Shown here piece after piece: positions 1 to 64,000 of a DNA stretch of 64,000 bases. The translations under genes and the position numbers were made by a program. The DNA lies in the NCBI GenBank assembly GCA_937876355.1, contig CALFHN010000145.1, positions 62,001-126,000 on the forward strand, in the 5' to 3' direction. Each line of letters begins with the position of its first letter. The stretch's first letter is position 1. This DNA comes from an uncultured Bacteroidota bacterium (GTDB lineage Bacteria; Bacteroidota; Rhodothermia; Rhodothermales; UBA10348). The notes below the pieces were generated by a model. That model did no database searches and was not told the DNA's origin. It saw only the letters and a program-made list of their open reading frames with translations.

Positions 1-2
1 TA

Positions 3-314
3 AAGGCAAAAGTTGGTGAGACGATCCGATTGTTTGTAGGAAATGCCGGCCCAAATTTGATTTCATCGTTTCACATTATTGGAGAAATGTTTGACGTGGT
101 CTACGGCGAAGGGGGGCCATTCCCTACTCATGAAACGATACAAACAACCCTGATACCAGCGGGTGGGGCTGTGATCGTGGAGTTAAAAGTGGAAGTACCC
201 GGCACGTATATGTTGGTAGACCACTCTATTTTTCGAGCAATGAATAAAGGCGCTCTTGGCATGCTGGAAGTGACAGGAGAACCCTCCATTGACATTTTTT
301 CGGGTAAAAACTGA
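3..314 (+). CDS. nirK: Copper-containing nitrite reductase, C-terminal part (cut by window start)
   Basis: This is the last 103 codons of a multicopper oxidase-fold protein whose beginning lies left of the window. The reading frame is open from the first bases. It matches the second cupredoxin domain of the complete NirK at 2571 almost position for position: [18 protein letters not shown] with the catalytic-type His, and VDHSIFRA with the type-2 copper His. It stops about five residues after the [11 protein letters not shown] segment, so unlike the downstream copy it has no cytochrome c domain. NirK reduces nitrite to nitric oxide in the periplasm. Enzyme family is secure; the N-terminal domain and type-1 site cannot be seen here. 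Confidence 0.88.
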
Positions 315-326
315 CCTGAAAGAGTC

Positions 327-1916
327 TTATTCCGGAAGTTTGGGGGCAACCAAGACTACTTTTTCGCGCTCAACTAAGACTGCGCCAGGAAGGGCTTTTC
401 GCGGTTTTCGGACGTATTTGCGCTCGACAACAATAACAGGGACAAGTGCACTAGGGCGAGCCTTGCTGTGCCACGCTGCGATGGCAGCTGCTTGTTCTAT
501 GATCTTCTTGGAAGGTTTATCCTCTCGGCCTCGAAGCCTAAGAATGGTATGAGAGCCCGCCACACCACGGGCATGGAGCCACAAATCATACTTCCGTGAG
601 TCTCGCAGGGTCAATTGGTCGTTTTGTTTTGCATTTCTTCCGACCCACACCTCGTACCCGTCATCCAAGACATAACGTCGATAAGGGACGATATCTGGAT
701 CATCGGGACTTGCTCGAAGTGCTCTCAACCAGGTTTCATGTTTTGTTTGGAACTTCGTTACGTTTTCTACGGTGTCTAAATGTAACGCCTCATCTAACAG
801 TTTTTCGAGGTCGGCAGCCGTTTTTTGCAAAGACTGTAGTCGCTCCAACGACACTTCCCGAGCCGCGCGTGCTGCTTTGGCTTTTTCATAGTAGCGGCCA
901 GCGTTCTCAATTGCGGAACGATTGGGGTCCATTACGATCAACACGTCCGGGCCTTCAGAAATTATATCTGGTACGGTAACGTGAAGGCTGCCGGGGGTAT
1001 ACAGTCTAGGCTGCGCCATGAGTAAGTGGCCCATTTTTTCATGCAGGTCAGCTCGACTGGGCTTGTCCAATTCCAAAACTACCTTGCCAAGGCTCTTCCG
1101 AGCTCCCACCGCTCTAACCTTGATAGATTTAAGCAAGGGATCATACAACCCTGAGAATCGCGTGACGGCCATTTTCCGCCGTGCACAGACACAAACAGCC
1201 TGGTCGACCGATTCAAATTCTTCCGGTTCAAGACCTAGAGAACTCAGAAATATGGTTGAAAAAAATGGAATGCGCCCCTCACCCCAATAAACCAATGATT
1301 TGGGACTATCAAGCTCATCCAACATTTGTAGAATCGAAGCGGACAGAATCTGAGGATCCTCTATTGGGCCTGTCCTGCTCCACAACTCTTCAATTAGTGC
1401 CTTAGGGAAAAGTGGGACCAATGTTTTTAAATGTTTTCCCTTGGACAGATGCGCCTCGATTTCCTCAGGTGTTGGTGGTGGGGGCGCGATTCTCAATTCC
1501 GGTATCGCAGCATTCGAACCTCGAAATGACGAAAGAGTCTTATTTGGGCCATGCCTAAAAAAAACATTGGCACGAGGTCCGTAAATGGCAAAATGGACTG
1601 AATCTCCTGAGGTTAGCCTGAGAATGACCATTCGGTCCCTCTGCGCCAATTCTATTCCCGCCACTTGCTGATTCCGAAGTGGCGCAAAAACGTCTACAAC
1701 GTTTTTGCGCCATCGATTGGATCCCGAATACATGAACAAGTGTCTGAGCGGTGCCTGTACAGAAGCATTGAGTGACCACTGGGCCCCCTCTGAGGTTTCG
1801 AATACCAGAATCAAGCTTCCTTTGTGTTGGGAATACCCTTCTACGACAACAGCGCCAGCGAGACGGGGGCCCCACTCTTCGATAAGAGCGCGAAGTGTGT
1901 AATAATTGGTGAGCAC
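327..1916 (-). CDS. rqcH: NFACT/RqcH-type ribosome quality control protein
   Basis: A 529-residue protein with the NFACT architecture. An NFACT-N domain begins LTNYYTLRALIEEWG, the middle is helical and charged (about residues 340-400), and the C-terminal NFACT-R domain (about 412-529) contains VWVGRNAKQND and LWLHARGVAGSH. Family members bind the large ribosomal subunit with stalled peptidyl-tRNA and, in bacteria, recruit tRNA-Ala to add alanine tails. Length is slightly below the usual 550-580. It is transcribed leftward, convergent with the NirK fragment (12 bp gap), and lies 21 bp downstream of a small membrane protein gene that may share its transcript. Its position between two nirK genes looks unrelated to nitrite metabolism. 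Confidence 0.85.
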   Translation of the reverse strand: MLTNYYTLRALIEEWGPRLAGAVVVEGYSQHKGSLILVFETSEGAQWSLNASVQAPLRHLFMYSGSNRWRKNVVDVFAPLRNQQVAGIELAQRDRMVILRLTSGDSVHFAIYGPRANVFFRHGPNKTLSSFRGSNAAIPELRIAPPPPTPEEIEAHLSKGKHLKTLVPLFPKALIEELWSRTGPIEDPQILSASILQMLDELDSPKSLVYWGEGRIPFFSTIFLSSLGLEPEEFESVDQAVCVCARRKMAVTRFSGLYDPLLKSIKVRAVGARKSLGKVVLELDKPSRADLHEKMGHLLMAQPRLYTPGSLHVTVPDIISEGPDVLIVMDPNRSAIENAGRYYEKAKAARAAREVSLERLQSLQKTAADLEKLLDEALHLDTVENVTKFQTKHETWLRALRASPDDPDIVPYRRYVLDDGYEVWVGRNAKQNDQLTLRDSRKYDLWLHARGVAGSHTILRLRGREDKPSKKIIEQAAAIAAWHSKARPSALVPVIVVERKYVRKPRKALPGAVLVEREKVVLVAPKLPE

Positions 1917-1937
1917 GACGCGCCTATTCGAAAATGA

Positions 1938-2267
1938 TTACTTCTTTTTTTGAGGGCGGCTTTGAGATTCTGCGATCGTGGAAAGAATCCAGATTGCGGC
2001 CCAACCAATAGCAGCGTAGACAAAGGAAGAGTACAGCAATAGAGCCACATTAACGCCGTATAAGACATGATAAAACCAACTAGGTACACTATCCGCTTTT
2101 CTTTGAACGTTTGACGCAGCACCTGAAAGTGCGAACACCTTCAATAGAAGCATAAGCGGTGTATATATGGCGATAATCCACCACCCCCAAATCGCGGTTG
2201 TAAAAGCGTACGCTAAAATAACGGCCGTTACTGCGATATCAATAAATGCATTCTTTATCCAAGACAT
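1938..2267 (-). CDS. Small membrane protein, unknown function
   Basis: A 109-residue protein that I do not recognise. About three hydrophobic segments can be seen: residues about 8-26, 30-47 and 70-98, the last rich in Tyr, Ala and Trp. The tail is lysine-rich and probably cytosolic. No catalytic motif or cysteine pair is visible. It lies 21 bp upstream of the rqcH-like gene in the same direction, so the two may be co-transcribed. The shape resembles short transporter-like or stress-response membrane proteins, but no family can be assigned. Confidence 0.6.
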   Translation of the reverse strand: MSWIKNAFIDIAVTAVILAYAFTTAIWGWWIIAIYTPLMLLLKVFALSGAASNVQRKADSVPSWFYHVLYGVNVALLLYSSFVYAAIGWAAIWILSTIAESQSRPQKKK

Positions 2268-2570
2268 AGATATTTGCCAACTTTAATGTCATGAGGGAAT
2301 CATCGTCCAACTTTCTTCCTGACGGTAATTTGCAGAAAACTATGCTAACATACCACCTTCTGATCTGTAATTGAATACATTCACCAGTGTAGGGTAATCC
2401 CTCGCTTGAATGGTAAGACAAAACCGACCTCCGAGTGAGGGATACCATTATATTTCGGAGTAATTTGTCTTCTTATTTTTATCCTATCTCGCCGATTGCA
2501 GGGTTTAAATCACCACTGCAATTTCGCTGGGTAACAAAGAGTCCATTCAACCCCACTTTCAGAAGACATC
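2268..2570. promoter_or_regulatory. Divergent intergenic region upstream of nirK with nested inverted repeats
   Basis: About 300 bp separate the leftward membrane-protein gene from the rightward nirK and hold no convincing gene. ATCCCTC (2397-2403) is complementary to GAGGGAT (2437-2443), and AATGGT (2409-2414) to ACCATT (2444-2449), giving two interleaved inverted repeats. A third inverted repeat, ATTGCAG (2495-2501) with CTGCAAT (2516-2522), lies nearer the gene. A TATATTTC sequence just after 2449 is close to the Bacteroidota -7 element TAnnTTTG. Both directions probably start here; no canonical FNR/NarL/NsrR box was recognised. Confidence 0.35.
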
Positions 2571-3995
2571 ATGACTTACTTTCAATCAATTATCGGCCGA
2601 AGCGTGCTTTTGCTATTTATGGCCTTCGCTTTTTCAGCTGTTTCAGGTTGCCAATCTGAAACGCTGAAAGGTGAGGAAAACGCAATCTTGACCCACGCGC
2701 CGGTAGTTCCGACGCCTATCGCTCGTAATTACCCAACAAAGGTGATTGTTGAGTTAGAAACTAAAGAAGTCGTTCGGCGCCTCGCAGACGGTGTAGATTA
2801 CACATTTTGGACGTTTGGTGGCGAAGTCCCGGGTAAGTTTATTCGAGTTCGCGAAGGCGATCAGGTGGAATTTCATCTGAACAACCACCCAGACTCAAAA
2901 ATGCCGCACAATATTGACTTGCATGCCGTTTCAGGCCCAGGTGGTGGCGCTGCCTCTTCATTTACTGCGCCAGGGAAAGGTACTGTGTTTTCATTCACGG
3001 CTTTGAATCCCGGTCTTTATGTTTATCACTGCGCGACTGCACCGGTAGGAATGCACATTGCCAACGGCATGTACGGGCTCATCTTGGTTGAACCGAAAGA
3101 AGGTTTACCCCCAGTCGACCAAGAATACTATGTCATGCAGAGTGAGTTTTACACTCAAGGCGCATACGGCGCTGCCGGATTGCAACCATTTGATATGTCA
3201 AAGGCCCTGCTTGAAACGCCTGACTACGTCGTCTTTAACGGATCTGTCGGGAGTACAACAGGCGACAAAGCGCTAACTGCTAACGTGGGAGACCGCATTC
3301 GCCTTTATGTTGGTAACGGTGGTCCAAATTTGGTGTCTTCCTTCCACGTAATCGGTGAAATATTTGACCTTGCGTACCAAGAAGGCGGATCAATTGCTAA
3401 CAAGAATGTGCAAACTACTCTAGTTCCTGCTGGCGGATCGGCTATGGTTGAATTCACCGTAGACGTTCCAGGTACTTTCATTATCGTTGACCACTCTATT
3501 TTCAGAGCCTTCAACAAGGGCGCCTTGGCTATGATCACCGTCACCGGCGATGCCAAGCCTGAAATCTATTCTGGGCTTCAATCTGAAAGTGTTTACTTAC
3601 CCGAAGGTGGTGGTATTCAGGACATCGACGGGGATGCTCCTGCAGCCTTAGTTGCGCAGAACAAAGCAGAACGAATGGTAGAGGGAAGTCGCATTTTTGC
3701 TGCCAATTGCGCCGCTTGTCACCAGGCCGATGGGAAAGGAATTGCTGGAGTTTTTCCTCCACTTGCCGAATCTGACTTTCTCATGGCAGATCCTAATCGA
3801 GCTGCAAACGTTGTGATCAACGGTAGATCTGGCCCGATTGAAGTGAATGGAGTGACCTACAATGGCGTTATGCCCGGCGTGAATCTTTCCGACGAACAAA
3901 TTGCCAACGTATTAACCTATGTCATGAATTCCTTTGGCAACGAAGGGACTGAAATGACTCCCGCTCAAGTTGCAAAAGTTCGGTCACAACATTAG
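2571..3995 (+). CDS. nirK: Copper nitrite reductase with fused C-terminal cytochrome c, lipoprotein
   Basis: A 474-residue protein that reduces nitrite to NO outside the cytoplasmic membrane. Residues 1-27 form a lipoprotein signal (AVSGC, Cys27). Cupredoxin domain 1 supplies the type-1 copper ligands His113, Cys154, His162 and Met167 and the type-2 ligands His118 and His153, with Asp116 matching the catalytic Asp. Domain 2 has His259 (catalytic) and His308 (third type-2 ligand). The spacing H-x2-D-x-H is exactly that of characterised NirKs. A cytochrome c domain follows from about residue 365 (CAACH at 380-384, probable distal Met434), so the electron donor is built in. Downstream FGE-fold and SCO genes form a conserved-looking set with it. 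Confidence 0.95.
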
Positions 3996-4015
3996 TTGAA
4001 TAACCGGACTACTAG

Positions 4016-4816
4016 TTGAAATATTGCAACACGATATTGTGGATGGGGCTGCTGATGGTTTTACCATCAGCAGCCCTTTATGCTAGACAAACCGCGAGGA
4101 CTGTCGTCCCCGACGGAATGGTCTTGATTGCAGCTGGCAAATATCAAGCGCTGTATGATAATGGAGGAGACGTAGACGGAGTGGCCGTTTCAGCGTTTTT
4201 CGTCGACGAAAACCCTGTCACAAACGGAGAATTTTTGACATTCGTAATGGCGCATCCTAAATGGCAGAGGTCCTATGTTTCTCCCTTATTTGCTGAGTCC
4301 TCATACCTCATAAACTGGGCAGGGGATACCGATTTGGGTACAGTTGGTGTAGATCAACCCGTAACCGGAGTCTCTTGGTTCGCCGCAAAAGCCTTTGCAA
4401 AATCAAAAGGAAACCGGCTGCCCACTGTGGCTGAGTGGGAATACGTAGCTGGTGCCGGCCAAAACTCGCCTCGGGGCAAAGACGAAGAGGACTTTGAACG
4501 AAACCTCCTAATTCTCACAAATCAACCCCAACCAAACCCATTGCCAAAAGTCGGTCAATCTGAAGGGAATTATTGGGGAGTTCGTGATCTTCACGGACTC
4601 GTTTGGGAATGGGTGTTAGATTTCAATTCAGCACTAATCACTGGAGAATCAAGAGCTGACGCCAATTTGGAGCGCAAATTGTTTTGCGGAAGTGGCGTTG
4701 TAGGAGCTTCCGATTTCACTGATTATACTGCCTTTATGCGCTTTGCCTTTCGGGGTAGCATCAGCGCCTCATATTCCGGCTCTAACCTAGGTTTTCGAAC
4801 TGTAAGGTCTTTATAA
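4016..4816 (+). CDS. Formylglycine-generating-enzyme (SUMF1) fold protein, exported
   Basis: A 266-residue protein with an N-terminal signal sequence (hydrophobic LLMVLPSAALYA) and an FGE-sulfatase/SUMF1 fold. Signature segments are NPVTNGEFLTFV, PVTGVSWFAAKAFAKSKG, RLPTVAEWEYVAGA, VRDLHGLVWEWVLD and the C-terminal GFRTVRSL. Genuine FGE oxidises a sulfatase Cys; many members of the fold only bind partners or copper. The gene lies 21 bp after nirK and 1 bp before the SCO gene, so a role in NirK maturation or copper handling is inferred from context. The start used is TTG; an in-frame ATG nine codons later also leaves a signal peptide. Confidence 0.85.
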   Translation: MKYCNTILWMGLLMVLPSAALYARQTARTVVPDGMVLIAAGKYQALYDNGGDVDGVAVSAFFVDENPVTNGEFLTFVMAHPKWQRSYVSPLFAESSYLINWAGDTDLGTVGVDQPVTGVSWFAAKAFAKSKGNRLPTVAEWEYVAGAGQNSPRGKDEEDFERNLLILTNQPQPNPLPKVGQSEGNYWGVRDLHGLVWEWVLDFNSALITGESRADANLERKLFCGSGVVGASDFTDYTAFMRFAFRGSISASYSGSNLGFRTVRSL

Positions 4817-4817
4817 A

Positions 4818-5435
4818 ATGCGTTTTTTAATTGTAACTCTGATTAGTCTTTTCTCCATTTCATGTTCTGAAAAAGAATCTCATGATGCCTCCCAGCATGA
4901 TTCCATGCCGATGGTTTTGGAATCGGACGCTCCAGGCGCAGGTGATTATTCGATTTATCAAGTAGAGTCCAATTGGCACAATCAAAATGCTACCGCTCTG
5001 AATTTGTCGGCCTTGGTAGGACGTATCCAGGTGGTTGCCATGACTTATACGTCCTGCGAAATGTCTTGCCCGAGGATAGTCGCTGCGATGAAAGAAATTG
5101 AGAAAAAAGCGAACGGACAAATCGGATTTGTACTCGTGTCCATCGATCCCGAAAGGGATGATGTATCCACTCTGGCGGCATATGCAACGAAAATGAACCT
5201 TGCAAAAAGCAACTGGAATCTGTTAACGGGCAGCAGCGACGACGTACTCGAAATAGCGGCCCTGTTAGGAGTTAGGTATCAAAAAATGCCCGACGGAGAA
5301 TTTGCTCATTCCAACATTATTACTGTCCTGAATGAGGAAGGAGTTATAGTGCATCAACAGAATGGAATAGCCGTCGATCTAACCCAACAAACCAGCGACA
5401 TTGTCCAAAAACTGTTAGAGACCACCGCTCGCTAA
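4818..5435 (+). CDS. SCO1/SenC family copper chaperone lipoprotein
   Basis: A 205-residue thioredoxin-fold protein. The leader ends in SISCSE, a probable lipobox, anchoring it at the membrane. The copper/redox motif YTSCEMSCP (C-x3-C) and the distal His in FAHSNI are both present, as is the SIDPERDD segment characteristic of SCO proteins. SCO proteins deliver copper to periplasmic sites such as the CuA centre of cytochrome oxidase. Directly behind nirK and the FGE-fold gene, it probably metallates the nitrite reductase. A hairpin with a T-run follows at 5513-5541, closing the nirK operon. Confidence 0.92.
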   Translation: MRFLIVTLISLFSISCSEKESHDASQHDSMPMVLESDAPGAGDYSIYQVESNWHNQNATALNLSALVGRIQVVAMTYTSCEMSCPRIVAAMKEIEKKANGQIGFVLVSIDPERDDVSTLAAYATKMNLAKSNWNLLTGSSDDVLEIAALLGVRYQKMPDGEFAHSNIITVLNEEGVIVHQQNGIAVDLTQQTSDIVQKLLETTAR

Positions 5436-5512
5436 GGCCAATCCCCACCACACTTCTTGACCGCTTTCCAACTTTGAAGGGCGACGTTTGTGCTTTTGCT
5501 AAACCCCTTCAC

Positions 5513-5541
5513 AAGTTCTTCGCATGTGTGAGAACTTTTTT
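5513..5541 (+). terminator. Rho-independent terminator after the nirK operon
   Basis: AAGTTCT (5513-5519) pairs perfectly with AGAACTT (5531-5537) and runs into TTTTTT. It lies 78 bp after the SCO stop codon. Confidence 0.6.
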
Positions 5542-5597
5542 GTACCATTCGGTCAGGCGGACCATGTTCCGCGATGCTCATCCATCGGAGAATCGAA

Positions 5598-5933
5598 TTG
5601 AAAAAGGTCATTGCCGCACTCGGCACCATTGTTTTCCTGCTTATCCTGCTGATAAAGCCTTTTGATTTTGCTGAGGTTTACTCTGTCCACGCAGGCAAAA
5701 TGGTTAAATCTATTTCGACAAATACGACCTCCGAAGACGTATCGGCAGCCAACATGGCTGAGCGTGAAGCCACGACCGATCGGCAAGTCATGATCGGGAT
5801 TTCAAATGCTGCTCAGGAAGTCTCCGCGTTTAAAACAGCTGCTTGGATGGTTTCTCTTCTATTGATTGCCGCCATAACTGTGGCAGCTGCCGCCCGACGT
5901 AAACGTATTAATCACCCTATTGACGATTTGTAA
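5598..5933 (+). CDS. Small two-helix membrane protein, unknown
   Basis: I do not recognise this protein. The preferred start is TTG at 5598, because GGAG (5587-5590) lies seven bases upstream; an in-frame ATG at 5574 has no such site. The product of about 111 residues has an N-terminal hydrophobic segment (ALGTIVFLLILLI), a polar middle of about 50 residues, a second hydrophobic stretch (AAWMVSLLLIAAITVAAAA) and a basic tail RRKRIN. No metal or catalytic motif is visible. It follows the nirK-operon terminator, so it probably has its own promoter. Confidence 0.5.
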   Translation: MKKVIAALGTIVFLLILLIKPFDFAEVYSVHAGKMVKSISTNTTSEDVSAANMAEREATTDRQVMIGISNAAQEVSAFKTAAWMVSLLLIAAITVAAAARRKRINHPIDDL

Positions 5934-5976
5934 TCGAACCTGGGTCTGATTTTTCCAAAGTAGTGGGTGGCGCTAA

Positions 5977-6410
5977 TTAATCGGTCAGCATGTTAAGCTG
6001 CCATAAGTCTTGGCCGGACCATTTATGAATGGGTTCGATGGCAAGCAAACCCGTTTTACCTATCGCTTTTTCTAAGTAGCGAAGTTCAACAAACTTGGCA
6101 TCTAAGGACTCGTCCGGCTTGGGCTCAAATCCAGCTTCTCTCATCATTAATACCCCTTTTGCCCGAACAGATAGCTCGATGCGAATTCGAATCAGGCAAA
6201 ACATGTCGGCTACGATAGTACCGTCAAAATGGTCTTTTAGGGTCGTGAGATAATTTCCGATTTTCGACTGAGAGAATTCTCCTCCCATCAACAACCCAAG
6301 CAATTCCTGATCCGTATCAAATCCAGTTCCGAGCCACGCCCTTGTATGTTTTTCACTTTGGGCAAAAACAACAGATACCAGGACTGGAGACGAGAGGACC
6401 AGAAACCCAG
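5977..6410 (-). pseudogene. Remnant of a membrane protein (possibly PrsW-like C-terminus)
   Basis: Coding-like sequence runs from about 6410 to the stop at 5977. It begins in the last hydrophobic helix (FLVLSSPVLVSVVFA) and continues into a cytosolic tail with AWLGTGFDTDQELL, VADMFCLIRIRIELSVRAKG and ELRYLEKAIGKTGLLA. An open frame reaches back to 6450, but those first codons overlap the STAS-like coding of the upstream gene in another frame and are unlikely to be real. The tail resembles, from memory only, the region after the last helix of PrsW-type intramembrane proteases; that assignment is weak. The catalytic membrane part is missing. It could still be expressed as a 157-residue protein with a signal-like N-terminus. 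Confidence 0.4.
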
Positions 6411-6907
6411 TCGATAAAAGTGGCGAACGCCTTTTCGGATTGGACCACATCCAAGCGCCCGCTTAACCGAATGGAATTAGGTGCGTCTTGTACTATTTCA
6501 AGCATTGTTTTGAGATTTTTTACCAGCCTAATGCTGGTTTTTCTGTCTTTATACTGATAACTCACCTCATCCATAAACCGTTTTACGAGGTGAATTCCGA
6601 GCCCTCCGGGCTTTCGGTCATGCAACGAGGCGTCTATATCTACTTCGGCCCGATCAGCGTAATTAAATGGCTTGGAGTCAAAGTCGACTAATTGGATGAT
6701 TACAGATTCTGCATCTGTTTCAACCCCAATCAAGATGTCGCCCCTACCGTCTCCATTGTATTTCACCATGTTGGTATACAATTCTTCAACGGCCATATTC
6801 ACAAAAAACGTAGTTTTAGCATCAAGACCAAGTTGAAGAACCGCACGTTCTAAAAACGAGACAATGGCCTCCAACTCGTTAATATGTCTGCCAAAATGTT
6901 GCTCCAT
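6353..6907 (-). CDS. RsbW-type anti-sigma kinase fused to a truncated STAS domain
   Basis: A 184-residue protein. Residues 1-130 are a GHKL ATPase of the RsbW/SpoIIAB type: VNMAVEELYTNMVKYN (N-box), VDFDSKPF and PGGLGIHLVKRFMDEV (G-box). Such kinases bind sigma factors or phosphorylate STAS antagonists in partner-switching control. Residues about 134-170 look like the start of a STAS domain (MLEIVQ, IRLSGRLDVVQSEKAFATF), but the homology stops near GPLV and the frame ends after ten or so unrelated residues. A typical STAS domain needs about 60 more residues. The STAS part was probably once a separate or fused antagonist, now broken at about 6,400. Confidence 0.7.
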   Translation of the reverse strand: MEQHFGRHINELEAIVSFLERAVLQLGLDAKTTFFVNMAVEELYTNMVKYNGDGRGDILIGVETDAESVIIQLVDFDSKPFNYADRAEVDIDASLHDRKPGGLGIHLVKRFMDEVSYQYKDRKTSIRLVKNLKTMLEIVQDAPNSIRLSGRLDVVQSEKAFATFIDWVSGPLVSSPGICCFCPK

Positions 6908-6982
6908 CTACTTAAAATAGTAAATGACAACCTGCAGTTTGTGAAAGAATTAGCCGATGCTCCAAAATCTAAACTAGAGCAC

Positions 6983-7021
6983 AAAAAAAGGCGGCTTCCC
7001 ATTCGGGAAGCCGCCTTTTAA
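6983..7021 (-). terminator. Strong bidirectional terminator after the sigma factor gene
   Basis: GGCGGCTTCCC (6990-7000) and GGGAAGCCGCC (7005-7015) form a perfect 11-bp stem with an ATTC loop. It is flanked by an A-run and a TTTT run, so it works for leftward transcription leaving the sigma gene and possibly in both directions. Confidence 0.9.
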
Positions 7022-7034
7022 ATCCGAAGACCAC

Positions 7035-7874
7035 TTAGCCGATGTGCATTTGCAACTCTTCTCTGCGATGTTTCTGTCGCAGTTTGCGAAGGGCCTTTTC
7101 CTTGATCTGACGCACTCGCTCCCTGGTTAAACCGAACCGTTGTCCAATTTCTTCGAGCGTTAATGGGTGTTCTCGACCAATTCCAAAATAGAGTCGTGTA
7201 ATTTCAGCTTCCCTAGGATGCAACAGATTTAAGGCCCGCTCAATATCAATCTTGAGCGACTCATCCATCAGGGAATCGTCTGGTTTGGTGTCTTCATCAT
7301 CAGGAAGGACATCCAACAAACTGTTATCGTCATCCTCGTTGAACGGAGCATCCATAGACAAATGGCGACCCGTGTGCTGCATAGCCTCACGAACCTTTTC
7401 CACATCCACTTCCAATTCAATGGCCAACTCTTCAATATTGGGCTGGCGCTCGTGGGTCTGAGCGAGACGAGCACTTGTTTTGCGAATTTTGGAAATCGTT
7501 CCAATTCGGTTCAACGGTAATCGAACTACCCGACTTTGTTCAGCCAAAGCCTGCAGGATAGCTTGGCGAATCCACCAAACGGCATACGAAATAAATTTAA
7601 AACCACGCGTTTCGTCAAACCGCTGGGCCGCTTTGATGAGGCCGTAGTTTCCTTCATTTATCAAGTCGGCGAGAGTTAGCCCCTGACCTTGATACTTCTT
7701 TGCAACAGAAACGACAAAACGTAAGTTTGCACGCGTAAGGCGATGCAAAGCGTTTTGGTCGCCGGACTTAATAGCCTGTGCGAGTGTGACCTCTTCCTGC
7801 GGAGTCAACAATTGGATTTGACCAATTTCCTGCAGGTACTGGTCCAGCATGCGTTGCTGGCGTGGGACGTACAT
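7035..7874 (-). CDS. rpoD: Primary RNA polymerase sigma factor (RpoD/SigA)
   Basis: A 279-residue sigma-70 protein without region 1.1, as is usual for Bacteroidota-type primary sigma factors. Region 1.2 is [18 protein letters not shown]. Region 2 carries [30 protein letters not shown] and the -10-binding segment [17 protein letters not shown]. Region 3 follows with RLPLNRIG, and region 4.2 is the helix-turn-helix [20 protein letters not shown] (about residues 237-256). An acidic linker ([17 protein letters not shown]) separates regions 3 and 4. The start has a good AGGAAGGGG site upstream. It directs most transcription, probably at TTTG/TAnnTTTG promoters; a strong terminator follows. Confidence 0.95.
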
Positions 7875-8051
7875 ACTCCCCTTCCTCTATCTGAATTCGT
7901 GGTAGCTTTTCGGTAAGCGTTAGCTTTTACTAGATCTATCACTTGTAAACGGGATACGAGTGACAATGCCCGGGTTAACGGCCCTCATGCACGAGGAAAG
8001 GTCGGTGGTTGTTCCCCTAGCATGTGGTTCTAAACACTTTATATCCTCTTG

Positions 8052-9596
8052 TTACGTATTGTTTCCCGAAATTTTCAGAAGGGCATCAGCAATTTCTCTT
8101 TCTTCGCTCATTCTTGGGACTTTAGTCTGAGCACTAACCATTTTTTTCGTTGATTTGAGCCAACTATGGAACGTTCCTGCCTGGAGAGGTGAAATAGTGG
8201 GACTTCGAAATGCCCCCGCCTCCCGGCGAATGACATAATGTCGATTAACCGCTTGAAGATGATCGTCAATTACTCCAGAGAAAACATCAAGATCGGTTGG
8301 TTCAGATTCAAATTCGATTAACCATTCGTGGCCGGGGAGGGAGGCAGCGGAAACCGGAAGAGAAGTGATATGAAAATTAGAAAACTGTGCTCCAGTAGCT
8401 TCACACGCTTTACCCAAGGCAGTTCGGGCCTCGTCTCCGTAAACGGCCTCACCATATTTATCCAGCATTTCATTCGTTCTGCCTGCCACAACCATTCGGT
8501 GTGGTTTGATCGAAGTAAATCTGACTACATCTCCTACTTCATATCCCCAAAGACCGCTACAAGTGGATACGAAAATTCGATATTTAACCCCGGTTTCTAC
8601 TCCATCAATCGACACCCGGGAACCCGATCCGTCGATGGGTTCAAATTCGAAGTACACGCCCGAATTTAGGTGTACCAACATATCGGTAGAGCGAGGATCG
8701 TCCTGGAAGGATACATATCCCTCCGATGCGCCATAACTCTCCATAAAGTCGAGAGGTCCTCCAACTTGGTGCTCAAGCAAAGCTCGATATGACGATAAGG
8801 CTACGCCCCCCGAAAAGAACACCTGAAGATTAGGCCATATTTCTCGAACGGTAGAAGCACTATTACCCGTTGCAACATTGTGCGCCGCAATCAACTTTTT
8901 GAAAAGCACGATGGCCCATGACGGGACCATAGCAATAGCCCGAACATCCGTATTTAGAGTATGCTGGACCATGGCATCCAATTTCTTATCCCAATTCGGT
9001 AAAAAAAGGATCTCCTGCGGAACGGCCTGATAAAATTTCTTGATCGCCCAGGGAGCAAATAAAAACTGTAATCCGCTGACCTCACCTATCATGGTTCCAG
9101 GATGAAGAGGATCCTCTTCTATTCGGCCCGGGATGGATAATAACTTCCCCATGAAAAAAGAAGGGTCGGTGGTTGCTTCGAAATAAGAGAGAGCCACTGA
9201 CAGGGTAAAACGCCTATTAATGTTGAGCATCTCGACAGACAGCGGAATGATTTTGCCAGTCGAGGCTGTTCCGGATGAAATGGCAAAGTGCTGAAAGGTA
9301 CCCGGCCATGTAATATCACTTTCGCCGTTTCTAATTCGTCCAATATCAGTACGAAAGGCTTCATACGAGTTGATGGGCATCCGCTCTCGATACACCTTCA
9401 TGGGATCGTTGGTCTCAGCCACCTCGGCAAAGTGGTAACGTTTTCCCCATTCAGTATGGGCAGCACGGGCAAGTAACCCCCGAAGAACCGCCACTTGAGT
9501 ACCCACAGGATTTGCCTTGAAATCCCGTATTACCGTTAGAGGGCCTAAGGCCGGAGGCCATCTGGTTTCGCTATTTCGGGGAAAACGGATCGGCAT
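8052..9596 (-). CDS. GH3 auxin-responsive-promoter family acyl-adenylating protein
   Basis: A 514-residue member of the GH3 family, part of the ANL adenylating superfamily. Diagnostic features are the ATP-binding loop FAISSGTASTGK near residue 107, the ESYGASEGYVSF segment near residue 290 and SGLWGYEVGDVVRFTS, which leads to the hinge. Plant GH3 enzymes conjugate acyl groups to amino acids; the substrate of bacterial homologues is not established. The length is standard for bacterial members. It is a single gene, divergent from folP, with a 135 bp spacer that must hold both promoters. No pathway partner is adjacent. Confidence 0.9.
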   Translation of the reverse strand: MPIRFPRNSETRWPPALGPLTVIRDFKANPVGTQVAVLRGLLARAAHTEWGKRYHFAEVAETNDPMKVYRERMPINSYEAFRTDIGRIRNGESDITWPGTFQHFAISSGTASTGKIIPLSVEMLNINRRFTLSVALSYFEATTDPSFFMGKLLSIPGRIEEDPLHPGTMIGEVSGLQFLFAPWAIKKFYQAVPQEILFLPNWDKKLDAMVQHTLNTDVRAIAMVPSWAIVLFKKLIAAHNVATGNSASTVREIWPNLQVFFSGGVALSSYRALLEHQVGGPLDFMESYGASEGYVSFQDDPRSTDMLVHLNSGVYFEFEPIDGSGSRVSIDGVETGVKYRIFVSTCSGLWGYEVGDVVRFTSIKPHRMVVAGRTNEMLDKYGEAVYGDEARTALGKACEATGAQFSNFHITSLPVSAASLPGHEWLIEFESEPTDLDVFSGVIDDHLQAVNRHYVIRREAGAFRSPTISPLQAGTFHSWLKSTKKMVSAQTKVPRMSEEREIADALLKISGNNT

Positions 9597-9734
9597 AAAT
9601 ATAAAGAGGCCGCAGTGCTCAAAAGTTGCACTGGATTGATGTCTTTGAATTGTATGGATTTAATGCCTGTTTTCGCACATGGATCCAGAATTTGATCGCT
9701 ATCTTTTGCCTATCATTGTATTCGTGCAATTGTG

Positions 9735-10709
9735 ATGCAAAAAAAGCATGACCCGTACATTCTTAGAAACCGAGACCACGTTTTGGATTGTCGCACTCCT
9801 GTATTAGGAGGGGCGCACATAATGGGCGTGCTCAATGTTACGCCTGACTCTTTCTCAGACGGAGGGAAGTATTTGGATGTGGCGCGCGCTACCGCGCGCG
9901 CCAATGAAATGAGTCAAGAAGGAGCGCGGCTCATTGATATCGGCGGTGCGTCTTCCAGGCCAAAAGGAACGATCTATGGGACAGGAGCTGAATTGGTATC
10001 GCTTGAAGAAGAATTGCGACGAGTCGTACCGGTTGTTGTTGAAGTCGTAAAGTCTCAACCACATGTCTGGATATCTGTGGACACTTTTCGAAGCGAAGTA
10101 GCCCATGCCGCTCTCGAGGCGGGCGCTCACATGATTAATGATATCACATCACTTCGTTTCGACCCAAAATTGGCTGGAGTCTGTGCAACGTTTAACGCAC
10201 CATTGATCTTAATGCATTCAGTGGGTCTTCCAGGGGACATGCCCCATGTGATCAACTCAACTGGGATTACCAACGACATGGCTCCAGGAGCCGACAAGCC
10301 TTCAACCTCACATGACGCATCGGAGCTCGATATCGTTGAGGTAGTTTTCCGAGATCTAAAACATGCTGCAGAAACAGCCCAAAGAAGTGGGTGTACCCAA
10401 CTCATTTTGGACCCTGGATTTGGTTTTGGCAAAAATGTCAATGACAATTTGAGGCTGATATCCGACTTGAATCACTTTCAATCGTTGGGCTGGCCGCTAA
10501 TGATCGGAGTATCCAGAAAGAGCACGATCGGCGAGATCCTTTCCGAAAATGGGGACATTCCTCCTCCTAACCAACGCCTTCTTGGAGGACTAGGGGTAAC
10601 AGCCGTGGGTATCGCTTCTGGTGCTTCCTTGGTGCGAACTCATGATGTTTACGAAACAAAGCAGTTCCTTGGCGCTCTCGACGCAACTAGACGTACCTCA
10701 AAGTTGTAG
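9735..10709 (+). CDS. folP: Dihydropteroate synthase
   Basis: This folate-biosynthesis enzyme condenses p-aminobenzoate with dihydropterin pyrophosphate in the cytosol. The TIM-barrel signatures are present: MGVLNVTPDSFSDGG, then RLIDIGGASSRP (family DIGgeStrP), ISVDTFRS, HMINDI, LILDPGFGFGK and GVSRKSTIG. At about 324 residues it is longer than many, because of an insertion after LILMHSVG (about residues 160-195). ATG at 9735 is preferred over the GTG just before it. It is followed 50 bp later by the c-di-AMP cyclase gene, a neighbour pair found in several bacterial groups. Confidence 0.95.
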   Translation: MQKKHDPYILRNRDHVLDCRTPVLGGAHIMGVLNVTPDSFSDGGKYLDVARATARANEMSQEGARLIDIGGASSRPKGTIYGTGAELVSLEEELRRVVPVVVEVVKSQPHVWISVDTFRSEVAHAALEAGAHMINDITSLRFDPKLAGVCATFNAPLILMHSVGLPGDMPHVINSTGITNDMAPGADKPSTSHDASELDIVEVVFRDLKHAAETAQRSGCTQLILDPGFGFGKNVNDNLRLISDLNHFQSLGWPLMIGVSRKSTIGEILSENGDIPPPNQRLLGGLGVTAVGIASGASLVRTHDVYETKQFLGALDATRRTSKL

Positions 10710-10759
10710 ATGACGTATTATAGAATGAGAATCAACCAAATCAATCAGCCTGAACGGCC

Positions 10760-11563
10760 TTGACACTATTTAATTGGGTCATACCGATACGTGTTGTCGA
10801 CCTCGTAGAGATCGGGTTGGTGGCGTACGTCCTATACAAACTTTACCAGTTGATGCGGGGTACGATTGCCGTTCAGCTTTTTGCGGGAATCATTGCCCTG
10901 TATATCGTCCAGTTATTGGTAACTGCCGCCGATATGACGATTCTAAAGGCGCTCTTTGGCTCCATTTCAAAAGTGTTTGTCCTCGCCGTCATTATTCTGT
11001 TTCAACCTGAAATACGACGGCTTTTACTTCTACTCGGTCTGAATCCACTAGTAAGACGTTTCATGCGTTCCCCGGCGCAACAAGTGAGAATCGAAGAAAT
11101 TGTTTTGGCGATCGAAGACCTTAGCACGCGAAAAATCGGAGCTTTGATCGCGTTTGAGCGCTCCACGGGTCTTCGTAGTTACATCGAAACAGGTGCACAG
11201 CTCAATGCCCAAATTAGTAGGGACCTTTTGGTAACTATTTTTTATGCCCAAAACCCACTTCACGATGGCGCTGTGATCATTAGGGACACCCAGATTGAAG
11301 CAGCTCGCTGCATTTTACCGGTTTCAACCAGCATGAGACTTAGTAGCAAACTAGGGCTGCGTCATCGCGCTGCGGTTGGCCTTACCGAGTTAACGGACGC
11401 ATTTGTGATCGTAGTATCAGAAGAAACTGGTCAAATAAGTATAGCTAGCAACGGGGTTTTGAAATCAGATATAAGTCTTAGTCTTCTAGACGAGTATATT
11501 TTGGAGGCGCTAGCACCTAGCTTGGCAGCCGATGCCGACACCATTCCGCCTGCCAAAGCTTAG
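10760..11563 (+). CDS. cdaA: Membrane diadenylate cyclase CdaA
   Basis: This enzyme joins two ATP into the second messenger c-di-AMP, which controls osmotic and potassium homeostasis. Three N-terminal transmembrane helices (about residues 11-30, 36-56 and 63-82) precede the DAC (DisA_N) domain. That domain has the catalytic DGA at 169-171 (PLHDGAVIIRD) and the ligand-binding RHRAA at 201-205. The 267-residue length and TTG start (TTGACACTA) are ordinary for the family. It lies 50 bp after folP and just upstream of pcm in the same direction. No c-di-AMP phosphodiesterase or target is visible in the window. Confidence 0.95.
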   Translation: MTLFNWVIPIRVVDLVEIGLVAYVLYKLYQLMRGTIAVQLFAGIIALYIVQLLVTAADMTILKALFGSISKVFVLAVIILFQPEIRRLLLLLGLNPLVRRFMRSPAQQVRIEEIVLAIEDLSTRKIGALIAFERSTGLRSYIETGAQLNAQISRDLLVTIFYAQNPLHDGAVIIRDTQIEAARCILPVSTSMRLSSKLGLRHRAAVGLTELTDAFVIVVSEETGQISIASNGVLKSDISLSLLDEYILEALAPSLAADADTIPPAKA

Positions 11564-11580
11564 CCTAAGCCATATTCCCC

Positions 11581-12243
11581 ATGAACGAAGATTGGAAATT
11601 TGAACGCAGACGAAACCGACTCGTTATTGAGCTGCGTGAAAAGGGAATTGTGGATGAAAGAGTGTTGGCCGCCATTAACCGAGTTCCTCGTCACATGTTT
11701 GTAGATCAGGCTTTTCACGCCCGGTCGTACAACGACGAGGCCCTGCCCATTGGTCTTAAACAGACCATTTCGCAACCGTTCACGGTTGCCACGCAGAGTC
11801 AAGCTCTGGCGCCCAAACGTGATGAACGGATTCTAGAAATCGGAACAGGAAGCGGTTATCAGGCGGCAGTCCTGTATGAAATGGGGGCAAAGGTGTTTTC
11901 CATTGAACGAATGAGAGCCCTGTACGAACGCACTAACCCACTTCTCAAAAGTCTGGGTTACAGAATTGTGACCATGTTCGGAGACGGCATGCAAGGCTGG
12001 AGTTCGATGGCCCCTTTTGATGGTATCATCGTTACGGCTGGTGCCCAAGAAGTCCCGGAAGTACTCCTTCAGCAATTGAAATTGCCCGAAGGGATGAAGA
12101 GTGGCGGGCGAATGATTATTCCGGTGGGCCCCAGAGAAGAACAGATCATGACCCATGTAGTTCGGACCGGCGAAAGCACCTTTGAATCGGTCGAATTGGA
12201 TTCATTCCGCTTTGTGCCATTGTTAGGCAGTACGGTTGGATAG
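11581..12243 (+). CDS. pcm: Protein-L-isoaspartate O-methyltransferase
   Basis: A 220-residue cytosolic repair enzyme that methylates isoaspartyl residues in damaged proteins using S-adenosylmethionine. QTISQPFTVA (about 61-70) is the substrate-pocket motif of the family, and ILEIGTGSGYQAAVL (about 84-98) is SAM-binding motif I. GYRIVTMFGDGMQGW and PFDGIIVTAGAQEVPE give motifs II and III. The start is 17 bp after cdaA, suggesting one transcript. It converges with the EutN pair (23 bp gap). Confidence 0.95.
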   Translation: MNEDWKFERRRNRLVIELREKGIVDERVLAAINRVPRHMFVDQAFHARSYNDEALPIGLKQTISQPFTVATQSQALAPKRDERILEIGTGSGYQAAVLYEMGAKVFSIERMRALYERTNPLLKSLGYRIVTMFGDGMQGWSSMAPFDGIIVTAGAQEVPEVLLQQLKLPEGMKSGGRMIIPVGPREEQIMTHVVRTGESTFESVELDSFRFVPLLGSTVG

Positions 12244-12265
12244 AATGGCTAGGGCGTGCGGCGCT

Positions 12266-12559
12266 CTACCGAGAATGAGGCTTCCATGACCCATTTTTGT
12301 GATCTACCTGGTCAACAACGCCTACAATCGTGGCATCTGCAGGAATCATCTTGGGCTTGAATGGAATGGTAGCTTCTGTCGAACTTACATAGATTACGGT
12401 ATCCCCGACGCCTGAATCAACGGTATCGAGTGCTACAATTTTCCCTCCAACGTCCGCTCCTGAAAATGTCATTGGCTGAACGAAAAGCATCCGTTGGCCA
12501 ATGAGTGACTCCGTTTTTGGGGTCGCCCAAATATTTCCGATTACCCGACCAATATTCAC
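12266..12559 (-). CDS. EutN/CcmL family microcompartment vertex protein, second copy
   Basis: A 97-residue BMC-P protein. The family's start MNIGRVIGNIWATPKTESLIGQ, the VALDTVDSGVGDTVIYV core and the DATIVGVVDQVD C-terminal strand are all visible. Such proteins form pentamers that cap the corners of protein-shelled organelles. The start codon overlaps the stop of the preceding EutN gene (ATGA), so the two are translationally coupled. There is no hexameric shell protein (BMC-H or BMC-T), aldehyde dehydrogenase or encapsulation peptide in the window; this would be a satellite locus or a repurposed pentamer. Confidence 0.9.
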   Translation of the reverse strand: MNIGRVIGNIWATPKTESLIGQRMLFVQPMTFSGADVGGKIVALDTVDSGVGDTVIYVSSTEATIPFKPKMIPADATIVGVVDQVDHKNGSWKPHSR

Positions 12560-12834
12560 GATTGGTTTCCTTCTATGTCCATTTTATCAACAATCGCCAC
12601 GATTACAGCGTCAATCGGTTTGTTTTTTGTCACTTCTGTTTGCCGGGCGCTTGATCCCTGGACGAACAAAACCGTTTCCCCTACTCCCGCACCGACACTA
12701 TCTACGGCAACAATCACTTTGTCTTTTTGTGTACCGTCAGGATCTAGTTCACACACCATTTGGAGTTTTAGACCGCGCAATTGTTCGTCTTTACGTGTTG
12801 CCCAGACCGTACCAATTACTTTTCCCAGTATCAT
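12556..12834 (-). CDS. EutN/CcmL family microcompartment vertex protein, first copy
   Basis: A 92-residue paralogue of the next gene, with MILGKVIGTVWATRKDEQLRG, IVAVDSVGAGVGETVLFVQG and DAVIVAIVDKMD. The two copies share the layout but differ in many positions, so they may form separate pentamers or mixed ones. It lies 75 bp downstream of phosphopentomutase on the same strand, and the operon order is GGDEF-like protein, deoB, EutN, EutN. The microcompartment cargo is not shown by the sequence; phosphopentomutase suggests pentose or deoxyribose phosphate metabolism. Confidence 0.9.
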   Translation of the reverse strand: MILGKVIGTVWATRKDEQLRGLKLQMVCELDPDGTQKDKVIVAVDSVGAGVGETVLFVQGSSARQTEVTKNKPIDAVIVAIVDKMDIEGNQS

Positions 12835-12908
12835 GCTATTTCTCGAAATGGGAGGTTAAAGGAATTGCGATAAATCATTTTCATGAGCTTGACTAGATCC
12901 GTTAAAAG

Positions 12909-14069
12909 CTAAAAAGCCGTGCCTTCACTTTGAAAGGCGACTCTAAAATAGGAGGCCACTGTGGCTGCATGGTCCGCAAAAGTAGAACGCGTTCCCAACG
13001 AGCCAACTTCGGACACGCCATAATACAACAACGGAACGAATTCCCGGCTGTGATCTGAACCTGGAGTTGTAGGGTCGTTTCCATGATCTGCAGTAATAAC
13101 TAATCGTGCGTCTTCGGGAAGGCTTCCCAATAATTCAGGGATAGAACGATCAAATTCCTCCAAAGACGAGGCAAATCCTTTTGGATTATTTCGATGACCA
13201 TACTCCTGGTCGAAATCGATTAGGTTGATCCAGATAAAAGTGCGCTGATTCGATTTTACAGCTCGTTTTATGGCTTGGATCGTTTGATCAATCCCAATGG
13301 AGTTTGTCCCTGTTTTGATAGTTTCGTCAAAACCAACGCCACCGAACAAATCTGCAACTTTTCCAATCGACACGGTACGAATGCCCCCTTTTTGCAATGT
13401 CTCCTGAAGGGTAATGCGGTGTGGAAGCCTAGAAAAGTCCTTTCTTTTAGTCGACAACCTATGAAATGCCCCTGGAATGCCTTCGAACGGTCTCGCTATG
13501 ACTCGGCCCACATTGTGGGGTCCAACACAAATGGTGTTTCTTGCGATTTCGCACCACGTATATAACGTTTCTAACGGCACTTTCTCAACGTGGGCAGCGA
13601 TTTGAAAAACGCTATCTGCAGATGTGTAGACTATCGGCATTCCACTTTTTAGATGTTCTTCCCCACATTCCTCAATGATTGTTGTGCCTGACTCGGGTCG
13701 ATTTCCCAACACGCACCTAACATTGGTCGCTCGGCAAAAGGCGGAGATGAGATCGGCCGGAAAACCACTTGAATATGTTGGAAAGGGCTCGTCAAGAAGA
13801 ATTCCTGCCATTTCCCAATGCCCGGTTGTAGAATCTTTGCCAGCTGAGCTTTCGGTCATTTTCCCAAAGCTAGCAGTTGGTTTTGGATTGGCGTTCATCG
13901 ACGTAAATGGCCTGATGCAACCCAATCCCATCCGCTCAAGGTGAGGCAGGGTGGGCCGTTCTTGCTCAAGTACATGACCTAGCGTGTCGCTACCCTGATC
14001 CCCATAAGCACCGGCATCTGGCTGTTCGCCGATCCCTACTCCATCCAATACAATAGTGACAAAAATCAT
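12909..14069 (-). CDS. deoB: Phosphopentomutase
   Basis: This enzyme interconverts (deoxy)ribose 1-phosphate and 5-phosphate in nucleoside salvage. It belongs to the alkaline phosphatase superfamily: VTIVLDGVGIGEQPDA at the start holds a metal Asp, KDSTTGHWEMAG carries the catalytic Thr, and RLVITADHGNDP with GSDHSREFVPLL holds the remaining metal ligands. ATG at 14069 is chosen because AAGGAG (14077-14082) precedes it by seven bases; upstream in-frame codons overlap the preceding gene. The product is about 386 residues, normal length. Its partner genes are two microcompartment vertex proteins rather than the usual deoC/deoA. Confidence 0.93.
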   Translation of the reverse strand: MIFVTIVLDGVGIGEQPDAGAYGDQGSDTLGHVLEQERPTLPHLERMGLGCIRPFTSMNANPKPTASFGKMTESSAGKDSTTGHWEMAGILLDEPFPTYSSGFPADLISAFCRATNVRCVLGNRPESGTTIIEECGEEHLKSGMPIVYTSADSVFQIAAHVEKVPLETLYTWCEIARNTICVGPHNVGRVIARPFEGIPGAFHRLSTKRKDFSRLPHRITLQETLQKGGIRTVSIGKVADLFGGVGFDETIKTGTNSIGIDQTIQAIKRAVKSNQRTFIWINLIDFDQEYGHRNNPKGFASSLEEFDRSIPELLGSLPEDARLVITADHGNDPTTPGSDHSREFVPLLYYGVSEVGSLGTRSTFADHAATVASYFRVAFQSEGTAF

Positions 14070-14080
14070 GTCGCTACTCC

Positions 14081-15394
14081 TTATTCGACAATGATACACT
14101 CACCGGACTGAAACGCCTCTTGAAGAGCAGCTGTGACGTCAGAACGCAGTTCGTCGGCGTTTTGGTGCCGATCATTCATCACAGCTACCCCAACGCTCAC
14201 GCCACCAGGAAAGGACTCATGATCTTTTGGAAAACCTTCTTGAATTCGACTAGCCCACGCCGCTATTCCAGGATTGGCGCCGTGGTAAAAAACGCCGTAT
14301 GTCAATTCACCAAATCGCTCGACTCTAGCATCGACTGCAACATTTTTTAACCGAGTGTAAAAAGCACTTTCAAGCTCAGAAACATCTTCTGAACCATCTT
14401 CCCCACTGTTGAAATGCACCAATGCTAACGAAAGAGGATGATGCTCAGAACGCGCCCTTTCCATTTCTTCGGTAATGATTTCTCGCCGAGGTTTTAATGG
14501 AAGCGTAGCATCGAGGTCGGCCAATCCACCTTCCGCTTCTGTATCTAAAATGGTTGAAACCAAACGTGCATATTGTTCGAGTAAGACTCGTACAGAAGCG
14601 GCTTCAAGACCTACATCATTCATTGTATCCACCAACAAAATGAAAAGGTCGCCAAACTTCTTGGGTACCACCGGCACCATTGCGACTTGGCGGACATTAA
14701 TTTTTTCGTGGTAGTATCCTAGCTTCGTTTTGGGGAAACCGTTTGGACCTACTCTTGGATACACGACCGGTACCAAGGCTCTGTGTCCGGCCAACATCGG
14801 CTCCTTAGCCGCATACGACCCTCCGTTTCGGGCATAGGAATTCTGGCTAATCATCACTTCGATATGGTATCGAAGGGGTATATCTTCCTGACGAAGCAAA
14901 CATACGGTGTTGGCATCGATGGAAGCGCGTAGAGAATGCAAGGCGGGAATTAAAACGTCTGCGAACGACTGCGACGATGCCTCTGAGACCATAATTCGGG
15001 ACCGGGGCGCCATCGTCCTAGGTTTGCCAATTACGGGTGACTCAGCAGATCCAATGGGAATATCAGTCGGATTGGAGCTGAATTCATACGAATCGCCAAC
15101 GGTGAAATCATCGAAGTCACCGTCAATTCCTTCCGTTTGTTTAGGGCCTCCTGAAGCCGAGTGGGCGGGCTTGATATCTACAATCCCAAGCGAGGCAAGG
15201 TCTTCCTCAGGTTGCTCTGGAGCGCGCATATATGCTCCTGGGGCATCTTTGTGACGTCGCCTCATTTTTGCAGTAATCACTGCCGCAGCCGCAACAACAA
15301 GCACTACAGCTAAAACGTAAAGCCTCCAATCTCCCAGGACAATGGCCAATGAGACAGATACTATTGCTAGAATGATAAACAGAACGCGGAGCAT
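14081..15394 (-). CDS. Membrane-anchored protein with degenerate GGDEF-like domain
   Basis: From the ATG at 15394 the product is about 437 residues. It starts with two transmembrane helices (VLFIILAIVSVSLAIVL and LYVLAVVLVVAAAAVITA) followed by a basic KMRRRH stop-transfer. A long polar linker (about 45-140) leads to a GAF-like region (SFADVLIPALHSLRASIDANTVCLL and VRQVAMVPVVPKKFGDLFILLV). The C-terminal 150 residues have the layout of a GGDEF domain (ARSEHHPLSLALVHFN, GGVSVGVAVM), but the GGDEF signature is replaced by RFGELTYGVFY. It is therefore unlikely to make c-di-GMP and may be a sensor or scaffold. It lies 11 bp before deoB. Confidence 0.65.
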   Translation of the reverse strand: MLRVLFIILAIVSVSLAIVLGDWRLYVLAVVLVVAAAAVITAKMRRRHKDAPGAYMRAPEQPEEDLASLGIVDIKPAHSASGGPKQTEGIDGDFDDFTVGDSYEFSSNPTDIPIGSAESPVIGKPRTMAPRSRIMVSEASSQSFADVLIPALHSLRASIDANTVCLLRQEDIPLRYHIEVMISQNSYARNGGSYAAKEPMLAGHRALVPVVYPRVGPNGFPKTKLGYYHEKINVRQVAMVPVVPKKFGDLFILLVDTMNDVGLEAASVRVLLEQYARLVSTILDTEAEGGLADLDATLPLKPRREIITEEMERARSEHHPLSLALVHFNSGEDGSEDVSELESAFYTRLKNVAVDARVERFGELTYGVFYHGANPGIAAWASRIQEGFPKDHESFPGGVSVGVAVMNDRHQNADELRSDVTAALQEAFQSGECIIVE

Positions 15395-15596
15395 CCGAGG
15401 TCCAAAAAGGATAAATGAATGACAAAATCTGCAGTCTTCGCAAGCTATTGGCGCCCATAGCAAAAGTCAATTAAACCTTAAATAGATATTGACTCTCTTT
15501 GATACAAATATCTCACTTTAATTGATATTCCTCTCACATTTGGGATGGGAAAACATCATTTGAACCATTTTACACGGTTTTGTGCAAAAATACGAG

Positions 15597-15615
15597 TTTT
15601 GGCACGGCATTTGAA
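15597..15615 (+). promoter_or_regulatory. Sigma-54-like promoter motif, upstream copy
   Basis: TGGCACG (15600-15606), four bases, then TTG (15611-15613) reproduce the spacing of the -24/-12 element TGGCACG-N4-TTGC; only the C of the -12 element is A. A nearly identical motif lies at 15846. A start near 15625 is predicted. Confidence 0.4.
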
Positions 15616-15625
15616 ATAGTTGGAA

Positions 15626-15790
15626 ATAACAATTGAGATCGAGACATCGTGGATTATGAAATCCTCCTTGGTTACTCCCACGATTTCACTGATCTGTCTT
15701 AATTGTCCTTGATATGTCGTCTGGACGCCTCTCTAGATGGCTCTTGAAAATCCCCCTCGAAGTGGTTATTCGGGGGGGATTTTCGCTTTT
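15626..15790 (+). ncRNA. Candidate structured small RNA or leader
   Basis: No convincing ORF is present here. A sigma-54-like motif sits just upstream. ATCGTGG (15646-15652) pairs with CCACGAT (15678-15684). A strong hairpin closes the region: GAAAATCCCCC (15746-15756) with GGGGGATTTTC (15774-15784), followed by GCTTTT. This arrangement of promoter, stem and terminator-like hairpin suggests a transcript of about 160 nt that ends before the T9SS protein gene, or an attenuated leader for it. The remainder of 15,395-15,997 shows nothing further. Confidence 0.3.
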
Positions 15791-15843
15791 ACCGTCTCCT
15801 TCGTGCCCTTTCGAAACGTTTGGGTCGCTTAGTTCAAAATGAG

Positions 15844-15861
15844 ACTGGCACGGCTTTTGAA
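15844..15861 (+). promoter_or_regulatory. Sigma-54-like promoter motif, downstream copy
   Basis: TGGCACG (15846-15852), GCTT, TTG (15857-15859) has the exact -24/-12 spacing, again with A instead of C in the -12 element. Its neighbourhood GGCACGGC-T-TTTGAAA repeats the motif at 15600. A start near 15870 would serve the large secreted protein. Confidence 0.4.
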
Positions 15862-15997
15862 AGACGCTATTCGCTTGTGCAAAAAAGCGCAAGACCTTAC
15901 CAAAACTACTTCCATAATGCGACACAACTTGACTCCCTCACCATTTGATCACGCTTTTACAAGCGGTACCAAACAGCTCAAGTCTGTCGAAATCACT

Positions 15998-18900
15998 ATG
16001 CGTTCTATCATTCCCGTTTTCGGAAATATGTTCAAATTTGCCTCTTTCCTGGTTGTTTTGGCCTTTATTCTGGCAGCCCTACCGGCTGAATCAGAATCCA
16101 CAACCTATGAAGCGCCTATCGTGGCGTGTAAGTTGGAAGGCGCAGCAATTGGCGTAAATGGTTCTACCGTTGTTGTCAACGGAGTCACCATCACATTCTC
16201 AAATTGGATTCCCAAAGTGGGATCGCCTGGGGAATTTGTGGGATTCACGATTGATAAATCAGGTTATACATTTACTGTAAAAGCAGGAAATGAACTATTA
16301 TCTGGAATGGGTACGACATGGAGTAACCCAAACGGTACCTCTGGTTCAACCGTAAACGCCATCTCGAATGTCAGTTTCTGTATGAACGACGGAGATCCGA
16401 ATGACGAAGCGCTTTGCTACCTGATTGCGGACAACGATGGTTTTGGAAACAACAGCCCAGATGGTCTAACAAAGCTAAATGAAGTGTTTACAGAACTATC
16501 AATTGGTCTGACAGGGACGGATCATATTGAAGCTCTTACACAAGACACTTCTACAGGTATTTTATACGGTTCTGATGACAAACGTTTTGGTAGTCTCAAC
16601 ATTTCAACCGGTGCCTTTACATTTATTGGCAACTTTGGCTCAGGCAACGGCGCTCAAGGAAGTATCGATTTCTTGGATATCGATGGACTCGCTTACGACC
16701 CGTTTACAAAAAAAATGTATGCTGCGGTTCGTCGTGTCGGAAAGGACGATGTGCTGATTCGGGTTAACATTGCCACAGGAGCAGCGATTGTCGACGCCTT
16801 CGGACCTGGTAATACCTATGTCGTAGTTGAGAAAATAAACGGCCTACAGGATATTGACGATATCGCCATCTCTACTCGAAATGGTGTGATGTATGCGATA
16901 CAAAATAATGATGGTAACGACTCGCGCCTCATCACTATTAACAAAGCTACCGGAGCCACTACCGACATTGGAGACCTAGACGTACCAAACGTTGAAGGTC
17001 TTGGCTTTCATCCCGACGGCCGCTTGCTTGGCGTTAATGGCGACTCGCACCGCTCTGTAATGCAGATTCCGATTGACCCCTTTACAGGCGTTACGATTCC
17101 AGTATCTAGCTTGGGAATTAACGGATGGCTAGACTACGAAGGCATTTCATGTTTGACCGAGACCGACAACAAGATTCAAGGAACGGTCTTAGTTCAGCCT
17201 GACTACATCGATCTTATGTTGGATAAAGATGCCGCCGTTACGGTTGATGCCAACTCAGACCAAATTCAATACACTGTTACGGTAACTAATGACAATACTC
17301 ATCCTGTTGTAGGTCCAAATGCTCCAGCCGGAACTGGACTCGCAGGCGTAACCGTTAAATTGTACCGTGACAACAACATCGTTGGTGTATATGATGGGAA
17401 CGACGACTTTCTTGCATCAACCGTTACGGGGCCAGGTGGAACGTATGAATTCCCAATCTCGGCCAACGGAGACTTTATTGTCACGGTTGATCTAAACGAT
17501 AATACAGACTTTTTGTACGCAGCCGCCCACGGTGGTGTCCAAGTGTACGATGGTGCACTATGGTCAACCGTTGGAGCCGGATCTAATCCGTTCATCGGAG
17601 AGCAAGTACTTGCTGTTGTGTTTGATGAAAACAACAACCGAGTCTTTGCAAGTTCTGCAGCATCTGGGATTCAGAAATTCCAGGGTGGGATTTGGACGGC
17701 TGTAAATTCAGGCTTACCAACTGGTAAGATTAATGAACTATTCCGCGGTCCCAACGGCGAAATTCTGGCTGGAACCAATTCGGATGGTGTTTACATCTTC
17801 GGCGGAGCCACATGGGCTCAATTTGGAACCGGGCTGGACAACGAACCAATCGAAAGCCTTGGTTCTGGTCCAAATGGTGAGTTGTTGGCTGGAGCCCGTG
17901 AGTCGGGTGCGTATTTCTACAACTTCATCACCAACGCTTGGGTATCCATTGGAAATCTGCCAATCTTTACCGTTGCGTCTATGACGGCTGGTCCGATGGG
18001 CGAAATTTATGCTGGCGCTCCTGGCGAAGGGATCTATGTGATTACCGACACCAATTTCGACGGCATTCCAGACGTTGCTTACCAAGTAGCTAACTTCATG
18101 ACGAGTGCAGTAATTCAGGACATCGTAGTAGCTCCGAATGGCGACATGTGGGCCGCTACCTACGGTTACGGAATTCTGTATTCAAATGATGGTGGTCACT
18201 GTTGGACACGCATGAACCGCGGATTGAACAACCTCTGGACGTTTGCTATCGAACGCGCTTCGGATGGCACCCTATTCATCGGCATTTGGGCCGACGGAAA
18301 AGGCGGTATTTGGCGCTCACGTGACGGTGCACGCAATTGGGAATTCCTCGCGCTTCCGACGCGTCAGATCATTGCTTTGGCAATTGATCCCAACAATGAG
18401 AACGTCATCTACGCTGGTGCAAATATTGCCGGCGAAGGCGCGCTCTTCCAGTCTACTGATGGAGGAGATACCTGGCACTCACAGGGCCAATTCATTCAGC
18501 CTGTTTGGTCGGTAACCATCGATCCAGACAACTCTGACCACATCTTGGTTGGTACGCTAGGCGATGGTATCCACGAATCATTTGATACTGGCTTTACATT
18601 TGCCCCAATGGGCGGTCCGGTCAATGGTTTGGCCAATCCATATGTGTTTGACATGGCATATGCACCATTCGGTACACCTTATGCAGGACAACTGTTTGCG
18701 GCCACCGATTCGGGTATGTACCGTTACGATGTGTTCACGAGCACGTGGTCATTATTCGGTATCGGTAGCGAGGCATTCCAATTCCGTACCATGGCGTTCT
18801 CAGGAACGACTATCTTTGGAGGTACTTGGAACGCAGGTGTTATTGAATACGATGCATTGACCAATGAATGGAGCGACTTCGGTCTCTCAGACATGCCGGT

Positions 18901-19294
18901 TATTGCATTTGCAGTACATCCTCAAAGCCAGACTTTGATAATTGGAACGAGCGGATCAGGTGTCTTCTTGTCAACCAACTTCCGCGTCTCGACTGCTATC
19001 GAAGACGAAATTGTTGGAAGTGAAATCCCAACAAGCTTCAGCTTGGAGGCCAATTATCCAAACCCATTCAATCCTCAGACCACAATTCCTTTCAGCGTAC
19101 AAACTACGGGTCAAGTTCGCCTTGCCGTCTACGACATGCTGGGACGCGAAATAGGACTGTTGATTGACGGAGCACTCGCCGCAGGACAGCACCAAGTTAC
19201 TTGGGAAGCTGGCGACCGTCCGAGCGGGTCCTACTTGGTCCGCATGGATGCCGGTGGTCAGACCTTCACACGGACCATGGTACTTCTCAAGTAG
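15998..19294 (+). CDS. Large T9SS-exported protein with propeller/Asp-box repeats and SdrD B-like domain
   Basis: From the ATG at 15998 the product has about 1,098 residues; an open frame reaches 15839, but that part overlaps a promoter-like motif. A signal peptide (FKFASFLVVLAFILAALPAES) comes first. A first beta-propeller-like part follows (GSLNISTGAF, DIDGLAYDP, GLGFHPDGRL). A short SdrD B-like carbohydrate/collagen-binding-type domain comes next (LAGVTVKLYRDNN, PGGTYEFPI), then a second propeller with Asp-box motifs (SNDGGHCW, SRDGARNW, STDGGDTW). The C-terminal domain has YPNPFNPQTTIPF and YDMLGREI, the FlgD/T9SS type A sorting signal. It is probably exposed on the outer surface; ligand unknown. 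Confidence 0.88.
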   Translation: MRSIIPVFGNMFKFASFLVVLAFILAALPAESESTTYEAPIVACKLEGAAIGVNGSTVVVNGVTITFSNWIPKVGSPGEFVGFTIDKSGYTFTVKAGNELLSGMGTTWSNPNGTSGSTVNAISNVSFCMNDGDPNDEALCYLIADNDGFGNNSPDGLTKLNEVFTELSIGLTGTDHIEALTQDTSTGILYGSDDKRFGSLNISTGAFTFIGNFGSGNGAQGSIDFLDIDGLAYDPFTKKMYAAVRRVGKDDVLIRVNIATGAAIVDAFGPGNTYVVVEKINGLQDIDDIAISTRNGVMYAIQNNDGNDSRLITINKATGATTDIGDLDVPNVEGLGFHPDGRLLGVNGDSHRSVMQIPIDPFTGVTIPVSSLGINGWLDYEGISCLTETDNKIQGTVLVQPDYIDLMLDKDAAVTVDANSDQIQYTVTVTNDNTHPVVGPNAPAGTGLAGVTVKLYRDNNIVGVYDGNDDFLASTVTGPGGTYEFPISANGDFIVTVDLNDNTDFLYAAAHGGVQVYDGALWSTVGAGSNPFIGEQVLAVVFDENNNRVFASSAASGIQKFQGGIWTAVNSGLPTGKINELFRGPNGEILAGTNSDGVYIFGGATWAQFGTGLDNEPIESLGSGPNGELLAGARESGAYFYNFITNAWVSIGNLPIFTVASMTAGPMGEIYAGAPGEGIYVITDTNFDGIPDVAYQVANFMTSAVIQDIVVAPNGDMWAATYGYGILYSNDGGHCWTRMNRGLNNLWTFAIERASDGTLFIGIWADGKGGIWRSRDGARNWEFLALPTRQIIALAIDPNNENVIYAGANIAGEGALFQSTDGGDTWHSQGQFIQPVWSVTIDPDNSDHILVGTLGDGIHESFDTGFTFAPMGGPVNGLANPYVFDMAYAPFGTPYAGQLFAATDSGMYRYDVFTSTWSLFGIGSEAFQFRTMAFSGTTIFGGTWNAGVIEYDALTNEWSDFGLSDMPVIAFAVHPQSQTLIIGTSGSGVFLSTNFRVSTAIEDEIVGSEIPTSFSLEANYPNPFNPQTTIPFSVQTTGQVRLAVYDMLGREIGLLIDGALAAGQHQVTWEAGDRPSGSYLVRMDAGGQTFTRTMVLLK

Positions 19295-19324
19295 TCTCGT
19301 CGTGTGTGCGATATTCGATTTTAG

Positions 19325-19358
19325 GTGGGTTCCTGCCGAGAGGCAGGAGCCCACTCTT
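19325..19358 (+). terminator. Terminator after the T9SS propeller protein
   Basis: GTGGGTTCCTGCC (19325-19337) and GGCAGGAGCCCAC (19342-19354) form a 13-bp stem with one mismatch and a GAGA loop, followed by TCTT. It is 31 bp after the stop codon. Confidence 0.75.
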
Positions 19359-19433
19359 GAATCCCTCCCGACCTAGGATTAAGAACACACTTTTAGCTCT
19401 AACTCGTTCAGAATGAAAATTGGGGTGATTGAT

Positions 19434-19634
19434 ATGTTTGACAGCTTGCCAGTTTTAGGACCAAGGACCAACTACTCCCCAACCAGCGCCACGATTTATG
19501 CCGTCCAACAGCGTCAAGTTGTTGAAAATGGAGAAAAAGGCACCGGCGAACGAAAATCCAAGCCATTCAAAGCAGACAAACCTGCTCAGCGGAAAACACG
19601 TCGTAAAAATCGTAGCTCAGTTTCGGCCTATTGA
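19434..19634 (+). CDS. Small basic protein, unknown
   Basis: I do not recognise this protein. The ATG at 19434 has GGGGTGA about eight bases upstream and gives 66 residues; the frame also allows a start at 19413 without such a site. The N-terminal half is neutral (FDSLPVLGPRTNYSPTS) and the C-terminal half is very basic (KSKPFKADKPAQRKTRRKNR), which suggests nucleic-acid or membrane-surface binding, or simply disorder. It is bounded by terminators on both sides, so it would be a monocistronic unit. It could be a non-coding spacer. Confidence 0.35.
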   Translation: MFDSLPVLGPRTNYSPTSATIYAVQQRQVVENGEKGTGERKSKPFKADKPAQRKTRRKNRSSVSAY

Positions 19635-19693
19635 GGTGAACAAGAGCCATTCCGGCTTAGCGGAATAGACACAAAATTTGAGAGGGTCGGTTC

Positions 19694-19745
19694 GCGGCGG
19701 CTGGATTGGGTTTTTACCCAACCCAGCCGCCGCTTCCATTTTTAC
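19694..19745. terminator. Long hairpin between convergent genes
   Basis: GCGGCGGCTGG (19694-19704) pairs with CCAGCCGCCGC (19723-19733), with an inner TTGGGT/ACCCAA stem and TTTT loop. A T-rich stretch follows at 19738-19743. It stands between the small basic ORF and the leftward aminomutase gene and can terminate both. Confidence 0.85.
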
Positions 19746-19764
19746 CAGAGATCCTCTCACCCGG

Positions 19765-20895
19765 TTACTTTACAAAGGAATCCATTTCCGGAAGCCCTAT
19801 TGGGACTTGCCCAGGTAGCGGGGCTTCGTTCATTTCGACCCAAATATCGCCACGGGTGGATTTCATAACTACCCCTTCGGCGTTGCGACCCAGCACATAG
19901 TCGCGAGTTAGGGGCACTTTGCCAAAGGGCGTATCAAGAACATATTTCGGAATCGCAAAACCGGTTAGCCGACCCTGTAGTTCGTGCATGATGTGCATTC
20001 CGACTTCGATGGGCGTGCGAAGGTGCGCCGTTCCTCCAATAAGTTGGGCCTGATACAGATAATATGGCCTGATGCGCATGCGAACGAGGCCCTGACAAAG
20101 TTCGCGCATCGTTTCAACCGAATCATTGATACCCTTAAGCAACACCGTTTGGTTACCAACCGGAACTCCAGCCCTGAGCAACCTGTCGATGGCCGCGCCC
20201 GCCTCTGGGGTCAGTTCATTTGGGTGATTGAAGTGGGTATTGAACCAAATTGGATGGTGTTTCGACAACACCTCACAAAGCTCGGGAGTAATGCGTTGTG
20301 GCAACTTGACGGGCATTCTCGAACCGATCCGGATTAGGTCGACGTGAGGAATAGCCCGAAGTTCAGTCAGGAGCCAATCAATGTTTGCGTCGCCAAGCGT
20401 TAGTGGATCGCCGCCGGTAAGCAGAACGTCTCGAATCTCGGAATGGGCCGCAATGTAGGCTATGGCCTCACGTAATTCGCCTTTTCGCATCATGAATTCG
20501 GCCTCGCCGACCATCCGTTTACGAAGGCAATACCTACAATAAATGGCGCACTGACTGGTCACACAAAAAGCGACCCGATCTGGATAGTTATGAATTAAAT
20601 TTTTGACCGGAGAATGGGCCACCTCCTCTAGCGGATCTTCCATTCCCACCACATCGGGTGCCAGTTCATCCATTAATGGCACAACTTGGCGACGAATCGG
20701 GCAGTTTGGATCCGATGGATCCATCAATGAAGCATAGTAGGGGGTGATGGACCACTGAAAAACGTCTTTTGTGGCCTCAATGGCCTCGGATTCCGTCTCA
20801 GAGGGTTGGATATACTCCCTCAAGGCCATCTCGGAATCAATCCGATGCCTCATGTGCCAACGCCAATCATTCCACTGTTCCGCCGTGTATTTCAA
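19765..20895 (-). CDS. KamA-family radical SAM 2,3-aminomutase (substrate uncertain)
   Basis: A 376-residue PLP- and SAM-dependent aminomutase that moves an alpha amino group to the beta carbon. The iron-sulfur motif is Cys116-x3-Cys120-x2-Cys123, LLTGGDPL is the SAM-binding GGDP segment, and Lys326 (DTPFGKVPL) fits the PLP lysine. By alignment to clostridial lysine 2,3-aminomutase, where Asp293 and Asp330 hold the lysine side chain, this protein has Gln284 and Asp321 at the same 37-residue spacing. It is therefore neither a clear lysine nor glutamate enzyme. The gene start overlaps the stop of an ATP-grasp ligase gene by 4 bp, a strong sign of joint function. Confidence 0.88.
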   Translation of the reverse strand: MKYTAEQWNDWRWHMRHRIDSEMALREYIQPSETESEAIEATKDVFQWSITPYYASLMDPSDPNCPIRRQVVPLMDELAPDVVGMEDPLEEVAHSPVKNLIHNYPDRVAFCVTSQCAIYCRYCLRKRMVGEAEFMMRKGELREAIAYIAAHSEIRDVLLTGGDPLTLGDANIDWLLTELRAIPHVDLIRIGSRMPVKLPQRITPELCEVLSKHHPIWFNTHFNHPNELTPEAGAAIDRLLRAGVPVGNQTVLLKGINDSVETMRELCQGLVRMRIRPYYLYQAQLIGGTAHLRTPIEVGMHIMHELQGRLTGFAIPKYVLDTPFGKVPLTRDYVLGRNAEGVVMKSTRGDIWVEMNEAPLPGQVPIGLPEMDSFVK

Positions 20896-21878
20896 GCCAC
20901 AACCCTTTGAAACGCTTCCTTCAGTACACCAGCTAAAAATTCAGAGTACGGGACACCCTGTAATTCCGCCATTATAGCGAATGTCCCGTTTGGCGCAAAG
21001 GTTGGCAGAGGGTTAATCTCCAAAAACCACTCTTTCCCTTTTGAATCGACTCGAAAATCGATTCGGGCGAAATCTTTGCACTCCAATTTGTGAAAGATGG
21101 TTAGTGCCGAGGCTTGAAGTCGGGCTTCTAATTCGGAAGTCAGCACTCCGGGTAAGCTGAACGAGTAGTCCTGCTCAGGTAGGCCTTTTCGGTCTAGGAC
21201 ATGAAGTCCGATTCCCGTATCTGTTTCTATGGCTCTTTGGATGACGGGCAGTGTACGCGCCGGATTGTGACCAATTACCGCAACCGTATACTCGCTACCT
21301 TCAACAAATTCTTCAACCAAAACATCCTGACCGTAATTCGAAGTGATGTCACTTACTTGGTTACGTAACTCCTGAATCGACTGCACTTTGCTGGCTATCG
21401 TTAGTCCTTTTGCAGAACCCTCGTACCTAGGCTTCACAAAAAGCGGAAATCTGCGCGGAAGGCGTAAACAATCAACTTCTTCATTTTCACAAAAAACGGC
21501 ATAGTTAGGTGTGAACAAACCAGCACTGACGGCCAAATCTTTGGTCCAGACTTTGTCTAAACTCAGCGACAACGTGAGCGCATCCGAACCAATAAAAGGG
21601 ACCCCCATCATTTCCAATAACGTTGGCGCTTCTCCTTCTCTATTACGTCCCCGTCCTCCTTCTGCAATATTGATGGCTACGTCAAAATCCGGATTATCCA
21701 TGCGAGACAATAGGTTACGGGCCGGACCTACGCGAAGAGGTTCGTGATTTAAGGCTCTAATAGCAGACTCGAGAGCCAGCACGGTCTCTTCCGGTTCGTT
21801 TTCTACGTCTGCATCGAACGCCTCGCCTTGGATCCAAGGGTAATCTTCAAATAAATCGTATATCAGTCCGACTCGCAT
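20892..21878 (-). CDS. ATP-grasp ligase, D-Ala-D-Ala ligase-like
   Basis: The start is placed at ATG 21878 (MRVGLIYDLFED), giving about 328 residues; the open frame extends further without support. The family features are DVAINIAEGGRGRN, PFIGSDALTLSLSLDK, the ATP-grasp lysine in FPLFVKPRYEGSAKGL, VEEFVEGSEYTVAVIG, and the metal-binding FARIDFR and EINPLPTF. ATP-grasp ligases activate a carboxylate as acyl phosphate and join it to an amine. True D-Ala-D-Ala ligases sit in cell-wall clusters; this one is translationally coupled to a 2,3-aminomutase. It may therefore ligate a beta-amino acid into a dipeptide or amide. Confidence 0.85.
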   Translation of the reverse strand: MRVGLIYDLFEDYPWIQGEAFDADVENEPEETVLALESAIRALNHEPLRVGPARNLLSRMDNPDFDVAINIAEGGRGRNREGEAPTLLEMMGVPFIGSDALTLSLSLDKVWTKDLAVSAGLFTPNYAVFCENEEVDCLRLPRRFPLFVKPRYEGSAKGLTIASKVQSIQELRNQVSDITSNYGQDVLVEEFVEGSEYTVAVIGHNPARTLPVIQRAIETDTGIGLHVLDRKGLPEQDYSFSLPGVLTSELEARLQASALTIFHKLECKDFARIDFRVDSKGKEWFLEINPLPTFAPNGTFAIMAELQGVPYSEFLAGVLKEAFQRVVA

Positions 21879-22012
21879 GGTTCTAATCGTCGAAAAATGA
21901 TCTCTGTTGTAGAAATAAATGATCCTGAGCCATACTACGAACACTGGTTCTTTTTGTGCGAACCATCTATACTCTCTATCTACAATTCACCAAGGTCTTA
22001 CAACATTCTGAA

Positions 22013-22858
22013 ATGGCACCCTTCTCAAATATTCAGCCCAACCTCGGGTCCTCCTCCAGCATCGCCGTATTGTTGGTGATGGCTTTTGCCATCACCAGCT
22101 GCAATCAGCAACAAGGACCGGCTTCACTTTCATTTCCTGAGGGCTCCTTGGTAGATATGTCGTACGCGTATAATGAAAACACTATCTACTGGCCAACGGC
22201 TCCGGGTTTTGTCAAATCGACCGATTTTGAAGGTGTAACTGAAGGAGGTTTTTACTACACCGCGTATTCATTTAGCTCCGCTGAACATGGTGGGACACAT
22301 TTGGATGCGCCAGTTCACTTTGCCGAAGGGAAACACTCGAATGATCAGATTCCGTTAGAGAGCTTGATGGGAAACGCAATAGTAATCGATGTCCAGGTGC
22401 AAGCTGCCGAAAATCGAGATTATCTGATTTCAACTGCTGACATCGCAACGTGGGAGGCTGAAAATGGGGCGATACCAGATGGCTCTATCGTTTTATTCCG
22501 AACAGGATTTGGGAAGTTCTGGCCTGATCGCGAATCGTATATGGGCACCGCAGTACTCGGAACAGAAGGGGTCGCTCTGCTGCATTTCCCAGGAATTGAC
22601 CCGTCTGTGGCAACTCTACTTGCCACCGAACGCACTATCAAAGCCGTCGGAATCGATACACCAAGCATCGATTTTGGTCAGTCTACCCTATTTGAGACCC
22701 ATCAAAACTTATTTAGCGCCAACATTCCGGCATTCGAAAACGTTGCCAATTTGGATAAATTGCCTGTCACCGGTGCCTTGGTTATCGCGTTGCCGATGAA
22801 AATCGAAGGGGGCAGCGGCGGCCCACTCCGAATGGTAGGAATCATTCCAAATAACTAG
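22013..22858 (+). CDS. Cyclase/kynurenine-formamidase-like family, lipoprotein
   Basis: From the ATG at 22013 the protein has about 281 residues, with a leader ending AFAITSCNQ, a probable lipobox. The metal-binding signature HGGTHLDAPVHF (about residues 92-103) is the hallmark of the cyclase family (PF04199), whose members hydrolyse N-formylkynurenine or related amides. Later motifs LFRTGFGKFW and AVGIDTPSIDFGQS fit the fold. The real substrate is unknown, and most periplasmic members are uncharacterised. It is divergent from the ATP-grasp/KamA pair across a 134 bp spacer. Confidence 0.88.
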   Translation: MAPFSNIQPNLGSSSSIAVLLVMAFAITSCNQQQGPASLSFPEGSLVDMSYAYNENTIYWPTAPGFVKSTDFEGVTEGGFYYTAYSFSSAEHGGTHLDAPVHFAEGKHSNDQIPLESLMGNAIVIDVQVQAAENRDYLISTADIATWEAENGAIPDGSIVLFRTGFGKFWPDRESYMGTAVLGTEGVALLHFPGIDPSVATLLATERTIKAVGIDTPSIDFGQSTLFETHQNLFSANIPAFENVANLDKLPVTGALVIALPMKIEGGSGGPLRMVGIIPNN

Positions 22859-22907
22859 AAATCACTCTCATCCGGAGTAGGTGTTCAATTAAACCTCATT
22901 TAGTTCG

Positions 22908-22938
22908 TAGCAATTTTAGTCCCTAGCAATTTTAGTCC
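22908..22938. repeat. Tandem 15-bp repeat at the 3' end of cusA
   Basis: TAGCAATTTTAGTCC occurs at 22908-22922 and again at 22924-22938, separated by one base. The copy at 22924 covers the cusA stop codon, so the outer copy looks like a duplication of the gene end. Confidence 0.85.
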
Positions 22939-25900
22939 GCCGCAATTGGCTGTGGAATGTCAGCAGTTTTTAATCCAATTTGTCGTTCCCGCCAGACGTA
23001 ATAGATAACGGGGATAACAATTAGAGTAAGCACCGTCGATGATATCATTCCCCCAATCATCGGGGCGGCTATTCGTCGCATTACTTCAGAGCCCGTGCCG
23101 TGTCCCCACATGATGGGAAGCAGCCCCGCCATAATCGTGACTACGGTCATCATTTTGGGCCGGACTCTTTCAACTGCTCCGTGTACCACGGCAGCATATA
23201 AGTCCTTGACTCCTGTCATGGCACCGTTCTTTATTCCGGCTTTATACGCTTGGTCGAGATAAATCAACATGATCACACCGGTTTCGGCCGCCACGCCCGC
23301 TAGAGCAATAAACCCGACCCCAACGGCCACACTAAGATTGTACTCCAACAAATAGATCAACCAGACACCACCGACCGCGGCAAATGGCACTGAAAGCATC
23401 ACAATCAAACTTTCTTGTACGCTACGGAAATTTAAATAGAGGAGCATAAAAATGACAAATATGGTAAACGGGATGACCAATTTTAACCGTTCTTTGGCTC
23501 GCTCCATATATTCGTATTGACCACTCCAAACCAAGGAATATCCGGCTGGCAACACGATGTTCTGAGAGACGACTTCTTTCGCCCCATTCACATAGGTCCC
23601 GATGTCAATATCCCTGATATCCACGTAGACCCAGGCCGTACGACGTGCGTTTTCGCTTTTGATCACGGACGGACCCTTGGTTAATTCCATTTTGGCCACG
23701 TAACTAAGAGGAATTTGATTGCCTCTCGGCGTAGCAATTAAGACCCGTTCAAGTTCGACCAAATTATCCCTGGTCTCGCGAGAATATCGGACATTGACAG
23801 GATATCGCTCAAGCCCTTCAACCGTTTGGGTCACGTTCATCCCTCCGATGGCAGACATAATGACGTCTTGCACATCCCCAACCGTTAGCCCGTACCGGGC
23901 GGCTTCAAGTCGATCAATTTTCCAATCCAAAAAATTACCACTTACAGGCTTGTCTGGAAATGCGCTCAGTGTACCTGGAACGTCTGCCAGTAAAACGGCA
24001 ACATCCGACGTAAGCTTCGACAATACCTCTAAATCTGGCCCCATAATCTTGATTCCAACCGGCGTCTTAATACCAGTAGAAAGCATATCAATGCGTGTTT
24101 TGATCGGCATGGTCCATGCATTGGTCAAGCCTGGAAATTGAATCGCTGCGTCTAATTCATCGATTAATTTTTCTACGGTCATTCCGTCACGCCATTCCTC
24201 TTGTGGCCGGAGCATAATGGTGGTTTCCATCATTGATAGAGGAGCTGGATCTGTGGCCGTCTCGGCACGACCGACTTTTCCAAAAACGTGATGAACTTCC
24301 GGAAACGTCATCAGAATCCGGTCGGTTTGTTGAACTAATTCGCGCGCTTTTGTGATACTAATGCCCGGGTCCGTGGTGGGCATGTACAGGATGTCGCCTT
24401 CGTTCAGCGCTGGCATAAACTCAGATCCCAGCTTAGAAAGGGGCCAAAAGGTTACTAAAAGTACTACTGTAGAAAGGGCGATAGTCCACCATTTAAATCT
24501 CAGAGCGACTTTGATACAAGGATTGTAAATCCGTTGAAAGAAAAGATTAATTGGGTTTTTCTTTTCTGGAATTATCCGTCCTTTAATGAAGTATCCCATG
24601 AGCACTGGGACCACCGTGATGGCCAACAATGCGGCAGCAGCCATTGCGTAGGACTTGGTGTAGGCCAATGGCTTGAACAGCTTGCCCTCCTGACCCTGAA
24701 GAGAAAATACCGGTAAAAACGACAGGGTGATGATTAAAAGGGAATAGAACAATGCGGGTCCTACTTCTTTGGAAGCGTCAATCACGATCTGCCAGTGGTC
24801 CTTTTTACCAGCGTCGACTTCTAGATGCTTGTGCATGTTTTCTATCATCACAATGGCAGCATCAACCATCGCCCCAATGGCTATAGCTATCCCCGCAAGG
24901 GACATGATGTTGGCGCTTAATCCTTGGGAGTACATGATTATGAAAGCAATCAGTATGCTCATGGGAAGAGAAAAAACAGCTACAAAAGCGCTTCGGAAAT
25001 GAAGGAGAAACAACAACACTATCAACGTGACTACAATTATCTCCTCAAGCAATTTATTTTTCAAATTGTCGATTGCTCGGTGAATTAAGCTGGAGCGGTC
25101 ATATGCTGATTTGATGGTCACCCCTTCCGGAAGACCAGCTTGCAATTGCTCTAATTTCCGCTTTACACCTTCGATGGTCGCTAGTGCGTTTGCACCGTAA
25201 CGCATTACCACGATTCCACCGACCGCCTCCCCTTCGCCATTCCATTCCACCAATCCTCGCCTGAGTTCAGGGCCTATGTGTACATTTGCTACATTTTTTA
25301 TGAGAATGGGTGTCCCCGTTCCATCAACTCCAACAGGCACGTTTTCGATATCTTCGATCGATTTGATATATCCCAAGCCGCGAACCATGAATTCGGTTTC
25401 TCCCATCTCAACTAATCTGCCGCCAACGTCAGCATTAGATCTAGTGAGCGCTACTCGCACCTTGCTCAGCGGAATACCATAAGCTTGAAGTCGATTGGGA
25501 TCGACTTCCACTTGATATTGTTTGACATATCCTCCAATAGATGCGACTTCAGAAACGCCTGGAACGCTGGTCAACTCGTACCTTAAAAACCAATCTTGAA
25601 TCGTTCGAAGTTGTTGCAAATCGTATTTATCCCCACCATCCAGCACGTATTCGTACACCCAACCTACTCCGGTGGCATCGGGGCCCAACGACGGAGTAAT
25701 CCCAGCCGGCATTCTGCCAGAAGCGAAATTCAGGTACTCTAGTACCCGACTCCGAGCCCAATACATGTCCGTGCCTTCCTCAAAAATGATGTAGACAAAA
25801 GACAATCCAAACATGGAATACCCCCGGACCGTCTTGGCAAACGGGACAGAAAGCATGGCCGTTGTAAGCGGATATGTAACTTGATCTTCAATGACTTGCG

Positions 25901-26072
25901 GTGCTTGGCCCGGAAATTCTGTGAAGATGATGACTTGAACATCTGATAGATCGGGAATAGCGTCGACAGACGTATTCATGACGGCATACCATCCTACCAG
26001 TGCCGTAAGGCCGGCCAAAACCAGGACCATGATCCGATTGTGGACTGAAAATTCAATAATTCGTTCTAACAT
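22932..26072 (-). CDS. cusA: Heavy-metal RND efflux pump, inner-membrane component (CusA/CzcA type)
   Basis: A 1,046-residue proton-driven transporter with twelve helices and two large periplasmic loops. The TM4 motif GAMVDAAIVMIENMHK has the proton-relay Asp and Glu. The metal-site methionines of the Cu(I)/Ag(I) class appear to be conserved around SEFMP, LSMMETTIM and the KTRIDMLSTGIKTPVG region, which favours copper/silver over zinc/cobalt. It pumps periplasmic metal out through CusC. It is the last gene of the leftward operon cusC-cusB-cusA, 30 bp after cusB. The stop codon lies in a short tandem repeat. Confidence 0.93.
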   Translation of the reverse strand: MLERIIEFSVHNRIMVLVLAGLTALVGWYAVMNTSVDAIPDLSDVQVIIFTEFPGQAPQVIEDQVTYPLTTAMLSVPFAKTVRGYSMFGLSFVYIIFEEGTDMYWARSRVLEYLNFASGRMPAGITPSLGPDATGVGWVYEYVLDGGDKYDLQQLRTIQDWFLRYELTSVPGVSEVASIGGYVKQYQVEVDPNRLQAYGIPLSKVRVALTRSNADVGGRLVEMGETEFMVRGLGYIKSIEDIENVPVGVDGTGTPILIKNVANVHIGPELRRGLVEWNGEGEAVGGIVVMRYGANALATIEGVKRKLEQLQAGLPEGVTIKSAYDRSSLIHRAIDNLKNKLLEEIIVVTLIVLLFLLHFRSAFVAVFSLPMSILIAFIIMYSQGLSANIMSLAGIAIAIGAMVDAAIVMIENMHKHLEVDAGKKDHWQIVIDASKEVGPALFYSLLIITLSFLPVFSLQGQEGKLFKPLAYTKSYAMAAAALLAITVVPVLMGYFIKGRIIPEKKNPINLFFQRIYNPCIKVALRFKWWTIALSTVVLLVTFWPLSKLGSEFMPALNEGDILYMPTTDPGISITKARELVQQTDRILMTFPEVHHVFGKVGRAETATDPAPLSMMETTIMLRPQEEWRDGMTVEKLIDELDAAIQFPGLTNAWTMPIKTRIDMLSTGIKTPVGIKIMGPDLEVLSKLTSDVAVLLADVPGTLSAFPDKPVSGNFLDWKIDRLEAARYGLTVGDVQDVIMSAIGGMNVTQTVEGLERYPVNVRYSRETRDNLVELERVLIATPRGNQIPLSYVAKMELTKGPSVIKSENARRTAWVYVDIRDIDIGTYVNGAKEVVSQNIVLPAGYSLVWSGQYEYMERAKERLKLVIPFTIFVIFMLLYLNFRSVQESLIVMLSVPFAAVGGVWLIYLLEYNLSVAVGVGFIALAGVAAETGVIMLIYLDQAYKAGIKNGAMTGVKDLYAAVVHGAVERVRPKMMTVVTIMAGLLPIMWGHGTGSEVMRRIAAPMIGGMISSTVLTLIVIPVIYYVWRERQIGLKTADIPQPIAAD

Positions 26073-26102
26073 TGGAAAACTCCGGATTCAGATCGACTAA
26101 AA

Positions 26103-27527
26103 TTAGTGGTCGTGCGCTTGAGTGGCGCCTTTTGTTGAGTCAGGGGGTGAAATCGGCTTGATCTCCATTTCTGACATCTCCTTTTCTGACATCTCCGTTT
26201 TTGAGTGGTCCATTTTGGATACATCGCCGGGTACACTTCCAGAAACACCGGCCTGATTGCTTCTCATTTTTTGAATCGCTTCCTGCAATCGACTTTCAGA
26301 CGCAATCAAAAATTGCGCGGACGTCACGACTTGCTCGCCAGCCTCTAAGCCGCTGACAATATGAGTCAAGCCGTTGCCTGGCCCACCTTCGCTCCCGATC
26401 TGCACCGCTCGAGGTTCAAACGAGCCATTCTCGGAGGTCACGAATACTAAAGAGCGTTTGCCAGATCTGATGATTGCTTCTGATGGAACCACCACCACAT
26501 TTTTTAGCGTTTTGCCTGTGAGCTGCACGTTGGCGAACATACCAGGTTTAAGCTCCCTATCGGAATTCGAAACTACAATTCGGACATGAACATCCCTGGC
26601 TTGGTCTCTCAACACTGGATATATGTAGGACACGACCCCCTTATAAACTCTGCCTGGCAGGTAGCTAAGTTCTACCTCTACGGACTGCCCGAGATTTATC
26701 CATGGAAGTTCATAGTCGTAGAAACTAGCATGGACCCATACCTGACTTAGATCAGCGATGCGAAATACATTGCTCCCTTTATTGATGAATCCGCCCTCTA
26801 TGATGTCTTTTTGCAATACAATGCCAGACACGGGCGCAGAAACCGTGACAGCCTGTTGGACTTTTCTGGTGTGATTCAAATGTTCTACTATTTCAGGCGA
26901 AATTTCCCAGTTTAAGAGGCGCGTTTTTGAAGCTTCGACGAGTCGCCTCGCCCCTTGTACTACAGTTTCATTTGAGCCATCGGCAAGTGATTCGAGATAT
27001 TCCAACGAGCGAATGTACTCCTCTTGCGTGGCCACCAGCTCGGGGGAATAGATATCGAAGAGAGGATCTCCCTTTTTGACAGTCGCTCCTTCATAACCAA
27101 CATGCAGCGTATTCACCCATCCAGAAACGCGGGCATTTACGTTAACCACGGTCTCGTCATTAACATTGATTTCGCCCACCGTTCTAATGAGTCGATCTAA
27201 ATCCATTCTATGAACTTGGCCGTATCGAACACCCATTTGCTGGGATACGACATCGTTGATCATAACACTTCCGGCAGATCGCGCAGGAAGATCTTCTTCA
27301 TATACTGGTACCAGATCCATATTCATGCTTGATTTGCCCGGAGCATCGTATATCTCGGTCGGATCCATGGGTGCGCGCCAATACAGAACTTTTGATTCAG
27401 CATTTGAAGTTTCAGCAACAGGATCTGCAATTTTATTTTCATCCGAAGAGGTGCGGCCCAGCCAATACCCCCCGACGGTAGTCACTAAGATCAGAGCAAC
27501 TATATACACGTAATGAATACTTTTCAT
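26103..27527 (-). CDS. cusB: RND efflux periplasmic adaptor (CusB type)
   Basis: A 474-residue membrane-fusion protein linking CusA and CusC. After an N-terminal anchor helix (YIVALILVTTVGGYWLG) comes a heavy-metal-binding segment, YWRAPMDPTEIYDAPGKSSM followed by NMDLVPVYE, close to the CusB version with methionines rather than cysteines. Biotinyl-lipoyl-like and barrel-sandwich domains (VSGWVNTLHVGYEGATVKKGDPLF) and a beta-barrel (GRVYKGVVSYIYPV) follow. The C-terminal tail is Met/His-rich (DVSKMDHSKTEMSEKEMSEM, ending AHDH), a likely extra copper-binding arm. It is 12 bp downstream of cusC. Confidence 0.93.
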   Translation of the reverse strand: MKSIHYVYIVALILVTTVGGYWLGRTSSDENKIADPVAETSNAESKVLYWRAPMDPTEIYDAPGKSSMNMDLVPVYEEDLPARSAGSVMINDVVSQQMGVRYGQVHRMDLDRLIRTVGEINVNDETVVNVNARVSGWVNTLHVGYEGATVKKGDPLFDIYSPELVATQEEYIRSLEYLESLADGSNETVVQGARRLVEASKTRLLNWEISPEIVEHLNHTRKVQQAVTVSAPVSGIVLQKDIIEGGFINKGSNVFRIADLSQVWVHASFYDYELPWINLGQSVEVELSYLPGRVYKGVVSYIYPVLRDQARDVHVRIVVSNSDRELKPGMFANVQLTGKTLKNVVVVPSEAIIRSGKRSLVFVTSENGSFEPRAVQIGSEGGPGNGLTHIVSGLEAGEQVVTSAQFLIASESRLQEAIQKMRSNQAGVSGSVPGDVSKMDHSKTEMSEKEMSEMEIKPISPPDSTKGATQAHDH

Positions 27528-27539
27528 GATTTCAGCCAG

Positions 27540-28943
27540 TTAAAATTGTTCTGATATGAGTCTGTTCAAACGACCTGATATGCGATCGAGCATAAGTTGT
27601 CCTGCTCCTAGTCGTTTGAACAATTCAATTCGTTCCATCTCAAGTTGGAACCGAGTACGCTCGGCATCCAATAGGTCCAAAAAGTCCCCTCTTGCGCTTG
27701 AATAGGAAAAAACGGAAGATTCTATCAACGCCTCAGCGGAGGGTAACAAGGATGAATTGATGTGATCAATGGACTTTCGATCGAAAATAGTATTGGAATT
27801 GACTTCAGTGAAAAGGTCCTCGATGGACTGTTTCGATGACTCAATTTGTTCTCCAATTGCCCTTATCTGGAGTTGCGATTCCTCCTTTTTGGATCGGTAT
27901 GAGGATTGACCCAGCGGTATTTTGACAGATACTCCAATAGCTAAGGCGTCTCTGCCATCGGAAGACGCGGGCATGTCGGACTTCACTATTCCAATCCAGT
28001 TCAGGCTAACCCCAAAATCAGGACGGTTATAGTACTCGATTAAATGTTTTTGTGAAGTAGCTAGATCCAAAGACCGGGAAAGAGCTCGCAAGTCGCTGCG
28101 GCTCTCTAATTCCAGAGTGGCCTGATCAGGACCATCAATTCCCGGATCACCCCTCGGAGCTCCGTCCAAACTCAATCCTGTTGATTCCAATTTGATTGGC
28201 CGCTGCACCAAGCGTTCAATAAGTAGCTTTTTCGCTTCGATCACTCTTAGAAATTCCAAATTTGATTGGTCTAAGCGGGCCCGCTCCAACTGGATTTTTA
28301 GTACAGACTGCTGATTGCCCTCCCCAACTTCATATTTTCGAAGAGCCAAATCCTCGTATCCATCCAAGCGCTCTTGAAATCTCCTGTTAACGGCCCTCAA
28401 CGCTGTAAATTTATTGATTTCGTTCAATGCCAGTTGACCTTCCAAAATGGCTTCAACTGCAAATGATTGGACTTTATCGGTTCCAATTTCAGCCTCGATC
28501 ACGGCCATTTTCCGCATCAACGCCAGTTTTCCAGGATACGGGATCATTTGCTCCACACGTATTCCGAGCACTTGTTTGCCTCTGGCCGTATAAACGGGCA
28601 AGGGTTGCCCGGTAACCATTAGAGTTGGATCTGGAAATGCCCCGACATAACGCTCTCGCACCATTTGGGCCTCTGCAGAGCTACGGAGCGACTGAATAGC
28701 CTGATTCGACTGCAAAATCGAACGAATCAGATCGTTTTGGGTGGAAATAAGAACGGTGTCAGCGATCGCGGTGTCTGAGGTCGCGGCTTGGAAGGCGATC
28801 ATGGCTTGTAAGGCCACGCCCTCGAAACCAGCAACTGGTTCTCGCGGCTCGTCAAGCACAAAAAAGGATGGAGCTGCGAAAACAGGAGAAGATTGAAGAA
28901 GTCCCACCCATAAAAGGGTAAGGAATATTCGAGAAACGGACAT
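27540..28943 (-). CDS. cusC: TolC/CusC-type outer membrane efflux protein
   Basis: A 467-residue outer-membrane factor. A signal peptide (IFLTLLWVGLLQSSPVFA) precedes two OEP repeats rich in long amphipathic helices, for example EAILEGQLALNEINKFTALR and the second-repeat equivalent near IGEQIESSKQSIEDLFTEV. TolC-like trimers form the outer-membrane exit duct for RND pumps. The first 60 mature residues lack the expected CusC lipid-anchor Cys and look specific to this lineage. It heads the three pump genes and lies 99 bp downstream of a small His/Cys-rich gene, with inverted repeats in the gap. Confidence 0.9.
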   Translation of the reverse strand: MSVSRIFLTLLWVGLLQSSPVFAAPSFFVLDEPREPVAGFEGVALQAMIAFQAATSDTAIADTVLISTQNDLIRSILQSNQAIQSLRSSAEAQMVRERYVGAFPDPTLMVTGQPLPVYTARGKQVLGIRVEQMIPYPGKLALMRKMAVIEAEIGTDKVQSFAVEAILEGQLALNEINKFTALRAVNRRFQERLDGYEDLALRKYEVGEGNQQSVLKIQLERARLDQSNLEFLRVIEAKKLLIERLVQRPIKLESTGLSLDGAPRGDPGIDGPDQATLELESRSDLRALSRSLDLATSQKHLIEYYNRPDFGVSLNWIGIVKSDMPASSDGRDALAIGVSVKIPLGQSSYRSKKEESQLQIRAIGEQIESSKQSIEDLFTEVNSNTIFDRKSIDHINSSLLPSAEALIESSVFSYSSARGDFLDLLDAERTRFQLEMERIELFKRLGAGQLMLDRISGRLNRLISEQF

Positions 28944-28968
28944 AAATCTGCACGTGCAAGGAGAAATT

Positions 28969-29040
28969 AGAGTTTGCTAAGACACGTATTGTCAAAGCCC
29001 TTGGGCCCTCGTCTATAACGAGCGAGGCCGAACAAACTCT
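28969..29040 (-). promoter_or_regulatory. Structured spacer between the His/Cys-rich gene and cusC
   Basis: AGAGTTTG (28969-28976) pairs with CAAACTCT (29033-29040), enclosing a second stem made from CTCGT and ACGAG with flanking GGCC blocks (about 29003-29030). Read leftward, this could process or attenuate the transcript between the two genes. There is no U-run, so it is not a normal terminator. Confidence 0.35.
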
Positions 29041-29042
29041 TT

Positions 29043-29507
29043 TTACAAGCGCAGAACAGAATGTAGATCTGGGGGAGAGGCTGAAGGTTTAGACGAATAG
29101 AATTGCCTGGAAGGCGGCTCAGAAGTGTCCTTTTTCCATTCGGGCAAATATTTCACTGCCGCTTGGTCTTTCACCGAAATTACCGAGGGCACCATACCAA
29201 AGGGTGAAGGACCTTCTTCCATGAAACAACTCGAGCACATATCTAACGATTTTTCGCTAGTAAAACATGAAGGACAGTGCCCGTTTTGGCAATCGTTGGG
29301 CAGCAATTCCGTACCGGAAAAATGGCCTTTCCAACTTATGGAATCTGACACAGGTGAAGCTTGGTCGTTTGAACTGTCCGCCGTTACTGCAACTGACGAA
29401 CCATGATTCCCATGCCCAGAGTGTAGTGACTCGGTTGCCTTCACCGATGGCACCAACACGACTAGAGAGGCCATAAATATGGCAGATATGACGAAAATTT
29501 GCTTCAC
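29043..29507 (-). CDS. Small secreted His/Cys-rich protein before the Cus operon
   Basis: A 154-residue exported protein with signal peptide (IFVISAIFMASLVVLVPSVKA). A histidine cluster follows cleavage (SLHSGHGNHGSS), and a cysteine cluster lies at about residues 77-96 (NDCQNGHCPSCF, DMCSSCF). The C-terminal third is Ser/Pro-rich and probably disordered. Similar small Cys/His proteins often precede copper-efflux operons and may bind periplasmic copper or sense it; no enzymatic motif is visible. It is read in the same direction as cusC with a 99 bp structured gap. Family assignment is not possible from sequence alone. Confidence 0.6.
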   Translation of the reverse strand: MKQIFVISAIFMASLVVLVPSVKATESLHSGHGNHGSSVAVTADSSNDQASPVSDSISWKGHFSGTELLPNDCQNGHCPSCFTSEKSLDMCSSCFMEEGPSPFGMVPSVISVKDQAAVKYLPEWKKDTSEPPSRQFYSSKPSASPPDLHSVLRL

Positions 29508-29560
29508 AAATAGAACATAAGGTCGATTTTTCTTAAATCCACTATCAGCGCGTTGCGTTT

Positions 29561-30436
29561 TTAGTAAAGAGATACATTACGCAAAAAGCGTCGAACAGCG
29601 TTTTCCGACCCAATCCATCCCAAAAGTACGCCAGATAGAATCATAGCTGTTCCAAAAGAAGCTATAGAAGCAAAGTCTGGAGTTCCGAGCTGGGGCACGT
29701 AGGCCACGACAACAACATGGATCACCCAAATAATGAAAAGGGCCAGCAAGGAGGCAATAAGACCCTGGATTATTCCTTCGACGATGAACGGTTGCCGTAT
29801 AAATGAATCTGTGGCTCCAACCAATTTCATGGTTCGAATCATTAGCCGGCGTGCATAGATGGCTAGCCTTATTGTGTTGGCCACTAAAAAGATAGATGCC
29901 AGGAGCACCAATAGACCGACTGCCCCGCCTATCAAACCTAACAATCGAAGATTTCCTTGTACTTTGACCAATAGGGGCCTATTAAACACGACCTCGTCAA
30001 CCCGATTCCACGACGAAAACTCAGCTACGAGAACATTTAAACTATCCGAATTAATAAAGTCTGGTTCAACTCGAACCTTAATCGAAGCAGGAAGAAAAGT
30101 GTCTTCAAAAAAAACAGTCGCTTCATCCCCAAATTCCTGCTGAAATATTTCTCGCGCTTTCTCCTTACTTACATACTCGGCTTCGACAACACCAGGAGTG
30201 GATTGGGCCCTCAGATATAACGATTGGGCTACTGCTTCAGTGGTATCGTCTAGGAATATTTCAACCTCACCAACACGCTGTTTAAGCCAATCAGAGACCT
30301 CGTTGGCCTGCCACATCATAATGGCTATCAACCCAACCAAAACAAGCGCGACGGTCATAGCACTCGTGGCTGCCACCGAGGAAAAAGTGGACCGTCTGAA
30401 TCCGGAAAGACCTTCTTTGATAGAATACGGTATCAT
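29561..30436 (-). CDS. ftsX: Cell division protein FtsX
   Basis: From ATG 30436 the protein has about 291 residues. It has one N-terminal helix (VAATSAMTVALVLVGLIAIMM), a periplasmic domain of about 110 residues containing VEIFLDDTT and the SKEKAREIFQQEFG motif, and then three helices. The ABC-coupling loop lies in RRLMIRTMKLVGATDSFIR, where FtsX contacts FtsE. FtsX transmits ATP hydrolysis by FtsE to periplasmic wall hydrolases at the septum. FtsE is not beside it. It follows the metalloprotease gene closely in the same direction. Confidence 0.9.
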   Translation of the reverse strand: MIPYSIKEGLSGFRRSTFSSVAATSAMTVALVLVGLIAIMMWQANEVSDWLKQRVGEVEIFLDDTTEAVAQSLYLRAQSTPGVVEAEYVSKEKAREIFQQEFGDEATVFFEDTFLPASIKVRVEPDFINSDSLNVLVAEFSSWNRVDEVVFNRPLLVKVQGNLRLLGLIGGAVGLLVLLASIFLVANTIRLAIYARRLMIRTMKLVGATDSFIRQPFIVEGIIQGLIASLLALFIIWVIHVVVVAYVPQLGTPDFASIASFGTAMILSGVLLGWIGSENAVRRFLRNVSLY

Positions 30437-30491
30437 TCGGGAAGTACCCAAGACCCGGCGACATGTTGCAATCAAAAGGAGAACGCTACAA

Positions 30492-32000
30492 TCAACGAAT
30501 TACGGTCAGCTGCCTCGATTCTCGTTTATTTCCTACTTCCATCGTCAACATGTAAACACCACTAGGAAGACTCTCAGTGGATAGGGTTACCTGTTGGGTG
30601 CCAATGTGGTCTGGAGTGATTTTTTGGTTTTTTATTTCTCTTCCCAAGAGGTCATACCAAGCAATCGTTAGAGTAGACGTAGTTTGGGTATCAAACTTAA
30701 CCTCCACAGTATGCGAGGTCGGATTGGGCCATATACTGAAGTTAAAAGCAGGGATTTCAGCCGGCGTATCTAGTGCTTGAACCAGAGGTAAAACAAATCC
30801 TCTGCTACGAAAGGTATCCCTAATGACGGCATTGTATTGGCCAGAGAAAAAAACCTGATCTGCCCAAAGTATATGCTCAACAGCATCCGTAAAATCCGTT
30901 TCTAACGTGTGGTTTTGGACGGCTTTCAAAGCCAATTGATCTACGATTTGAGGTCCCAGTTGAATCCGAAGATCCCACCATGCAGCAGACCAAATCATCC
31001 CCCAGACATAACGATTTGCAAAGTTATTGTAGGACGCTTTGCATTTCCCATCGCCGGTGTGGTAGCGCAAACAAAATCCGTATTCCAAATCAGAACTTGG
31101 AAACCCAAATTTCCAGTTCCAAATATCACTGTCCAATACTAGGGACCGGAGCTCTTTATCGTTTGCAGGCCCAACACAATTTTGGCGGTCCGGACACGTG
31201 ACAACCCATTCTCCAATCTGGGGATCATTGGTATATGTTGCCGTGAAATAATCAGCATATCCTTCTGACAACGCTCTAGTTTGGTCACTTTGAATTGACG
31301 TGGGGAAAAAACCCAATCGTGCGGCTACCAGATGGGCATATTCATGGTATATGATATCATCAGACAAGGCTGCATTTTTCATAAAAATGTCTCCCAATCT
31401 GAACTTCAGCACATTTTCAGGAGCTGTAGCAAAAGCCCCGTCACCTCCGACGTGGACTTTTACATCGACCTGAAAATCGATGTTAACACCCAGTTGCTCT
31501 ACCCAAAACTTTCTGGCGAACTGATCAACATGGTAGTACGCGTTGACCGCATCGAAGCGAGAACACTCCGATATGACGGTATTACAGGGAAGTGCCACGG
31601 TAGTGTCTGGCAAAAAACGGAAGTCCGCTCCATCCGCACTGGACGCGGCTTCAAAAAATCCATCCAGACGTTCGCTGCCCGCTCGCACATAGGTGCCTTC
31701 TAATCGGGTCCCGTCTCCAATTAATCCGGGGAGTACCACTTCTACAAAACTAGGGTCTCGGGGATCGTGCCGAAATACGTTCGCCAGGGCGTCCGTTTGC
31801 AGTTGAGATCTAAAATAAACAGGATTCGTCGTAGAATAAGGTAACCCTGGTTGAACCGTACGGACAAAAGCAATCGGTGTGGTATCCTCAAATTGTGCAA
31901 TTTGATTTACCCACTCTATTGGACACAGGTTTTGCGCCCCAGCGGTGATCACCCCCGTGCCAAAGAACAGCAACCATATGATGTTTTTGAAATTCATCAT
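30492..32000 (-). CDS. T9SS-exported zinc metalloprotease-like protein
   Basis: A 502-residue secreted protein. A signal peptide (IIWLLFFGTGVITAGA) comes first. Mid-protein HEYAH (in DDIIYHEYAHLVAARLG) fits the HExxH zinc motif, and ALSEGYADYF about 30 residues later supplies the third zinc ligand Glu, a gluzincin (thermolysin/fungalysin-like) arrangement. The C-terminal 80 residues form a T9SS type A sorting domain (FSIWPNPTSHTVEVKF, YDLLGREI, LPSGVYMLTME). It is likely exported across the outer membrane and surface-attached or released. Cysteine pairs around the catalytic domain suggest disulfides. Substrate unknown. Confidence 0.85.
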   Translation of the reverse strand: MMNFKNIIWLLFFGTGVITAGAQNLCPIEWVNQIAQFEDTTPIAFVRTVQPGLPYSTTNPVYFRSQLQTDALANVFRHDPRDPSFVEVVLPGLIGDGTRLEGTYVRAGSERLDGFFEAASSADGADFRFLPDTTVALPCNTVISECSRFDAVNAYYHVDQFARKFWVEQLGVNIDFQVDVKVHVGGDGAFATAPENVLKFRLGDIFMKNAALSDDIIYHEYAHLVAARLGFFPTSIQSDQTRALSEGYADYFTATYTNDPQIGEWVVTCPDRQNCVGPANDKELRSLVLDSDIWNWKFGFPSSDLEYGFCLRYHTGDGKCKASYNNFANRYVWGMIWSAAWWDLRIQLGPQIVDQLALKAVQNHTLETDFTDAVEHILWADQVFFSGQYNAVIRDTFRSRGFVLPLVQALDTPAEIPAFNFSIWPNPTSHTVEVKFDTQTTSTLTIAWYDLLGREIKNQKITPDHIGTQQVTLSTESLPSGVYMLTMEVGNKRESRQLTVIR

Positions 32001-32035
32001 GGATATGTTGTCACATCTGTTCCGTCGATAAGTGA

Positions 32036-32542
32036 CTATTTTGGCTTTTCAAAGTTAGTTAACTTTTCAAATCGATTTTCGTCTCTATTCTTGCGCACCA
32101 TTTCCGGATCGAATATTTGACCGTTCATGGCGATATATACACCCGCCACCAGTGATTGCACTGCTCCAACGGCCACCCCAATATTAAATTCGGCATCGGA
32201 TTCCCTGAACCGCGCAGGTGCCAATGATCCCACGATCACAATTGTTTTGCCAGGAACGTGCTGTTTCAATTCCAATGCAGTTTCAACCATAGTATCCGTG
32301 CCATGCGTTACAATGATATGCGAGGCATCGGTTTGCAGGATATGATCGACTATGGATTGCCTGTCCTCATCGGTTATATCTAAACTGTCTTTCTGAAAAA
32401 TTTCGATCACTTCGTAATCAACAGTGGCTCCCACGCGGCCCAAAATGATCTTTATTTGTGGATCACCTACGTGATAATCACTTTTTGCATCGAAATAAAC
32501 CTTGTCAATGGTTCCTCCAGTTGTGAATATGGCAATTTTCAT
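32036..32542 (-). CDS. Short asparaginase-like protein (N-terminal domain only)
   Basis: A 168-residue protein with asparaginase/glutaminase N-terminal domain signatures: IFTTGGTIDKVYF holds the first catalytic Thr, and VTHGTDTMVETAL the second Thr-Asp pair. Full-length L-asparaginases are about 330 residues with a second domain that completes the active site; this one ends after GQIFDPEMV. Stand-alone short versions occur in various bacteria, and activity is uncertain. It lies 42 bp downstream of hutI in the same direction and may belong to the histidine-utilisation transcript, linking amide and histidine nitrogen release. Confidence 0.85.
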   Translation of the reverse strand: MKIAIFTTGGTIDKVYFDAKSDYHVGDPQIKIILGRVGATVDYEVIEIFQKDSLDITDEDRQSIVDHILQTDASHIIVTHGTDTMVETALELKQHVPGKTIVIVGSLAPARFRESDAEFNIGVAVGAVQSLVAGVYIAMNGQIFDPEMVRKNRDENRFEKLTNFEKPK

Positions 32543-32584
32543 TCAGGGGCAGGATTATTTGAATTAGGTTGTTAAACCTGAAAG

Positions 32585-33844
32585 TCAATTTTGTTGATAG
32601 ACGGCAACTCCATCTATCCATGTTTTTGCACAGGAGTTGGATTCAAAATGATACAACCAATGATCGACATCCGGTACTTGTAACTCAGCGAAGTTTGCAC
32701 GCTTTCCAACTTCTATTGACCCATATTCGTGGTCCTTTCCAATTGCTTTAGCAGCAAGTAATGTGGCGCCTTTCAGCGATTCCGCAGGCGTCATTCGGCT
32801 CATCGTGCAAGCCAACATCATGGCCAGCGGCAAATCATAACTTGGCGCAGATCCTGGATTAAAATCTGTTGCAACAGCAACCCCTACTCCAGCGTCAAGG
32901 AAAGCCCGGGCTTGCATTGGAGGCTGATTTAAATACAATGAAGCGAAAGGTAAACAAACGGCCGTAACGCCTGACGCTGCCATCGCGGCAATGCCTTCTG
33001 GTGAAGTATACTCAAGATGGTCCGCGGACACGGCGCCCACCCGTGCGGCTAACTCGCCACCGCCCCCGTCGCTGAGCTGGTCTACATGCAGCTTTGGAAT
33101 TAAACCAAAGGTCAGCCCTACTCCTAGGATGTGCTCTGCTTCCTCAGCCGTGTACGCTCCCTGTTCGACAAAAATATCATTAAAATCGGCAAGTCCTTCT
33201 TCCGCCACTCGAGGAATCAATTCTTCGCATATCATTTTTATGTAACAATCACGATTACATTTATCATCAGGAGGCACAACATGAGCGGCTAATAGTGTGG
33301 AAACCACATCTAAGGGCACTTTATGGCTTAATTTTCGGTAAACTCTAAGCAATTTTAACTCCTCTTCAAGGGAAAGACCATATCCCGTTTTGCACTCTAT
33401 TGCAGTAACTCCAAGCTGCAAATATTTTTGTGCGTAACCAAGACAGTGTTCAAGTAAGGCCTCTTCTGTCGCCATTCTGGTTTGCCGCATGGTCTTACGA
33501 ATTCCTCCCCCTGCGGCAGCGATATCCAAATATCCTTTCCCTTCAATTCGCATTCGAAACTCGTCCGCCCGCCATCCACCAAAGGCGAGATGGGTATGGC
33601 AATCAACTAAACCTGGAATAACCGTGCGCCCCCCTGCCGAGGTCCGTTCAAGGTTGCTGTACCTAGACGGAATTTGTTTTTCTTCCCCAACCCAAACAAT
33701 CCGGCCACTGGCAAAAGCAACTGCGGCATTCAGTATCGGATGTATGTGAGCTTGGCTACCTCCACCCGCGCATGTGGCCAGAAGACCAATGTGATGTAGA
33801 ACCCCGGAATTAAGCAAGGATACACCCCTCTGCTTCAACCACAC
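32585..33844 (-). CDS. hutI: Imidazolonepropionase
   Basis: The third enzyme of histidine breakdown hydrolyses imidazolone-5-propanoate to N-formimino-L-glutamate. It is an amidohydrolase-fold metal enzyme with VIPGLVDCHTHLAFGGWRADEF (metal HxH), the KLHVDQL strand, SADHLEYTS and VAVATDFNPGSAPS (metal Asp). The open frame overlaps hutH by about 30 bp from a GTG. An internal TTG nine codons later (about 33817), preceded by AGAGGGG, would remove most of the overlap and is a plausible true start. Length (about 410) is normal. It is the last of three hut genes. Confidence 0.95.
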   Translation of the reverse strand: MWLKQRGVSLLNSGVLHHIGLLATCAGGGSQAHIHPILNAAVAFASGRIVWVGEEKQIPSRYSNLERTSAGGRTVIPGLVDCHTHLAFGGWRADEFRMRIEGKGYLDIAAAGGGIRKTMRQTRMATEEALLEHCLGYAQKYLQLGVTAIECKTGYGLSLEEELKLLRVYRKLSHKVPLDVVSTLLAAHVVPPDDKCNRDCYIKMICEELIPRVAEEGLADFNDIFVEQGAYTAEEAEHILGVGLTFGLIPKLHVDQLSDGGGGELAARVGAVSADHLEYTSPEGIAAMAASGVTAVCLPFASLYLNQPPMQARAFLDAGVGVAVATDFNPGSAPSYDLPLAMMLACTMSRMTPAESLKGATLLAAKAIGKDHEYGSIEVGKRANFAELQVPDVDHWLYHFESNSCAKTWIDGVAVYQQN

Positions 33845-35312
33845 TTTGAAGCGCTGAAGATTGAATGATTTGGAGGCTGGGCGTTAGGTCGTCCTGAAAG
33901 AGGTAGTCTTTCTCGCGATGCGGGATACGGGATCGCACAAACGAATGAGCCGCCGCCACACCTTTGCCCGGCTTTAGGGGAAGTCGATAGTCCAAGGCTT
34001 GCGCGGAAGTAAGAAGTTCGATCGCGAGAACATATTCCAAATTTTTCAAAACTTGTAACAGCTTGACCGCGCTTATACTTCCCATCGATACATGATCTTC
34101 CTGGCCGAGAGAGGTAGGAATTGAATCCACTGATGCTGGATGACAAAGCACTTTGTTTTCTGAAACGAGCGCTGCGGCCGTGTACTGAGGGATCATGAAC
34201 CCAGAGTTTAGGCCCGTCTCGGTCATTAACAAACGAGGCAATCCATCGTGCCCTTCAAGTAATAGGTAGATTCGGCGCTCAGAAATTGACGCCAATTCAG
34301 CCAATGCAATTGCTGCATAGTCCATGGCCAACGCCAAAGGTTGACCGTGAAAATTGCCGCCACTAATCACGTCCCCATCCTCAAACACTAACGGGTTATC
34401 CGTAACTGAATTCAGTTCAGTCTCGATCATTTCTAAAGCATGGGAAAGTGCGTCTCGGCTTGCACCGTGGACCTGTGGCACACATCGAAGGCAATATGGA
34501 TCCTGCACTTTCCCGCAATCTCTATGAGATTCTAAAATTTGGCTGTTGGCCAACAAAGATCGAATGTTATCTGCTACAGCTTTTTGGCCTTTGTGAGGTC
34601 GTAATGCATGAACCCGGGCATCAAACGGCCTGTCACTTCCTTGAAGGGCTTCCAAACTCATGGCAGCAAGCGTGTCGGCAGTTCGAACTAAATTTGATGC
34701 GCGATTCAAAATAAAGGCGCCGTACGCAGCCATAAATTGAGTTCCATTAATCAAACTCAGTCCATCTTTGGCCTGAAGTTCGATAGGCTGAAGTCCGGCT
34801 TTTGCCAAAACGTCGATCGCTGGAATGGGCTTGTCATCATCGCCCCAAAAATGTCCCAGACCGATCAAGGGGAGAGACATATGAGCTAGAGGAGCAAGAT
34901 CGCCGGAGGCTCCTACGCTTCCTTTCGAAGGCACAACGGGCACCCAGTCGTTCTTGGCCATGGTCAACAATCGACCAAATGTCTTAGGGGAAACTCCGGA
35001 ATATCCCAACCCGAGCGCCTGAACTTTTAACGCCAGCATAATTCGGGTGATTTCCTTGGGCATTGGATCCCCTACTCCCACCGCATGACTCACCAACAGA
35101 TTGCGTTGAAGCTGGCTCAGGTGTTCTTGACCTATTCTCTTGTTCGCCAGCTTACCAAAACCAGTATTAACTCCGTAGACCACCTCTCCGCCCGATATCG
35201 CCTTTTCCAAGGTTTTTCGGGACCTTTCGACGGCCGAAGAATCTGCTGCAAGGCCATTTAGCATGGCCTCGATATCTTCGTACAAATTTTTGACTGAAAT
35301 ATGGTGCCTCAT
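33810..35312 (-). CDS. hutH: Histidine ammonia-lyase
   Basis: A 500-residue enzyme that deaminates histidine to urocanate. The MIO prosthetic group forms from Ala-Ser-Gly in [29 protein letters not shown] near residue 50, the [14 protein letters not shown] block and STTSQEDH-like [14 protein letters not shown] are family landmarks. It works as a cytosolic tetramer. It overlaps hutU by 4 bp (ATGA) and hutI by about 30 bp, so the three genes are one translation-coupled operon. Confidence 0.96.
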
Positions 35313-36973
35313 CCATTCACCATAGGTAAATCGACACCGCGTTCATTGGCGGTATCAACGGCCACATCATAACCAGCGTCTGCGTGTCGCATTACACCCG
35401 TTCCTGGATCGTTCGTAAGAACACGTTCAAGTCTTCGATCAGCCATTTCGGTTCCATCTGCCACACAGACCATCCCTGAGTGAATCGAATATCCAATTCC
35501 CACTCCACCGCCATGATGAAGGGAAACCCAACTCGCACCAGAAGCTGTATTGAGCATCGCATTTAAGAGAGGCCAATCTGCAATGGCATCGGACCCGTCC
35601 TTCATGTTTTCGGTTTCGCGATTCGGCGATGCGACCGAACCACTGTCCAGGTGATCGCGCCCAATCACAATCGGCGCTTTAACCTTGCCGTTTTTAACCA
35701 TCCAATTGAATTTTAATCCCATTTCGGCCCGCTCCCCGTATTCCAACCAACATATTCTGGCCGGTAGACCTTGAAAATGTACTTGCTCGCGGGCCTTGTG
35801 AATCCATCTGGCTAGGGCCTCTTTTTGCGGAAAAGTTTCCAATACCGCATCATCTGTGACTTTAATATCCTGAGGGTCTCCAGAGAGGGCCGCCCACCTA
35901 AATGGGCCAGAACCCTTGCAGAACAACGGCCTAATGTACTCTGGCACGAACCCTGGAATGTCAAACGCTTCTGTCATGCCCCGATGATCTGCTACTTGAC
36001 CTCGAAGATTATTACCATAATCGAAAACGATGGAGCCGGCTGCTTTGAGATCCAGCATGGCCTGAATGTGCGCTTGCATGGCGTCCAATACGGCCGACTT
36101 ATAGCCCACAGGATCCTTCATTCTAAACTCTTCGGCGCTTTCGGTTGTATATCCTATCGGCAAATACCCCAGTTCCAGGTCGTGAGCGGATGTTTGATCT
36201 GTAACTATGTCAGGTACAATTCCTCTTCGGATCAATTCTGGAAGAACTTCAGCAATGTTTCCTAATAGCCCTATCGATAGCGCCTCTTTTCGAGCCACTG
36301 CATCAGAAAGCCGATCAAGTGCCGAGTCCAGGTCTTCACTCATTGCATCACAATATCCAGTTTCAACACGCCTTCGAATGCGAATAGGATCAACCTCGAC
36401 GCACAAACACGCTCCGCCGTTCATTGTTGTTGCCAAAGGTTGTGCGCCACCCATTCCGCCGAGTCCAGCGGTGACCACCAATCTGCCAGCCATGGAACCG
36501 TCAAAATGCTGGTTGGCGCATTCGGCAAAGGTCTCATACGTTCCTTGGAGGATACCCTGGGTACCAATGTAGATCCACGAGCCGGCTGTCATTTGACCAT
36601 ACATGGTAAGCCCCAGCGCTTCTAGCCGCCGAAATTCGTCCCAATTCCCCCACCGAGGGACCAAATGAGAATTGGCTATCAAAACACGGGGGGCTTCTTC
36701 ATGTGTCCGAAAAACGCCAACAGGCTTTCCGGATTGGACTAATAAGGTTTCATCGTTTTCTAACCGTTTCAGCGTTTCCACGATGCGGAAATAACTCGGC
36801 CAATCCCTAGCTGCTTTGCCGCTTCCCCCGTAAACAACTAAATCTTCGGGGCGCTCGGCCACAGCGGGATCTAGGTTATTCATTAACATGCGCATGGCAG
36901 CTTCTTGATGCCAACCTTTACATGATAGAATGGACCCTCGTGGTGCAGAAATAGCTGTTTTAATCAGCGACAT
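35309..36973 (-). CDS. hutU: Urocanate hydratase
   Basis: The second enzyme of the pathway adds water to urocanate to give imidazolonepropionate, using tightly bound NAD+ as an electrophile. The 554-residue length is standard. [21 protein letters not shown] is the NAD-binding glycine-rich region, and the active-site Cys lies in [15 protein letters not shown]. It is the first gene of hutU-hutH-hutI. Promoter signals must lie in the 98 bp before it, which are AT-rich. HutG or HutF, needed for the last step, is not in the window. Confidence 0.96.
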
Positions 36974-37071
36974 ATCGTTTGGTTTATTATTCTCAGCAGG
37001 ACAGTTCCTGAAAAATTTTTAAATTGGTTTTTGGTCGATGAGGATCCAGTGGTGTCCGGATGCACACTACG

Positions 37072-37722
37072 TTATTCAAACTGATTGCGAAATGCCTCAA
37101 ATTTTTCTTCGAGGCCTGATAATCGAGTTCGCATTTCTTCCAGTTCTTCCCTAAGCCCGGCTACCGCGCCCACCGAAAGACCAACTCCACCTGACGCCCC
37201 GGCTGCAATTAATGCTTCAATGGCACCAGGTCCTTCCAACAAATGCGCAAACCGTTCTCCTTTCTGGCCCGGTAATCGTCCAATGGATACGACCAATGGC
37301 TCATCGCGTGTTGCCAACTGGTCTAACCGCTCCGAGACCTCCTCAATATCTTCAAACTCGGCCATTCGGGAGGTACGAGCTCGTAGTTCTCCGACGGTTT
37401 GTGGCCCCCGGAGCATCAGGCTGGCCATGATAGCCATCTCTTTGGTGCCCAGACTCCAGTATTGGGCGGAAGCGTGCCTAAATTTTTCCGATCGGCTACC
37501 AGCAACCGAAGCATGCCCAACCAAGCGAAGCCTCTGTAATTCGTCCAAATATTCTCTTATTTGGAATTCGCCATATTCGACAACCGGGTTTCGGTTGGAC
37601 TTCTGATTACATCCGTTCACCAACGCGTTGAGCGTCATGGGATAGTATTCAGGCGTACTTAATTCCTTCTCTATTAATACTCCGAGAACGCGAACCGCTT
37701 CGGGACTCACATACTTTTCCAT
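37072..37722 (-). CDS. YceH/DUF480 winged-helix protein
   Basis: A 216-residue member of the YceH (DUF480) family. It begins with VRVLGVLIEKELSTPEYYPM and contains LNALVNGCNQKSNRNPVV, KFRHASAQYWSL and MASLMLRGPQTVGELRAR, the last two in the paired winged-helix region. A short C-terminal coiled coil (ELEEMRTRLSGLEEKFEAFR) follows. Function is unknown in any species; the fold suggests DNA binding. It is upstream of hutU in the same direction with a 98 bp gap, so co-regulation is possible but not shown. Confidence 0.92.
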   Translation of the reverse strand: MEKYVSPEAVRVLGVLIEKELSTPEYYPMTLNALVNGCNQKSNRNPVVEYGEFQIREYLDELQRLRLVGHASVAGSRSEKFRHASAQYWSLGTKEMAIMASLMLRGPQTVGELRARTSRMAEFEDIEEVSERLDQLATRDEPLVVSIGRLPGQKGERFAHLLEGPGAIEALIAAGASGGVGLSVGAVAGLREELEEMRTRLSGLEEKFEAFRNQFE

Positions 37723-37819
37723 GTTCTGTGCCTAGATCGGGGATCACATCCCCATTAAAAAGACGAATCCTGAACACTTCCGGGCAGGTCATAGAAGAAA
37801 CGACAGATCCGCTCCCGGA

Positions 37820-39040
37820 TCAAATTCCTGATGCAATCAATAGTTCAATATCTCGATGCGGCATCCCAAACATCATGGCCAGGCTCTTTTTAGTAAGATG
37901 CTTTCGATACGTATACGTTCCATTTCTAAGCCCAACATCGGTCCACAGCGCTTCGTTTACGGAACTAGCGTCTCCAATTTTGATGACATAGGGCACCAGC
38001 ACATTGGTCAAGGCATACGTAGCCGTACGGGCTGCATTGGATGGCATGTTAGGTACTGCATAATGAATCACTCCATGGCGCCTAAAAGTGGGTTTCGAAT
38101 GGGTCGTGGCCTTGCTCGTCTCGACGCAGCCTCCTTGATCGATGACCGTATCTACGATGACCGATCCTGCCCTCATCGATGCAACCATATCTTCTGTGAC
38201 AATTACGGTGGCTTTTTGTCCAGCCGTTAACATGGCTCCGATCACAACATCCGCAGTTAACAAAGCTTGAGAAATGTACTGTTCGGTGGCCATAGCCGTG
38301 GTAACTCCACGTCCGAGATAGTGCTCAATAGATCTTAGCGCACCAAGGTCATTGTCCAACACAATTACGTGTGCACCGAAACCAAGAGCCGTCTTGGCCG
38401 CCCATTCGCCCACCACACCAGCCCCTAAAATAACCACATTTGAAGGGGGGACACCGGAAATTCCACCCATCATCACACCTTTGCCGCCTTCTGCACTTTC
38501 GAGGAGCCGGGCAGCCGTCTGAACGGACATCGTACCCATGATTTCGTGCATCATTCGGACAATCGGAAGAGTACCATCGGAGTCTCGGATAAATTCAAAT
38601 CCAATTCCTGTCACTCCCAAATCTATCAGCCGCTTTAAAAAAGTTGGGGACGTTCCACCAAGATGAAGAGCCGAAATCAACACTTGCTTTTCATGCATTA
38701 GGCCAACTTCGGAGTCGGTCGGAGGCCCAACCTTCACGATGAGATCGCTTGTTGAATACAGCTCCGAATCGGATGCAGCGATTTGGCCGCCCGCTTCTGA
38801 ATATTCAACATCTGAAAAATGAGCACCTTCACCCGCTCCTTTTCCGACTATCACTTCATGGCCATTGGCAATCAGAACCGCAACACCGGAAGGAGAAATA
38901 GACACCCGTCTTTCTTCATTCGAACTTTCTTTGGGCAGCCCAATTCGAATGGAATTACTCTTAGCGTCAACCTCTTTTTGCTTTTCTTTGGTAAGAATGC
39001 CGTGCTCAAGCCCTAATCCATGTAGTGAAGGTACTTCCAT
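37820..39040 (-). CDS. ald: Alanine dehydrogenase
   Basis: From ATG 39040 the protein has about 406 residues; the open frame extends 20 codons further upstream. It interconverts L-alanine and pyruvate plus ammonia with NAD. IGLPKESSNEERRVSISP is the N-terminal substrate-binding segment with the family Lys/Arg, VVILGAGVVGEWAAKTALGFG the Rossmann motif, and HYAVPNMPSNAARTATYAL the conserved C-terminal block. The first 25 residues are an extra stretch before the usual start. With hut and glutamate dehydrogenase it marks the region as amino-acid catabolic. Confidence 0.92.
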   Translation of the reverse strand: MEVPSLHGLGLEHGILTKEKQKEVDAKSNSIRIGLPKESSNEERRVSISPSGVAVLIANGHEVIVGKGAGEGAHFSDVEYSEAGGQIAASDSELYSTSDLIVKVGPPTDSEVGLMHEKQVLISALHLGGTSPTFLKRLIDLGVTGIGFEFIRDSDGTLPIVRMMHEIMGTMSVQTAARLLESAEGGKGVMMGGISGVPPSNVVILGAGVVGEWAAKTALGFGAHVIVLDNDLGALRSIEHYLGRGVTTAMATEQYISQALLTADVVIGAMLTAGQKATVIVTEDMVASMRAGSVIVDTVIDQGGCVETSKATTHSKPTFRRHGVIHYAVPNMPSNAARTATYALTNVLVPYVIKIGDASSVNEALWTDVGLRNGTYTYRKHLTKKSLAMMFGMPHRDIELLIASGI

Positions 39041-39140
39041 GAGAATACGCTCAATTCCTGATGAATAGGACAAGTGAAAAAATAAGCCCGCTAAGATCAA
39101 TGAATATACGATCTTAACCCAATTGATTCTAGATATCGGC

Positions 39141-39911
39141 TTAATTCCAATGCGACATCAAAATACTCCCCGCTATGGCAGCATTAAGCGATTCTACCCC
39201 TCTAGAATGATCTTCACCCGGAATCGAAACCGTTCCTGAGCAAGCTGCTCGAACCGCCTCAGAAACTCCGTGAGCCTCACTTCCAATTACAATCATGGAA
39301 TTTTCGCTTGGCTTCCATTCTCGAACTGACAACCCATTCATATCTGCAATTCGGACGTCTACGCCAGCTCGCACGTTGGTCGCAATAAACCCCGGGAGGT
39401 ATTCCACCTGTTCCAATACAAGGTCCCATAAGCCGCCCATGCACGAACGGACTGTCTTCGGAGCGAAAAAATCGGCGGTGCCTGGTCCCGCAACCACTGC
39501 TTCAATCCCAAACCAAGCAGCTGAGCGGATCAACGTACCGACATTACCAGGATCCTGAACACCATCGAGTATCAACACGCGCCGCATGCAGGAAATACAT
39601 TTTGTCGTTGGCTCGGGCATGCGAGCCACACCAAGAACTCCAGAGGGAGAAGAAGTATCTGAAAGTTTTCCCATCACCCTATCTGAAACGATCGTCATAG
39701 GACAATTCTGGCCTTTCAGTGCGCGACTCAGCCTTTCGTCTTCCGAAAGGTCCGGCGTCACAAACAAATCCACAAATGGAACGCCTGCCCCAAGTGCCGA
39801 TTCGACACTCCGAAGCCCTTCTATGATATACGAATCGAGCTCATCACGACCCTTTTTTCGCTTCATAGACACGATTTCTTTGATACGACGATCTGTTGGT
39901 CCAGCTTTCAT
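39141..39911 (-). CDS. SpoU/TrmH-family RNA 2'-O-methyltransferase
   Basis: A 256-residue protein with a small N-terminal substrate-binding domain (YIIEGLRSVESAL) and the C-terminal SPOUT knot. Motif 1 is LILDGVQDPGNVGTLIRSAAWFG, motif 2 IVIGSEAHGVSEAV, and motif 3 SIPGEDHSRGVESLNAAIAGSI. These enzymes methylate ribose 2'-OH in rRNA or tRNA; the exact target cannot be told. It is transcribed leftward, just upstream of ald (about 100 bp), and diverges from the glutamate dehydrogenase gene. Confidence 0.92.
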   Translation of the reverse strand: MKAGPTDRRIKEIVSMKRKKGRDELDSYIIEGLRSVESALGAGVPFVDLFVTPDLSEDERLSRALKGQNCPMTIVSDRVMGKLSDTSSPSGVLGVARMPEPTTKCISCMRRVLILDGVQDPGNVGTLIRSAAWFGIEAVVAGPGTADFFAPKTVRSCMGGLWDLVLEQVEYLPGFIATNVRAGVDVRIADMNGLSVREWKPSENSMIVIGSEAHGVSEAVRAACSGTVSIPGEDHSRGVESLNAAIAGSILMSHWN

Positions 39912-40117
39912 ACGAAAAGAGCGCCCAGAAACGAATGATAAGTGAAGAATGGAATAGAATGGAGGAAAAGATCAATAGATAAAGCTACGGCAGTGGTACC
40001 TTCCTGCGAAACGGAATCTATGACACCATCATGGTTTCCAATGTATCATTTTACAAGTTACCAATCAGTGCCTTACTTCCTGGAAGCGCTTTTCCTGGTA
40101 GGGACCCAACATAAGCG

Positions 40118-41422
40118 ATGCAGTTCAACGATCCGTACAAAAAAGCCATTTACCGCGAACCTTCTCCAATGCCAAACGAAGATAATCCGTTTGAGGCGAT
40201 GGTTGAGCGCTTCGATGTTGCCGCAAAAATCCTGGATCTAAATCCGGGGTTTTACGAATACCTCGTTACTCCCGCTCGAATCCACATCACTGCTATTCCC
40301 GTGATGATGGATACTGGCCTTATCAAGATGTTTGAAGGATACCGCGTAATTCACAGCGACATTTTGGGTCCTTCCAAAGGTGGTATTCGGTACGCACCTG
40401 ACGTGAATCTGGATGAGGTGAAAGCATTGGCGGCTTGGATGACGTGGAAATGTGCCATTGTCAACGTGCCATTCGGCGGCGCCAAAGGAGGTGTTGTGTG
40501 CGATCCAAAACAACTTAGCCGTGGGGAATTGGAGCGCCTTACTCGCCGCTACGCCGCCAACTTGGCAGACGTTTTCGGTCCGGACAAAGACATTCCGGCT
40601 CCTGACATGAATACGAATGAGCAGATCATGGCCTGGATCTTGGATACGTATTCTATGCGCGAGAAGAGAACCGTGCCTGCCGTGGTAACCGGAAAACCAA
40701 TCCTGCTTGGCGGTTCAGAAGGCAGACGTGAAGCAACGGGTAGAGGCGTTATGACCGTCACGTTGGCTGCCATGGAACGGCTGGGAATGCGTGCTGCAAC
40801 GAGCACCGTTTCTGTACAAGGATTTGGCAACGTTGGATCGGTCGCGGCGGACCTGTTGTCTCAGCAAGGTTGCACGGTAGTTGCCGTTTCCGACGTTTCG
40901 GGCGGTTACTACAACAAAAAGGGATTGGACATCCAAGCCATGATCGAATATTCAAGCACGCACGGAAACAGCTTGGAAGGATATGAGGATGCCGAACCGA
41001 TCTCTAATGAAGAGTTGTTGACGCTCGATGTCGATGTATTGGCTCCTTGCGCAAAAGAGGACCAAATTACCTCGAGAAACGCTACCAAAATCAAAGCAAA
41101 AATCATCGCAGAAGGCGCAAATGGTCCGACGACCGCAAAAGCCGATGCCATGTTAAGCGACAACGGCTGTACCGTAATTCCGGACATTTTGGCAAACGCA
41201 GGTGGCGTTACCGTATCCTACTTTGAGTGGGTGCAAGATCGTCAGGGATATTTTTGGACGTTGGACCGCGTAAATCGCCGATTGGATCGAATGATGCGTG
41301 CAGCATTCGATTCGGTATACGACAAGGCGCAAGAGCATGATACCACTCTTCGGATTGGAGCCTATGTTTTAGCAGTCAAAAAAGTGGCAGACGCCTTGCG
41401 TTTGAGGGGGATTTACGCCTAA
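40118..41422 (+). CDS. gdhA: Glutamate dehydrogenase (Glu/Leu/Phe/Val family)
   Basis: A 434-residue enzyme that deaminates glutamate to 2-oxoglutarate and ammonia, or the reverse. The catalytic segment is VNVPFGGAKGGVVCDP with the active Lys; GPSKGGIRYAPDV binds substrate; VQGFGNVGSVAADLLSQQGC is the nucleotide fold. It is the shorter, Bacteroidota-like type of about 420-435 residues. Its upstream region (39,912-40,117) holds no other gene. It receives glutamate made by the neighbouring hut pathway, although the gene is on the opposite strand and separately regulated. Confidence 0.94.
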   Translation: MQFNDPYKKAIYREPSPMPNEDNPFEAMVERFDVAAKILDLNPGFYEYLVTPARIHITAIPVMMDTGLIKMFEGYRVIHSDILGPSKGGIRYAPDVNLDEVKALAAWMTWKCAIVNVPFGGAKGGVVCDPKQLSRGELERLTRRYAANLADVFGPDKDIPAPDMNTNEQIMAWILDTYSMREKRTVPAVVTGKPILLGGSEGRREATGRGVMTVTLAAMERLGMRAATSTVSVQGFGNVGSVAADLLSQQGCTVVAVSDVSGGYYNKKGLDIQAMIEYSSTHGNSLEGYEDAEPISNEELLTLDVDVLAPCAKEDQITSRNATKIKAKIIAEGANGPTTAKADAMLSDNGCTVIPDILANAGGVTVSYFEWVQDRQGYFWTLDRVNRRLDRMMRAAFDSVYDKAQEHDTTLRIGAYVLAVKKVADALRLRGIYA

Positions 41423-41550
41423 ACAGCCACCTGGTTGTACTATCTTTGCCCGTCCATTGCCAGCTTGCAGATTATAGTTTGCAGATTGAGGCCTTCGGCT
41501 TTTCGGTCTGACTGATATTTATTGATCTGGTTGATCTTCCACCAGATCGG

Positions 41551-42228
41551 TTGCATCTTGGGGTCTCAGATATGTATCAAATATCCCGCATGGCTCGAAA
41601 TCAAACATTTAGGTTGATGAAGTGGATTCTGCTGTCATTGACAGTTGGAATTTCACCGTCGTTCGGCCAAATGACACATCGTAACGTCATGGCAGACATA
41701 GCGTTATCATGTTTCGAGTCTGCCCTGCCAACCCCTTCTGTATTGCAGCTTGAGGGATCGGGCATGGCGGCGATTGTGACTCCTAGTATTGAAAATGGTC
41801 TACTCTCCCGAGGCTTCAGGCTTTCAGAGGACGATAGCGCCCTCCGATTGACCTACAATGTTGAATTGGCCAAGGTGGACCTCTCCAGAAAAGGCCGAAA
41901 ACAGTTGACCAGGCGGGTCAGTTTAGGTCTTTCCTATAAGATTTTAGGTGGCTCCAAAGGTGCTCATATGGACGAATCGGTGCCAACGGATAGCCTGGCA
42001 GGGGAATCTCTGGTGGACGCTGGAACCTGTAGTGACACGAGAACAGATGTAATAGATCGCGAAATCGCACCAGAATTAGGGTACGAGGGGTTTCCAGCCA
42101 CTAATCCCTCTATTCCACCAAAGGGGGGCATACTCCGATTTATCCAACCCCTCGTTTTGGTAGCCGCCACTGTTGTGGGCACCTATCTCTTCTTCAACTT
42201 ACGGAGCCGACGGGCCGACGGCGGGTAA
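41551..42228 (+). CDS. Membrane-tethered protein of unknown function
   Basis: I do not recognise this 225-residue protein. A signal-like helix (MKWILLSLTVGISPSFGQ) appears at about residues 23-40, so the real start may be ATG 41590 or the Met before the helix. A C-terminal transmembrane helix (FIQPLVLVAATVVGTYLFF) is followed by RSRRADGG. The middle, about 130 residues, is polar with no cysteines in pairs. Its stop overlaps the start of the Ig-like lipoprotein gene (TAATG), so the products are co-expressed and probably work at the envelope together. A TTGCAGATT direct repeat precedes the gene (41465-41488). Confidence 0.6.
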   Translation: MHLGVSDMYQISRMARNQTFRLMKWILLSLTVGISPSFGQMTHRNVMADIALSCFESALPTPSVLQLEGSGMAAIVTPSIENGLLSRGFRLSEDDSALRLTYNVELAKVDLSRKGRKQLTRRVSLGLSYKILGGSKGAHMDESVPTDSLAGESLVDAGTCSDTRTDVIDREIAPELGYEGFPATNPSIPPKGGILRFIQPLVLVAATVVGTYLFFNLRSRRADGG

Positions 42229-43940
42229 TGAAAAGGATACTATTTGCATTTTTCTGTGGACTACCTCTGGCCTGTGCGGTACCGGTGCCACCAACCGGCG
42301 GCCCAGCGGACGCAACTCCTCCGTCCATTGTACGAAGTGTTCCAGAGAATGGAATGACACTTTTTTCGAGTCGAGATCTTGTATTTGAATTCGATGAAGC
42401 GGTGGACCTACGCTCATTTACGTCGGCTTTTTCTATTTCACCCGACTTAACTGGAATTCCTGAAATTTCAGGATCAGGACGCCGAATCCGTGTTCGATTA
42501 CCAGAAGATCCTCGGGCCGAAACCACATACATTGTGTCCCTTGAAGCCACGCTTCGAGATGTCCATAATATTACGTTGGAACGTCCCATCACAATCGCTT
42601 TTTCAACGGGCGAAAGCATTGACGCCGCCAAAATGAAGGGCCGGGTGGTTCGAAGTCTGGACGGGAATCCGGTGGCTGGGATAGATGTTTTTGCCTTTGC
42701 TAATGACGACTCGTCTTCAACAGCGGGTAAGCCCCTTTACCGAACGCAAACCGGCAAGGCAGGCGAATTTGTTTTTGAGCACGTTGTGGCCCGAGCTTAT
42801 TATGTAGTTGCCATTCAGGATCGCAATCGAAATCGTTTGCTTGATCCTGGTGAGCCTTTTGGCGTCCCGCCAGTTCACTATCTGACGGCCGACACCGTCG
42901 CGGTGGCCCCAAAATTCCCGTGGATTGTAGCAACCAGAGATACAACTCCTCCTACATTAGAACGGGTTCGACACGTATCGCCCCGTGATTTAGAATTGCG
43001 TTTTTCAGAACTTTTGAGTCTAAAACTGAATGATCAACCGTTTTCAGAACAGCATAATCTGGGGCAGATTGCTGTGTTCGACTCTCTGGATACGCTTGCC
43101 TCAGACCTAGAATTGTACTTTTTGGAGGATAACCCTCGTGCCATTTTTGCACGAGGCGACTCACTTCCAGAGGGATCCTATTCTATTCGGGGAAGCGTTG
43201 CTGTTACCGATTCCAGCTTAAATGTGGCAACGAATATTTCAGCACCATTTATTGTTTCTACTGAGGCGCTGCCTTCAAAAACAGCCTCCTTTTTGGGATG
43301 GATGCCAGATACTGCGGTGGTTTCAATAACGATTCCTCGTACTATTTGGCCAACAGAAACATTTGGTTTTCGTACAACTGCTCCAGTCGATTCCGTCTTT
43401 TCTGCAACCATTCGGGACACCACAGGAACGATCTACCCTGCACTTTTCAAACGAGTCGAATCGACTTTTTTCGCGTTTCAAAAATCTTCCTCCTTTTCCT
43501 TTAATCAACCCTTTTTCTTAGATATCAATCAAAAAGATTTTGGGGGACAAGATTCAGTGATCACCGGTTTTTTTCAATACGCAACGGAGCGAAAGTTAGG
43601 ATCACTTTCGTTCGTAGCCGAAAGGCAACCAGGTGCTGACAGGCTCAACTTTATTGTTGAAGGAATGGATTCAGCGAATCAAGCCAAGCGCATTTTCAGA
43701 GTAGTAGAACGTGTAAAAAACACTATCGTGATTAAAGAAATTCCCGGTGGAACGAGAGCTTTTCTGCGCGTATTTCAAAGTGCTCAAAACAATTGGTTTT
43801 CAGGTGAACTATCTCCATGGTCTCCGGCGGAGCCCATTGCCTGGATCAAGGTAAATGACCCTATCCGGGCCCGATGGGAGACGGCCCTTCCAGATACTGT
43901 TAAATTTGGTGAATGGCCTCTTCCCCCACCCAGACAGTGA
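42228..43940 (+). CDS. Ig-like domain surface lipoprotein
   Basis: A 570-residue protein with a lipoprotein signal (FFCGLPLACAVPVPPTGGP; Cys16). The following Big_5-type Ig-like domain is marked by DATPPSIVRSVPENGMTLFS, FEFDEAVDLRSF and YIVSLEATLRD. A carboxypeptidase-regulatory-like beta domain comes next (GRVVRSLDGNPVAGIDVFAF, FVFEHVVARAYYVVAI). The family is widespread in Bacteroidota as an outer-membrane-associated protein, without known function. It is translationally coupled to the preceding membrane protein gene and followed by the NAD(P)HX repair gene 86 bp on. Confidence 0.82.
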   Translation: MKRILFAFFCGLPLACAVPVPPTGGPADATPPSIVRSVPENGMTLFSSRDLVFEFDEAVDLRSFTSAFSISPDLTGIPEISGSGRRIRVRLPEDPRAETTYIVSLEATLRDVHNITLERPITIAFSTGESIDAAKMKGRVVRSLDGNPVAGIDVFAFANDDSSSTAGKPLYRTQTGKAGEFVFEHVVARAYYVVAIQDRNRNRLLDPGEPFGVPPVHYLTADTVAVAPKFPWIVATRDTTPPTLERVRHVSPRDLELRFSELLSLKLNDQPFSEQHNLGQIAVFDSLDTLASDLELYFLEDNPRAIFARGDSLPEGSYSIRGSVAVTDSSLNVATNISAPFIVSTEALPSKTASFLGWMPDTAVVSITIPRTIWPTETFGFRTTAPVDSVFSATIRDTTGTIYPALFKRVESTFFAFQKSSSFSFNQPFFLDINQKDFGGQDSVITGFFQYATERKLGSLSFVAERQPGADRLNFIVEGMDSANQAKRIFRVVERVKNTIVIKEIPGGTRAFLRVFQSAQNNWFSGELSPWSPAEPIAWIKVNDPIRARWETALPDTVKFGEWPLPPPRQ

Positions 43941-44025
43941 CGCAAACCAGGCACACAACCTAGCCCGAAATGGACAAAAACCCATTCTTCAACAAGCCTC
44001 CGCACTAGCGAAATCGGCATTTCAC

Positions 44026-45690
44026 ATGAGTTTACTTTCTCAAATGACCCCTGTTTTATGCGCTGCTTCCATGCGGAGGGCAGACCAGATCACAATCGAA
44101 CAAATCGGAATTCCCGGATTTACCCTTATGGAGTCCGCCGGCCGGGAAGCTGCCGAAGTTGCTCAAGAAATGATTGAAGTCATTTGTGGTTCGGAATCTG
44201 ATGCTGACCTAGGCTGGAGCGGCCGAGACTGGACGGAGAAGGATACCCTAGCTATACCCGCACCTTCAGCGCACATTGTCTGCCTATGTGGCAAAGGAAA
44301 CAATGGAGGAGATGGACTGGTGATGGCCCGGTATCTTTCAGGTTATGGACATCAGGTCACGGTACTATTGTTTGCACAAAAAGCGGAATATTCTGGTGAT
44401 GCAGCTTTAAATCTTGGCATTCTTGAAAAGGTGGCTGAGAAGCAATCTATTTCCATTACAACGTTTTCAGACATATCGTCCTTGTCGGCGTTGCCACCAT
44501 CAGACCTTGTGATTGATGCGTTGGTTGGGACGGGTCTTAATTCCACTATTCGGCAACCACTTTCAGACGTTATATCTTGGGTCAATGCTCAAACTGCTCC
44601 CGTACTTTCGGTCGATATTCCCTCAGGCTTATCGTCAGATTCCGGTAAAGTTTTGGGGGCGGCCGTCCATGCCCATGTCACCGTGACTTTGGCATCGTTA
44701 AAACCCGGTCTATTGATTGAAGATGGGCCGGACTATGTTGGGGCCCTTCACGTTGTGGATATCGGCATCCCGCCATTTGTGATTGATTCTAACTGCCAAG
44801 GAGCAGACGAAATCCGGGTGTCCAATGTCTCGTTTGTACGGTCGTGTCTTCCAGAAAAAACGAGAAAGGACCACAAATATTCACACGGACCAACTCTCGT
44901 TGTGGCCGGTTCAGCTACATTTCCGGGGGCTCCCGTACTGGCTTCTCTAGCAGCCGCAAAGGTTGGGAGTGGGTATGTGGTCTGTATGGGACCGGCGAAC
45001 ATCCGAACTCTACTTGAAGAAAAACTGACCGAGATCACCGTAGAATCGTGGGAGACCAGCTCGGATTCGGCTGCGCTTCAAGACCTGATCGACAGGCTTG
45101 ATTCCAGATGGAAGAAGGCTAAGTCTATGTTGGTAGGGCCAGGCTTGGGACGAGATAAAAATGTTACCCAGCTCGTCAAATTTATGTTGACTTCGTTTCC
45201 AGGGCCCTCAGTTGTCGATGCAGATGCTCTTTATGCCCTTCGAAACGAACAAGAATGGGTCCGCGCGAATTCCTTTGGACGTTGGATATTCACCCCACAC
45301 GACGGAGAATACGCTCGGCTTCAAGGATCTGAGGCTAAAAACCCCGATATGAGGCAGGACAGGATTGAAGCGGCCCGTGTATTGGCAAAAGAATGGAATG
45401 TAATCGTTTTGCTCAAGGGTCAACCATCCATTGTCGCCAATCCAACAGGCCAAGTTGTCATTAACCCGACCGGCAACCCTTCTGTTGGCACCGCTGGATC
45501 CGGCGATGTTTTAAGCGGAATTATTGCGGGGCTTCTAGCGCAGGGAGTTGCACCTTTTCAAAGCGCGATATGCGGAATTCACATCGCAGGAACTACTGCT
45601 GACCTTTTCGTTGAAGAACACGCTTCCGGCACTTTAATGGCAGGAGATATTGTTCAATTGTTGCCCCGTGCCATGGCTTTATATCGATAG
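44026..45690 (+). CDS. nnr: Bifunctional NAD(P)HX epimerase / ADP-dependent dehydratase
   Basis: The start is ATG 44026 rather than the open-frame start at 43855, because the earlier stretch overlaps the previous gene. The protein has about 554 residues. The N-terminal YjeF-N (epimerase) domain shows AASMRRADQITIEQIGIPGFTL, CGKGNNGGDGLVMAR and LVIDALVGTG. The C-terminal ribokinase-fold dehydratase domain has HKYSHGPTLVVAGS, MLVGPGLGRDKNV and the ATP-binding NPSVGTAGSGDVLSGIIAGL. It repairs hydrated NAD(P)H. It is followed by a VanZ gene 37 bp later. Confidence 0.95.
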   Translation: MSLLSQMTPVLCAASMRRADQITIEQIGIPGFTLMESAGREAAEVAQEMIEVICGSESDADLGWSGRDWTEKDTLAIPAPSAHIVCLCGKGNNGGDGLVMARYLSGYGHQVTVLLFAQKAEYSGDAALNLGILEKVAEKQSISITTFSDISSLSALPPSDLVIDALVGTGLNSTIRQPLSDVISWVNAQTAPVLSVDIPSGLSSDSGKVLGAAVHAHVTVTLASLKPGLLIEDGPDYVGALHVVDIGIPPFVIDSNCQGADEIRVSNVSFVRSCLPEKTRKDHKYSHGPTLVVAGSATFPGAPVLASLAAAKVGSGYVVCMGPANIRTLLEEKLTEITVESWETSSDSAALQDLIDRLDSRWKKAKSMLVGPGLGRDKNVTQLVKFMLTSFPGPSVVDADALYALRNEQEWVRANSFGRWIFTPHDGEYARLQGSEAKNPDMRQDRIEAARVLAKEWNVIVLLKGQPSIVANPTGQVVINPTGNPSVGTAGSGDVLSGIIAGLLAQGVAPFQSAICGIHIAGTTADLFVEEHASGTLMAGDIVQLLPRAMALYR

Positions 45691-45727
45691 GCCTCCATTA
45701 TTCGTTTTTTCAGCTTTCCAGCGCCCT

Positions 45728-46099
45728 ATGTCGTTTCGAATTAGACCTCTTACGTTGGCCATTTTATGGACCATCTTTATTATGGTGTTACTTACGATCC
45801 CGGGAAAATCAATTCCCAGCGTGTCAATTTTCGAATTTGACAAGTTGATTCATGCTGGGTTGTTTTTTGTTTTAACAGTCGCCTGGCTACGGGCCGTAGC
45901 GGGTAGGTATGTTTACAAGGCCGTTCAAGTTGTTGGGGCCATCCTCATTTTTTCATTTGTTTCAGAGTGGTTTCAGGAAGTGTTGCCGATCGGAAGAACA
46001 GCCGATGTTTTTGACGCCGTTGCCGACTCGATTGGGGCCTTAATCGGTCTTGCCACGTGGAGCATTTGGGGCTTTTTCCAAGGGAAGCCAAAAGAATAA
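45728..46099 (+). CDS. VanZ-family membrane protein
   Basis: From ATG 45728 the product has about 123 residues with four hydrophobic segments, and DKLIHAGLFFVLTVAWLRAV plus the C-terminal RTADVFDAVADSIGALIGL, the VanZ signature. VanZ proteins are small membrane proteins linked to teicoplanin resistance in enterococci; most homologues in other phyla have no known role. It lies just after nnr, in the same direction. Confidence 0.85.
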   Translation: MSFRIRPLTLAILWTIFIMVLLTIPGKSIPSVSIFEFDKLIHAGLFFVLTVAWLRAVAGRYVYKAVQVVGAILIFSFVSEWFQEVLPIGRTADVFDAVADSIGALIGLATWSIWGFFQGKPKE

Positions 46100-46305
46100 A
46101 TTTGAAAGCGTTGGCAACTTGATCGCGTTCTATAGGTCTTTATTGTGAACGTGAGGTTGAGAAACGAAAAAATTGCCATTTATAATCGATGGCACGTCGT
46201 TTTCACTTTCGATTTCACTAGAGTTGACGTATAATTTTGCCTCAGTCTAAATTTTGGACCGATGCTCACGCCAATGGCGACCTAACTAGCGCCCACAACA
46301 GAAAT

Positions 46306-46965
46306 ATGGCACTTAGAAAAACAGATAAAGCCGATCTTCGAAAAAGGTATCCGCTTTTTGTTCAATCAGGATTGCTAATCGCATTAGTCTTACTGATTGT
46401 CGCGTTCCGTCTCGACTTGAGAGTGAACGAAACGTTTGAAGTAAATCTCTCTGATCAAGAAGTTGTTCAGATGGAAGAAATGGTTCAAACTCAACAGGTT
46501 GAGAAACCACCCCCACCTCCTCGTCCGCCGGTCCCTGTAGAAGTACCAAACGACGAAGTTTTGGAAGATGATGTGTTGGACCTTGATATGACACTCGACA
46601 TTGACGTCGTACCCGATCTACCACCTCCTCCTCCCCCAAAACAAGACGTAGTAGAAGAAGAACCTGAAATTTTTGTGATTGTAGAGCAATCACCGGAGCT
46701 AATTGGTGGTCTTCCTGGTCTTCAGAAAAAGATCAAATACCCTGAAATTGCGAAAAAAGCCGGAGTGGAAGGCCGCGTATTCTTGCAGTTTGTTGTTGAT
46801 GAACAAGGAAATGTACATGACCCGATCGTCACCCGTGGTATTGGAGCCGGTTGTGATGAAGAGGCCATAAAGGCCATTTTGCAAGCCAAATTCAAACCTG
46901 GTAAACAGCGTGGGAAAGCGGTAAAAGTTAAAATGTCGCTTCCAATCACATTTCGCTTGAAATAA
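46306..46965 (+). CDS. tonB: TonB-family energy transducer
   Basis: From ATG 46306 the protein has about 219 residues. One N-terminal helix (SGLLIALVLLIVAF) anchors it. A Pro/acidic spacer follows (QVEKPPPPPRPPVPVEV, DLPPPPPPKQDVVEEEPE), then the C-terminal TonB domain: GGLPGLQKKIKYPEIAKKAG, EGRVFLQFVVDEQGNV, LQAKFKPGKQRGKAVKVKMS. TonB passes proton-motive energy from ExbBD to outer-membrane receptors. No ExbB/D or TonB-dependent receptor lies in the window. A strong hairpin terminator follows. Confidence 0.92.
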   Translation: MALRKTDKADLRKRYPLFVQSGLLIALVLLIVAFRLDLRVNETFEVNLSDQEVVQMEEMVQTQQVEKPPPPPRPPVPVEVPNDEVLEDDVLDLDMTLDIDVVPDLPPPPPPKQDVVEEEPEIFVIVEQSPELIGGLPGLQKKIKYPEIAKKAGVEGRVFLQFVVDEQGNVHDPIVTRGIGAGCDEEAIKAILQAKFKPGKQRGKAVKVKMSLPITFRLK

Positions 46966-46989
46966 TAGCGATTCAGATTGAACAGCTTT

Positions 46990-47026
46990 GGGGTCGGCGA
47001 GCAAAGCTCGCCGACCCCAATTTGTT
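46990..47026 (+). terminator. Terminator after tonB
   Basis: GGGGTCGGCGAGC (46990-47002) pairs with GCTCGCCGACCCC (47006-47018), a perfect 13-bp stem with an AAA loop, followed by AATTTGTTT. Confidence 0.88.
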
Positions 47027-47120
47027 TAACGCTATGACGAAATACCTGATTTTTCTCGTATTCAAAGGTGAGTAGGCCGCCTTCCAACTCATTGACTTAA
47101 ACATTGCCGGATCCGTTCAA

Positions 47121-47351
47121 GTGGAACCAAAAAAACAAACAGAGCACTTTGATGCGGTTGTCGATCAATTATTGAGAGACAAAGACTTCTTGTTGGCACA
47201 AGAAATAAAGCACAAGGCAGACGAAATCAATCAACTCCTAGTCCAGGCGCAACGCCAGAAGTTGAAAGTTGAGGCGACGATCTCAAAGCTTGAACCCAGT
47301 CCCGGAAATACGGTGTCATGGATTGACGTGAAGATATTTAAAGAGATTTAA
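47121..47351 (+). CDS. Small helical protein, unknown
   Basis: I do not recognise this 76-residue protein. It starts at GTG 47121 and is almost entirely helical and charged (HFDAVVDQLLRDKDFLLAQEI, KHKADEINQLLVQAQRQKLKVEATISKLE), suggesting a coiled coil or short regulator. It has no cysteine or helix-turn-helix. Its stop meets the stop of the leftward amidohydrolase gene. It may share the region downstream of tonB but lies beyond that terminator. Confidence 0.5.
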   Translation: MEPKKQTEHFDAVVDQLLRDKDFLLAQEIKHKADEINQLLVQAQRQKLKVEATISKLEPSPGNTVSWIDVKIFKEI

Positions 47352-48601
47352 TTGTCTTTTCGAAAGACTTCCCCGTCTTTCATTACGAAAACAACGTTCC
47401 ATACTGCTTTGATATCTTGGTCAGGCTTTCCCGTAACGGCCACGAGGTCCGCCAAAAGCCCAGGTTTGATGCTCCCAACACGATCACTAACGTGAAACGT
47501 GCGTGCGTTAACCGATGTGGATGCCCGTAAAACCTGTAAAGGGCTCATCCCGTATTCCACTAGCAGCTCCATTTCTAAAGCATTCTTTCCGTGCGTGTAA
47601 ACGCCAACGTCCCCTCCCATTCCGATAGTTACTCCTTCCTCCATAGCCACTTTCATTACCGCTTTTTTAATAGCTATACGTTGGGGTTCGGGGTCAACTC
47701 CCTTTTTCCATCCGGAATACGATGAAATAGACTCAACTGCGGCCAAAGTCGGATACCATACGACACCCCGCTCGGCCATCAATTTAAATACCTCGCGCGT
47801 TCCGCCATCTCCGTGCTCAATGGTTTCCGCCCCGGCCAGAATAGCTCGTCGCATCCCTTCGGCCGTTCCAGCATGGGCCACCATCGGACGCCCACTGCTG
47901 GCAGCCGTCTCTCTAATTAAAGTTAGTTCGTCAATAGAAAAGGTAGGCATGGCTTCGCCACCCGGTCCCCATCGATAGTCTGCGTAGACCTTGATTACGT
48001 CGGCTCCGTTGCCAATTTGGTCTCGTGTCACGCGGATTAAATTATCAACTCCGTCAGCTTCTTCGGCGCCTAACGGCACATCAAAGTCCGGATCAAAACC
48101 AGATGGACCGTAACTACCGGTTGCCACCATGGCCTTTCCAGCGACAAGCATTGTGGGTCCGGGAATGATCCCTTTCCGAATTGAAATTTTTAGCCCTACA
48201 TCGGAGTAGCCCGCCCCCTCGGATCCTAAATCTCGAACGGTGGTGAACCCAGCCCAAAGGGTCTCTCTTGCGTGCACCGTTCCCCTTGCTACCCGTTCCG
48301 CCTTAGACTCCCTAAGAACTTGATCATTCCACGACGTTTCATTGTAAGGATGTAATAAAAAGTGGGAATGTCCCTCGATAAATCCAGGGGAAAGTGTAGT
48401 CCCAGAAAGACGTATAGTCACATCTCCTTTTAGCGTCGAGACTGGTCCTAATGCCGTTATTCGACGCCCTTCGACAACAACGCCCCATCCTTCGTGGACA
48501 TTTTCACCGTCGAAAACACGGTCAGGTACCATTAACGTTGACTGCCCAAACACCCCAGCAGTGATAAATAAACATCCTGCCAGAAAGAGTAATTGTTTCA
48601 T
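47348..48601 (-). CDS. Secreted amidohydrolase (imidazolonepropionase/PepD-like fold)
   Basis: From ATG 48601 the product has about 417 residues with signal peptide (LLFLAGCLFITAGVFGQ). It is an amidohydrolase-superfamily metal hydrolase. The first metal pair is HSH in FIEGHSHFLLHP; a likely carboxylated Lys is in ADVIKVYADYR; further ligands are MVAHAGT, TIEHGDGG and GMGGDVGVYTHG. Periplasmic homologues hydrolyse dipeptides (Xaa-Pro or N-acyl amino acids) or related amides; the substrate cannot be told here. It follows the Met-rich cytochrome gene in the same direction with a 32 bp gap. Confidence 0.88.
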   Translation of the reverse strand: MKQLLFLAGCLFITAGVFGQSTLMVPDRVFDGENVHEGWGVVVEGRRITALGPVSTLKGDVTIRLSGTTLSPGFIEGHSHFLLHPYNETSWNDQVLRESKAERVARGTVHARETLWAGFTTVRDLGSEGAGYSDVGLKISIRKGIIPGPTMLVAGKAMVATGSYGPSGFDPDFDVPLGAEEADGVDNLIRVTRDQIGNGADVIKVYADYRWGPGGEAMPTFSIDELTLIRETAASSGRPMVAHAGTAEGMRRAILAGAETIEHGDGGTREVFKLMAERGVVWYPTLAAVESISSYSGWKKGVDPEPQRIAIKKAVMKVAMEEGVTIGMGGDVGVYTHGKNALEMELLVEYGMSPLQVLRASTSVNARTFHVSDRVGSIKPGLLADLVAVTGKPDQDIKAVWNVVFVMKDGEVFRKDN

Positions 48602-48633
48602 TAAAGGTGGTACCTGCGGGTTTTGTAAACAAA

Positions 48634-49260
48634 TCAATCCATTTTATGGGATTGCGGTTTTGCTCCTTCCTGACCGTTCATTTTGCGATTTTTCATGCCC
48701 TGCATATCCTTCATGCCCTGCATATCCTTCATGCCCTGCATATCCTTCATGCCTTGCATACCCTTCATGCCCTGCATACCCTTCATGCCCTGCATACCAG
48801 GCATTTCCCCTGGGCCATCGTCGGGAAGTAACGTTAAAAGATACGTAATTACAGCTGATCTTTCCGTTTCCGTGATGGTCAACGGCGGCATTAATCCATG
48901 TTCTTTAATGGCTTGAGCTGGAAGTAAAGATCGCTCGATTTCGGGTTTGGTCAACCATGAATCAAGTGCGCTTTTTAGCTCCTCAGGAGTGCCATATTTC
49001 ATTGAATAGTGACGAAGAATCATTTTCATGGGTGGGGCAATCGGTTTGCCATTTTCCATTGAAGCCGGAGGATTCAATTGATGACACGTATTGCACACCT
49101 GATTAAACACGCGTTCTCCTTCGTCAACGGCCCCCATGGGAGGACTAGATTGCCGAAATGCACTTAGAAGCAGCATTGCCAAGAGGGCTACTAACAGCAC
49201 GATCGCAAATCGTATGGAGCCCCCTTTCGGCATGGTTTGATGATGATGAGATACATTCAT
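48634..49260 (-). CDS. Membrane-anchored cytochrome c with Met-rich hexapeptide tail
   Basis: From ATG 49260 the protein has about 208 residues. An anchor helix (FAIVLLVALLAMLLLSAF) precedes one c-type haem site (VCNTCHQLNP). The histidine-rich N-terminus reads MNVSHHHQTMP. The C-terminal 50 residues comprise six copies of a hexapeptide MQGMK(G/D/N), encoded by 18-bp tandem repeats at about 48688-48795, then KMNGQ and SHKMD. Met-rich repeats in periplasmic proteins usually bind Cu(I) or Ag(I). The rest resembles small cytochromes c that act as electron carriers. It is the first gene of the pair with the amidohydrolase. Confidence 0.85.
   Translation of the reverse strand: MNVSHHHQTMPKGGSIRFAIVLLVALLAMLLLSAFRQSSPPMGAVDEGERVFNQVCNTCHQLNPPASMENGKPIAPPMKMILRHYSMKYGTPEELKSALDSWLTKPEIERSLLPAQAIKEHGLMPPLTITETERSAVITYLLTLLPDDGPGEMPGMQGMKGMQGMKGMQGMKDMQGMKDMQGMKDMQGMKNRKMNGQEGAKPQSHKMD
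48688..48795 (-). repeat. Six 18-bp tandem repeats coding MQGMK(G/D/N)
   Basis: Read on the plus strand, TTCATGCCCTGCATATCC recurs every 18 bases with only a few substitutions; the copies stay in frame with the cytochrome gene. The nearly identical DNA suggests recent expansion. Confidence 0.9.
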
Positions 49261-49563
49261 AATAGTAAGCCCTCTACATATTTTAACGCTTTGGCCCAAC
49301 TGTCTGCGGACTTCTAGTGCCCGCAATGCCCTTATTTCTGGGAAGGGTTGCCTATCGTTGTGCCAAGGTTAAATTAACCAAGTCCTTACCTTCAAACGTT
49401 AGGTTCTCGGCCAGGAATCGTGAAGTGGATTACCCTGCAAGGCCGCTCTGATTCAATATCTGCAAGGGGAAATGTCGTGGATTTCCTCGCAAACCTGTTT
49501 TGTTGAAGCAATCTTAATCTGAGATGCCGTAGATTTCAAAACTCCTAAGTAAAAAGCTAGCTC

Positions 49564-50814
49564 ATGAAGTACGACATTAATCGCGTCAGGACCGAATTTC
49601 CATCTTTATCTGTAACGGACAATGGTGTAGAGCGAGTCTATTTTGACAATCCAGGGGGAACTCAGGTCGCCAAACGAGTCATGACTCGGATGATGGACTA
49701 TTTCACCACGATGAATACGAATGGTGGTGGTGCCTTCATTACCTCTCGACAGTCAGACAACCTACTGGACGAAGCCCACGCTGCCATGGCGGACCTAGTT
49801 GGGGCGTCAGATCCTGGTGAAATAATATTTGGTCAGAACATGACCACACTTACCCTTCACCTATCTCGCTCCATAGGGAAATCGCTTAAAGCCGGGGATG
49901 AAATTATAGTCACTCGGATGGATCACGACGCCAACATTAGTCCGTGGCTCTTGATGGCTGAGGATCACGGATTAGTCATAAAGTGGCTCGACTTTAGCCC
50001 AGAAACGTATCGCTACGACCTTACTTCGTTGGATGAAGTTTTAAGTTCAAAAACGAAGCTTGTCGCAGTAAATTATGCGTCCAATGCGACTGGAACGGTG
50101 AACGATGTCAAGGCCATCACAAAAATGGCGCATCAATTTGGAGCTCTGGTGTTCGTCGATGCGGTTCAATTAACGCCACATTTTGTAACCGACGTGGCAG
50201 AAATCGAATGTGATTTTTTAGCTTGCTCCGCGTATAAATTTTACGGGCCGCACCAAGGTTTATTGTGGGCCCGCAGGCCTCTTCTCGAAAAGCTAAGCCC
50301 GTACAAAGTACGCCCGGCTTCGGCGGAACTGCCCCACGCCTATGAAACAGGGACGCAATCTCACGAGGGCATGGCCGGAACGTTGGGCGCCATTGAACAC
50401 ATGGAGTGGATTGGAATGGAGATGGGAACTGGTGGAGCGACTCGGCGAGACCGAATCGTTTCAGGCTTCAACGCGGTGGCAACATACGAGCGGAAAATTT
50501 GTGAACGATTAATACGAGGGCTAGAAAGTATACAAGGCGTTACTGTACATGGACTTACGGCTGGAAGCGATCTGAATGACCGAGTCCCAACCGTGGCCAT
50601 AACAAAAGAAGGTGCTCATCCTAGAGCAATGGCTGAGTCCCTTGGCAAGGCCAACATCTTTGTTTGGGATGGCAACTACTACGCGATCGAGATTATCGCT
50701 CGATTGGGGCTAACTGACAAAGGTGGGATGCTACGAATTGGCCTAGGACAGTACAATACAGAGGCTGAGGTGGACATGATACTAAACCATCTAGACCGGA
50801 GATCTTCCTTCTAA
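49564..50814 (+). CDS. Cysteine desulfurase-like PLP enzyme
   Basis: A 416-residue class V aminotransferase-fold enzyme. VYFDNPGGTQVAKRV and GQNMTTLTLHLSRSIG form the N-terminal PLP-binding part, LVAVNYASNATGTV and VFVDAVQLTPHF surround the cofactor Asp, and the PLP Lys is in SAYKFYGPHQGLLW. It lacks the usual NifS/IscS Cys-loop near the C-terminus, so it may act on other substrates; it matches the desulfurase-like subfamily (TIGR01976 type). The 237 bp before it contain no gene, only a weak repeated element around AATGTCGTGGATTTC. Confidence 0.9.
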   Translation: MKYDINRVRTEFPSLSVTDNGVERVYFDNPGGTQVAKRVMTRMMDYFTTMNTNGGGAFITSRQSDNLLDEAHAAMADLVGASDPGEIIFGQNMTTLTLHLSRSIGKSLKAGDEIIVTRMDHDANISPWLLMAEDHGLVIKWLDFSPETYRYDLTSLDEVLSSKTKLVAVNYASNATGTVNDVKAITKMAHQFGALVFVDAVQLTPHFVTDVAEIECDFLACSAYKFYGPHQGLLWARRPLLEKLSPYKVRPASAELPHAYETGTQSHEGMAGTLGAIEHMEWIGMEMGTGGATRRDRIVSGFNAVATYERKICERLIRGLESIQGVTVHGLTAGSDLNDRVPTVAITKEGAHPRAMAESLGKANIFVWDGNYYAIEIIARLGLTDKGGMLRIGLGQYNTEAEVDMILNHLDRRSSF

Positions 50815-51105
50815 TTAGAGTGAAATCACGCCTTCTATGGCTCCGGCTTGCAGATAATACGATACTATTTCGTCGCTGGACTTTACTTTCACGCGAGAAG
50901 TGATGCTCTGATATTTACCTTTGGATGATGCTTTGATATCCATGTCGTGGCCTTCAAACAACGCTACTAATTTTTCAATTTGCTGCTTTGGGGCAATAAA
51001 TTTAAACACATATTCTCCTGGCCAATCATTGTTGTCATCCAGCAATTTCTTAAAATTGTCCCACCATTCTTTAGCTTCGGCTGAAGGGTATTTTGTCAAG
51101 GCCAT
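50815..51105 (-). CDS. DUF493-family protein
   Basis: A 96-residue protein of the DUF493 family (YbeD-like ferredoxin fold). The signature PGEYVFKFIAPKQQIEKLVALFEG and the strand YQSITSRVKVKSSDEIVSYYLQ are visible. Members are thought to be small regulatory proteins, possibly ACT-like binding domains; function is not established. It converges with the desulfurase-like gene, stop next to stop. Confidence 0.85.
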   Translation of the reverse strand: MALTKYPSAEAKEWWDNFKKLLDDNNDWPGEYVFKFIAPKQQIEKLVALFEGHDMDIKASSKGKYQSITSRVKVKSSDEIVSYYLQAGAIEGVISL

Positions 51106-51247
51106 TTCTGATTTTCGGGTTGCTTAGATGCAGTGCCAATTGTTCTTGGCAAATGCGGGCTTCGCAACCGGGTTCCCCCTTTTGACGTACTTGGCGAACG
51201 TGCGGCGAGACTAGCCGCACACTTACATTAAAAAACGACCACCCATT

Positions 51248-52441
51248 ATGTCGATTTTACCAGATTGGGCACCAAATGTGCACCCCCTGATTGTCCATTT
51301 TCCAATTGCTTTACTTTTTGTCGCGGCGCTCGTCGATACCATTGGATTGGCTTTTAAGGGTGAGTCCATGTGGAAAAACACCGCTTTTTTATTGTACATG
51401 TTTGGCACTCTAGCGGCCGTGGCTGCTTTTTTTGCTGGAAAACAAGCTGCCGATTCGGTCTTTTTGGCTACCGAGGCAAACGCCGTTCTGACCAATCATG
51501 CAAATATGGCACATTATCTGGTATACTTTTTCGGAGGATACACGGTACTTCGGACGATTTTCTTCTTTTCTAATTTGGAGGGCCGCACCGGAATTAGGGC
51601 CGTCATGTACCTTCTCGGAGTTGGCGGACTCGTTTTAGTGTGGTCAACTGCGGACCGCGGGGCTGAATTAGTATTCAAATATGGGGTTGGCGTTGCAGCG
51701 GTGGGCGAAGCCGGCACTGAAGTACTTCCGACGTCCGGTTCATCGGAAACCTCCGCTCCTCTGAACAATCAAAAAGGTGGTTGGACTTGGAAACCAACGC
51801 GCGCAGCGGCTTGGAAAAGCTCGTTATCGACCTACGGAACGGATGGTGGCCTGAACACTTCCATCCAGGACGGAGGAGAATATGGTGATGTGCTCGCCCT
51901 AACCACGACCGGTGATCCGACAATTTTAACTTTTGATTTCCCAATGCAGACCGTTCAAATGGACGCTCGGTTGAACCTAGATGGATTTACCGGATCGATT
52001 ATGTTCGTGCATCACGTTGTCGACGCTGAGAACTACAACTTTGTATCGGTGTCCCATGAAGAGATGAAAATTGGCCGGAGCGAAAATGGGGATATGTATC
52101 TGCTAGAGAGCAAGCCGTTTAGCCCCAACGGATGGAACAGCTACAGAGTTGTTGCCGACCAAACCCATTTCCGAGCATATGCCGATCAGCTGCTCGTTAC
52201 CCACGGACACGGCGATGACCCGGGCTCAGGATGGGTTGGAATCCGGCTAAACGGAACCGGTACGGTACTTTTAGACTTTGTTCAAACGGTTTCTCTCCGC
52301 GGAGAAGGAATGACTGAGGGCATGGGCGAGCCACAAACAGACAAAGAAACACCGTCAGCCACCGGCGCAGCGGCGGCTGCAAAAACACCGGCGGATTCAG
52401 GCGCATCGGCGGCCGCAGATTCCACGGTCCACGATCACTAG
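51248..52441 (+). CDS. DUF2231 membrane protein with lectin-like C-terminal domain
   Basis: A 397-residue protein joining two parts. Residues 1-150 carry the DUF2231 four-helix membrane domain (VHPLIVHFPIALLFVAALVD, LTNHANMAHYLVYFFGG), which has His residues on helix ends that often sit near haem or cytochromes. Residues about 180-345 form a concanavalin/3-keto-disaccharide-hydrolase-like beta-sandwich (TFDFPMQTVQMDARLNLDG, NYNFVSVSHEEMKIGRSENG). The C-terminus is Ala/Thr-rich and ends DSTVHDH. It is single-copy, with a repeat array after it. The fusion is unusual; function unknown. Confidence 0.78.
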   Translation: MSILPDWAPNVHPLIVHFPIALLFVAALVDTIGLAFKGESMWKNTAFLLYMFGTLAAVAAFFAGKQAADSVFLATEANAVLTNHANMAHYLVYFFGGYTVLRTIFFFSNLEGRTGIRAVMYLLGVGGLVLVWSTADRGAELVFKYGVGVAAVGEAGTEVLPTSGSSETSAPLNNQKGGWTWKPTRAAAWKSSLSTYGTDGGLNTSIQDGGEYGDVLALTTTGDPTILTFDFPMQTVQMDARLNLDGFTGSIMFVHHVVDAENYNFVSVSHEEMKIGRSENGDMYLLESKPFSPNGWNSYRVVADQTHFRAYADQLLVTHGHGDDPGSGWVGIRLNGTGTVLLDFVQTVSLRGEGMTEGMGEPQTDKETPSATGAAAAAKTPADSGASAAADSTVHDH

Positions 52442-52748
52442 TGGCCATTTGAGGTTTTCCGACCTTTTGTCTGTGACTTTGGCGCGTCGGTACCTGGGCA
52501 CGTCGGTACCTGGGCACGTCGGTACCTTGGCACGTCCGTACCCAGGTATCTAGGTACCAACTTGCAAACGCATCGGAGCGAACGTGCGAACGAATCGAAA
52601 AATCGTTCCTCCTGTCATCCTGACACGAAAAGTAGATTGGTATGCTTTTCGTATAAGCCTACAATGAGTAATTCCAAGAGAGTTACTGTCATTTAGTCGT
52701 AGGTTGTACGGTAAGGACCAAAAGCGATTATCATCGGATGAGGGACAC
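52442..52748. repeat. Intergenic region with four 16-bp tandem repeats and a clpB operator candidate
   Basis: GGCACGTCGGTACCTG recurs at 52481, 52497, 52513 and 52529 with one to three changes, a tandem array of four. Further on, ACGAAAAG (52625-52632) and CTTTTCGT (52645-52652) form a perfect 8-bp inverted repeat with a 12-bp spacer, about 100 bp before the clpB start. No CIRCE element or HrcA site was recognised. No gene is visible. Confidence 0.75.
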
Positions 52749-55391
52749 ATGAATCTCCAGAATTTTACTATTAAAGCACAAGAAGCTGTTAAAACAGCTT
52801 CGGAAATCGCGGCCTCACACAACCATCAAGGTGTAGAGCCTCCGCACCTAATGAAGGCTTTCCTGGGAGATGTTTCTGGAATCGTGATGACAATGCTGAC
52901 CAAACTCGAGGCCAGTGTCGACCTACTTTCAGCAAAAACAGATCAGGCCTTGGAAAAACTTCCACTGGTCACAGGAGCCTCCGTTTCGGGCCAATATGTC
53001 GGTTCTGAGGCGAAAAAAATATTCGACCGAGCTTTGGCGGAATCGAAACTGCTGAAAGATGAATATGTAGCTACGGAACACCTACTCCTCGGATTGTCCA
53101 CTTCCAAAAACGAAATTGGAGAAGCGCTTCGTCATCAAGGTGTCACAAAAGAACAAATTTTAAAGATCCTTAAGGATGTTAGGGGAAGTCAAACCGTAAC
53201 GGATCAGCATGCGGAGAGTCGCTATCTGGCTCTTGATAAGTACACCCGCAACCTAAATGATCTGGCAAACAAAGGAAAAATTGATCCGGTTATTGGGCGA
53301 GACGACGAAATTCGACGGATTCTCCAGATTCTTTCCCGGCGAACTAAAAACAATCCCATTCTTGTGGGTGAGCCTGGAGTCGGGAAAACAGCAATTGCTG
53401 AGGGTTTGGCGATTCGAATCGTTCAAGGCGATGTACCCGAAGGACTTAAAGGAAAACGGATCCTTGCTCTTGATATGGGTTTGTTGATCGCTGGCGCCAA
53501 ATACCGGGGTGAATTTGAAGATCGCCTAAAAGCAGTAGTTCGGGAAATTATTGAATCCGATGGTCAGATTGTATTGTTCATCGACGAAATTCACACCCTG
53601 GTTGGGGCCGGCGCAGCAGAAGGTGCCATGGACGCCGCCAATATCCTCAAGCCGGCCCTCGCGCGCGGCGAGCTGCGCGCAATTGGCGCCACTACAATTG
53701 ACGAATACCGGAAATACCTCGAAAAAGACAAGGCCTTAGAGCGGCGTTTCCAGCTTGTACGCGTCGAAGAACCCTCGGTGGAGGATACCATTTCGATTCT
53801 TCGCGGAATTAAGGAGCGCTATGAAGTACACCACGGAGTCCGCATCACGGATGGCGCCCTCGTTTCTGCCGCAGAACTGAGCCATCGTTACATTACTGAT
53901 CGATTTTTGCCGGACAAGGCTATCGACTTGATCGATGAATCCGCAGCCAAATTGCGTATTGAAATCGACTCTATGCCAGATGTTTTAGATCAACTTGAAC
54001 GGCAAATCCGACAGCTCGAAATCGAACGGGAAGGAGTAAAGCGGGAAAAAGACACTCAGAAACTGACCCAAATTGCGGAGCAGTTCGCCAACTTGGACGA
54101 AAAGAGAACGGCGCTCCGTGTGCGCTGGCACCAAGAAAAAGATCTCATCCAGACCATTCGCAAAGCCAAAGAAGACATTGAAAACCTGCGTTTAGAGGCT
54201 GAAAAGCTCGAACGCTCCGGCGATTATGGCCAGGTAGCCGAGCTGCGATACGGACAGATTCCTGCGCTTGAGGAGTCCATTGTCGATACCACACGAAAAC
54301 TGGAAGAGGTTCAAAAGCAAGGCGCGCTACTTTCAGAAGAAATTGATTCCGAAGACATTGCAGCCATTGTTGCTCGGTGGACCGGAATTCCAGTTAGCCG
54401 AATGCTCGAGAGCGAACGCGCCAAGCTCCTTCGCCTCGAGGAGACGCTTGAAAAACGAGTGGTAGGGCAGCCCGAAGCGCTGGCCGCCGTAGCAAACGCC
54501 GTCCGGCGTGGCCGGGCTGGCCTTCAAGAAAACACGAGACCTATTGGGTCATTTATATTTCTGGGCTCAACCGGCGTAGGGAAAACTGAACTGGCAAAAG
54601 CATTGGCAGAATTTTTGTTCAACGACGATAATGCTCTGGTGCGCATTGACATGAGCGAGTATCAAGAGCGCCATACAGTAAGCAGGCTCGTCGGCGCACC
54701 TCCTGGATATGTGGGATATGAAGAAGGCGGGCAGCTCAGCGAACAGGTTCGACGAAAACCATATTCGGTGGTTCTTTTAGACGAAATCGAAAAAGCCCAC
54801 GCCGAAGTTTTTAATATCCTCCTACAGGTTTTGGATGATGGTCGCCTAACAGATAACAAAGGTCGCGTTATTGATTTCAAAAACACGATCATCATAATGA
54901 CGTCCAATCTAGGTGGCGAAATTATTCAAGCCCGCATGGACCCACAAAATGGCGAATTCTCAGCCCAAGACGAATCGAAATTGGAAACTGAACTTTTGGG
55001 TTTGTTAAAACAGCGTCTCCGTCCTGAATTTCTAAATCGCATCGACGACATTGTCACTTTTCATCCTCTTGGAAGAAAACAAATCCGCCAAATTGTGGAT
55101 ATCCAATTTGAGAACGTTCGCCGATTGGCCCTCTCAAGCAATTCGTTGGAAGTTGAACTAACCGACGCGGCCCGAGACTTCATTGCCGATACGGGTTACG
55201 ATCCTACTTTTGGTGCGCGTCCGCTAAAGCGGGTAATTCAGCGTGAGATCACCAATAAATTGGCGGAGGAAGTTCTCTCAGGCTGGATCGAACCCGGAGA
55301 CACCATTAAAATCGGTGTTGCCCCTAAAGGTGAAGGTCTGACATTTGAAACAATGTCTACTAAAGGAAAAAAAACAGCACGATCGACCTAG
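52749..55391 (+). CDS. clpB: ClpB disaggregase
   Basis: The start is ATG 52749, with GAGGGA just upstream; the open frame begins 45 bp earlier. The product has about 880 residues. An N-terminal Clp_N repeat domain is followed by NBD1 (Walker [10 protein letters not shown]), the middle coiled-coil ([18 protein letters not shown] to KLEEVQKQ) and NBD2 (Walker [10 protein letters not shown], Walker [12 protein letters not shown], sensor EFLNRID). ClpB cooperates with DnaK/DnaJ to rescue aggregated proteins. It converges with the kinase gene, the two stop regions overlapping by 4 bp. Confidence 0.96.
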
Positions 55392-58066
55392 TCTTGGCGC
55401 AGGAGTGTATCAACTTCAGCAAGCCGATCTGCAAATCGGGTGGGGTCCGTTTCGAACACGGATTTGGCTTGATCTAGAAGCCTAATTGCCTCTTCTTTTT
55501 TTCCGCGGATCAACAGAATCCTTCCTAAGCGTACCTGGGCCACTGCGAGGTGGTGAGGCTCAAGATCGGGCACAGATTCATACGATTGGACAGCCAGACG
55601 ATATGCCCGTTCAGCCTCGGCCAAACGATTCAAAGATTCGAAAAGCTGGCCCATTTCCCCTTGAATTTGAATAAATACGGGATGGTCCAAACCACTGCTT
55701 ATGCGAATTACAGTTGCTGCTTTCAGGTAATATTCGACTGCTTTATCGAAATCACTTTTGGTTTCGTAAAGATTGGCCAACACTTGAAAATCCCGTCCGA
55801 CTACAAATGAAGTCTCTCCACTTTGCTCAATATGTATCTGAGTAGATAACAAAAATAATCGTTCAGCTTCGACCAACGTACCTCTCGCCACATTCAGCCT
55901 GCCCAAGTAATTGATCGACCTGGCCGTGTCCTCATGACGTTCGCCAAAAATCGTCGTTCGAAGCTCAATGGCCTCTTTCAGCATAATTTCGGCTTCGTCA
56001 AACGCTTCGACATCGATAAGCATGCTGGCAAAATTATGTAGATTTGAAGCGTAATCGGGGCTGTTTTCGGCATCCATATCCCGGAGCATGGACAGTGCAT
56101 CCCGATAAAATTGTTCTGCTTTGCCATATTCCTCCAAATCGGTATAGACCGCGCCAAGATTTGAAAGTGACTCAACTAGATTTTTGTGTGGTGATTTTAG
56201 CAGTGACTTTCGAATGTCATATGCCTGTTGCCAAACAACCAGGTTTGAATCTGCATTGCCAGTCCAGTACAGCGCCACTCCCGCTTCGTTTAAACTTTTG
56301 GCCACTAGTAGATTTTGTTCGCCAAACAAACGTCTTCGCATCGCCAAGGCCCCGGCATGATATTTTTTAGCCTGCTCAACCTCGCCCGCTTCATCCAATA
56401 TGTACCCCATCGCATACATTCTGTGGGCTAAGTCAGGAGAATCTACTTCGCCCAACGATTCTTGCAACTGAAGGGCTTGTTCGATCAGGGGCAGCCCCTC
56501 TTCTGCTTCGCCCAAATCAGAATAAACCATTCCGAGGACAGTCAACATTTCGCTTAACACTTCGGGCTGGTTGACCAGTTCCAACTTCATTTCGGCAGCA
56601 CTCTGATCAATCAGTTCGCGAACCGAGATATCCCGGCCCCTGGAATAATTTGGATTCGCCCTTTCAAATAATCCCAAAACCAATGACTTTACTTCTTCTG
56701 ACTTCTGAACTTCTAAAGCAATCTGATCCCGTTGCCGAGCCGTAATTGTTGCATATGTGAATGACACAATACTCACCGTAACCAAAGCCAAGAATACTAC
56801 AAGTCCGGCTGCAACACCGAGCTTGTTTCGCTGAATAAACCGTGTTGAACGATATTTAAACGTATCGGCTTGGGCAATTACTGGCCGGCCAGCCCGATAG
56901 TTTTCAAGGTCCTTCAGAAGTTGATCTGCAGACTGGTACCGCCTATCGGTTTCCTTGCGCAGTGCCATCAACACAATATGATCCAAATCGCCCGATAATT
57001 GTTTTCGCAATCTATCGAGTGGCGTCCTGCGTTGGTGGGACACCGTTTCTGGATTTAGCGTTTTTTTGGGCTGAGTTTCAATTCTGGAAATCATGGTAGA
57101 GGGCTTTTCAGGCGGCACCTCTAGAATAATTTTTTCAATTTCGCCACGTGCCTTCGTCTCAAACGTAAACGGCCTGTGCCCAGTCAGCAACTCATATAGG
57201 AGAATCCCCAGTTGATAGACGTCCGACGCTGTCGTTACTGAATTCCCTCTGACCTGCTCCGGAGAAGCATATTCAGGCGTCATCACCCGAACTTCCGTCT
57301 TGGTCATTGGAAGAGTGTATCCCGTTAAATCAGGATTGAGAAATTTAGCAATCCCAAAATCGAGGAGCTTTACAGAACCATCCGTTGTCACCAGAATGTT
57401 GCCTGGTTTTAAATCCCGGTGGACCACCAAATTTTGGTGAGCATAGTGAACCGCGGAGGCCACTTTCTCAAAAAGCTTCAGTCGTTCCTCTAGTGAGAGG
57501 CGGTTTTCATTACAAAATTTGTCGATTGGTTCACCATCGACGTATTCCATCACGAAGTAAGATTGCCCATCTTCAGAAAACCCTCCATCAAGTAATCGGG
57601 CAATATTGGGATGGGTCAAACTGGCTAAAATGTGCCGTTCTGTCTTAAATCGTTTAAGAATGTCTTCCGAATCCATCCCTTTGCGAATGACCTTTAAAGC
57701 AACATATCGCTTAAAGGCTTCGTCATCTCGAACCGCCAAATAGACCTGGCCCATACCGCCTCGGCCAATTTTCCTGACTAACCTATATGGCCCAACCATG
57801 CGGCGTTCATCACGTTCGGTTTCATCTTCAGCCACTGCAGAGGCCATTTTGGCCAAAACGTCATGCAAATGAGATTGGCCTTTTGACTCCATGAACTCTC
57901 CAGCATCGTCACTTGCCGCGAGCATTTTCAGGACTTGATCGATCAATTCAGGGTTGTTTCCCGCTTCATGACGAACCAGCTTTTCACGCTCATTTGAGGG
58001 TACCTCGAGCGCCTTGTCCATTAAGGCTTCAATCTTAATCCATTGATCAGGACTTACCTTTTTCAT
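55388..58066 (-). CDS. Transmembrane Ser/Thr protein kinase with TPR domain
   Basis: An 892-residue protein. An N-terminal region of about 90 residues precedes a Hanks-type kinase: glycine-rich loop GRGGMG (101-106), Lys125, catalytic HRDLKPGN (216-223), DFG 236-238 and TPEYASPEQVRG. One membrane helix (LGVAAGLVVFLALVTVSIVSF, about 419-439) puts the remaining 440 residues outside the cytoplasm; these are tetratricopeptide repeats (LGMVYSDLGEAEEGL, LGAVYTDLEEYGKAE). Such kinases pair with ECF sigma factors, and the ECF gene lies 48 bp upstream on the same strand. Confidence 0.93.
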   Translation of the reverse strand: MKKVSPDQWIKIEALMDKALEVPSNEREKLVRHEAGNNPELIDQVLKMLAASDDAGEFMESKGQSHLHDVLAKMASAVAEDETERDERRMVGPYRLVRKIGRGGMGQVYLAVRDDEAFKRYVALKVIRKGMDSEDILKRFKTERHILASLTHPNIARLLDGGFSEDGQSYFVMEYVDGEPIDKFCNENRLSLEERLKLFEKVASAVHYAHQNLVVHRDLKPGNILVTTDGSVKLLDFGIAKFLNPDLTGYTLPMTKTEVRVMTPEYASPEQVRGNSVTTASDVYQLGILLYELLTGHRPFTFETKARGEIEKIILEVPPEKPSTMISRIETQPKKTLNPETVSHQRRTPLDRLRKQLSGDLDHIVLMALRKETDRRYQSADQLLKDLENYRAGRPVIAQADTFKYRSTRFIQRNKLGVAAGLVVFLALVTVSIVSFTYATITARQRDQIALEVQKSEEVKSLVLGLFERANPNYSRGRDISVRELIDQSAAEMKLELVNQPEVLSEMLTVLGMVYSDLGEAEEGLPLIEQALQLQESLGEVDSPDLAHRMYAMGYILDEAGEVEQAKKYHAGALAMRRRLFGEQNLLVAKSLNEAGVALYWTGNADSNLVVWQQAYDIRKSLLKSPHKNLVESLSNLGAVYTDLEEYGKAEQFYRDALSMLRDMDAENSPDYASNLHNFASMLIDVEAFDEAEIMLKEAIELRTTIFGERHEDTARSINYLGRLNVARGTLVEAERLFLLSTQIHIEQSGETSFVVGRDFQVLANLYETKSDFDKAVEYYLKAATVIRISSGLDHPVFIQIQGEMGQLFESLNRLAEAERAYRLAVQSYESVPDLEPHHLAVAQVRLGRILLIRGKKEEAIRLLDQAKSVFETDPTRFADRLAEVDTLLRQD

Positions 58067-58114
58067 CGCTGGGGCTTTACGTCAAACAAATTGAGGAGGA
58101 GCGGGCACACAAAG

Positions 58115-58678
58115 TTAGTCGCCTTGTAACGCAATGTACAGAAACGCCTTAGCCTTTAGCCAATCCCGATCTATGGTTCGCGAAGAAACGTCTAACAAAG
58201 CGCCCGTTTCCTCAATGGACATGCCGCCAAAGAAGCGACATTCAACTATGGTAGCCAACCTAGGATTTAATTCTTCCAACTGCTTGAGGGCATCGTCCAT
58301 GTCCAAAATATCTACGCTGCCTCTACTGTCACTGATAATCGAAGCATTGATTTCCGTGTGATGGGCGCCTCCACCACGCTTATCCGCTTTGACTCTTCGG
58401 GCGTAATCAACCAAAATTTGCCGCATGGCGCGGGCTGTAACAGAAAAAAAGTGAACCCTGTCGTTCCATCCGTTATCATCCCGATCAAAAAGCTTCAGAT
58501 AGGCTTCGTGAACAAGACCGGTAGTATTGAGCGTTTCGCCGGGACTTCTAAATTTGAGTTGTCTCCGCGCCATTTCATGCAGCTCATCATAGACGAGCGC
58601 AAATAAGCGATCACCGGCATTATCATCTCCGTTACGGTGAGCGGAGATAAGCTGAGTTACCATTCCCTCATTGGACAT
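58115..58678 (-). CDS. ECF sigma factor paired with the kinase
   Basis: The start is ATG 58678, nine bases after AAGG; the product is about 187 residues. It is an ECF (group 4) sigma: region 2 contains ALVYDELHEMARRQLKF and LVHEAYLKLFD, and region 4 RLATIVECRFFGGMSIEETG with ALLDVSSRTIDRDWLKAKAF. The layout matches the ECF group that travels with Ser/Thr kinases, in which phosphorylation replaces a classical anti-sigma factor. It is immediately upstream of the kinase. A TGTGTAT-N7-ATACACA inverted repeat lies in the divergent region towards smc. Confidence 0.92.
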   Translation of the reverse strand: MSNEGMVTQLISAHRNGDDNAGDRLFALVYDELHEMARRQLKFRSPGETLNTTGLVHEAYLKLFDRDDNGWNDRVHFFSVTARAMRQILVDYARRVKADKRGGGAHHTEINASIISDSRGSVDILDMDDALKQLEELNPRLATIVECRFFGGMSIEETGALLDVSSRTIDRDWLKAKAFLYIALQGD

Positions 58679-58852
58679 GAGGAGCACCTTGATTCTAGGT
58701 TGGCGGAACGAAGATTAGAGTACGAAAAAGGAGGATAAAAAGAATGATCTAATGTAAACGCGAATTCGGCTAAATGGTAGGATTGAGTAGAAGATTTCGC
58801 AATAACGGATATTAGTTGTTTGAGGCCCCTTATTCATAGGGCTCTAACTCGT

Positions 58853-58873
58853 TGTGTATCATCAACATACACA
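58853..58873. promoter_or_regulatory. Inverted repeat in the divergent ECF/smc promoter region
   Basis: TGTGTAT (58853-58859) and ATACACA (58867-58873) form a perfect 7-bp inverted repeat with a 7-bp spacer (CATCAAC), symmetrical like an operator. It is 106 bp before the smc start. Confidence 0.4.
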
Positions 58874-58978
58874 TCGTATTCAAGAACGGCTGCGTTGTTG
58901 ATAACTCGATTTGCAAAACGGCTATAAACTAGGTTTATTACACCTTGCACAAAGGATTTTCACTGCACCAAACCTAAA

Positions 58979-61900
58979 ATGTATCTAAGCAAACTTGAAC
59001 TTCATGGGTTCAAGAGTTTTGCCGACCGCACGGTCGTCGATTTTTCTCCCGGAGTCACGGTTGTTGTAGGACCGAATGGCTGCGGAAAGTCTAATATTGT
59101 GGATGCTGTTCGCTGGGTAATTGGCGAACAGAGGGCGCGAATTCTTCGCTCTGACAAGATGGACAGCGTCATTTTTAACGGTACTTCAAAAAGGCGTTCG
59201 TTGGGAATGTCTGAAGTGCTGTTAACCATCGAAAACACACGAGGAATACTTCCAACAGAATACAGCGAAGTTACCATTGGCCGCCGTTTGTTTAGATCTG
59301 GGGAGTCAGAATATCTTTTAAATGGCGTTCAGTGTCGCCTGAAAGACATTACAGACTTGTTCATGGATACCGGAATGGGCTCCGGTGCGTACTCGGTCAT
59401 CGAGCTTAAGATGATTGAAGAGATTTTGTCGGACAATGCTATGGACCGCCGGCACCTTTTTGAAGAAGCTGCTGGAATTACCAAATACAAAGTTAGGCGG
59501 GGCCAAACGCTTCGAAAACTGAAAGGAACTCAGGTCGACTTAGATCGGGTTCGCGACCTCACCGATGAGTTGGAAAAACGTGTCGTGAGCCTAGAGCGTC
59601 AGGCTCAAAAAGCCAACAAACATAAAAAATACGAGACTCGACTTCACACGTTGGAATTGATGCTTGCTGGATTAGAATATCGGCAGTTGGCGTCCGAAAC
59701 GGAAAAAATTAAAAAGGAAGTTGTCCAATACGCCGATGTCGGTGCAGGGTTAACCGCGAAGTTGGCGGCGGAAGAAGCCGGTTATGAAGCTTTTAGGACC
59801 GACCACATCAAAAGGGAAAAAGTAGTCGTCGAAGCGCAGACTCTTCTGGCCGACCACATGGAGACCCTGCGTGCATTGGAGTCTGATTTGCGCCTTGGAA
59901 CCGAGCGCCTATCCACCATATCAAGAGACTTAGCGCGGCTTGAAGAAGAACGAGCTGCGGAAACAGGTCAACGGCAAACGCTCGCAGAAATACTCGTACG
60001 GACGGAAAAAGAAATGGCGGATGTTCTTCCAGCTGCCGAAAAGGCAGAAGGAGAGCTTACCGATGCCAAACGAATTAAAGACGAGGCACAAACATCTCAG
60101 CAAAAGCATCAGGTGATGCTCCACAATTTGAGGCTAGAAGAGCGGGACGCATTTAATTCAAAAATTGATCGTCAACGACTAATTGACCGCCTTTCCAGTC
60201 GAATTGAAATTTCAATCGCCGATTTGGAGACGGCAAAGCTCGCGATGGAATCGTTGGATGAAACGATCACAGACCTCAATTCCCATCACGAAAACGCCGA
60301 GACCCATCTAAAAGTCACTGTAGAAGCCCGCGATTCCGCAAAAAGTGCACTGATCGCGGCAGAAATGAAATTAGTCGATCTAAATCAGGCTATGGAGAGC
60401 GCTCGGCAAGAAATGCGACATGCTGAACGGTCGCACGATGCGGCATCGGCAGAAGGCACATTGCTTGAAGGATTATTGTCCGATTACGATGACTTCTCGG
60501 AGCCTGTTCAATTCCTTGCAACGTCAAAGGATTGGACCACCGAAAACATGCTAACCGTAGCCGACGTCCTTAGCTGCGACACTTCATTTAGGATTGCCGT
60601 TGATGTGGCCTTAGGAGAATACGCTTCTTGTATTGTTGTAGCCACGGAGGCCGAGGCCCGAGCTGCCATTCGAAGCCTTCGGACGCACGAAAAGGGCCGC
60701 GCGACTTTCTTAATTATGGAACGCTTACCGAAATTAAGACCTCCTACGTCACACGCTGCGTTTGAAGCCCTTGCTTCTAAAGTCAGGGTAACCGACAAAA
60801 CTTTTGCTCCCTTGATTCCCCTGTTGTTTGCAGGTTGTTATTTGGTCGAGTCTCTTGACGATCTTCCAAATGAAGTCCCTGGTCGCATGTTTACCACTCT
60901 GGGGGAATGGTCCGGGCCAAATGGCACCATTCACGCTGGAAGCGAAGCCACGGGGAGTAGTCCGGCCTCGGCACGCCTCGGCCGTAGAGAGCAGCTGGAT
61001 GAAGCCCGAAGCCGCACAATTGATACCGAAAAACTGCTTAGAAAGGCTTCAAAAACCTTTGCCTCGGTAAAAGAAGAACTTGAATCGGTCCCGCTTCGAT
61101 CAATGAAATCTGAATTTGATCGACTCTCGGGAGAGTTCACCGTCGCGGAAAGAACGTTCTCCCGTGCGGCCTATGAACGGGAATCACTTAAAAATCGCAG
61201 TGTTGAAATCGCCGCCAGAACAACTCAACTAACTGCCCAAAAAAATACTGCTGATGCTGAACTGGCTGTGGCAACCAACGATTTAAAATCGTTCACCGTA
61301 AGGGTAGCGGAGCTTCAACACAAACGAACAGATGCGGAAGCAGCGTTTTCCGGCATCGAAGAAGCTAGCCGCAAAGCCTTTAGCTTATTCAACGAAGCTA
61401 ACATAACGGCCGTTCAAACCCGAAATAGGCTTGACAATTTAAAAAGAGAACTCATTCGAACTCGAGAAGACCTTTCAAGATTAGAAAAGCGTTCTGTGGA
61501 GCGAACGGATGCCGTGGGCCGCTTAAGTATCCAGCGTCTTGAACTCGAAAAACGTTGTGCTGAGCTTCAAGTATCGATTCGAGTAAAACAAGACAACAAA
61601 GGCCTTCTTGACGACTCTGTTTCCACCGCAAAAGGCAGCCTGATGGAAACCAAAGTGGCCATTTCTGAAATGGAAGCCCATCTTCGCGAGCTTCGCCGAG
61701 ATAGAGAAGCCGCCATGCGCGAGGAGTCCAATCGAGCTATTCGAAATGCAGAATTAGAAACCAGGCTTGAAGACTTAGTTTCGAGCATACTGGAAGACTT
61801 TGAAGTTGATTTAACCGCCTACACTTTTGCCGTCCCGGAAGGTTTTAGCCGCGGAGGTGCAAAAGAAGAAGTGCAAATGCTTCGGACCAAAATTCGCAAT

Positions 61901-62527
61901 CTCGGGCCGGTAAATGCCCTTGCCCTTGATTCATTCGAAGAAGAGCGCAATCGCCTGGAGTTTATGAAGGCGCAGCTTACCGACCTCATGTTGGCTGAAG
62001 CCACATTGATGACCACCATCGACGAAATAAATACGACGGCATGCGAACGCTTCGATACAACTTTTGGCGCCATTCGGACCAATTTCCAACGATTGTTCAT
62101 CGAATTGTTCGGAGATGAAGCATCGGCAGATATCATGCTCCAAGACGACTCCGACCCGCTAGAGTCTGACGTCATGATCATGGCAAAACCGAAAGGCAAA
62201 AAACCAAGTGTTTTGGCTCAGCTTTCTGGAGGCGAAAAAACCCTGACTGCCATCGCGCTCCTCTTCGCAATTTATCTAGTAAAACCAAGTCCTTTCTGCA
62301 TCTTGGATGAAGTCGACGCGCCGCTGGATGATGCGAATGTAGATCGATTCATGCACCTTATCCGAACGTTCTCGGATTCAACTCAATTCATTCTAGTGAC
62401 GCATAACAAGCGTACGATGGAGGCCGCCGACCGCATGTACGGAATCACCATGGCAGAACAGGGCGTCTCCAAACTAGTCGGCGTTACGTTCGAAGGCGAC
62501 AAGACAGATTTGACCTTGGTCGCATAA
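58979..62527 (+). CDS. smc: Chromosome segregation ATPase SMC
   Basis: A 1,182-residue SMC protein. Walker A (GPNGCGKSN, residues 31-39) and the Q-loop lie in the N-terminal ATPase half. Two long coiled coils flank the hinge (about 500-640: ALGEYASCIVVATEAEARAA). The C-terminal half has the signature LSGGEKTLTAIALLFAIYLV and Walker B PFCILDEVDAPLDDANVDRF. SMC dimers with ScpAB organise and segregate the chromosome. ScpA and ScpB are not in the window. Length and arrangement are normal. Confidence 0.96.
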   Translation: MYLSKLELHGFKSFADRTVVDFSPGVTVVVGPNGCGKSNIVDAVRWVIGEQRARILRSDKMDSVIFNGTSKRRSLGMSEVLLTIENTRGILPTEYSEVTIGRRLFRSGESEYLLNGVQCRLKDITDLFMDTGMGSGAYSVIELKMIEEILSDNAMDRRHLFEEAAGITKYKVRRGQTLRKLKGTQVDLDRVRDLTDELEKRVVSLERQAQKANKHKKYETRLHTLELMLAGLEYRQLASETEKIKKEVVQYADVGAGLTAKLAAEEAGYEAFRTDHIKREKVVVEAQTLLADHMETLRALESDLRLGTERLSTISRDLARLEEERAAETGQRQTLAEILVRTEKEMADVLPAAEKAEGELTDAKRIKDEAQTSQQKHQVMLHNLRLEERDAFNSKIDRQRLIDRLSSRIEISIADLETAKLAMESLDETITDLNSHHENAETHLKVTVEARDSAKSALIAAEMKLVDLNQAMESARQEMRHAERSHDAASAEGTLLEGLLSDYDDFSEPVQFLATSKDWTTENMLTVADVLSCDTSFRIAVDVALGEYASCIVVATEAEARAAIRSLRTHEKGRATFLIMERLPKLRPPTSHAAFEALASKVRVTDKTFAPLIPLLFAGCYLVESLDDLPNEVPGRMFTTLGEWSGPNGTIHAGSEATGSSPASARLGRREQLDEARSRTIDTEKLLRKASKTFASVKEELESVPLRSMKSEFDRLSGEFTVAERTFSRAAYERESLKNRSVEIAARTTQLTAQKNTADAELAVATNDLKSFTVRVAELQHKRTDAEAAFSGIEEASRKAFSLFNEANITAVQTRNRLDNLKRELIRTREDLSRLEKRSVERTDAVGRLSIQRLELEKRCAELQVSIRVKQDNKGLLDDSVSTAKGSLMETKVAISEMEAHLRELRRDREAAMREESNRAIRNAELETRLEDLVSSILEDFEVDLTAYTFAVPEGFSRGGAKEEVQMLRTKIRNLGPVNALALDSFEEERNRLEFMKAQLTDLMLAEATLMTTIDEINTTACERFDTTFGAIRTNFQRLFIELFGDEASADIMLQDDSDPLESDVMIMAKPKGKKPSVLAQLSGGEKTLTAIALLFAIYLVKPSPFCILDEVDAPLDDANVDRFMHLIRTFSDSTQFILVTHNKRTMEAADRMYGITMAEQGVSKLVGVTFEGDKTDLTLVA

Positions 62528-62633
62528 AAAGGGAATTGTGTAGAAGAGCCCAAGCTAAAAAATTTGGTATGTTAGAACCGGACGACAACGTTCGAACAGA
62601 ATCCTCGTACTTTCGCACTTTTAGAGCAAAAAC

Positions 62634-64000
62634 ATGAAATTCATTGTGTCCCGCCTTTTGGCGACCCTAGTCTTTGCATGCACCATGGTTGGCTGCGGCA
62701 CGCCTGACCCCGCATCTTCCGTAAAATCTGTAGAGATTGAAGACATCTTCAACAGGACAGAGGTACGCATCCCTATGCGAGACGGGACCCATTTGTTTAC
62801 CGTAATTTTGTCTCCCAAAGATCAAGGAGACCAGGCGCTACCCTTCATTTTGTCCCGAACTCCGTATGGAACGGCGGGATGGGGCGGAACCTCAGGTATA
62901 ATTTATGGATTTCGAGAGTTAATCAAAGAAGGTTATATCTTTGTACTGCAAGACATTAGGGGAAGATATGACTCTGAAGGAGAGTTCATCATGAACCGTG
63001 CGGCGTGCGAGGTTCGGGACGATTCCTGTATTGATGAAGCATCAGACACACACGATTCCGTGGACTGGCTGCTTGCCAACGTCCCAAACAATAATGGACG
63101 CGTTGGACAACTTGGCATTTCTTATCCAGGATATTTAGCCAATGCGACCGCGTTTGGCCCACACCCTGCCATTAAAGCCCTAAGCCCGCAGGCCACCATG
63201 GGCGATGGTTGGATGGGCGACGACTTCTTTCATCAAGGCGCTTTCCGGCTTTCATACGGACTAGAATATGCGTGGGATATGGAAGCGAGCTCGGACGGCA
63301 GCATTCCGCCAAATCCCGGTCGATATGACACATATGATTGGTATCGATCATTCCCGACACTCAGCGCGCTGGCCGATTCAGTTGGTGCGTGGGATTGGCC
63401 TACCTGGCGGCTGTTTGTTGAGCATCCAACGTACGACGAAGAATGGAAAGGCCGCGCGATACCTCTTCGTCTGACCGCTCCTCCTGTTCCAACTCTGACG
63501 GTTGGCGGCTGGTGGGATCAAGAGGACATGTGGGGCGCTCAGCACACATATGCGGCCATGGAAGCCAACGACCCTAACAATATCAATCATCTGGTAATGG
63601 GGCCTTGGAAGCACGGCCAGTGGTTCACAGACTCCGGCGACTCACTCGGACTCCCGCAATGGGGGAGCTCAACGAGCGACTATTATCGAAAAGAGATCGA
63701 AGGACCATTTTTCGCCTTTTGGCTAAAAGACAAGGGCACCGGACAATTTGCCGAAGCTAACCTCTTTGACTCAGGTGCAAAAGAATGGAAACAGTTTGAC
63801 AAATGGCCACCTATAGATGCCGTTAAAACGAACCTTTACTTCCTTGGCAACGGGAAACTCTCATTCGATGCTCCGAAAGTGGCGAGCGGTTCTGACCATT
63901 ATGTGAGCGACCCAAATTTCCCTATTCCATATCGAGAAAGGCCCATCGAGTGGACCTACGACCCCCGCGGCTCCGGTTGGAAACCTTGGATGACTGAAGA
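62634..64000 (+). CDS. CocE/NonD-family hydrolase, lipoprotein (cut by window end)
   Basis: The open frame starts at ATG 62634 and runs off the window; 455 codons are visible. A lipoprotein leader ends MVGCG. The alpha/beta-hydrolase part shows MRDGTHLFTVI, PFILSRTPYGTAGWGG, DIRGRYDSEGEF, and the nucleophile in LGISYPGYLANATAFG. YDTYDWYRSFPTL and the later GPWKHGQW (with the catalytic His) belong to the CocE/X-Pro-dipeptidyl-peptidase (S15) layout. Family members cleave acyl esters or N-acyl amides, including peptide N-terminal dipeptides. The C-terminal jelly-roll domain is only begun here. It lies 106 bp after smc. Confidence 0.9.
   Translation, partial: MKFIVSRLLATLVFACTMVGCGTPDPASSVKSVEIEDIFNRTEVRIPMRDGTHLFTVILSPKDQGDQALPFILSRTPYGTAGWGGTSGIIYGFRELIKEGYIFVLQDIRGRYDSEGEFIMNRAACEVRDDSCIDEASDTHDSVDWLLANVPNNNGRVGQLGISYPGYLANATAFGPHPAIKALSPQATMGDGWMGDDFFHQGAFRLSYGLEYAWDMEASSDGSIPPNPGRYDTYDWYRSFPTLSALADSVGAWDWPTWRLFVEHPTYDEEWKGRAIPLRLTAPPVPTLTVGGWWDQEDMWGAQHTYAAMEANDPNNINHLVMGPWKHGQWFTDSGDSLGLPQWGSSTSDYYRKEIEGPFFAFWLKDKGTGQFAEANLFDSGAKEWKQFDKWPPIDAVKTNLYFLGNGKLSFDAPKVASGSDHYVSDPNFPIPYRERPIEWTYDPRGSGWKPWMTE

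Follow-up and report, generated by a model that had tools for sequence, protein, structure and literature searches.

The window, i.e., the whole stretch of 64,000 nucleotides from an uncultured Rhodothermales bacterium that was analysed, contains a gene for a KamA-type aminomutase that overlaps a gene for an ATP-grasp ligase. This arrangement raises the question whether the two enzymes act in a common pathway and, if so, on which amino acid and towards which product. An earlier sequence-only reading had proposed an aminomutase with a changed substrate site coupled to the ligase, together forming an undescribed dipeptide, osmolyte or envelope building block.

The aminomutase and ligase genes form a two-gene unit

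The features of the locus are as follows:

19765..20895, minus strand: radical SAM/PLP aminomutase of the KamA family (376 aa, starting with TTG; C116/C120/C123, R125, Q284, D321, K326)
20892..21878, minus strand: ATP-grasp ligase resembling D-Ala-D-Ala ligases (328 aa, starting with ATG; scores under every Ddl and Van cut-off)
20044..20046, minus strand: Gln284 codon CAA, at the position of the lysine-binding Asp293 of clostridial lysine 2,3-aminomutase (LAM) by alignment to 2A5H
19933..19935, minus strand: Asp321 codon GAT, at the position of clostridial LAM Asp330 by alignment to 2A5H
20892..20895, minus strand: 4-bp TTGA overlap of the ligase stop and the KamA start

The 4-bp overlap reported earlier was recovered, both reading frames lying at these positions of the minus strand. 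Homologues of KamA begin with ATG at the residue encoded by the TTG, and homologues of the ligase start at MRVGL, while the ligase frame in the ORF listing can be extended to a GTG at 21944; both the ligase ATG and the KamA TTG are thus supported by homologues starting at the same residues. The gene upstream of the pair, encoding a putative cyclase (PF04199), is divergent, and the operon in the window therefore comprises two genes. No conserved third gene was found beside the pair in Rhodothermales. In several genomes the ligase carries long N-terminal extensions, which were considered as fused domains and rejected, as they look like frames antisense to the neighbouring gene. Between the KamA stop and a gene on the opposite strand, the window contains a long near-perfect inverted repeat (19694-19735; GGCGGCTGGATTGGGT...ACCCAACCCAGCCGCC), which is likely a terminator.

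The aminomutase belongs to a separate clade with an altered side-chain pocket

The KamA protein clearly belongs to the KamA-type radical SAM aminomutases, scoring 342 bits against TIGR00238 (cut-off 199) and possessing the CxxxCxxC motif and the PLP lysine. It aligned to the Clostridium subterminale LAM 2A5H with an E value of 3e-112 and 44 percent identity, and the predicted fold found its best match in the same structure (TM 0.86). As the sequence-only reading had claimed, all cofactor motifs are in place: the cluster cysteines align as C116/C120/C123 and the PLP lysine K337 as K326; the carboxylate-binding R134 corresponds to R125. Also the claimed side-chain positions held in this alignment, with D293 replaced by Q284 and D330 retained as D321. 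Further differences from 2A5H are a loop between D330 and K337 that is two residues shorter, a shorter C-terminus, and a serine in place of Cys268, a residue of the clostridial enzyme which we take to be a zinc ligand.

To our knowledge, characterised KamA-type aminomutases use lysine, arginine or glutamate as substrates. The window protein stayed below the cut-off of all three corresponding models, with 443.6 bits for lysine 2,3-aminomutase (TIGR03820, cut-off 525), 451.8 bits for arginine 2,3-aminomutase (TIGR04468, cut-off 600), which is the closest curated model, and 441 bits for glutamate 2,3-aminomutase (TIGR04368, cut-off 650). Of the two lysine-binding aspartates expected of a LAM (293 and 330), the window protein has only the second. 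The arginine model was passed by a positive control, an Embleya protein (639.9 bits); the loop ahead of its PLP lysine is about as short as in the window protein, but at 293 it carries Asp and at 330 Thr, reversing what is seen in the window. Glutamate 2,3-aminomutases share family and cofactors and, as noted earlier, have both lysine-binding aspartates altered, namely to Lys and Asn (PMC3965090), as opposed to the Gln and Asp found here.

The Q284/D321 pattern is clade-specific and not due to chance. It was invariant in 22/22 aligned Rhodothermales KamA proteins and occurred in 79 of the 80 named loci, which come from Rhodothermia, Balneolales and Myxococcota; these 79 are all those whose sequence reaches that part of the protein. 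In a tree of 53 rows, the window-type proteins formed a clade of their own (support 100/97), apart from confirmed LAMs and far from EpmB. A second tree united the clade with a divergent Myxococcota protein carrying the same motif (99/99), and another relative has His at the Gln284 position (locus L267, genome G355). Beyond the clade and its two nearest outliers, the KamA proteins examined had Asp at 284 or were remote EpmB-like types. Profile scores separated the same groups, as window-type KamA proteins reached at least 560 bits and all others at most 444 bits in a set of 297 genomes from the phylum of the window and 189 from Myxococcota. The changed substrate site proposed earlier is thus a fixed property of a subfamily. 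The gene for the divergent Myxococcota protein (motifs FHPQ and LDTPFGKVPL; L222:1313-2908, genome G361) lies 55 bp behind panD, is accompanied by no ligase gene, and its product is related to the G355 protein.

In LAM the side-chain amine of lysine is held by two aspartates, and as one of them is a glutamine here, the substrate is probably an amino acid other than lysine. Alternatively, KamA may be a LAM variant and the pair may produce a beta-lysine amide or dipeptide. The retention of Asp321, R125 and all cofactor residues, the identity to LAM, and a LAM score near the best family score would be in line with this. We nevertheless regard it as unlikely, as Q284 is invariant where LAMs carry Asp, the protein falls outside the LAM clade and below the LAM cut-off, and the genome has a separate ablA-ablB locus (L002, G000:C126:9411-10409 and following), encoding a YQHD-type aminomutase and an acetyltransferase-like protein, so that N-acetyl-beta-lysine is probably made independently. 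The ablA-ablB operon for N-epsilon-acetyl-beta-lysine follows the same two-gene logic of an aminomutase and an enzyme modifying the beta-amino acid; its second enzyme, AblB, is an acetyltransferase, whereas the partner in the window is a ligase.

A function as EpmB-type enzyme in EF-P modification, to which membership in the KamA superfamily might point, is hardly credible. The protein scored 253 bits against the EpmB model (cut-off 369) and is remote from EpmB in the tree, and EpmA over the cut-off was found in none of 34 genomes including that of the window, the matches below the cut-off resembling lysyl-tRNA synthetases in length. On these grounds the EF-P route was rejected. Hence neither of the two outcomes that the sequence-only reading had named as refuting it, a grouping with confirmed LAMs or one with EpmB and an EF-P partner elsewhere, was observed.

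The ligase retains the chemistry but not the specificity residues of Ddl

The predicted fold of the ligase (mean pLDDT 92) best matched Ddl structures with TM scores of about 0.7-0.77, and the protein scored 106 bits against the Pfam family PF07478. Together with the ATP-site residues K149, E153, R272, E287 and N289, this places it among the Ddl-like ATP-grasp proteins. It fell well short of the D-alanine--D-alanine ligase model, however (TIGR01205, 144 bits, cut-off 246). Compared to Yersinia pestis Ddl, the residues K144, E148, R255, D257, E270 and N272 are all conserved (K149, E153, R272, D274, E287 and N289 in the window), whereas Y216 and S281 are replaced by G232 and G298. The predicted fold and the ATP-grasp and acyl-phosphate residues are therefore shared with Ddl and Van ligases, suggesting that the chemistry is retained while the determinants for D-Ala-D-Ala are gone. 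The omega loop around position 231 differs among genomes. A role of the window ligase as the sole Ddl of its genome was rejected, as a bona fide Ddl (267 bits) is encoded separately (G000:C120).

KamA-ligase neighbourhoods also occur in other settings. On plasmid pTHIMO01 of Thioflavicoccus mobilis, a KamA gene is adjacent to one for an ATP-grasp ligase that is Ddl-like and shares 29 percent identity with that of the window, but the KamA is of the Asp/Asp type, the genes are convergent, and genes for SbnA, an ornithine-cyclodeaminase-like protein and a diaminobutyrate transaminase are additionally present; this plasmid cluster (L185:4980-10461) is possibly a small-peptide cluster. On a Sinorhizobium americanum plasmid (L182:5962-8421), the KamA has Cys in place of Asp330 and is followed by a different ATP-grasp protein.

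Aminomutase and ligase co-occur across distant phyla

Among 59 Rhodothermales relatives (60 listed genomes less the window's own), 41 possessed both genes, 14 neither, two only KamA and two only the ligase, corresponding to a Fisher test value of 1e-9 that is uncorrected for relatedness. In both ligase-only genomes the ligase match is cut off, or appears to be cut off, by the end of the contig, namely on the side expected to harbour KamA. In five genomes (G029, G031, G037, G043, G053) the two genes are separated by a large distance or lie on separate contigs, indicating that co-occurrence is not a consequence of linkage alone. Both genes were located inside the fetched stretch in 67 of the 80 named loci. 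The pair recurs in Balneolales and in Myxococcota, the latter with the same order and near-overlap; many of the Myxococcota loci would likewise allow for an overlap of 4 bp. A literature search limited to open-licence papers found no publication on this gene pair.

It would be conceivable that the two genes are mere neighbours, each serving something else. This would agree with the genomes in which the genes are unlinked and with G035 and G047, where KamA occurs without a close ligase and might act by itself or together with a different enzyme. The near-perfect co-occurrence, which includes the unlinked cases, and the fact that order and spacing agree between two distant phyla make this improbable, and the coupling proposed in the sequence-only reading is borne out at the level of co-occurrence.

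Where the ligase gene is unlinked, its neighbours are a threonine dehydratase gene in one genus, which it directly follows (L228:3506-5781, L231:5977-8255), and an aldehyde dehydrogenase gene in another, so that no common neighbour was found. In Balneolales, a gene for a transglutaminase-like protein shares 4 bp with the start of KamA (L105:4384-5655), and at L099 and L105 a gene for a GntR regulator adjoins that of the ligase.

A putative pathway to an amide of a beta-amino acid

Family membership, active-site residues, clade and co-occurrence lead us to favour, with slightly better than even confidence, a pathway of two consecutive steps in which an amino acid other than lysine would be converted to a beta-amino acid and then to an amide at the expense of ATP. 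We infer the reaction of each enzyme, the order of the steps, the non-lysine substrate and the amide product. In the first step, KamA would shift the alpha-amino group to the beta carbon using SAM, the [4Fe-4S] cluster and PLP, a reaction class suggested by the family and the conserved cofactor residues; the substrate is probably an amino acid that is polar or carries a single charge. In the second, the Ddl-like ligase would form an acyl phosphate with ATP and subsequently an amide that includes the beta-amino acid; a dipeptide-like compound is most likely. A clade whose side-chain pocket is different yet invariant, and which comes with its own ligase in at least three groups of bacteria, points to an uncharacterised beta-amino acid and to a product that has been retained in many genomes. 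Automatic annotation could go astray here, as the only models matched by these proteins are the general ones for KamA and D-Ala-D-Ala ligase.

The osmolyte among the products proposed earlier has lost ground. Many carriers of the pair are halophilic or marine by their record titles, and beta-amino acids serve as solutes in other organisms (PMC1224877), which would fit the synthesis of a compatible solute by KamA and the ligase. However, Salinibacter ruber follows a salt-in strategy, balancing salt with K+ and containing few organic solutes, and the solutes of Rhodothermus are mannosylglycerate and mannosylglyceramide (PMC1224877); a Salinibacter and Rhodothermus MAGs carry the pair despite these strategies. 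The pair is also present in Myxococcota MAGs with soil-type names, and we consider a solute function quite improbable.

Even less probable, in our view, is that KamA acts as an alanine 2,3-aminomutase, providing the beta-alanine for CoA synthesis in place of PanD, and that the ligase takes over further downstream. Six genomes that carry KamA, that of the window (92 percent complete) and G002, G014, G029, G034 and G055, yielded no panD, and one Q-type KamA gene adjoins panD. Most of the pair-bearing genomes searched, however, have panD over the cut-off, and there is thus no pattern of PanD replacement. Moreover, Asp321 is retained, although a methyl side chain would presumably not need it.

The pair precedes murJ in Myxococcota

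Window-type KamA was present in 26/189 sampled Myxococcota genomes. By our own tally from the locus tables, there are 41 distinct loci of the Myxococcota type, and in 39 of these murJ, which encodes the transporter of cell-wall precursors, follows downstream on the same strand, at less than 200 bp from the KamA stop in 33 loci and at about 0.3-3 kb in six. The two exceptions are L129, which has no ligase gene, and L264, where an integrase-like gene interrupts the locus near the contig end. In the 21 genomes searched, the murJ beside the pair encodes the only strong MurJ. The pair was not seen at murJ loci read from Myxococcota genomes without window-type KamA, and no murJ linkage of the pair was seen in Rhodothermales or Balneolales.

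The order ligase-kamA-murJ lends indirect support to the envelope building block proposed earlier, and it is this linkage in Myxococcota alone that suggests that the cell envelope is where the product is used. Yet an Asp-type KamA gene lies about 2.5 kb upstream of murJ in four Myxococcota genomes without window-type KamA, and the murJ link is therefore suggestive but no proof of an envelope role; KamA and murJ could be close to each other by a coincidence of this region. A role of the product in the envelope is thus speculative. In its specific form, the KamA subfamily would supply a beta-amino acid from a new substrate and the second Ddl-like ligase would build a dipeptide that becomes part of lipid II or of a different envelope precursor, either in place of or in addition to D-Ala-D-Ala or a cross-bridge residue, a scenario that we consider doubtful. 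The product of the pair may be a new envelope component, provided that the linkage to murJ is functional.

At one of the loci with an Asp-type KamA (L224:5836-11176), the genes for KamA, a lipoprotein-like protein, mazG and murJ are consecutive, and the spacing between KamA and murJ is similar in G363, G390 and G415.
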